Below, one piece after another: positions 1-26,209 of a stretch of DNA of 26,209 nucleotides. The notes below the pieces were generated by a model. It was given only the letters and a program-made list of their open reading frames with translations. It searched no databases and was not told the DNA's origin. The stretch is taken from the IMG/VR virus record IMGVR_UViG_3300034108_000316, positions 1 to 26,209 of that record; one strand, written 5' to 3'. The stretch comes from a virus. How positions within the stretch are numbered: the first letter of the stretch is position 1; the number at the start of each line of letters is the position of its first letter. Position numbers and translations under genes: made by a program.

Positions 1-1979
1 TGGTACTGCTCGGCGTATTTCTGGAGTCGCGTTGCGAATGCCTCGTCCGATTGTGCGCGTTGTGCGACATCTGGTTGCTGGACATACGCTTGCACAAGCT
101 GCATTGCGATCTGTGCTCCATTGGGCTGGGCGGGAACCTCGATGCCAGCGAAGATTTTGGCGAGGTCGTCCGTGACATTCTTCATGACCTTCTGCTGCGC
201 TTCCTCTGCTGGTTGCAGGACATAGTCGGCAAAGATCGGGTTGATGCTGGATGCCGTAAATTCCAACAGCTTGTTGACATCCATGATGCCGTTGCGGTCG
301 AGTTGGACGAGCGACACCATGTTTTTCAACTGCGTCTCGGCAGTCTCTGGGTCATTGCTCTGGGAGTCGAAGTTGACCACGATGGAGAAGTTTTCGTCAG
401 CAGAACCCTTGGTCATCACCTGCGGGTTGGGGTTGCCAGTAACTTGGAAGAACACCTCATCAGGCCCCATGCGTTGATACAGCTTCCAAGCAAGGTTCAG
501 GACATCACGCACATGATCCAAGAACTTGGACACGAAGTACTGCTGCCTCATGGACGAGAGCGGGTTGTTAAGGTCGAGACCAACGCTGCGGTCTGCCTGC
601 CCGATCATCGAGACCTCGACTTCTACGGAGCCAGAGTCCATAGGCGGTGTCGGCCCCCACTGGATCTCACCCAGACGACGATATGGGATGCGCCTGCCCG
701 GCCCCCAGTCGGAGGGAGGCTTGCCAGCAGGGTGCATGAGTGGTGGCAGGGTTGCCAAAGATGCGCGGTCAACACGCGAGTCACGCTCGGTTTTAATCTG
801 GAGTTGTGCCCCACGGAGGATGTCACCGAAAGTTTGCACCTCGTACATGCGCTTCTGGTTGTTGCTAAGGCGGGTCACCACGAATGGATAGTCGTCGTAG
901 CCATTAAGAAGTTCATGCTTTGCGTATCCCTCTGCGGACGGGTGGAAAACGGTGCAATAGATGCCCTCGCTGCCATCCTCTTCGTCGATTAGTCTTTGGT
1001 AGCCATAGACCACCATAACGAGGTCGTTGTCATCGGTAATAGGCAACCTTGTGATGTTCTTCTGCTTCTCCCCGTCGAGGTACATGCTGTCCTTGCCGCG
1101 AAGGTTTTCGATAGCGTAGTCAACCCAATCCTCGTCCCAACCCTCGTTGGTTACTTTTTTCTCCAGTTCTTGAGCAGTCAGGAAGGTTCTCCAGAAGATG
1201 TAGGGTGACCGCTGCGGGTCAGAGACATAGGGCGGTAGGATGACCTCCCCGTCCGGGGCGCAGGAATGGACGACCGGGCGATCCACGGTTACCCTCGGAA
1301 TGGGCATTTGCGCCTCTCCATTCGTTCTGAGGTCTTTGAGGGCTTTTCTGGCTCTCTTCCCCGAAAGTGCAGGGAAAGCCTGAGAAATCAATCCTAGGGC
1401 CATTTCTGTGGCAGTCTCGTCCATGAGCAGATCCACCATCTCTGGCGCGGCCTGCGCGATCTCGTCCAGAGTCATGGTCTGGAGGTAGGTGCGGGACTCC
1501 CGCTGCCAGCCAACATACGAAATCATGAGGCCTTTTTCGAGCAGGTAGTTAGCCCCCAGTTCCATATGTTCGCGGAAATTCGGGATATACGAGGATCGCA
1601 TCCACTTCAGGAAGCCAGAGACCATCGCCGCCCGTGGCATGGATGCCATGCTGGTCGGAAATGCTTTAATATGCGAACGCTGGAGGGCTTGGTCAAACAA
1701 AGCCACATAGGTATCGATCCGCTCACCAATGACATTTACCTCTTGGTCGGAGGCTCCCTCCCACGGGAATGCGTTAGCACCGTGCTTGCGGAGGTCGTCA
1801 GACTTACCTTCCCAGATATTGCGCCTCTCGTCATACGAACGCAGGCAGGACTGGAAATACTCATCGAGGTCTAGCAAAGCGGTCTCGTAGGCATAGGAAA
1901 GAGAACCAACATCTGGCTCCTTCTCCACATAGATCAACGCTTCACCCTCTAGGGTTTCTGATTCATATTCAGTTTCCAT
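1..1979 (-). CDS. Phage portal protein (head-tail connector), 3' end cut by window edge
   Basis: The minus-strand frame beginning with ATG at 1979 stays open for about 659 codons to the left edge, so the C-terminus is missing. The portal forms the ring at the capsid vertex through which DNA is packaged and ejected. The N-terminal part carries the FPWEGASD signature (about residues 70-77) common in podovirus-type portals, followed by a long alpha/beta body and an acidic, Gln-rich C-terminal part (for example the QLVQAYVQQPDVAQRAQ stretch), as expected for a portal crown or barrel. It lies directly after the large terminase and a small protein, the standard packaging-module order. The start overlaps the end of the upstream small gene by 11 bases, suggesting translational coupling. 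Family assignment rests on recognised sequence style and synteny; no search was run. Confidence 0.85.
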   Translation of the reverse strand, partial: METEYESETLEGEALIYVEKEPDVGSLSYAYETALLDLDEYFQSCLRSYDERRNIWEGKSDDLRKHGANAFPWEGASDQEVNVIGERIDTYVALFDQALQRSHIKAFPTSMASMPRAAMVSGFLKWMRSSYIPNFREHMELGANYLLEKGLMISYVGWQRESRTYLQTMTLDEIAQAAPEMVDLLMDETATEMALGLISQAFPALSGKRARKALKDLRTNGEAQMPIPRVTVDRPVVHSCAPDGEVILPPYVSDPQRSPYIFWRTFLTAQELEKKVTNEGWDEDWVDYAIENLRGKDSMYLDGEKQKNITRLPITDDNDLVMVVYGYQRLIDEEDGSEGIYCTVFHPSAEGYAKHELLNGYDDYPFVVTRLSNNQKRMYEVQTFGDILRGAQLQIKTERDSRVDRASLATLPPLMHPAGKPPSDWGPGRRIPYRRLGEIQWGPTPPMDSGSVEVEVSMIGQADRSVGLDLNNPLSSMRQQYFVSKFLDHVRDVLNLAWKLYQRMGPDEVFFQVTGNPNPQVMTKGSADENFSIVVNFDSQSNDPETAETQLKNMVSLVQLDRNGIMDVNKLLEFTASSINPIFADYVLQPAEEAQQKVMKNVTDDLAKIFAGIEVPAQPNGAQIAMQLVQAYVQQPDVAQRAQSDEAFATRLQKYAEQY

Positions 1980-2250
1980 GTAATTCGTAATGCTCGGAGT
2001 CTAATTTCTTGTGAACTTTAATGGGTTTGCGAACTAGGCGAGGTGACATCCATGCGGGAACCTCGACGGCAATACGCTCCCCATCTAACGATGCATACAC
2101 ATATCTGGGGTTGTTGGCGAGGCCAATCACCGTGACCTCTAGTGGCTCAGGTGCTGGTTCTGGGGCGGGAATGGCCGCTTCCGCCTGTGGTTCTACCTTT
2201 GGCGAAACCTTCTTGGCCACCTTCTTTGCTGCTTTTTTCGTTGTTTTCAT
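1969..2250 (-). CDS. Small Lys/Ala/Pro-rich protein between terminase and portal
   Basis: This is a 93-aa protein of unrecognised family. The first 20 residues are almost entirely Lys, Ala and Val (KTTKKAAKKVAKKVSPK), followed by a Pro/Glu/Ala linker (about 22-36), then a compact domain of about 55 residues ending in a His/Glu/Tyr tail. The basic N-terminus suggests nucleic-acid or acidic-surface binding. Its start has the clearest Shine-Dalgarno in the late region: AGGAGG nine bases upstream of ATG, followed by CTAACC. It begins 2 bases after the terminase stop and overlaps the portal start by 11 bases, so it is made with the packaging proteins. A head-assembly or DNA-binding accessory role is possible but unproven. 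Confidence 0.75.
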   Translation of the reverse strand: MKTTKKAAKKVAKKVSPKVEPQAEAAIPAPEPAPEPLEVTVIGLANNPRYVYASLDGERIAVEVPAWMSPRLVRKPIKVHKKLDSEHYELHGN

Positions 2251-2265
2251 GGTTAGTATCCTCCT
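2251..2265 (-). promoter_or_regulatory. Strong Shine-Dalgarno with CTAACC extension
   Basis: On the minus strand AGGAGG is followed by ATACTAACC and then the ATG at 2250. The AGGAGG supports this start. The AACC immediately before ATG matches the motif seen before many other starts in this genome that lack AGGAGG. Confidence 0.8.
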
Positions 2266-3851
2266 GTGCCTTGTCTAGTTACAGCTATATGTGACCCGTC
2301 AACATGGTCAATGCCAGAGATTGCGGCGTAGCGCAGGACATCTATGGGGTCTTTCCACGCCTCCTTCAAACCACCATCGCCCGTGTACTCGGACAGGGCT
2401 TGGATGATGTTCTCGCACTCGGAACTGACATAGAAATGCGGTCGGTTGACCGAATCTGACGGCATAGTTACATTAAATGACATTTTCCCGATCAAAGCTT
2501 GCAACCCATCGTCGATTTCCAAGCCGGGGGCGGGTATGCACACGATGCCCTCGTCGTTCAAATCCTCGATAATGGATGATGCCCCGTCCGCAGACTGGTA
2601 CTTTGCCGCCCCAAGTCGTGGGTCAATGAGACGCTCTAGAATCTCCTCGTCACCCTCTAGGTCTTTTATGAGTTCCACATAGTCGCGGATGCCGTATCCC
2701 TGCCCCTTGGCTCCCTCTCCTGCAACCCACTTGCCTCCTCGCCACTCAGCCCAGTCACCTACATCCACGCCCGGCCATTCCCTGTAGACCCAATAGGTTC
2801 CGCTCGCGTCAACGGCAATCCAGCACATAAACCAATTTTTGGCTCCCGCAGGATCGACAATATGGTAGCGCGTCACATTTTTCGTTGGAATAGTGTCGGG
2901 AGATACCACATTTACCTCCTTGTTGAATTTGGGAAACTTGGTGACGTGGGACTTAACTGGAACCCCGTACGCGCGAATTAGGATCTCCTCCCGAGGCCTT
3001 CCAACTAGGGTCTCCTTGATTCGCTCGTAGCCACCGAAAGGGTTGTCCTGTGAATGGAAATAATGGACGCTGGCATTGCGCTTCTTACTCCGCTGGACAT
3101 AGGGGACAAGCTCGCCATTTAGCAGTTCAGCCTCGCGGCTCTCTATGCTGGTTGCTCCATCCAAATACTCTTTGATCACCTCCGTGTACCCGTCAATCGG
3201 GGTGAAGGTCAGCAACAGCTTTGCGTTGCGGGTTGCCAGTCGGAACCGCAGGGTGTTGATCAACTCAGGGCCAAGCAAATACTCATCCAACCAAACGCCC
3301 ACATTATGCCAATTAGGAGAGCGAGAACCCAACTCCGCTCCCTCAAGGATGGTCGGGTTGTTTTGATACTGGGAGTAGGTCTTAAATATGATCTGAGAGC
3401 CGTTGGGTAAGATGAGCGATGAGTCAGTGAATCCATTTTTCTTTGTGTAGGAAATGTATGTCCCGGAGGAAGTCTGCTTCGTGCGTAGTTCTGCGGGAAG
3501 CCAATCCCACACGGCACTCTGCTGCTGGCGTATGCTCACCTCGGATGTCTGTGCAAAACACATGATCTCGGCATTAGGATTCTCGATAGCAGCACGCACC
3601 ACGGAGAATGCACCCCACTGCGTCTTGCCGCTGCGGTTGCCACCAAGTGCCACAATCTCGTTTACCTCCTGTAACTGATCTTCGGCCTTGGCCCAGTGAG
3701 GGAGTCGGAAGCCAAAGCGGTACGGGTCGCGTTCTGCGTTGTCTACGGCTTCGTGGTAGACCCTGTGAAGCTCAATAAGCTCTTCTGGCTCCATGAGGGA
3801 GATTTCCTCATCGGTCGGCGGAGAAAGGATCTGGTGGGTACGCCACTTCAT
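2253..3851 (-). CDS. terL: Terminase large subunit (packaging ATPase and nuclease)
   Basis: This is the DNA-packaging motor and headful/cos nuclease, acting at the portal. From the ATG at 3851 it is 532 aa. The ATPase domain has Walker A GGNRSGKT (70-77), Walker B VGVWLDE (D189, catalytic E190) and a coupling motif LLLTFTP (212-218). The RNase H-like nuclease domain shows acidic residues in HIVDPAG (D333), ERLIDPR (D410) and DPIDVLRY (D501/D504). An in-frame ATG at 3911 would add 20 residues, but those lie within the upstream gene. The 3851 start makes an ATGA overlap with that gene's stop, like other junctions here, so it is preferred. The next gene (portal side) starts 3 bases after the stop. 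Confidence 0.95.
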   Translation of the reverse strand: MKWRTHQILSPPTDEEISLMEPEELIELHRVYHEAVDNAERDPYRFGFRLPHWAKAEDQLQEVNEIVALGGNRSGKTQWGAFSVVRAAIENPNAEIMCFAQTSEVSIRQQQSAVWDWLPAELRTKQTSSGTYISYTKKNGFTDSSLILPNGSQIIFKTYSQYQNNPTILEGAELGSRSPNWHNVGVWLDEYLLGPELINTLRFRLATRNAKLLLTFTPIDGYTEVIKEYLDGATSIESREAELLNGELVPYVQRSKKRNASVHYFHSQDNPFGGYERIKETLVGRPREEILIRAYGVPVKSHVTKFPKFNKEVNVVSPDTIPTKNVTRYHIVDPAGAKNWFMCWIAVDASGTYWVYREWPGVDVGDWAEWRGGKWVAGEGAKGQGYGIRDYVELIKDLEGDEEILERLIDPRLGAAKYQSADGASSIIEDLNDEGIVCIPAPGLEIDDGLQALIGKMSFNVTMPSDSVNRPHFYVSSECENIIQALSEYTGDGGLKEAWKDPIDVLRYAAISGIDHVDGSHIAVTRQGTGGY

Positions 3852-4210
3852 GTTGTCTTGTATGCCCCGGTCTCCATCAGGATGTCCTTTAGGTGGTAGA
3901 CGCTGTCGCAATCATCACACCCAAAGGTGTCGTCCTCTGGTGGAAATGACCCACGGTTGCCGCCCACAAGGTGAAGCTCGCGGTGTTTCTTGCGGTTCTG
4001 GCAGTGCTGACAGACTCCTATAAATGGCTTTATGTGCTTCTCCAGCACCACATTCCAAACCTTGGCGTTGAACTTCTCGGCCAAGTACGAGGCGTAGGAT
4101 AGCGTGTGGCACTTGTGTTGCGTGCCGTCATGCTCGACCATGTAGTGGCGAACTAGGCTACCACCGTCCTTGAAGCAGTCTGCGTATCTGGATTCTGGTT
4201 CTTGTATCAT
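3848..4210 (-). CDS. Zinc-motif protein between the terminase subunits
   Basis: This 120-aa protein of unrecognised family has two CxxC pairs, CQHC (67-70) and CDDC (98-101), separated by 27 residues, which look like a zinc ribbon or a degenerate HNH-type zinc core (CQHCQNRKKHRELHLV). No clear HNH catalytic triad can be assigned. It is locked between the candidate small terminase and the large terminase by ATGA overlaps at both ends (4207-4210 and 3848-3851). Co-translation with both subunits suggests a packaging-linked role. Some phages carry an HNH protein beside the terminase that assists DNA cleavage; that analogy is inference only. Confidence 0.8.
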   Translation of the reverse strand: MIQEPESRYADCFKDGGSLVRHYMVEHDGTQHKCHTLSYASYLAEKFNAKVWNVVLEKHIKPFIGVCQHCQNRKKHRELHLVGGNRGSFPPEDDTFGCDDCDSVYHLKDILMETGAYKTT

Positions 4211-4746
4211 TGGATTATTTCAGCCTCGACTGCCTTCGCCTTCACTTTGCTGGCAATGCGAGATTTAGCCTCTGCGATCATCTTGGCGGCATCGTCGATA
4301 CTCGCACCCTGCCTGTGTTCGACGACCGCGGTAGCCATGCCAGAGAGTTGCATGGACTTGTCCGTTAAGACACCCACAGTGATCGCCAGTCGGTCGGGGG
4401 AGATGTTCTTGAGTTGTTCGGGATCGTCGGACAACTGGTCTGCCTTCGCGAACAGCAAGTCTGTGTAGGTTTCAGCAGCCATCGCATATTTCTGGCTGAA
4501 CTCCTTCCGCTTAGTCTCCAGAGTGTCGCTGTGCCTCCACATGAGCGACCGCACGGTGTCACGGGCAAGCCCGGTGATCTCGGAGGTGCTTTTGATGCTC
4601 TTCCCCTGTGCGAGCAGCCAGAGGCACTTTGCCGCCGCCTGCGGGTTCCAGAACTCCACACGCTGCCTGTTGCCGTGTTCCTCGGCTCGGCGCATGACCT
4701 CTGCGAACCATTCTTGATCTGGTTCTGCGGTTAGTTTCTCGCTCAT
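4207..4746 (-). CDS. Candidate terminase small subunit (HTH protein)
   Basis: This 179-aa protein has a helix-turn-helix-like segment at about 51-75 (GKSIKSTSEITGLARDTVRS), then a long charged helical region and a Lys/Ala-rich C-terminal helix. Small terminases recognise the packaging site through an N-terminal HTH, oligomerise through a central helical region and contact TerL with the C-terminus; length and architecture fit. Position just upstream of the zinc protein and TerL, with an ATGA overlap to the next gene, supports the call. ATG at 4746 is preceded by ACTAACCACC with no AGGAGG. The assignment is by position and HTH, not by a recognised family. Confidence 0.7.
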   Translation of the reverse strand: MSEKLTAEPDQEWFAEVMRRAEEHGNRQRVEFWNPQAAAKCLWLLAQGKSIKSTSEITGLARDTVRSLMWRHSDTLETKRKEFSQKYAMAAETYTDLLFAKADQLSDDPEQLKNISPDRLAITVGVLTDKSMQLSGMATAVVEHRQGASIDDAAKMIAEAKSRIASKVKAKAVEAEIIQ

Positions 4747-4757
4747 GGTGGTTAGTT

Positions 4758-7700
4758 TTACTTCAGCTTCGCGGCGTTTGCAATAGCGGAAGCGTCACCT
4801 TTTGCGGTAGACTTCTTCTTGGGTTTCTTGGTGTTTCTTTCCGCTTGAATTTGCTGATATGAGCGATACGCCTCTGGATTTCCAGAACCAAACTGTTTAG
4901 CTCGATTGCTTTTAGTTTTTTGGGTTCCCTCGCGCAATATTAGAGGTTTTGCACTTCCAGTAATATCACCAGTTAAAAGCTTATCAAGATTGATACCTGT
5001 GACCATTAGTGGCTGCGCTCCAAGCCTTCCCCCAACTTTCTTTTTAGCAAACGCCCGTGGATCTGTTGTAAGTTTTGCTACATTGTGCATTTCCGACAGC
5101 GTAGCTTTTTTCTTAAATTTAATCCTCCAAGGATATGCCCTGTTTAATTCTGGTTTGTGTTCTGGAGTCGAACCATCGTACTCTGCAATAGCATACAGAT
5201 CTCCAAGTTCAGCACCTTCAAACTCTGGTTGTCGATATTCTTTTGCTGCTGTCTCTAAATCAAGACCAAGTTCAACAAGCTTTTTGTATTTAATAGGAAG
5301 AGTTTTTGCAGTCAACTTACTATAGAACATAGGAGCTGCAGCCCAAGGAATTTTATTGAAATAGTTTGATAGATCATCTGCGCTTTCAATCATTTTAGCT
5401 GCGTTGCGCCAGTCAGTCTTAACATTTTTGCTGTCTGAATTTATAATGCGCTTCATTGCCTGCTTGATATGATCATTGGCCAATTCTTCGCTAATCTCGC
5501 CAGTTGAAACGAGATATTTCCACTTTTCAGCATATGCCTTTCTGGCATCAAGCGAGTTTAGGTGGTTTGCGGAGCCTAGAGATGCAAGACCGATAAGTGG
5601 TTCTCCATCTTTTTTCCATCTAGTAACAAACGCATCTGCTGCGGCTTTGTCAGTAAATGCCCATCCATCGTTATCTAGATATCCCGGCCCGCCTTTAAAG
5701 CTTGCTGTGTACTCTCCGTATTTGACATCACCAACAAGCGACAAGTCAGATGTTAGCACTTGCACTCGCTTGCCCTTAAATGCTGACAATTTTTCTACTG
5801 GTTCTGGCAGGAATCGCATCTGACCAGTCTGCGAAATCTTACGCATCTCTGGGGTGATGTTCACCTTCCAGATTGGAATGCTGCCAGTCTCCGCTTCCTC
5901 ACCGCTCATGATGTCGGCTTCCACGGATTGCGTCATGTCTGCCTTCTCGACCTTTCCACCGAACTGCTTAACATACTTGCCAACCTCTTTTGGGAGCATG
6001 TTGTCGTAGAATCCACGCATGCCGCTTCCGCCCACTTTTAGGTCGTTACCCTCAAAATTAGCAGGTGATTCAAGCGCAATAATCTTGTCTGCCATGTCTT
6101 TCCCAACAACTTCATCAAGTCGTTTTCCCGTAAACTGATCTGCGGACTGATACCCGTTCACAATCCCGTTGCTATCGACCATCATTTTGAATGATGTCCC
6201 GTCTTTTGGATCAATCCTAACCGAACGAGACCCGTCTGCGTTAACCATCGGGACAGATATGCTATCAACCTGCTTGCTCAAATCAAACCGATCATTCTGC
6301 GTCTCTCCAGTCGTCCAACCAATCCAGTCCTTGCCACCATCCACGGCATCACGCAGTGCGCGTTTGAATAGTTGGATTGGCCAAGTGGCGCGGAAGGGTG
6401 CGTCTGCGATGCGACCAGATGCGTCCGTTGATATAGTTCTGGCTAATTCTGGAACTTCTGATTCTAACTTTTTGTATTGTTCGGAATTTGGATCAAGTTC
6501 ATTTTGCAATTTGCGGATTTCTTTGATCCTATTGCTTGCGGATTGCTTTTCATTTTCTGTAGCTACATACCCCTTCTTCCTCCCCGCCTGATGCCTGTCA
6601 GACTGGAACTCCTCCACGAACAAGCCCTCGCTACCATCGTCCAGCGTGCGCTCGTTTGTACGCATGTGGGCGACATAGTTGGGGATGTCGGGGAAGTGGG
6701 AGGAGGTGTATGAGGGCTTGGATTCTTCTTCAAAATCCCACGAATTAACCTTGGGATTTTTAATGTTGGGATGATTGTCGATGTGAGATTGCGCCTCTTC
6801 CTTTGTTTTGAATACGACTCCAAGTTGTGCGCGACCTATCGTGCTATCATAAATGATTCCCCAATTCTTGCGTTTTGTTGGTGGAATCGGCATCGCCAGC
6901 ACCACCTCGCGGTAGTTCTCGCCGCCGGGGAGGACATATTGGGAGAATTTAGCTTCTGGTTGCTCTTGCGTTCTAGAATCAAGCTCGTCAGTCAAACGAC
7001 GATATTCCTGTGATGTGATCTCACCACGACCTAATTGCTCACCAAGACGCGACCTTTCAGCCTCGTAAGCGTTTCTTCCTTCACCAAGAGTCACCTCCTC
7101 AAACCTAACCATGCCCTCGTTACGAAGGTAGTTAAGCAGATCCTCCTTGGACACCTTGCCGTCCTTCTCCAGACTCGCCAGTGCCTGCTCTATGCCGCTC
7201 CACTTGATCTCGTCTGCCTTCACTCCACTCCCCCGTGTCGGGTCGATGGTGGCCATGATCTGCTGCGCTGTGGCGCGGGTGGGAACCTTGTCGGTGATGA
7301 CGCGCTCAAGCTGGGAGTAGAACTTGTCCTCGTCCACACCCTCCGGCATGAAGCGGGTTGGAGCCTGCTCGCCCTCTGGCATCGCTCGCTGGGCTTCTGG
7401 CATGCGGACTTGGCTATCCTCGTAGCTTGGAGTGTAGCGTAGATCCTTTGGCTCGCCATTCTCGTCTAGGATTGGCTCACCCTCTGGGAGGTAGTTGATC
7501 TTCACCAGATTGTTCTGGTACGGCAGATTGGTAGATCCAACCATCTGAGTCGCCTTGTTGATCCGATCAAGCCTGTAGGTCTTAACCACTGCGTCAACTT
7601 TATCTGACGCGACTAGCGGGTTAATGTCTTTGTGTCCTGCACCGACATTGCCGAACACGGAGTTGATGAACGCCTTGTGAGACTCCCATGCAGCACCATA

Positions 7701-10700
7701 CTTCTCCTTGAAGTGTGCGTCAGTAGGTTTGCCATCAACTTCCCCGTGTAGCTCAATCACCCTGTTTACATCGCGCAGGATAGCTTCAATGTTGCCCTCG
7801 TACAACTGTACACCCTTTTTGCTGGCTGCCTTCTTGGATATGTTGGCATGCATCTGATTCGTACTCATGATACGAATCGAAATATTACCCTTTTTGGAGA
7901 TTTCCACACCATACGGAACTACATCGCGCAGGCTTGGCTCAATCTGGTCGTATCTCCATTTTCCTTTTTTGTTACGCCCAAGTGCCGCTTGGTAGATGAT
8001 AGAAAAACGATTTCCCCTAGTCTCTGGTGCAGCATTCGGATCTAGTGTTGCCTTGGCGGCTTCGTTAAGCATCTCAAGTTGGCGAATTTGCGGGTTGTTG
8101 AACCTGCCAGATAATCGAAGTATCCGAATTTGATCTTCGGTTAGATACTTTCCGCTCCAAGTTTGAGTGTCTGGGTTATAAACAAGTTGACCTTCAGCAA
8201 TGGTCTCACCATTGGCTTGTCGTCTGTTCTGATCTTCAATCAAGAGAAGACCTGCGGTTGCTCGCATCTCTTCGGTCTCCTTCTTGAGCGGGATAAAATC
8301 ACCATCCTTATCAAGGAACGGAACGCCATCAGCGTCCCCCTCCCAGAATGACACCATTGACTTGAGAATAGGATCTGTCTTTCCGTTGATCTTGAGCTTA
8401 ACACCTTCCTTGGCCTTTACTCGCGCTTGATCAAATCCACCCTTTCGGCCAACGGAATCGCTGACCATTTTCTTGAACATTCTGCGGATCTCTGGACTCT
8501 GGTACATTTGACCACCTAGGAATCCATTTCCTGATACCATCTTACCATTCTTGTCCATCACGCCACCCAACTTGAAGTGTAGGTCGCGCAAGATGGATGA
8601 CTTATTTAGGATGGAATCACCTAGCGCACGAACCTTGTCGTTGATGACCATGCGTCCTGCCATCTTCCCAAGCTTTCCGCTTTCGACAAGACCTAGCATG
8701 TCTTCAACATTGCTCTCGATGAAGTATTCCTCGGCTAGGTATTTTTCGCTCGGTGCTTGAAACTCTCTTTCGTTGGCGGATATCTTGTCTCCAATTGCCT
8801 CACGCATCTTGATCATTTGTGCGTGTTGCTGGCGCAGGCGATCCACATACTCTTCTTTGAATGCCTCGTATTGTGGCTCGTACTTGCCATCAGCAGTACG
8901 AAGAATCCCACCAGTCTGGTATCCATCTCCAACAAGCTGCGCGACAATTCCCTCACCAATCCCGTTGTTCATCATGTGGTGCATGAATTCATGCGTCACC
9001 AATGGCTTAATTGGGTTGCTGGAGTTTGGGTTGATGTAAATGGTGTTCGTGTTTGGGTCGATTCCACCACCACCAATGGTTGTGAACATCACCCTTGCGC
9101 CGGGGTTTGTGGCAGAGAATGTCCCAATAGCTCTCCTATAATCCTCTGGCATGCCGTTGAACATCACCCGCTGCTGCGGGTCTTCTAGCGTCCTGTAGAA
9201 GTTGAGCGCATTTCCGTTCTGGAGGGAGCGAATCTTCTGCTTGCTTCCCATCGTAATAGCCCCAAGGCCACCACCAGCACCACCGAAAAACACAGATTCT
9301 GACAACGCTTCTCCAATTGACCCCGCATCCATTTTGCCACCCTCTGCGACATATTGGAACGCGAGATCGGCTGGGACTGCGGCTAGAACACCTTTAGTGG
9401 TTCTTACTCCAAAGTCAGTAACCCTCCCGCCAAGAGTAGCGGTGTCCATGAACCCGGCAATAGCACGGTTGACCGGGCCTTGATTTGGCATTGCGTATAT
9501 ACGCTTCCAGAAACCAATATCCGCGCGGGACTTCATGGCTTCCTTGCCTACCAAGTTAATAAACCTTCCAGCACCTTGAATGAACGGAGCGGTAGACCAT
9601 GTTGCCTTGATTGCGGCTGGAATAAATGCCGCCGGGCCTAGCCCCGCTGCCGCACCTACCGTTCCCAAACCAGACAGCGACGAAATCTTATTCATCGCAT
9701 TGTAGGCTTTATCAACGCCAATCTTGGATGCCAATTTCGACAATCCCTTGTCGATTCCGATCATACTACGCCCCACATACTCAAGAGTTGACCCAACCAT
9801 AGTAATCGGCATGTAAGGAACCTCCTTGGCCTTCTGCATCATCTGGTTGAACTTGTCAGCAACGGTTGCGTCCTTTGTCATCGTTGCGATGTCATCGCTG
9901 ACGCGGGTGATCTCGTCCTGTAGACCTCCTAGCTTCACCCCAGTCTCTTGAGCTTGACGACGAATCGCATTTGCGGCGGTGATTTGACTGTTTGCTCGAT
10001 CCACAAACCCACGCTTGGAAAGTCTAGCAGCAGTCTCCTCTGCTCGCGCTGCTTGTTGCTCAACTGTTTTAATTGCAAACTGGTAGTCTGCGGCTTGCTT
10101 TTGAAGTGCCGTTAACTCTTTGGTTTTAGCAAGAACCTGTTGCGCTTTTTGTTCTGATCTCAAAAGCGATCCACTAATTGGCGCGGTAATTCCACGGGCG
10201 GCTTTAAATCCAACTGCAAATGCCGCTGCCTCTGGAGCCGCTGGATTTAAGATTGATCCCGCCAATCCTATTGCCTTACCCTGCTCCACCACTTCTTTGG
10301 TTCTTTCTGGGCCAAGCACATCGGCTGCTTGTTGGTATGACTTAACGAATTCTGTAACTCCAGTAAGTTGGTCTACAGCCTCAGAAACGCTAACATTAGC
10401 TGCATCATTTAACACTCGCTCTCTAGCTTGACGGGTTGCTAGAATGTTTGCGTCCTTTTGAGCTTGGCTAATAATGTCAACCTCTGATCCACCAGCAATT
10501 CCAGTTGGAGTTGACATTGCGCCACGCATCATTAGCTCGCCAGCACCCAAAAGCGTGTAAGTGCCTTGATCGGAAAATTCCTTAATGGCTTCCTCAGTTC
10601 GTATGCGAGTAGCTGCGCGTTGTTCTGGAGTATAGTCTGTTTCAAGTTGTTGCTTAACTCCAGAGACAACATCAATAACCCCTGCTGGGCCTTTGGCTAT

Positions 10701-11222
10701 TCCACCTATTGCCTGAATTGCCCCCATTGCTGGTTCCGCTTCTTCGTAAAGTGCCGCGCCAAGGTTTTGAGTTGCTTTCCATAGCTCCTTTGCCCCATCC
10801 GAAAACCTAGCCATAGCACCTCTGCCATCATCGTCAAGATTTAGCTCCTCGGCCTTCCCATAAAGACTCAAATTATCTAGTTCAAGCAAGTCCTCACGCT
10901 TGGAAAGCACTGCTCTCCCGGTATCGTTTAGCGTGTAGTCTTCTTTAAGCGCACCAACCCTTCTCAAGGAAAGTGCCATCTGACCCCTCTCTGTAACCTG
11001 CCCGTCCGGGGTAGCATACCCACGCGCAACTAGATCCTCAGCAGAGTTTACAGCTGGGAACAACTGGTTGTCATACAATGGTTGATTGTTCGCATTGTAA
11101 GTTGGTACGGCAAAGTCTTGAGGAAGTGCCGCAACATCCTCTGGAGCGGCATCCTTTACAGCCATGCTCAGGCTGTGTTGTTCAAGGGCTTGTTTTAGTG
11201 CGTCCCGTTGTTGGGGGGTCAT
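4758..11222 (-). CDS. Giant 2154-aa multidomain virion/polyvalent protein with HExxH peptidase motif
   Basis: This is the largest gene. Residues 1-350 are helical with hydrophobic stretches. About 357-447 is a predicted coiled coil rich in Ala/Gln/Glu. Gly/Ala-rich hydrophobic segments at about 517-545, 607-628 and 640-660 could be membrane or channel segments. A zinc metallopeptidase motif HEFMH is at 744-748 with a candidate third ligand in AEEYFIESN near 830. About 1425-1805 resembles the domain common in phage polyvalent proteins (LPGGENYRE, NERT, FVEEFQSD.HQ, GWTTGE..NDRFDLSKQ). The linker motif RF[M/L]PE occurs at 1290-1294 and 1803-1807. The C-terminal 350 residues are unassigned and end Lys-rich. 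By position after 416-aa and 686-aa internal-type proteins and before the terminase it resembles a T7 gp16-like ejection protein. Domain roles are inferred; a membrane channel plus enzymes delivered into the host is the best guess. Confidence 0.85.
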   Translation of the reverse strand: MTPQQRDALKQALEQHSLSMAVKDAAPEDVAALPQDFAVPTYNANNQPLYDNQLFPAVNSAEDLVARGYATPDGQVTERGQMALSLRRVGALKEDYTLNDTGRAVLSKREDLLELDNLSLYGKAEELNLDDDGRGAMARFSDGAKELWKATQNLGAALYEEAEPAMGAIQAIGGIAKGPAGVIDVVSGVKQQLETDYTPEQRAATRIRTEEAIKEFSDQGTYTLLGAGELMMRGAMSTPTGIAGGSEVDIISQAQKDANILATRQARERVLNDAANVSVSEAVDQLTGVTEFVKSYQQAADVLGPERTKEVVEQGKAIGLAGSILNPAAPEAAAFAVGFKAARGITAPISGSLLRSEQKAQQVLAKTKELTALQKQAADYQFAIKTVEQQAARAEETAARLSKRGFVDRANSQITAANAIRRQAQETGVKLGGLQDEITRVSDDIATMTKDATVADKFNQMMQKAKEVPYMPITMVGSTLEYVGRSMIGIDKGLSKLASKIGVDKAYNAMNKISSLSGLGTVGAAAGLGPAAFIPAAIKATWSTAPFIQGAGRFINLVGKEAMKSRADIGFWKRIYAMPNQGPVNRAIAGFMDTATLGGRVTDFGVRTTKGVLAAVPADLAFQYVAEGGKMDAGSIGEALSESVFFGGAGGGLGAITMGSKQKIRSLQNGNALNFYRTLEDPQQRVMFNGMPEDYRRAIGTFSATNPGARVMFTTIGGGGIDPNTNTIYINPNSSNPIKPLVTHEFMHHMMNNGIGEGIVAQLVGDGYQTGGILRTADGKYEPQYEAFKEEYVDRLRQQHAQMIKMREAIGDKISANEREFQAPSEKYLAEEYFIESNVEDMLGLVESGKLGKMAGRMVINDKVRALGDSILNKSSILRDLHFKLGGVMDKNGKMVSGNGFLGGQMYQSPEIRRMFKKMVSDSVGRKGGFDQARVKAKEGVKLKINGKTDPILKSMVSFWEGDADGVPFLDKDGDFIPLKKETEEMRATAGLLLIEDQNRRQANGETIAEGQLVYNPDTQTWSGKYLTEDQIRILRLSGRFNNPQIRQLEMLNEAAKATLDPNAAPETRGNRFSIIYQAALGRNKKGKWRYDQIEPSLRDVVPYGVEISKKGNISIRIMSTNQMHANISKKAASKKGVQLYEGNIEAILRDVNRVIELHGEVDGKPTDAHFKEKYGAAWESHKAFINSVFGNVGAGHKDINPLVASDKVDAVVKTYRLDRINKATQMVGSTNLPYQNNLVKINYLPEGEPILDENGEPKDLRYTPSYEDSQVRMPEAQRAMPEGEQAPTRFMPEGVDEDKFYSQLERVITDKVPTRATAQQIMATIDPTRGSGVKADEIKWSGIEQALASLEKDGKVSKEDLLNYLRNEGMVRFEEVTLGEGRNAYEAERSRLGEQLGRGEITSQEYRRLTDELDSRTQEQPEAKFSQYVLPGGENYREVVLAMPIPPTKRKNWGIIYDSTIGRAQLGVVFKTKEEAQSHIDNHPNIKNPKVNSWDFEEESKPSYTSSHFPDIPNYVAHMRTNERTLDDGSEGLFVEEFQSDRHQAGRKKGYVATENEKQSASNRIKEIRKLQNELDPNSEQYKKLESEVPELARTISTDASGRIADAPFRATWPIQLFKRALRDAVDGGKDWIGWTTGETQNDRFDLSKQVDSISVPMVNADGSRSVRIDPKDGTSFKMMVDSNGIVNGYQSADQFTGKRLDEVVGKDMADKIIALESPANFEGNDLKVGGSGMRGFYDNMLPKEVGKYVKQFGGKVEKADMTQSVEADIMSGEEAETGSIPIWKVNITPEMRKISQTGQMRFLPEPVEKLSAFKGKRVQVLTSDLSLVGDVKYGEYTASFKGGPGYLDNDGWAFTDKAAADAFVTRWKKDGEPLIGLASLGSANHLNSLDARKAYAEKWKYLVSTGEISEELANDHIKQAMKRIINSDSKNVKTDWRNAAKMIESADDLSNYFNKIPWAAAPMFYSKLTAKTLPIKYKKLVELGLDLETAAKEYRQPEFEGAELGDLYAIAEYDGSTPEHKPELNRAYPWRIKFKKKATLSEMHNVAKLTTDPRAFAKKKVGGRLGAQPLMVTGINLDKLLTGDITGSAKPLILREGTQKTKSNRAKQFGSGNPEAYRSYQQIQAERNTKKPKKKSTAKGDASAIANAAKLK

Positions 11223-11227
11223 TGTGG

Positions 11228-13288
11228 TTATCGTGTTGGAAAGAACAAAGATTCAAGTCCCATTGGAGTAACCGCAGATGGTTGTGATTGCGGTTGGGCT
11301 TGTGGTGCTGGTTGAGTTGTACCAGTACCCTGTCCGCCTTGCAATCTGCTTTTTAGGCTATTAACCCTGTTGAAGTATTCAATCTCATCCCTAAACATTG
11401 GGACAGATTCTGGGTTGTCTAGAATTTCAGCAGCCTTGGTGGTTTGCCTGTTTGATTTGGGATCAATTGGCATAACCTCAAAGACGCTCTCATCCAATCC
11501 TAGCTTTTTACCTGCCCTGACCGTACCGCTTGCAATACGCATGAGCGTACTTTGCGCGGACTTCCAATCTTGAGCGAGGTCTAGGTCGTTTACAGCACGC
11601 TGCAACGCCATCGTTTCCTTCTCAGACATGCCAGCAGCAGTGCCGCTTTGGGCCTTGATGTCGCGCATCGCCTGCACCAAGTCTTGTCCTTTAAGGTTGT
11701 AGTAAAGAGCATACACACCACCCTGAGTACGGGCAAGCTCGCGCAGCGTAGCCTCTGGAATGGATTTACCGAAAACCTTGTAACCTTCTGGGTGGTTTGC
11801 AAGCTTCTGTGCAGTATCAAATCGGCTCAAAATAGCCTCTGCTGCCGATCTGTCACCAACACGCTTTGCTGCCTTTGTGATTGCGGCCACATTGCGCTGG
11901 TTGTACTCCGTTTCAGACATGATCTGTGCGCCTTTGGACTCTGGCTGCATTAAAAGTTGCAATTGCAACTCGTCAACCACATCCTGAGATGGAGCGGTTC
12001 TGGGATCTTGGTATGCCTGATTGAGTGCGGACTCGTACAGCTTGGCCTTTCTAGGAGTCAGTTCCGTAATCCTCTTCAACTCCTCGCTAGACGCTTGTGC
12101 CTGCCTTGCTTGTGATTCCTGCGCCATCAACCCAAGACCAGCACTCTTCTGCTCTGGTTGCGGTTGTTGGGTTTGGTATGCAAGTGACTGGTCAGTAGCA
12201 ACTGCGCCCTGTGGCATGTTTTGAGCCATTGCTCGTCCTTGGCCTTCTTGAACCATTCGCTGAACTCTGGCTTGCTCTTCTGGAGTGCCGATTGGCTGAG
12301 CCATTGAGGTTTCATCTGGAAGAGGCGGCAAAACCCCCTCGTCCATATTCATTGCTCGATTGATGCTTTCAGTGTCAAATTGTCTGTATTGAGGCCGATC
12401 AATAGGTTGCCCTTGTTTGTTTAGAACCTCACCAAATTCATTGATAAGGTTTCCTCCTTTGGTTTTTGTGAAACGAGAAACATTACCAGACTCGTCTTCG
12501 GAAATCACAATTTGAGGTTTGCCTTCAGCATCTTTTGATGGTTCAAGACCCTTTGCTGCATTTTGGATCAATGCACCCAAGTTGCTGTTATATGCTTTGA
12601 TTGTGTTTTGCGATTCTTCTGAAGGATTTTTGTAGGCAGACTCAATTCCGCTTACAATGGCATTGACCTTGTCTGCTGGAATGCCAAGGTTTTTGGCTTG
12701 TTCAATTTTTTGTTCAATAGATAGAAAATCCGCTCCAGCCTCACCGGGGAGAATCAATTGCTCATCTGGCATCGGTGGCATCTCTATAGATCCGGTAGGT
12801 TGATTGGCTAGTGCAGCATCTCCACGGGACATATCAACTGCACGCGATGGCATGCCAGAATACCCACCAGAAGAGCGAGTTGGCCTTGCTTGTCCACCAC
12901 CAAAATACGCAGGACGCATACCCATCTGGGCCTCCTGCACAGCAACCGCACGGCTACTCACATTCTGCTTGAGCAAGTCTTGCACACTCGCACCCAACGC
13001 ACCACGAACCTGCACGGGGGTGTTCTCGTCCTTCATGGAGAAGATGAGGTTGTCGTAGTAGGGTGCTTGTTGTGGATCCATGATCTTCGCGGCTTCCGCG
13101 ATCTTGATCCCAAGTTGTGCTGACTTTTTAGCATCACCCTGCTGCTTAAAGTAGTCCTTAACCTGCCCGGTTAAATCGGCAATCCCCTGTGATCCCGCCA
13201 TCGCAAGATTCTGCGCGGATTGGATCATCTGGGATGAATCCCCGTATTGGTATGGAAGCGTTTGTACTTGTCCTGCGATAATTGCCAT
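11228..13288 (-). CDS. Gln-rich internal virion/structural protein (686 aa), family unknown
   Basis: This large protein has no recognised catalytic motif. Residues 1-120 are helical (QSAQNLAMAGSQGIADLTGQ). About 120-170 is Gly/Ser/Arg/Pro-rich (GGGQARPTRSSGGYSG). The middle and C-terminal parts are Gln/Ala/Met-rich helices, and the C-terminus is Gln/Pro-rich and low complexity before FFPTR. Stop and next start are 5 bases apart, and it starts 4 bases after the 416-aa gene, so the three large genes form one block. In T7-like phages a comparable trio (gp14, gp15, gp16) forms the internal core and is ejected into the host. Size and order match this pattern, but no sequence homology can be claimed from reading alone. 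Confidence 0.75.
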   Translation of the reverse strand: MAIIAGQVQTLPYQYGDSSQMIQSAQNLAMAGSQGIADLTGQVKDYFKQQGDAKKSAQLGIKIAEAAKIMDPQQAPYYDNLIFSMKDENTPVQVRGALGASVQDLLKQNVSSRAVAVQEAQMGMRPAYFGGGQARPTRSSGGYSGMPSRAVDMSRGDAALANQPTGSIEMPPMPDEQLILPGEAGADFLSIEQKIEQAKNLGIPADKVNAIVSGIESAYKNPSEESQNTIKAYNSNLGALIQNAAKGLEPSKDAEGKPQIVISEDESGNVSRFTKTKGGNLINEFGEVLNKQGQPIDRPQYRQFDTESINRAMNMDEGVLPPLPDETSMAQPIGTPEEQARVQRMVQEGQGRAMAQNMPQGAVATDQSLAYQTQQPQPEQKSAGLGLMAQESQARQAQASSEELKRITELTPRKAKLYESALNQAYQDPRTAPSQDVVDELQLQLLMQPESKGAQIMSETEYNQRNVAAITKAAKRVGDRSAAEAILSRFDTAQKLANHPEGYKVFGKSIPEATLRELARTQGGVYALYYNLKGQDLVQAMRDIKAQSGTAAGMSEKETMALQRAVNDLDLAQDWKSAQSTLMRIASGTVRAGKKLGLDESVFEVMPIDPKSNRQTTKAAEILDNPESVPMFRDEIEYFNRVNSLKSRLQGGQGTGTTQPAPQAQPQSQPSAVTPMGLESLFFPTR

Positions 13289-13292
13289 GATC

Positions 13293-14543
13293 TTAAACTG
13301 TGTATGCTTTCAACGGTTGGCCTAGTGCGCCCAATCCAATGTTGCTAAAAGCTGTGGATGCGTTGCCCATGTTTCCGCTTCCAAGGAAACTACCAAAGTT
13401 GCCAAGGCTAGTACCCATTCCGCCACTCAACCCAGCACCCATAAGCGTACTGCCAATGTCGCTAAACATTTTTGCTTTGGCTTGTTGGTTGGCAGCGTCT
13501 ACTGCGTACTTATCCTTGTTGTACTGATTGGTGGCTCCAGCCGCCTGATTAGCAAAGTTCAAAGGCATTGCGAGCATGTTGAGTCCGGGGGTGGTGTAGA
13601 AGTCTCTAGCAAGTCCAGATGCTCCAATGTTGGCTCTCATTTCTTGATCTAGAAGTGCAGACCTTTGTTGTTCACCAGTTAGGAATTGGTTAAATCCAAG
13701 TTGCCTTTCCTGCGCCTGCTGCTGCCCAATGCCGAGGTTCTGGTTGAACAGCCCCTGTTGGGTTTCGAATCGTTGCCGCAATGCGCCAAGTCCTTGCTCA
13801 TAAGCCATTCCACCTGCGCTTGTTGCTTCGGCACGCCTAGCCGCCTTTGCGGCTTCTCGGTTTTGGATCTCTGCGGCAATTGCTGCGTTCCCGCCAATGC
13901 GACCAGAGGCTGCTGAGGCTTCTCTTGCTTGTTGTTGAGCGAATCGTTGTTCCTCTCCCGACAATGCCCCACGACGATTGAAGGCCTCCTGTGCCATCGT
14001 CTGCGCCATCGAGGTATCGTACAACTGATTGGCTTGTTCCTGCGAGATGGTGGGTTGATAGTTGCCCACCACGGAGCCATACTTAGACATGGCATCTGCT
14101 AAATTTAGGCCAAACCCTTGGCGAAGTTTTTGTGCCTCCCCTACTTGCAGTCCAGCCCTCTCCACCGCAGCCGCTTGCTCTGGAGACAAGCGATTCATTG
14201 TCTCCCTGCTTAACGCCGTAAGTCCGGGGACTTGGTTGGTGTAGTAATCGGAAATGCCAGTAGAACTCTTTTGAACTTGGCTGGGCGCATACCCAATAAT
14301 CTTCTTTTTATTCTTACCTTTGCCGTAAATGGGAGTTTGGGCAAAAATGTCTACTGGCTTGGGTGGGGCTTTAGCTTTAGATTTCTTTCTTCCAAGCAAT
14401 GATGAAGCAACCCCAGCTCCAGCTAAAGCAAGTTGAACCCAGCAATAATTAGCATCACCACTACCAGTGTTGAGGTAATTCACCAGCAAACCAAAAGCCA
14501 CCAGATAAGCAACTGGGAGATTATTAAATATCATTTTCTTCAT
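13293..14543 (-). CDS. Membrane-anchored, Gln/Ala-rich virion protein (416 aa)
   Basis: The N-terminus has a hydrophobic segment (about 8-22, LPVAYLVAFGLLVNY) and a second one (about 36-50, VQLALAGAGVASSLL) followed by a basic RKKSKAKAPPK stretch, as in a membrane-inserting protein. Residues 120-310 are Ala/Gln/Arg-rich helical sequence (ANQLYDTSMAQTMAQEAF, AARRAEATSAGG) and the C-terminus is Gly/Ser/Met/Asn-rich. It is the first of three consecutive large genes upstream of the terminase. The profile resembles T7 gp14-like internal proteins that insert into the host envelope during ejection. No Shine-Dalgarno is visible at the ATG at 14543; a later in-frame ATG (M4) is also possible. Confidence 0.75.
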   Translation of the reverse strand: MKKMIFNNLPVAYLVAFGLLVNYLNTGSGDANYCWVQLALAGAGVASSLLGRKKSKAKAPPKPVDIFAQTPIYGKGKNKKKIIGYAPSQVQKSSTGISDYYTNQVPGLTALSRETMNRLSPEQAAAVERAGLQVGEAQKLRQGFGLNLADAMSKYGSVVGNYQPTISQEQANQLYDTSMAQTMAQEAFNRRGALSGEEQRFAQQQAREASAASGRIGGNAAIAAEIQNREAAKAARRAEATSAGGMAYEQGLGALRQRFETQQGLFNQNLGIGQQQAQERQLGFNQFLTGEQQRSALLDQEMRANIGASGLARDFYTTPGLNMLAMPLNFANQAAGATNQYNKDKYAVDAANQQAKAKMFSDIGSTLMGAGLSGGMGTSLGNFGSFLGSGNMGNASTAFSNIGLGALGQPLKAYTV

Positions 14544-14573
14544 AAAGTGCTATCGTTGATTCTAGTGGGGTCA

Positions 14574-15368
14574 TTAAATCTTGATGCAGTAAAGCAACGC
14601 AATGTTTGCGGGGCGGGTTTCGCCACCAGTGGTTCCGCTATTTGCCCCGTATGTTTGGATAGTGTGAGTATGATCTCCAGCCCCGTGTGTACCGACATTA
14701 TGGGAGTGTGCGCCATCTGTTGATGTGTAACCAGTAGCTTGGTTATGTCCGGCTTGATAATTATTATCAATCTCGCCATTCCCTTCCCCGGGAAACCATT
14801 GGTAACTATGATTGTGCGATCCTTGCACATCTGTCCAGCCACTGTGGGCGTGCCATCCGGCTGAATTGGTATAACCAGCGTGTCCGTGGTCTTGGAACAT
14901 GTGCGCTTGTTTTTGAGCAAAAGTTCCAGCGAATGTGCCTCCGCTAATAACTTGAGAGCCACTGCCTCGTACAAAAATACCTCGCAAATCAGGGAGAGCA
15001 CCAGCAGCTCCATAAGTTGTGCCAAGCAGTGCGTACAAAGAAGCGAAATCAGCAGTTCTACCTTGAACAGTTCCGCTACCATTTGGTACGATATCACCAT
15101 TAGCCGACAACCAACCTAATGGAGCTGTTGATACGGCAAATGCCATAATTGCACCAGACGGAATTAAGCTAATAGCAACATTATTAGACAGTTCATTTGT
15201 TGTTATTCCGCCAGCAGCTATAGCAAGTTTTCCCGGAGATACGATTTGCAATGTAGATCCAGAAATGGCATCGCTGGTAAATGTCGTATCATCAATGATG
15301 TTATTCATCTTAGCACTGGTAATTGTGTCAGTGCTTGTAAATGTGTAGGTTGTATTTACAACTCCCAT
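14574..15368 (-). CDS. Tail fibre protein with phage tail collar domain
   Basis: This 264-aa protein has a short beta-rich N-terminal part followed by a tail-collar domain: the IPSGAIMAFAVSTAPLGWL motif (about 90-108) and ALPDLRGIFVRGSG (about 142-155). The C-terminal 100 residues hold repeated His pairs (HGHAG, HAHSG, HNHSYQ, HSHNVG, HTHTIQ) and end in ETRPANIALLYCIKI, the usual ending of this family. In known fibres such His-x-His sites coordinate metal along a trimeric fibre. It probably binds the host surface or a chaperone-free fibre tip. It follows the 825-aa tail protein by 1 base and is made with it. The family call is firm; the receptor is unknown. Confidence 0.92.
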   Translation of the reverse strand: MGVVNTTYTFTSTDTITSAKMNNIIDDTTFTSDAISGSTLQIVSPGKLAIAAGGITTNELSNNVAISLIPSGAIMAFAVSTAPLGWLSANGDIVPNGSGTVQGRTADFASLYALLGTTYGAAGALPDLRGIFVRGSGSQVISGGTFAGTFAQKQAHMFQDHGHAGYTNSAGWHAHSGWTDVQGSHNHSYQWFPGEGNGEIDNNYQAGHNQATGYTSTDGAHSHNVGTHGAGDHTHTIQTYGANSGTTGGETRPANIALLYCIKI

Positions 15369-15369
15369 A

Positions 15370-17847
15370 TTATTTTTGTGATAGAATTTGTCTATTAGTG
15401 ATGGAACCCGCCACTTGAATAGAGTGGATCTTAGGTGAACCGATAGTTCTTGTCAATGTGATAGTCCCAGTATAGCCGCGAACCCCGCCGAGTCTGCAGC
15501 GGATGCTTGCGGTTTCAGATTCACCAACACCATCTGCAATTAGCGGTGGCCCGCCAAGGAATGTCGTAGTGCTTCCTATATTTACTGACGAGTCTGGGTC
15601 TTCAGAGGCAAATGCAATATTATACTCAGCTTGTTCATTGACAAGTGCTTGCATTTGCACTTGCGCATCAGTAAACCTTTTGCGATCAAGAGTCTTGAAG
15701 TCGTACCCACGGCTAGTAACATATGAGTTAATAGCAGAGGTGACTATGCTCGCGTCTTCATTCGTAACGCTCAAGCGGTCTTCGGACGAGTTTTCAGCAT
15801 CAATTTGGTGTAATCCACCATTTGCACTAACGGCATATAGGTTATTCCGAACCCCAGCACTTGCCGTGATGAAGTTCTTGATCAAAAACCTAGAATCTCC
15901 ATAGGTATCCAGCGATTCCCAGCCCTTGTTCAAGAAGTTGTAGATCAAAACCGCGTTATTTCCACGGGCATCATTTCCTCCAGCGACAGAATCCAGCGGG
16001 ACTGCGATGTAATAGCGGTTGTTAAAGTAAACCGCCACCGAATCACCCGCAAGGTTTTTGTTGATGCGGTCGATATACGGTTGAATTTCTTTGGAAAGTG
16101 GTTCCTCCGTGCCGCGAAGGTTGTAATCGTTAAGGAAGGTAAGCCCGTAAATGCCCTCGTCGGCCAAGAATAGCATATTGTTAGCCTGCATGACCACCGT
16201 CTTGCGAGCCAAACACCCAACCTCACCAGTAAGCTCCTTGACTACGGTGTCAGATAGGCTTCCTTGGGTCTGCGCCACAAGGTGGATGCTATTGCGGTTC
16301 AAGACCACCAAGGAATCGTCGTAGAACCCGTGCATCGCTACCACATAGTCGGCAGTGCCACCAGTAATACGGAACTGATTCTCGATTTGGTCAAAGGTCG
16401 TAGTGTCAAGTAGGTCGGAAACCGCAATCTCGTCGGAAATTTTCCTGCTGGTGTAAACTGGTGCGCTAAAAGAACCAGATTGGGAGTAGTAGAATGGAAC
16501 GAACAACCTGCGCTGAAAGTAAGTAGCCCAAGGCGCACCCGGCTGGTGCATGAACCCACCGCCCACGCTGAACCTGCCTCCGAACTCGAGGTTTCCACTA
16601 AATGAATTTTTAGTTCCAATCGGAGCATAAAACTCAATCGTTGTGGTGTTTGCGGAAAATACTTCAAATTCCCTTCCAACTATTGAGGTGAACTCATCAA
16701 TGGTCGTCTCATAAATAACAATGGTGTCCCCTTTTGTTATCGTTGTGTTTCCAAGTGTATTCTTATCAATAGTAACCAGTCCATTTGATGCTGCCACATT
16801 ACCTCCAGCAACAATAAATGTCTGTGGTTGGGTGTAAGCCCCACCGGGAGATAGGGTAAACCCATCAGTCATGGTGGCTGCCGTGGTTACAAATGTGGTG
16901 CTAGTAGAAATCCCAGATGCCACAAAGGTAAATGAGTCCTGATCGACAATTGTTGCTACTGTGAATGTCCCATTTGGAGGAGTGCCACCAGTTAGCCCAG
17001 CGATAACCACAGACGAACCAACGGTTAGACCATGTTCACGGACTCTCATTGTCACCACGGTATTTGGACTAGCGGTCGCGTTGGAGGATGCAGAAAGAAT
17101 AGCCCTGCCATTAGGATACCACTCAAGAGCTTGTTTCCCATCCCGCATAATCATCACCTTGTCGAAGCACTGCAACATATCGCAGCTACTACCAACGGTG
17201 GCTCCCACGGGATACGGGATAGTCGTTGCCGTGTAGGGTGTCGTAGAAAGGTCGATCTTCTTCGCCAGAGTCTCCAGCGCAACAATGATGTATTCCTTGT
17301 TGGACTCGTTAGGGTCAGAGAACATGCAGGATGCCAACACATCGCTGGCGGCGGCATCGTTGATGTCGATCTGGGTAATCCTTGGAGAGCTTGTGCCAGT
17401 AATGCCAGTCACCCCAGTAACAGGGAATGTCAATGTGTCTACGGTAGCCGCAGTTACCGCCTTAACGCCATTGTTATCCGTGCCAGTAAAGGTAATGCCG
17501 CTAACCGTAAGGTTGCCAGCCTCCCCAATAGTCAACCCATGTCCAACCACGGTAATCGTTACCACATTCGCGGTATGCGACACAGCGGTGATAGCCAAAT
17601 AGAATGGGCTAGGAAGGATGTGGAACGGAAGGTTCAACGGGGTTCCCCCAGTAGTCAGCACAGGGCTAACAGACACCACGCTCTTGCGCGGCCTCCAGAA
17701 GCCCTCCATGCGCCCATTAAGGCTTTCCCTTACCTCACCCGGCTGGAGTTGGTTCAGCTGCAATCTCTGGTTCACACCAAAGAATCCACGATCACCATCG
17801 GCGGCAATCGCGTCATCTAACCCACCAGTGGATCGGAACTGCGACAT
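15370..17847 (-). CDS. Large tail protein (825 aa), tail nozzle/tubular-type candidate
   Basis: The N-terminus (MSQFRSTGGLDDAI...LQLNQLQPGEVRESLNGRM) has the look of a virion-anchoring segment. Two copies of a beta-sandwich-like module follow at about 85-145 and 251-320; each contains a VxHGLTxG turn, a V.GL/SG strand and ends in DTLTFPV or DSFTFVA. From about 400 to 780 the protein is rich in short beta strands with aromatic turns (RLFVPFYYSQSG, ADEGIYGLTFLND, FLNKGWESLDTYG), suggesting a propeller-like body as in T7 gp12-type nozzle proteins. It starts on the base shared with the upstream stop (TAATG) and precedes the collar fibre. Tail location is well supported; the exact role is inferred. 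Confidence 0.75.
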   Translation of the reverse strand: MSQFRSTGGLDDAIAADGDRGFFGVNQRLQLNQLQPGEVRESLNGRMEGFWRPRKSVVSVSPVLTTGGTPLNLPFHILPSPFYLAITAVSHTANVVTITVVGHGLTIGEAGNLTVSGITFTGTDNNGVKAVTAATVDTLTFPVTGVTGITGTSSPRITQIDINDAAASDVLASCMFSDPNESNKEYIIVALETLAKKIDLSTTPYTATTIPYPVGATVGSSCDMLQCFDKVMIMRDGKQALEWYPNGRAILSASSNATASPNTVVTMRVREHGLTVGSSVVIAGLTGGTPPNGTFTVATIVDQDSFTFVASGISTSTTFVTTAATMTDGFTLSPGGAYTQPQTFIVAGGNVAASNGLVTIDKNTLGNTTITKGDTIVIYETTIDEFTSIVGREFEVFSANTTTIEFYAPIGTKNSFSGNLEFGGRFSVGGGFMHQPGAPWATYFQRRLFVPFYYSQSGSFSAPVYTSRKISDEIAVSDLLDTTTFDQIENQFRITGGTADYVVAMHGFYDDSLVVLNRNSIHLVAQTQGSLSDTVVKELTGEVGCLARKTVVMQANNMLFLADEGIYGLTFLNDYNLRGTEEPLSKEIQPYIDRINKNLAGDSVAVYFNNRYYIAVPLDSVAGGNDARGNNAVLIYNFLNKGWESLDTYGDSRFLIKNFITASAGVRNNLYAVSANGGLHQIDAENSSEDRLSVTNEDASIVTSAINSYVTSRGYDFKTLDRKRFTDAQVQMQALVNEQAEYNIAFASEDPDSSVNIGSTTTFLGGPPLIADGVGESETASIRCRLGGVRGYTGTITLTRTIGSPKIHSIQVAGSITNRQILSQK

Positions 17848-18104
17848 TAAACGCGGTAGGCGATAACCAAACCAGTAGTCACAGTGAAACCAGTGATCAA
17901 CCCACCAATCCCCACGCCAGCAGGAATCGAAACCCCAGCCATGCGAGCACTGGAGTTAGTAAGGTTTGCTGCGGTGAACGCGCTAAATGTGGTGTCGTTG
18001 ATCAGTTGAACCCAACGGAACTGCCCGGTCACAGCACCATCCGTTGAGCTATAGACCTGACCACCACCTTGACCCTGAAGGTCGTATGCATTGGAACTAG
18101 CCAT
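17847..18104 (-). CDS. Small structural-type protein (85 aa) heading the late operon
   Basis: From ATG at 18104 the product is MASSNAYDLQGQGGG... with a body of alternating Gly, Thr, Ser and hydrophobic residues (TGQFRWVQLINDTTFSAFTA, IPAGVGIGGLITGFTVTTG, ending VIAYRV). It resembles small capsid or tail decoration proteins often seen in phage genomes with the pattern 'G.f..iq...DTtFs...a...PaG....G..t.ftl.sG.viaY'. The frame stays open upstream to 18374, but the additional part is low-complexity leader-like sequence and the ATG at 18104 gives a compact domain. The stop TAA shares one base with the next ATG. A decoration or head-fibre role is likely but not proven. Confidence 0.7.
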   Translation of the reverse strand: MASSNAYDLQGQGGGQVYSSTDGAVTGQFRWVQLINDTTFSAFTAANLTNSSARMAGVSIPAGVGIGGLITGFTVTTGLVIAYRV

Positions 18105-18122
18105 AGTAGTAAATAGTAAAAG

Positions 18123-18137
18123 CCGACACTGTGTCGG
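18123..18137. repeat. 15-bp near-perfect inverted repeat in the late leader
   Basis: CCGACAC-T-GTGTCGG has 7-bp perfect arms around one base and lies 19 bp upstream of the 85-aa gene start. It could be an operator, or a hairpin in the 5' leader of the late transcript that affects translation of the first gene. Confidence 0.6.
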
Positions 18138-18220
18138 GCATGCTTCCCAAATGCGGAGGGAATCCCCATGCGTCAAGGGGGAACTTGTGGGTGTCATTGA
18201 CCCCCCATTCACCCCACCCC

Positions 18221-18255
18221 AGTATATAGAGGATACAGAGGATACAGAGGATACA
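18221..18255 (-). promoter_or_regulatory. Candidate regulated late promoter: TATACT plus three 9-bp direct repeats
   Basis: On the minus strand TATACT (18226-18221) resembles a -10 hexamer. Directly upstream, where a -35 box should be, are three perfect tandem copies of a 9-bp unit (TGTATCCTC, 18255-18229) and no TTGACA-like box. This layout would suit an activator-dependent promoter for the late minus-strand genes starting at 18104. No other clear promoter lies between the tRNA and the late operon. It remains a pattern-based guess. Confidence 0.35.
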
Positions 18256-18390
18256 GAAGAAGGTGTGATAGAAAAGACAAAGAAGATTGAGACGAAGTGG
18301 AATTGACACGCAGGGGATGAACCACTACCATCCAGCCAACAACACCTCCCACGCCTCTCTACGATGCGCACCAAGGGAGGTTGCTTTTTA

Positions 18391-18465
18391 TCCTGTGTAG
18401 CTCAGAGGCAGAGCGGGTGACTGTTAATCACTAGGTCGTTGGTTCGATCCCAACCGCAGGAGCCA
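18391..18465 (+). tRNA. tRNA-Asn (anticodon GTT)
   Basis: The sequence folds as a full cloverleaf. The acceptor TCCTGTG pairs with CGCAGGA, followed by discriminator G and an encoded CCA (18463-18465). The D-arm has GTAGCTCAGAGGCAGAGC. The anticodon loop CTGTTAA contains GTT at 18423-18425. The T-arm has GGTTCGATCC. It is on the plus strand, opposite to nearly all other genes, and is followed by the structured region and the GIY-YIG gene. No intron interrupts it. Confidence 0.95.
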
Positions 18466-18479
18466 TAAGTCAAGCGTAA

Positions 18480-18690
18480 GTAAAGTGCCACCCACGGGTT
18501 CGCGTGCCGAGTACCAAACGCTCTTGCAGAGGCGCGGGGTGGTAGACGCAATGTGCGAGGGGAACGCTAACTTGGCAAGTTCCCAGTCGGGAATATCGGG
18601 TAGGGATTGGGGGCTTGTGAGCGAAAATGCGCTAGTACGGGAATGTCGGCTTCGTGCTGCGTTAGGGGGGATAGTGGGTTAGATATGAGA
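18480..18690 (+). ncRNA. Candidate structured RNA between tRNA-Asn and the endonuclease
   Basis: This gap of about 270 bases has no convincing protein. On the plus strand several compatible stems can be drawn: CCACCC pairing with GGGTGG around two inner hairpins (CACG/CGTG; CGCTCT/AGAGGCG with one bulge), CGCA/TGCG, GGGAAC/GTTCCC and AGCG/CGCT with an AAAATG loop. The density of stems and the position between a tRNA and a homing-type endonuclease suggest a transcribed RNA, an intron remnant or a decayed tRNA-like element. No family was recognised. Confidence 0.3.
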
Positions 18691-18705
18691 CAATGAATTT
18701 TACTT

Positions 18706-18733
18706 TTGACAATAGGACTTCTTTTGTCACAAT
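18706..18733 (+). promoter_or_regulatory. Candidate sigma70-type promoter for the endonuclease gene
   Basis: A perfect TTGACA (18706-18711) is followed 16 bases later by CACAAT (18728-18733). The predicted transcription start falls at or next to the ATG at 18740, so the message would be leaderless, consistent with the absence of a Shine-Dalgarno. Confidence 0.4.
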
Positions 18734-18739
18734 CACCAC

Positions 18740-19396
18740 ATGTCCAACAACTGTGGAACCTACATCGTCAAATGCGGCAACACCGCCTACATCGGATCAA
18801 GCTCAAATTTCCAGCAAAGGAAGTCCGCTCACAAGCGTGACCTTGAGCGGGGAATCCACCCGAACCAAAACCTTCAGCAAGCTTTCGACGGGTCACAGGA
18901 CTTCTCATTCATCCCTCACCAGTACATCACCCCAGTAGACTGCCCAAACGAGCTACGCAACATCCTGCGAAACGCAGAGCAAGCCCTGCTGGACGAGGCC
19001 GCGAAGTCCAACCTGTGGGTCATCGCAAACATCTCCCAGAACGCATTCGGCCCACACGCAAGACCAGACATGGTAGCAAGGTGGCAAGATCCAGAGTTCC
19101 GCAAAAAAACGCTGAATCGCCTTCACAATCGGGTGGTTACAGACGAGACAAAACGCAAGATGTCGCTAGCAAAGCAGGGGGAAAACAACGCCAAGGCTCG
19201 CAAGGTAATCGTCACAAACCCAGACGGGTCAGAAATCACCTTCAGCACAACCACCGAGGCCGCGCAGTTCTTCCGAATCTCGCAACAACTACTGCACCTC
19301 ATGCTCAAGGGCAAGACAGCTTGGCCGGGCAAGGGGAAGTTCATCCGCAACAAGGAAAACGAGTGGATGAGGGAGTACGAGGCTAGGCTGGTGTAG
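18740..19396 (+). CDS. GIY-YIG homing-type endonuclease with NUMOD-like tail
   Basis: This 218-aa protein starts with a GIY-YIG nuclease domain: GTYIV (6-10), YIGSS (17-21), a conserved Arg (R27, QQRKSAHKR region) and a likely metal-binding Glu in the NAEQALLDEA helix (about E80). The C-terminal half resembles the NUMOD DNA-binding modules of free-standing phage endonucleases: TDETKRKMSLAKQGENNAKA (about 134-153), then an NxDGSEITFSTTTEAAQFF helix-type module (160-178). Such enzymes cut at a specific site in a related genome and promote their own copying. It is the only protein gene on the plus strand, with its own candidate promoter and a perfect terminator, so it is an autonomous insertion in the switch region. 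No intron could be defined around it. Confidence 0.9.
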   Translation: MSNNCGTYIVKCGNTAYIGSSSNFQQRKSAHKRDLERGIHPNQNLQQAFDGSQDFSFIPHQYITPVDCPNELRNILRNAEQALLDEAAKSNLWVIANISQNAFGPHARPDMVARWQDPEFRKKTLNRLHNRVVTDETKRKMSLAKQGENNAKARKVIVTNPDGSEITFSTTTEAAQFFRISQQLLHLMLKGKTAWPGKGKFIRNKENEWMREYEARLV

Positions 19397-19420
19397 GTGC
19401 CACTTTGGGCAATTTTTGAA

Positions 19421-19448
19421 GGGGGAGTTAATCGCTCCCCCTTTTTTT
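19421..19448 (+). terminator. Rho-independent terminator after the GIY-YIG gene
   Basis: A perfect 7-bp stem GGGGGAG/CTCCCCC encloses the loop TTAATCG and is followed by seven T. It lies 25 bases after the endonuclease stop. The opposite strand lacks a T tract, so it acts on plus-strand transcripts only. Confidence 0.95.
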
Positions 19449-19770
19449 GCGCCCGTCAAAAACTGACCCCCCCGCCCCGTCCTATTGTTACAAGCGGTGA
19501 CAAGGTTAGTAATGTTGACTCCTGTTCCACGTAAATCCCCAGCATCTATCGGTGTTCCACGGGATTTGATGCGGAGTCTGGTCGTGTTGCCGTGTTGAGT
19601 AGTAGGGCGGACACAAGATGTAGTGTCGCGATCAACCCTCGCGTGCGTGTTTGTGATTCTCTTGCGGAAAGTGCGAACGATTCCCAGTCCCTATTCCCCT
19701 CCAATCCACTTGTGATCAGAATAAATTCTAGTCCCAACTCCCACTTCGCACCAGAATGCCCTGTACGCTC

Positions 19771-19793
19771 TTGATCCCATCATATGGGATCAA
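19771..19793. repeat. Perfect inverted repeat, 10-bp arms, 3-bp spacer
   Basis: TTGATCCCAT-CAT-ATGGGATCAA. Each arm contains a GATC site. It lies 14 bp from the terminator-like hairpin, in non-coding DNA. It could be a repressor operator, a cruciform or part of a terminator array; it has no T tract of its own. Confidence 0.75.
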
Positions 19794-19800
19794 CACCCAC

Positions 19801-19837
19801 AAGAAAGCCCCAGACGCTGTGTGAGCGATTCTGGGGC
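19801..19837 (-). terminator. Terminator of the early/replication operon (minus strand)
   Basis: On the minus strand GCCCCAGA pairs with TCTGGGGC, with an inner CGCT/AGCG stem and the loop CACAC, followed directly by TTTCTT. It lies about 95 bases after the DnaB stop, with no gene between. The G/C-rich stem followed by GGGGCTTTCTT is a typical intrinsic terminator form. Confidence 0.65.
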
Positions 19838-19930
19838 AATCTAGAGGGTATCTGGCGCGGTTTGGTGGAGGATGTTGGCTGGGTAGCTACCTACTAATTG
19901 AGAACAAATTAGTTTTTCGCCAGTAATTGG

Positions 19931-21166
19931 TCAGACAAACTCCTGATACTGGCCATTTAAACGCAGTGGCAGGACTACATCGCGCTTGCCGTTGCGCAGC
20001 TTTCCTACCTTGAGTCCGTCCTCGGCAATGAATAGGAGAGCGTCAGCATCCTGCTCGATAGCACGGGACTCGCGCACCTGATTGTTGTCATTCAACTGAC
20101 TTGCGCTGATCACCGGGCATTGCAGGTGCTTGGCTAGCTGTTTCAACCCTCCAGAGACTCGGGCAACCTCTTCCTCGCGTGATTCCCTGCTGGAGCGTGA
20201 TCCTCGGATGAGTTGCAGGTAATCAACCACGACGAGATCCAGACTGCCATGCAAGTCGCGGATGCGTTCAGCCTCTGCCGCGATGCTGTCAATGCTCTGG
20301 TTGGAGCTAGAGTCGATCCAGAGGGGAGCGGATGAGATCTGCTCAACGCCTCGCTGGATCTTCTGAAGTTCGTGTTTGGCTGCTGACCTTGGTTGGGTGA
20401 TCGACCCGTAATTCGTGTGAGTCATGACTGAGATAAGCCTGCCGATTACCTCATGCGTCATCATTTCGAGCGAGTGGATGGCGACTGGTCGCTGGTCGCT
20501 GATAAACTTGCTGGCGATCTGGAGCATCAAGACGGATTTACCGCGTGAGGGCTTGCCAGCAACCACCCAAAACTCACCCGGCCGCATGCCGCCACAGATC
20601 TCGTCTAGCTCTGCGATACCTGTGGACATGCCGGGGAGGTCGCCAGAGTTGTAGTCCCGCAAAAGGTTCTCAATGAATTGTTTGGATGCCTTGTCAGCGT
20701 CTATGCTGCGTTGCTTTCCGCTTACAACCTGCTGGAGGCTTTGGAGGGTTGTACGGAATGAGGCAATGGCACTGGTGGCATCATCCGCGGTTGCGATCTC
20801 CCGTGCCGCGGATTGTGCCATCCTGCGTGCTTGGTATTCCTTGAGGGTTGAGACCCACTGCGTCCATCCTGCGGGAGTCGGGGCGTAGTTATAGCACTCT
20901 ACAACCTGCGATGCTCCACCGATCCTGTCCAGTGTGCCGCTCTCGGTGAGGTGCTGGACGACAGCGATGAGGTCGTACTGGTTATTGTCGCTGGCTGGAA
21001 GCTCTCGGCAGGCTTCCCACAAGGTCTTGGTGTCTGGGTGGTGGAATGCCTCGGAGCTAATTCCGTCTGCGGCTGCACGCTTTAGTAATGATGCATCCTT
21101 GAGGATGCTACTGATGACCGCCTTCTCGGAAGTGTGAGCGGATGGAATGGTTGGTTCTGTGTTCAT
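19931..21166 (-). CDS. dnaB: Replicative DNA helicase, DnaB family
   Basis: This 411-aa hexameric 5'-3' helicase unwinds DNA at the phage fork. The N-terminal DnaB domain (about 10-95, SEKAVISSILKD...FHHPDTKTLWEAC) is present. The RecA-like motor has Walker A AGKPSRGKS (203-211), a Walker B-type LVVVDYLQLI (311-320), the SLEM motif (232-235), SASQLND (355-360) and a terminal arginine-finger segment KLRNGKRDV (389-397). The length is slightly short of the roughly 450-470 aa of bacterial DnaB, as is usual in phages. The start overlaps the upstream stop as ATGA. It is the last gene before the early terminator and follows the winged-helix replication protein, a likely initiator/loader partner. 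Confidence 0.96.
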   Translation of the reverse strand: MNTEPTIPSAHTSEKAVISSILKDASLLKRAAADGISSEAFHHPDTKTLWEACRELPASDNNQYDLIAVVQHLTESGTLDRIGGASQVVECYNYAPTPAGWTQWVSTLKEYQARRMAQSAAREIATADDATSAIASFRTTLQSLQQVVSGKQRSIDADKASKQFIENLLRDYNSGDLPGMSTGIAELDEICGGMRPGEFWVVAGKPSRGKSVLMLQIASKFISDQRPVAIHSLEMMTHEVIGRLISVMTHTNYGSITQPRSAAKHELQKIQRGVEQISSAPLWIDSSSNQSIDSIAAEAERIRDLHGSLDLVVVDYLQLIRGSRSSRESREEEVARVSGGLKQLAKHLQCPVISASQLNDNNQVRESRAIEQDADALLFIAEDGLKVGKLRNGKRDVVLPLRLNGQYQEFV

Positions 21167-21399
21167 TTGGTTGTTCTGGTTCCTGTGATGATTGTCAAAG
21201 AGTGTCTTGGTCTGTTCGCTATCTGAAACTCGTCAACGATTGCCTTTAGTGCTGCGTGCCGTCTAGCTGTGATCTCAATAACTTCTGTGAGCCTATTGAC
21301 TTCTGCTTGAAGTTCCCTTCGAGACATTTTTCCTAGTCTTTTATAGCCGTATTTGTTTGGTCTGAAAATGTCAGGCCCTGTTGGTCTGAGGTCGTTCAT
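21163..21399 (-). CDS. Small charged helical protein upstream of DnaB
   Basis: This 78-aa protein of unknown family has a basic N-terminal part (RPTGPDIFRPNKYGYKRLGKMSRREL), then a probable coiled-coil helix (QAEVNRLTEVIEITARRHAALKAIVDEF) and a short tail. Its stop overlaps the DnaB start (ATGA) and it begins 6 bases after the winged-helix gene. Coupling with both suggests a replication accessory such as a loader or regulator, but nothing in the sequence shows the function. Confidence 0.75.
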   Translation of the reverse strand: MNDLRPTGPDIFRPNKYGYKRLGKMSRRELQAEVNRLTEVIEITARRHAALKAIVDEFQIANRPRHSLTIITGTRTTK

Positions 21400-21405
21400 G
21401 CTGGT

Positions 21406-21987
21406 TCAGATTCCGAACTGGTCGGAGGTTTGTGGTTTGCCTACTGGTTTCTCTTTGGCCTGCCAAGTCCTTACTGCTGCCTTCCAGCTTTTCATGGGTG
21501 ACTTACCGATCACCCAGCCCTTGGACTCGTAGTAGTCCACGAACTGCTGGGCCTTGAGGAAGCGAGGTGAGAGGGTCATTCCGTAGGCGTGAACTTCGGG
21601 GATGGTTGGCTTCTGGAATCTCTGGGGTTTCTCCACTTCTTCCCCTATATGTTCTCTTGACTGTTCTTTAATATAGGGTAAGTCCGATGGTGGGACTTCT
21701 AGAGGTCTCACTGTGGGACTTGTAGAGGTCTCATGGTGGGACTTCTGGATTTGGTAGATGACCTCATTCCTGCCTCGGTGACGCTCGACGATGCCGCTCT
21801 TCTCAAGCTCGTCCAATGCCCGGAACACACTGCTTCTCGCCAACCCTGTCTCGGCTGCAATGGTTTCGATGTGCGGCCATGCCTTTCCCTCGTCGCTGGC
21901 ATTGTCAGCAAGCTTCAGCAGGACTAGCTTTGCGGCTAGCGATCCAACTGGAGTCTTCCAAGCCTGCGATGTCATGTGGATGCTCAT
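21406..21987 (-). CDS. Winged-helix replication initiator/replisome organiser-like protein
   Basis: This 193-aa protein has an N-terminal winged helix (about 10-80): KLVLLKLADNASDEGKAWPHIETIA, then the recognition helix ARSSVFRALDELEKSGIV and the wing RHRGRNEVIYQI. A polar linker spans 82-125. A short C-terminal module (about 128-176, PEVHAYGMTLSP...FVDYYESKGWVIGKSPMKSWKAAVRTW) is typical of phage replication proteins next to DnaB or DnaC-like genes. Likely role: bind the origin and recruit the helicase. The DNA of the linker contains direct repeats and an AT-rich inverted repeat (separate entry). It starts by ATGA overlap; M5 is an alternative start. Confidence 0.85.
   Translation of the reverse strand: MSIHMTSQAWKTPVGSLAAKLVLLKLADNASDEGKAWPHIETIAAETGLARSSVFRALDELEKSGIVERHRGRNEVIYQIQKSHHETSTSPTVRPLEVPPSDLPYIKEQSREHIGEEVEKPQRFQKPTIPEVHAYGMTLSPRFLKAQQFVDYYESKGWVIGKSPMKSWKAAVRTWQAKEKPVGKPQTSDQFGI
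21643..21748. other. Candidate replication origin with iterons inside the initiator gene
   Basis: Plus-strand TGGGACTT[C/G]TAGAGGTCTCA occurs at 21691-21710 and 21714-21733 (one mismatch) and its first 12 bases recur at 21737-21748: a strict 23-bp period, not a multiple of three. Next to it is an AT-rich segment bounded by CCCTATAT (21643-21650) and ATATAGGG (21671-21678), with TGTTCT twice inside. All of it lies in the linker-coding part of the winged-helix gene, as lambda's iterons and AT-rich region lie inside gene O. Confidence 0.45.
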
Positions 21988-22247
21988 GCCTCGTACAGGT
22001 ACAGGTATTTCTCGCAGTTGCGCACGAAATGCTCGACTGCCCGGCTGCGTGTCTTTTTAGACCCTCGGAAATGCTCAACGCAGATTCGGTCGAGGATTGC
22101 CCATGCCTCTGGGGACATGGTGATGCTGGAGGCGATGCGGTGTTCACCAACGGGTAGTGGCTTGCGCCCAACCTTCGGCCTTGGAAGGTCTGCAATCATC
22201 TGTTGCAACTCGGTTGGTTTGTCAGGCTTGGTGATCTGGATTCTCAT
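21984..22247 (-). CDS. Ribbon-helix-helix-like DNA-binding protein (87 aa)
   Basis: The C-terminal half has a beta strand then two helices in the order of a ribbon-helix-helix fold: HRIASSITMSPEAWAILDRICVEH followed by SRAVEHFVRNCEKYL. The N-terminal half is basic and Pro-rich (PRPKVGRKPLP). Such proteins are usually dimeric repressors or accessory DNA binders. Its stop overlaps the start of the winged-helix replication gene (ATGA), so it may regulate the replication genes or assist at the nearby iterons. The target is unknown. ATG at 22247 is preceded by an A-rich leader without AGGAGG. Confidence 0.7.
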   Translation of the reverse strand: MRIQITKPDKPTELQQMIADLPRPKVGRKPLPVGEHRIASSITMSPEAWAILDRICVEHFRGSKKTRSRAVEHFVRNCEKYLYLYEA

Positions 22248-22407
22248 GTATTTGTTCTGTGATGTCTTGTATGGCTAGTTCAAGCAGGTCTAGTTCCTGC
22301 GTGAGTCTCGGTGTTGATCCCAGCTTCTCCCGCTTGAGTCGGCGCATGTATGCCTCCTTGAGGCAGGCTAGGATTAGCCCTCTTGCTGTTATTGGTTGGT
22401 CGGTCAT
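22222..22407 (-). CDS. Small helical protein (61 aa)
   Basis: From ATG at 22407 the product (MTDQPITARGLILACLKEAY...) is almost all helix with a basic centre (MRRLKREKLG) and acidic C-terminal half (ELDLLELAIQDITEQIHENP). The family is unknown. It overlaps the next gene by 26 bases and, in another frame, the last 128 bases of the preceding zinc protein. The frame is open further upstream to 22473, but that part is the shadow of the zinc gene. Confidence 0.6.
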   Translation of the reverse strand: MTDQPITARGLILACLKEAYMRRLKREKLGSTPRLTQELDLLELAIQDITEQIHENPDHQA

Positions 22408-22501
22408 GGCATGTGCGGCAACTGGGCGACGAGCGGAACTCTGAGATTGCTTTCGGGAGTCCGCAGGTCGCACAGATACGCCAGCGTATTGGTTCTGTCA
22501 T
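22280..22501 (-). CDS. Small zinc-knuckle protein with long overlap
   Basis: The 73-aa product has CATC (10-13) and CRTC (28-31) pairs around GLPKAISEFRSSPS, the pattern of many small phage zinc proteins (CxxCGxxKxxxEF...CxxC). Its start overlaps the previous stop as ATGA, supporting translation. After residue 38 the sequence becomes low complexity (NPSLPQGGIHAPTQAGEAG) exactly where the frame overlaps the 61-aa gene, so the C-terminal half is probably only tolerated overlap, or marks a lost upstream stop. Confidence 0.6.
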   Translation of the reverse strand: MTEPIRWRICATCGLPKAISEFRSSPSCRTCHDRPTNNSKRANPSLPQGGIHAPTQAGEAGINTETHAGTRPA

Positions 22502-22818
22502 TGGTAGGTTGGTGAGTCGTTGTCATGGTCTGCGCTTTCGAACGGTTCAAGGTCAAAAGGCCAGTTGGAGATGCGGTACGAGCTATCGCACTTCATCTGT
22601 TTGACTAACTTTCCAATCTCATCAAGTTGCGCCTGCAATCGCTTGTTCTCGACAATCAGCGATGCCTCTCGGTGCTGGGCTGCACGCAGTCGCTTGCATA
22701 GCTCGGTCGCGGAGACATGGTGTGATGCTGGCATCTCGCATGTGCCGCACTCGTAATCATCGGATGGTGGTGTCGGCCTGCCGCATGTCGGGCAGTCCCA
22801 TTCTTCGTGTGTGTTCAT
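22498..22818 (-). CDS. Zinc-ribbon and coiled-coil protein (106 aa)
   Basis: From ATG at 22818 (MNTHEEWDCPTCG) there are CPTC (9-12) and CGTC (24-27) pairs forming a zinc ribbon, then a helical region with a coiled coil (about 47-75, SLIVENKRLQAQLDEIGKLVKQM) and an acidic tail (SADHDNDSP). The frame continues to an ATG at 22872, but the extra 18 residues overlap the upstream gene and the 22818 start sits 4 bases after that gene's stop. The family is unknown. The architecture suggests an adaptor binding nucleic acid or another protein. Confidence 0.7.
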   Translation of the reverse strand: MNTHEEWDCPTCGRPTPPSDDYECGTCEMPASHHVSATELCKRLRAAQHREASLIVENKRLQAQLDEIGKLVKQMKCDSSYRISNWPFDLEPFESADHDNDSPTYQ

Positions 22819-22822
22819 GGTA

Positions 22823-23014
22823 TTAAATGCTATGGTCTTCAAGGAATTCGCGTTTGAACATGCTCTCAACAATATCTGGATGCCATGCCATGTAGGTCAT
22901 GAGCGTGCGGAGGATGGTGACGATCTCGGCAAGATCCGCGTCCCGTGAGAATACAAATTCCATTCGTGATCCCTCGTTGAGGATCTCAATCTTTATTTTT
23001 CGGTCGTATTGCAT
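22823..23014 (-). CDS. Small hypothetical protein (63 aa)
   Basis: The product begins MQYDRKIKIEILNEG, has a strand-strand-helix look, and contains an amphipathic helix (DLAEIVTILRTLMTYMAW) and an acidic end. No family was recognised. Its ATG is preceded by a 27-base CAAC/AACC-rich leader without AGGAGG. It overlaps the preceding gene's end by 22 bases and is followed after 4 bases by the zinc-ribbon gene. Confidence 0.65.
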   Translation of the reverse strand: MQYDRKIKIEILNEGSRMEFVFSRDADLAEIVTILRTLMTYMAWHPDIVESMFKREFLEDHSI

Positions 23015-23124
23015 GTTGGTTTTGGTGTTGGTGTTGGTTTGTCTTTTCTGAAAATGTCTTCGTAGTTTTGCCCGTAAACCTCGGCGTTGACCGGGCGCGG
23101 GGAGTCACCCTTGCCTGCGCTCAT
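22993..23124 (-). CDS. Short conserved-type phage protein (MSxGKGDxPRP family look)
   Basis: From ATG at 23124 the 43-aa product is MSAGKGDSPRPVNAEVYGQNYEDIFRK followed by a Pro/Thr tail. The pattern M-S-x-G-K-G-x-x-P-R-P ... Y/F-x-x-N-[YF]-x-x-I-F is one I recognise from tiny proteins widespread in phages, with no known function. A good Shine-Dalgarno (GGGAGG, 23131-23136) precedes this ATG, and it overlaps the upstream stop as ATGA, so the longer upstream frame to 23175 is rejected. Confidence 0.75.
   Translation of the reverse strand: MSAGKGDSPRPVNAEVYGQNYEDIFRKDKPTPTPKPTCNTTEK
23015..23041 (-). promoter_or_regulatory. CAAC/AACC-rich leader before the 63-aa gene
   Basis: The 27 bases before ATG 23014 consist almost only of ACCAAC-type units (AACCAACACCAACACC... 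then AAAACCAAC) with no G, so no Shine-Dalgarno is possible there. Confidence 0.5.
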
Positions 23125-23315
23125 GGCTGACCTCCCTTCCATTGCAGGTAGGCCCAGCCTAGAGCAACCCACCATGCGATTACTGCGGCGATGATTGCCA
23201 CCCGATCCCAGCGGACATAACGCTGGCGGCGGGGTGGTGGGATGATTGGGAGTGGTAGTGGATGCTGTTCCAAGTATCCAAGTGTGCTGTTGTTTTCTAG
23301 CTTGTACGATTTCAT
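23121..23315 (-). CDS. Single-pass membrane protein (64 aa)
   Basis: The N-terminal 25 residues are polar, followed by PLPLPIIPPPRRQRYVRWDR (a proline-rich then basic stretch) and one hydrophobic helix at about 40-58 (VAIIAAVIAWWVALGWAYL), ending in KGGQP. The topology would be N-in by the positive-inside rule. The family is unknown; a holin-like or superinfection-exclusion role cannot be told from one helix. Its ATG overlaps the methyltransferase stop (ATGA), and its leader, CTAACCAACCAACAACC, is the end of the methyltransferase coding sequence. Confidence 0.7.
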   Translation of the reverse strand: MKSYKLENNSTLGYLEQHPLPLPIIPPPRRQRYVRWDRVAIIAAVIAWWVALGWAYLQWKGGQP

Positions 23316-24424
23316 GGTTGTTGGTTGGTTAGTAGTTCAGTCAAAAGAGTTCTAAATGCTCGTTCTGCGGTGGCTGGGACAACCCCATTCCCAAGACTGC
23401 GAAGCTCATCGGTGCGATTATCACAGGTCGTGTACAACTCGGCATAGTCCAGCCAATCGGAAGTCCCATCAGGGTTTCCACCCAGCGGGGGTTGAGCTTG
23501 CCAGTTGCTTTCCCGCAATGCCCCGCAATCTCCTCCTCCAAGTTGGACTTGTTCCTGTTCGCCAAGTGATCCCTGTTGTCCTCGGTGATCTCTGGATGAA
23601 CTTTGTTCGCTCTCGGCGTTGCCCACAACTCTTGGCGGCTCCCATCCGTGCTGGGGTTCGCCGGGGCGGGAAGGCCACATGTCACAGCATCCCTCAACCT
23701 CGCTCCGTACTTCGGCGCATCCTCCTTGGAGTGGTTGTGGTAACTGCGAAACACTCCGTCCACAAACTCCGTCTTGTATGGGCCGCCCATCGTGTCCATG
23801 ACTGTTGCTGTAGGCCAGTTCTTCTGCTCGTCCACTACCGCATCGCTCAAGTAGCGTTGCCCCTTGCCAGTTTTGTCGTAGTAGGCTCCACGCTCGTTGC
23901 TCCCCATGTGCATCGTGGGCCAAGATGAAGACCCGCTTCCGTTGGTGAGGTGCGCCGACTTCACGCGCAGAGAATATTCCCCACGACACTTTGTAACCCA
24001 ACTCTTCCAAGTCGCTGATGACGCTGGAGAGTCCCAGCGAGATGTGTCCTTCGACATTCTCGAAGAAGCACACTCTTGGTCGCAGAATCCGAATTCCGTC
24101 TGCGATCCAAGGCCACAGGTGTCTTGGGTCTTCCTTTCCTGCTCGCTTTCCTGCTGCGGAGAATGGTTGGCAGGGGTAACCTCCAGTAAGGATGTCCACT
24201 CGGTCTCGAAAGCTTTCCCAAGGGAAGGTTTTAAGATCCGTCCATATAGGTGCTGACTCCATGAGTCCCGCTTCCATTTTTGCAACCAAGTTCGCAATGG
24301 GGAAGGCTTCGATCTCACAAAGAGCGACTGAGCGCAGAGTTGGGAGGACTCTTGCAAGTCCAAGTTCAATGCCTCCGTATCCTGCACAGAGTCCAATGTG
24401 TGTAATTGTTTTGGTAGTATCCAC
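23312..24424 (-). CDS. DNA (cytosine-5) methyltransferase
   Basis: This 370-aa enzyme would transfer methyl from S-adenosylmethionine to C5 of cytosine, probably protecting phage DNA from restriction. Visible motifs: I GLCAGYGGIELGL (11-23), IV GGYPCQPFSAAGKR with catalytic C85 (81-94), VI FENVEG (121-126), VIII GAPHQRKRVFILA (157-169), and X LRSLGNGVVPATAERAF (341-357). The stretch 200-310, where the target-recognition domain should be, is Gly/Gln/Ser/Glu-rich and low complexity. The start is GTG at 24424; no ATG is available in frame. No restriction partner is nearby. A second full-length open frame overlaps this gene (separate entry). Confidence 0.93.
   Translation of the reverse strand: MDTTKTITHIGLCAGYGGIELGLARVLPTLRSVALCEIEAFPIANLVAKMEAGLMESAPIWTDLKTFPWESFRDRVDILTGGYPCQPFSAAGKRAGKEDPRHLWPWIADGIRILRPRVCFFENVEGHISLGLSSVISDLEELGYKVSWGIFSAREVGAPHQRKRVFILAHDAHGEQRAWSLLRQNWQGATLLERCGSGRAEELAYSNSHGHDGRPIQDGVCGRSVSQLPQPLQGGCAEVRSEVEGCCDMWPSRPGEPQHGWEPPRVVGNAESEQSSSRDHRGQQGSLGEQEQVQLGGGDCGALRESNWQAQPPLGGNPDGTSDWLDYAELYTTCDNRTDELRSLGNGVVPATAERAFRTLLTELLTNQQP
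23316..23332 (-). promoter_or_regulatory. AACC-repeat leader before the 64-aa membrane protein
   Basis: CTAACCAACCAACAACC directly precedes ATG 23315, with no AGGAGG. It is simultaneously the 3' end of the methyltransferase coding sequence, encoding Leu-Thr-Asn-Gln-Gln-Pro. Confidence 0.5.
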
Positions 24425-24426
24425 AT
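23341..24426 (-). CDS. Overlapping second frame in the methyltransferase gene (361 aa)
   Basis: A same-strand frame starting at ATG 24426, two bases before the GTG of the methyltransferase, is open for 361 codons over nearly the whole gene. It is not obviously random. From about residue 130 it shows features I recognise from phage methyltransferase-locus proteins: SSSWPT (166-171), NWPTATVMD (203-211), LWATPRA (267-273) and a C-terminal GKLNPRWVETLMGLPIGWT (309-327). The first 100 residues look less structured. The strong motifs lie where the methyltransferase frame is low complexity (its residues 200-310). It may be a real overlapping gene, a product reached by frameshift, or a frame kept open by the evolution of the locus. 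Function unknown. Confidence 0.5.
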   Translation of the reverse strand: MWILPKQLHTLDSVQDTEALNLDLQESSQLCAQSLFVRSKPSPLRTWLQKWKRDSWSQHLYGRILKPSLGKAFETEWTSLLEVTPANHSPQQESEQERKTQDTCGLGSQTEFGFCDQECASSRMSKDTSRWDSPASSATWKSWVTKCRGEYSLRVKSAHLTNGSGSSSWPTMHMGSNERGAYYDKTGKGQRYLSDAVVDEQKNWPTATVMDTMGGPYKTEFVDGVFRSYHNHSKEDAPKYGARLRDAVTCGLPAPANPSTDGSRQELWATPRANKVHPEITEDNRDHLANRNKSNLEEEIAGHCGKATGKLNPRWVETLMGLPIGWTMPSCTRPVIIAPMSFAVLGMGLSQPPQNEHLELF

Positions 24427-24443
24427 TATGTTGTTTCTATTGA

Positions 24444-24548
24444 TTAGTAGCTATGCACGAAGGTGTGGAGCAGGATTGCCGCCTTCACGCTGAACCATCC
24501 GATGGCGCAGCAGGCGATTATTTGGGTGAGGAGGATTAGTGCTTTCAT
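24444..24548 (-). CDS. Hydrophobic microprotein (34 aa)
   Basis: ATG at 24548 opens a 34-codon frame, MKALILLTQIIACCAIGWFSV..., almost entirely one membrane helix ending in HSY. It fills the gap between the 65-aa gene and the methyltransferase and is preceded by ACCAACCAACCA, the same leader seen before other genes. Phage genomes often carry such small membrane proteins; the function cannot be inferred. Confidence 0.5.
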   Translation of the reverse strand: MKALILLTQIIACCAIGWFSVKAAILLHTFVHSY

Positions 24549-24573
24549 TGGTTGGTTGGTTCTGGTTGGTTGT
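24549..24573 (-). promoter_or_regulatory. AACC-repeat leader before the 34-aa gene
   Basis: On the minus strand ACAACCAACCAGAACCAACCAACCA precedes ATG 24548 directly (the stated span is a few bases around it). It contains five AACC units and no AGGAGG. Confidence 0.5.
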
Positions 24574-24599
24574 GCTGGGGGTGGAACCCAGCGGGGTTG

Positions 24600-24797
24600 T
24601 TAGATGCCTCCGTTTTCTTTGATGTCTCGTCCAGCGTTGATCGCTGCATCTCCAGCATTCGTATTTCCTTTAAGGATTGGGATACTCCAAGATACTGTGC
24701 TGGCTCCATTGCCCTCCTCATGCATTTCGTATGCTTCGATGCAGGTTTGAATTCCGTATTTAGCGATTGCTCTTTTGGTTGCTGATTTAATTTTCAT
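24600..24797 (-). CDS. Small phage protein (65 aa), family not named
   Basis: From ATG at 24797 (MKIKSATKRAIAKYGIQTCIEAYEM) there is an N-terminal helix-rich part, then HEEGNGASTVSW and a C-terminal NAGDAAINAGRDIKENGG. The pattern 'I..YG...I.AY..H..GNGA.TV...TNAGDA.INAGR' resembles small conserved proteins of phage early regions, but I cannot assign a function. The frame is open to 24878, but the extra part has no start signal and a biased leader. ATG 24797 is preceded by GAACCAACCAAC. Confidence 0.65.
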   Translation of the reverse strand: MKIKSATKRAIAKYGIQTCIEAYEMHEEGNGASTVSWSIPILKGNTNAGDAAINAGRDIKENGGI

Positions 24798-24827
24798 GTT
24801 GGTTGGTTCTGTTTGATTCTGGTTGGA
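24798..24827 (-). promoter_or_regulatory. AACC-repeat leader before the 65-aa gene
   Basis: The bases preceding ATG 24797 on the minus strand include CAGAACCAACCAAC with a further CCAACCAGAATC upstream. No Shine-Dalgarno is present. Confidence 0.5.
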
Positions 24828-24886
24828 TGTCGCTCGCGGCGACGAGAAGAACTTCCCACACATGTGGAATAAACTCAACAGAAAAA

Positions 24887-24923
24887 TGCAGAATTACTGA
24901 AAATAATTTCAGAATCCTCTGCA
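24887..24923. repeat. Nested dyad in an early intergenic gap
   Basis: Outer arms TGCAGA (24887-24892) and TCTGCA (24918-24923) enclose inner arms CTGAAA (24897-24902) and TTTCAG (24907-24912). It lies in the only early-region gap over 140 bp (24798-24947), so an operator or processing site is plausible. No T tract follows on the minus strand, and no clear -35/-10 pair was found. Confidence 0.55.
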
Positions 24924-24947
24924 ACCCGCTTAAACACTAGGGTTTTT

Positions 24948-25334
24948 CTACTCCAACTCGTCGTCCAGACCGGGATATGACCACATTTGGGACGGTTCCG
25001 GGACATCTTCTGGGGACAAACCACGCTCATCGATGATCAAAGCCTTGGCTAGGATGGCGTAGTTGACCAGATCCAAGCACGCATCTTCCGCAGACTCGTT
25101 AGGCACAGCCAACTTGCCGTCATTCGCAAATGATTTCAGTCGCTGTAGCTTGTCCTGCATGCGTAGTAGCAGCCCTGTGATAGGATGTAAACCTAGTGAC
25201 TCACTAGCCTTGAAGTTAGCTAACGCATCGTGTGCATGCTCACCTCCAGAGTAGTCATTGTTTTTCACATCCATGATCGCCAACGCTTGTCGGCATGTTT
25301 CCGTGTGTACCTTCAGTAGTGCTTGTTTGTTCAT
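24948..25334 (-). CDS. DUF1599 / nucleotide-modification-associated domain protein
   Basis: From ATG at 25334 (MNKQALLKVHTETCRQAL) the 128-aa product shows the pattern of this family: Kxx.DYSGG (25-31), HDALANFK (about 35-42), HPITGLLLRMQDKLQRLKSF (about 50-69) and ESAEDACLDLVNYAILAKAL (about 80-99). Such proteins occur in phages and have been linked, by context, to modified nucleotides or dNTP handling; the reaction is not established. It lies in the early operon 0.5 kb before the cytosine methyltransferase. The frame extends to 25385, but the upstream part overlaps the previous gene, and M18 is the better start. Confidence 0.8.
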   Translation of the reverse strand: MNKQALLKVHTETCRQALAIMDVKNNDYSGGEHAHDALANFKASESLGLHPITGLLLRMQDKLQRLKSFANDGKLAVPNESAEDACLDLVNYAILAKALIIDERGLSPEDVPEPSQMWSYPGLDDELE

Positions 25335-25485
25335 GTCGTTTGTTCCATGTTTTATAGTTATTCTCGTCAGCAAAAAAAGGGTCATTGGCTAGCAACCATC
25401 GCTCGCATGCGCGGCGGACATCGAGGTACATCTCCTGAGGGAGACCATCTTCGGCTAGTGTTGGGTTGCGGACAAACCTAGGCAT
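25255..25485 (-). CDS. Small hypothetical protein (76 aa) with overlapping 3' end
   Basis: The first 50 residues (MPRFVRNPTLAEDGLP..., VRRACERWLLANDPFFADENNYKTWNKRHEQ) look like a folded Trp/Arg/Asp-rich domain. The last 25 (TSTTEGTHGNMPTSVGDHG) lie over the start of the DUF1599 gene in another frame and look unconstrained. It overlaps the microprotein before it by 8 bases. The family is unknown. Confidence 0.6.
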   Translation of the reverse strand: MPRFVRNPTLAEDGLPQEMYLDVRRACERWLLANDPFFADENNYKTWNKRHEQTSTTEGTHGNMPTSVGDHGCEKQ

Positions 25486-25564
25486 GAGTGTTGTTGTTAG
25501 GTGGCATTAACCATAACGCGACCAGTATTGCAATCACCAAAAAGTATGTGATGTCGTTATGCAT
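25478..25564 (-). CDS. Membrane microprotein (28 aa)
   Basis: ATG at 25564 gives MHNDITYFLVIAILVALWLM followed by PPNNNTHA: one membrane helix with a polar tail. It exactly bridges two genes, overlapping the preceding stop by 8 bases and the following start by 8 bases. This overlap pattern matches coupled genes here and argues that it is translated although very short. Function unknown. Confidence 0.5.
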   Translation of the reverse strand: MHNDITYFLVIAILVALWLMPPNNNTHA

Positions 25565-25793
25565 TGATCAGGCGGTGTTTGATTCGTGATAGGTGTTCGC
25601 ATGCGTCAACAAACTCCCTCGCGTCATGCGTGTTAGTGAGCGCAGCAAGGTCGCTCTCTAGGCAGTCCAAGCAAACCCTGCCACCTCTGGCTGGCTTCTC
25701 GCACCCGTCACGCTCGCAGGTGCTGTAGGTGCTTGGCCAAAGTGGGAATTGGTATTGGATGTCGTAGATAAGTTGGTCAACGCTCGTTTTCAT
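25557..25793 (-). CDS. Small zinc-binding protein (78 aa)
   Basis: Four cysteines in the order CERDGC (26, 31) and CLDC (41, 44) form a likely zinc site; the rest is helical (SDLAALTNTHDAREFVDACEHLSRIKHRL). The N-terminus MKTSVDQLIYDIQYQFPLW is aromatic-rich. ATG at 25793 is preceded by GAGAGGCT, a weak Shine-Dalgarno, and overlaps the previous gene by 17 bases. The family is unknown. Confidence 0.75.
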   Translation of the reverse strand: MKTSVDQLIYDIQYQFPLWPSTYSTCERDGCEKPARGGRVCLDCLESDLAALTNTHDAREFVDACEHLSRIKHRLINA

Positions 25794-26001
25794 AGCCTCT
25801 CATTTTGTTGCGATGTTCTTCAATAAGTTGTTTCCATGCTGTCACTTGAAAGTTCTCACCTGCCTGCTCTCGCCAGCGTTCAGCCTCGGCCTTCCAGAGG
25901 TCTCGTTGCTCTATCACGGACTCAAGCGTGGTTTGCGAAACTTTGAGTAGGTTTTCCAAGTACTCAATCCTGTCGGTCGCCGTCATTCCGTCAATGATCA
26001 T
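25777..26001 (-). CDS. Coiled-coil protein (74 aa)
   Basis: From ATG at 26001 (MIIDGMTATDRIEYLENLL) the product is a nearly continuous charged helix with heptad-like Leu/Ile positions and EQRDLWKAEAERWREQ. ATG 26001 has a strong Shine-Dalgarno (AAGGAGGGAGCC directly before it), while the longer start at 26037 has none and would overlap more of the upstream gene. The family is unknown. Confidence 0.75.
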   Translation of the reverse strand: MIIDGMTATDRIEYLENLLKVSQTTLESVIEQRDLWKAEAERWREQAGENFQVTAWKQLIEEHRNKMRGYENER

Positions 26002-26197
26002 GGCTCCCTCCTTCCTTAGCTTTGTTTGTTGCCCCATTTATAAAGTTTTCAGCATCTGTCTCGCGCTTGAAATGGAGTTGATACCCTACACTATTGTCGA
26101 ACCTGAACCAAAAAGGCCACCAATTCCAACGGAACTCGGGATAATAAACTTCACTACGGGTCCAAATATTTGGTTTTTTAACTATTCGATATTTCAT
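25991..26197 (-). CDS. Aromatic-rich small protein (68 aa)
   Basis: The product (MKYRIVKKPNIWTRSEVYYP...) has a strikingly aromatic centre, FRWNWWPFWFRFDN, then a beta-like QLHFKRETDAENFING and a Lys/His tail. It may be a small beta-fold protein; the family is unknown. It has a strong Shine-Dalgarno, AAGGAGGGAGCG, right before ATG 26197, reaching the window edge. That leader is nearly identical to the one before the next gene. Confidence 0.75.
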   Translation of the reverse strand: MKYRIVKKPNIWTRSEVYYPEFRWNWWPFWFRFDNSVGYQLHFKRETDAENFINGATNKAKEGGSHDH

Positions 26198-26209
26198 CGC
26201 TCCCTCCTT
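26198..26209 (-). promoter_or_regulatory. Shine-Dalgarno leader duplicated before the next gene
   Basis: AAGGAGGGAGCG precedes ATG 26197. The copy at 26002-26013 reads AAGGAGGGAGCC before ATG 26001. The match over 11 of 12 bases suggests a duplicated start region. Confidence 0.7.

Follow-up and report, generated by a model that had tools for sequence, protein, structure and literature searches.

A viral contig (IMG/VR) very probably encodes a split DNA cytosine-C5 methyltransferase (C5-MTase) whose two subunits come from overlapping reading frames of one stretch of DNA. The window, that is, the whole stretch of 26,209 nucleotides analyzed here, carries the gene on its minus strand (Table 1). 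The product of frame 1, alpha, is 370 amino acids (aa) long and starts at a GTG, and the product of frame 2, beta, is 361 aa long and starts at an ATG; the two frames have 1.08 kb of DNA in common. A sequence-only reading of this DNA had reported two same-strand frames of 370 and 361 codons with starts overlapping as ATGTG, and both open reading frames (ORFs) were confirmed. Sequence comparison among homologues demonstrates selection on both frames; that beta is expressed and that both chains are required is inferred, and there are no expression data for beta.

Table 1. Features of the two overlapping methyltransferase frames (positions are those of the window)
Feature	Position	Strand	Basis
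Alpha CDS (C5-MTase catalytic large domain)	23312..24424	-	PF00145, AlphaFold2, Foldseek
Beta CDS (overprinted N-terminal region, recognition-like WxTP region, motif IX)	23341..24426	-	Stop avoidance, family alignment A1, phrog_1008, wobble constraint
Nested starts ATGTG (beta ATG, alpha GTG, 2 nt apart)	24422..24426	-	
Alpha motif I LCAGYGG (SAM binding)	24371..24391	-	Sequence; GYGG invariant in alignment A2
Alpha motif IV GGYPCQPFS (catalytic Cys)	24158..24184	-	Sequence; PC invariant in A2
Alpha motif VI ENVEG	24047..24061	-	Sequence; ENV invariant in A2
Alpha motif VIII QRKRVF	23927..23944	-	Sequence; R, K, R, and F invariant in A2
Alpha residues 189-344, variable and predicted disordered	23393..23860	-	pLDDT <50 over most
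Beta motif IX LNPRWVETLMGLPIGW (beta residues 311-326)	23449..23496	-	Conservation, matrix, HMM
Alpha motif X LGNGVVP	23375..23395	-	Invariant in A2

The beta frame is kept open in homologues

Viral contigs were scanned once with alpha and once with beta; at about 150 loci, both frames matched almost from end to end, with their register preserved. The earlier reading had based the improbability of the second frame on (61/64)^361, which is the wrong null; instead, we shuffled synonymous codons within each of 103 distinct alpha genes (258 to 561 codons), leaving the last 40 codons of each gene out of the stop counts. The beta frames of these 103 homologues contain 2 internal stops against 568.6 expected, whereas the third frame contains 1,530 against 1,494 expected and shows no avoidance. 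For the window gene alone, shuffling predicts 7.1 beta-frame stops, and each of the 200 shuffles contained at least one. One of the two stops observed is a real truncation (L045, codon 281 of 499), and the other sits at the very start of its gene (L059). A chance ORF is ruled out by this null, and the frequent frame 2 stops in homologues that had been named as a refutation of dual coding did not materialize.

The starts are also arranged alike. In nearly all homologues inspected, the beta ATG lies either 2 nt (ATGTGG) or 5 nt (ATGACATGG) upstream of the alpha start; the 5-nt variant reads ATG(ACA)TGG, and alpha starts there with ATG.

The frame that drives conservation changes along the gene

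Conservation at alpha codon positions 1, 2, and 3 is 0.88, 0.92, and 0.76 in the N-terminal block (motifs I to VIII), where the third position is the most variable, indicating that alpha drives conservation there. The corresponding values in the motif IX block (16 codons) are 0.66, 0.87, and 0.89; here, the third position is the most conserved and the first the least, suggesting that beta is the driving frame. Over the LNPRWVETLMGLPIGW stretch, beta residues are 97% conserved and alpha residues 63%.

The N-terminal block is also constrained by beta, as judged from its alpha-synonymous sites. Ten alpha 4-fold sites are near invariant in this block, each of them beneath a conserved beta residue (E26, L35, R53, D54, L60, L65, W77, S125, V144, and R154). 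Mean wobble diversity is 0.22 over alpha codons 22 to 76 versus 0.56 over codons 79 to 121 (p 6e-6), the latter overlying a poorly conserved beta linker. At alpha-synonymous sites in close pairs, beta-nonsynonymous changes are rarer than beta-synonymous changes (0.21 versus 0.54), but codon position and the small number of SS sites confound this tally, which has supporting value only. The other refutation named beforehand, a lack of excess conservation at frame 1 synonymous sites, is contradicted by the third position of the motif IX block (0.886) and by the ten 4-fold sites. Together, the open beta frame and the synonymous-site conservation support the earlier suggestion of conserved dual coding.

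Alpha is a probable catalytic half

Alpha matches PF00145 (E 2.9e-32) over residues 9 to 173 only and is also matched by phrog_363. Its AlphaFold2 model is confident at about residues 1 to 185 and 345 to 367, which correspond to the SAM-binding large domain and the C-terminal helix, and has a pLDDT of <50 over most of residues 189 to 344. The model resembles the large domain of M.HhaI/M.HaeIII (Foldseek E about 1e-13), and C5-MTase motifs I, IV, VI, VIII, and X, as already read from frame 1, are present on this SAM-MTase large domain.

The small domain of a C5-MTase holds the recognition region and motif IX. A position-specific matrix found no motif IX window in alpha, an HMM of the C-terminal half of beta did not match the window alpha (E 62), and no recognition domain is recognizable in it. 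Based on the matrix, the HMM, and the predicted disorder, alpha has no target recognition domain (TRD) and motif IX small domain in its own chain. The DNA of alpha residues 189 to 344 encodes, in the beta frame, a recognition-like region and motif IX.

Beta carries a recognition-like region and a putative motif IX

Beta runs from its overprinted N-terminal part through a WxTP-rich recognition-like region to motif IX, LNPRWVETLMGLPIGW. It matches phrog_1008, named “DNA methyltransferase” (E 2.6e-16), and has no Pfam, NCBIfam, or PADLOC family match. Modeled by itself with AlphaFold2, beta reaches a pLDDT of only 57 and has no PDB fold match, which counts against the split-enzyme reading, and the beta profile matched no PDB sequence even at an E value of 10. 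In INPHARED, tblastn with the window beta retrieved only 5 records versus 307 with a more distant beta (L182) as the query.

The identity of the motif was assessed with a matrix built from 19 beta motif variants. Its top window in a canonical Lactococcus phage MTase is the canonical motif IX, LTPRECWRLQGFPDWA, which aligns with M.HhaI residues 270 to 287; the shuffle p value of the best window is only about 0.05, yet its position is exactly that of the canonical motif. The profile of the C-terminal half of beta matches single-chain actinophage MTases in frame, between motifs VIII and X, with E values of 3e-8 for Rita, 9e-8 for Phasih, and 4e-7 for Baddon (notional 1,000 sequences). The same HMM does not reach the canonical Lactococcus phage MTase (E about 110), and the link to the canonical motif IX therefore rests on the motif matrix and the single-chain relatives. 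In Rita, phrog_1008, which matches beta, matches residues 196 to 388, and phrog_363, which matches alpha, also finds a match. On these comparisons, the C-terminal motif of frame 2 is the motif IX that is absent from frame 1, and the two proteins are thus best read as halves of one enzyme. Motif IX alone connects beta to MTases of solved structure, which counts against a split enzyme.

A two-chain enzyme and its alternatives

We propose that ribosomes start at both codons of ATGTG, at the ATG for beta and at the GTG for alpha, such that one mRNA with two start codons would yield the two chains in about fixed proportion. Alpha would contribute SAM binding, catalysis, and motif X, and beta is inferred to contribute sequence recognition and the motif IX scaffold; folded on each other, they would form the large and small domains of a C5-MTase, although both the assembly and the methylation are inferred. 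The N-terminal third of beta (about residues 1 to 80, plus 124 to 165), which lies over the catalytic motifs, is probably a dimerization part. Two observations in the window count against this proposal: no clear Shine-Dalgarno sequence precedes beta, and the GTG of alpha is a weak start.

The main rival is programmed frameshifting into one chain, whereby translation would leave the alpha frame past motif VIII, continue in the beta frame, and return before motif X, making a single MTase and no separate beta. In its favor, the modules follow one another on the DNA in exactly the order of a single-chain MTase, but most loci would need two shifts, and the beta frame is open and wobble constrained upstream of any plausible shift site, over the DNA of motifs I to IV. 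Moreover, in nearly all loci examined, beta begins at a separate ATG whose distance from the alpha start is fixed, and the depositors of Paenibacillus phage Diva gave its beta ORF a start of its own and labeled it an internal gene. On this evidence from frames and starts, we consider frameshifting improbable.

Still less probable, in our judgment, is that the overprinted beta, although a real protein, has a function unrelated to the MTase, for instance as a nuclease, an anti-restriction protein, or a homing endonuclease. Overlapping HNH genes within phage methylases are documented (ShiLan; PMC11855218), and the lack of family matches leaves room for such a function; however, an HNH or other nuclease domain in frame 2 found no support in Pfam, NCBIfam, or PADLOC, the best-conserved segment of beta is motif IX, placed as expected before motif X and homologous to the in-frame motif IX region of single-chain MTases, and this is the motif that alpha lacks. 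The idea that the second frame is merely an untranslated by-product of base composition and alpha conservation is hardly tenable. Same-strand frames are partly conserved automatically, as seen in the N-terminal block, where amino acid conservation is 0.71 for beta and 0.69 for the third frame, but this does not account for stop avoidance that is specific to the beta frame, for the far stronger conservation of beta than of alpha at motif IX, or for 4-fold sites that are invariant only beneath invariant beta residues.

As for the role of a two-chain methyltransferase, the earlier suggestion of a host-defense locus was not supported. The contig is viral and no restriction enzyme was recognized in the window, the vicinity of the gene included, making an orphan phage modification enzyme likelier; by inference, it would probably shield phage DNA from host restriction.

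Relatives, module shuffling, and spread

Double-coded relatives are spread over phages, plasmids, and genomes from many bacterial phyla. A motif IX-like segment in the +1 frame was found in Verrucomicrobiota and Desulfobacterales contigs; in phages of Salmonella, Pseudomonas, Klebsiella, Stenotrophomonas, Acinetobacter, Paenibacillus, Synechococcus, Microcystis, and Microbacterium; and in plasmids of Lacticaseibacillus, Rhodoplanes, Bacteroides, and Leptospira. Escherichia coli strain PT62 has an intact chromosomal copy. A Bacteroidales contig (L169) and a deep-sea phage (L180) retain part of the second frame, but no clear motif IX was found in them; in these two and in L188, the recognition region is short and motif IX is degenerate or was not found, which counts against the split-enzyme proposal. 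Across L002 to L160, the length of alpha ranges from 258 to 561 codons, apparently according to how many WxTP repeats separate motifs VIII and IX, and these repeats may be recognition modules that differ between phages.

The modules are also distributed differently between the frames. Motif X is in the beta frame in L025, L058, L060, L170, L172, and L174, of which L172 and L174 are the Gordonia phages Upyo and Float294. In Rhodococcus phage ReT1v-2 (L173, positions 1484 to 2646), LPTP repeats are in the beta frame and motifs IX and X are in the alpha frame, representing a third arrangement of the same modules; the annotated CDS there is the beta-frame ORF. Such reshuffling between frames makes sense if two chains build one enzyme. 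Actinophages carry the alpha and beta modules in one chain, and in a tree of alpha N termini (73 rows, root undetermined), these single-chain enzymes form one group beside the split forms of Gordonia phages. A single switch is therefore enough, but its direction is not given by the tree.

In some lineages (L163, L176, and L179), beta starts inside alpha, with stops at alpha codons 51 to 59. The beta of Paenibacillus phage Diva (L195, positions 1001 to 1705) is of this type and was deposited as “g49 internal gene,” a hypothetical protein with its own start. In Synechococcus phage Ssp-JY39 (L162, positions 2001 to 3116), only the beta-frame protein is annotated, as hypothetical, and the alpha methyltransferase was missed. 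A prophage copy in E. coli PCP07014 (L196, positions 1501 to 2262) is annotated as a pseudogene; its alpha and beta are stopped at nearly the same place, and both subunits thus seem to have been lost together.

We consider it an even chance that these loci represent an ancient and extensive class of phage cytosine MTases, most of it unannotated, with catalytic and recognition halves in two frames that overlap end to end over 0.7 to 1.7 kb. In this view, the N-terminal domain of beta originated de novo, overprinted on the catalytic motifs, and a later fusion of the two frames may have produced the single-chain enzymes of actinophages.

Significance and neighborhood of the locus

Phage genes annotated as one cytosine methyltransferase may in many cases encode only half an enzyme, and alpha expressed alone should be inactive or without specificity. 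With more than 100 homologues, the family offers a strong natural case for the origin and persistence of overprinted genes, because both products belong to one enzyme and, among relatives, each module is found in either frame or fused into one chain. Naturally split methyltransferases are also useful for targeted methylation, for which M.EcoHK31I has already been used (PMC3439449).

Elsewhere in the window, the contig has terminase, DnaB-like helicase, and replication initiation genes. A GIY-YIG/NUMOD3 homing-endonuclease-like ORF (18740 to 19396, plus strand) lies amid minus-strand phage genes, and an ORF of 2,154 aa (4758 to 11222, minus strand) has no significant PHROG match. Two more ORFs overlap in different frames at 22222 to 22501 (minus strand), one of 83 aa with a GTG start and one of 73 aa with an ATG start; the latter carries CxxC pairs.

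Comparison with known systems

The closest characterized enzyme to the window locus is M.EcoHK31I, in which the gene of the large subunit contains the small subunit in a different frame, as the alpha gene contains beta, and activity requires both polypeptides. The division of motifs is also alike, as motifs I to VIII and X of M.EcoHK31I belong to the large polypeptide and motif IX to the small one (PMC3404938). However, the predicted TRD of M.EcoHK31I was placed in the large subunit (PMC3404938), whereas in the window, the recognition-like WxTP region is in beta and alpha has no ordered region there. Further differences are that the window beta spans essentially the whole alpha gene, starting 2 nt upstream, and that no restriction partner is seen at the window locus. 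M.AquI is naturally split after motif VIII, with a small subunit comprising the distal variable region and motif IX (PMC3404938). In that enzyme, motif X is in the small subunit, whereas it stays in alpha in the window; a small chain with both motifs IX and X, as in M.AquI, occurs in L025, L058, and L060 and in the Gordonia phages Upyo and Float294, which together with L170 resemble M.AquI in composition.

The enzymes of Mycobacterium phages Rita, Wachhund, and Phasih have the same module order (motifs I to VIII, LPTP repeats, motif IX LAPAFSEWMMGWPAGW, and motif X), but there a single reading frame encodes all modules as one chain. PHROG 1008 matches the window beta and the betas of known phages from the overprinted N-terminal part through motif IX; its name is silent on members being the second frame of another MTase gene, and some members carry motif X. 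An HNH protein with a ShiLan domain has been found hidden out of frame inside a phage C5-MTase gene (PMC11855218) and is likewise a second protein in another frame of such a gene; it is an inserted homing endonuclease with a patchy distribution, whereas beta is an MTase part without HNH that overlaps the whole gene. A literature search of limited coverage found no paper describing widespread end-to-end dual coding. Naturally split C5-MTases are already known, and what is new here is the complete overlap, the overprinted N terminus of beta, and the breadth of the family.
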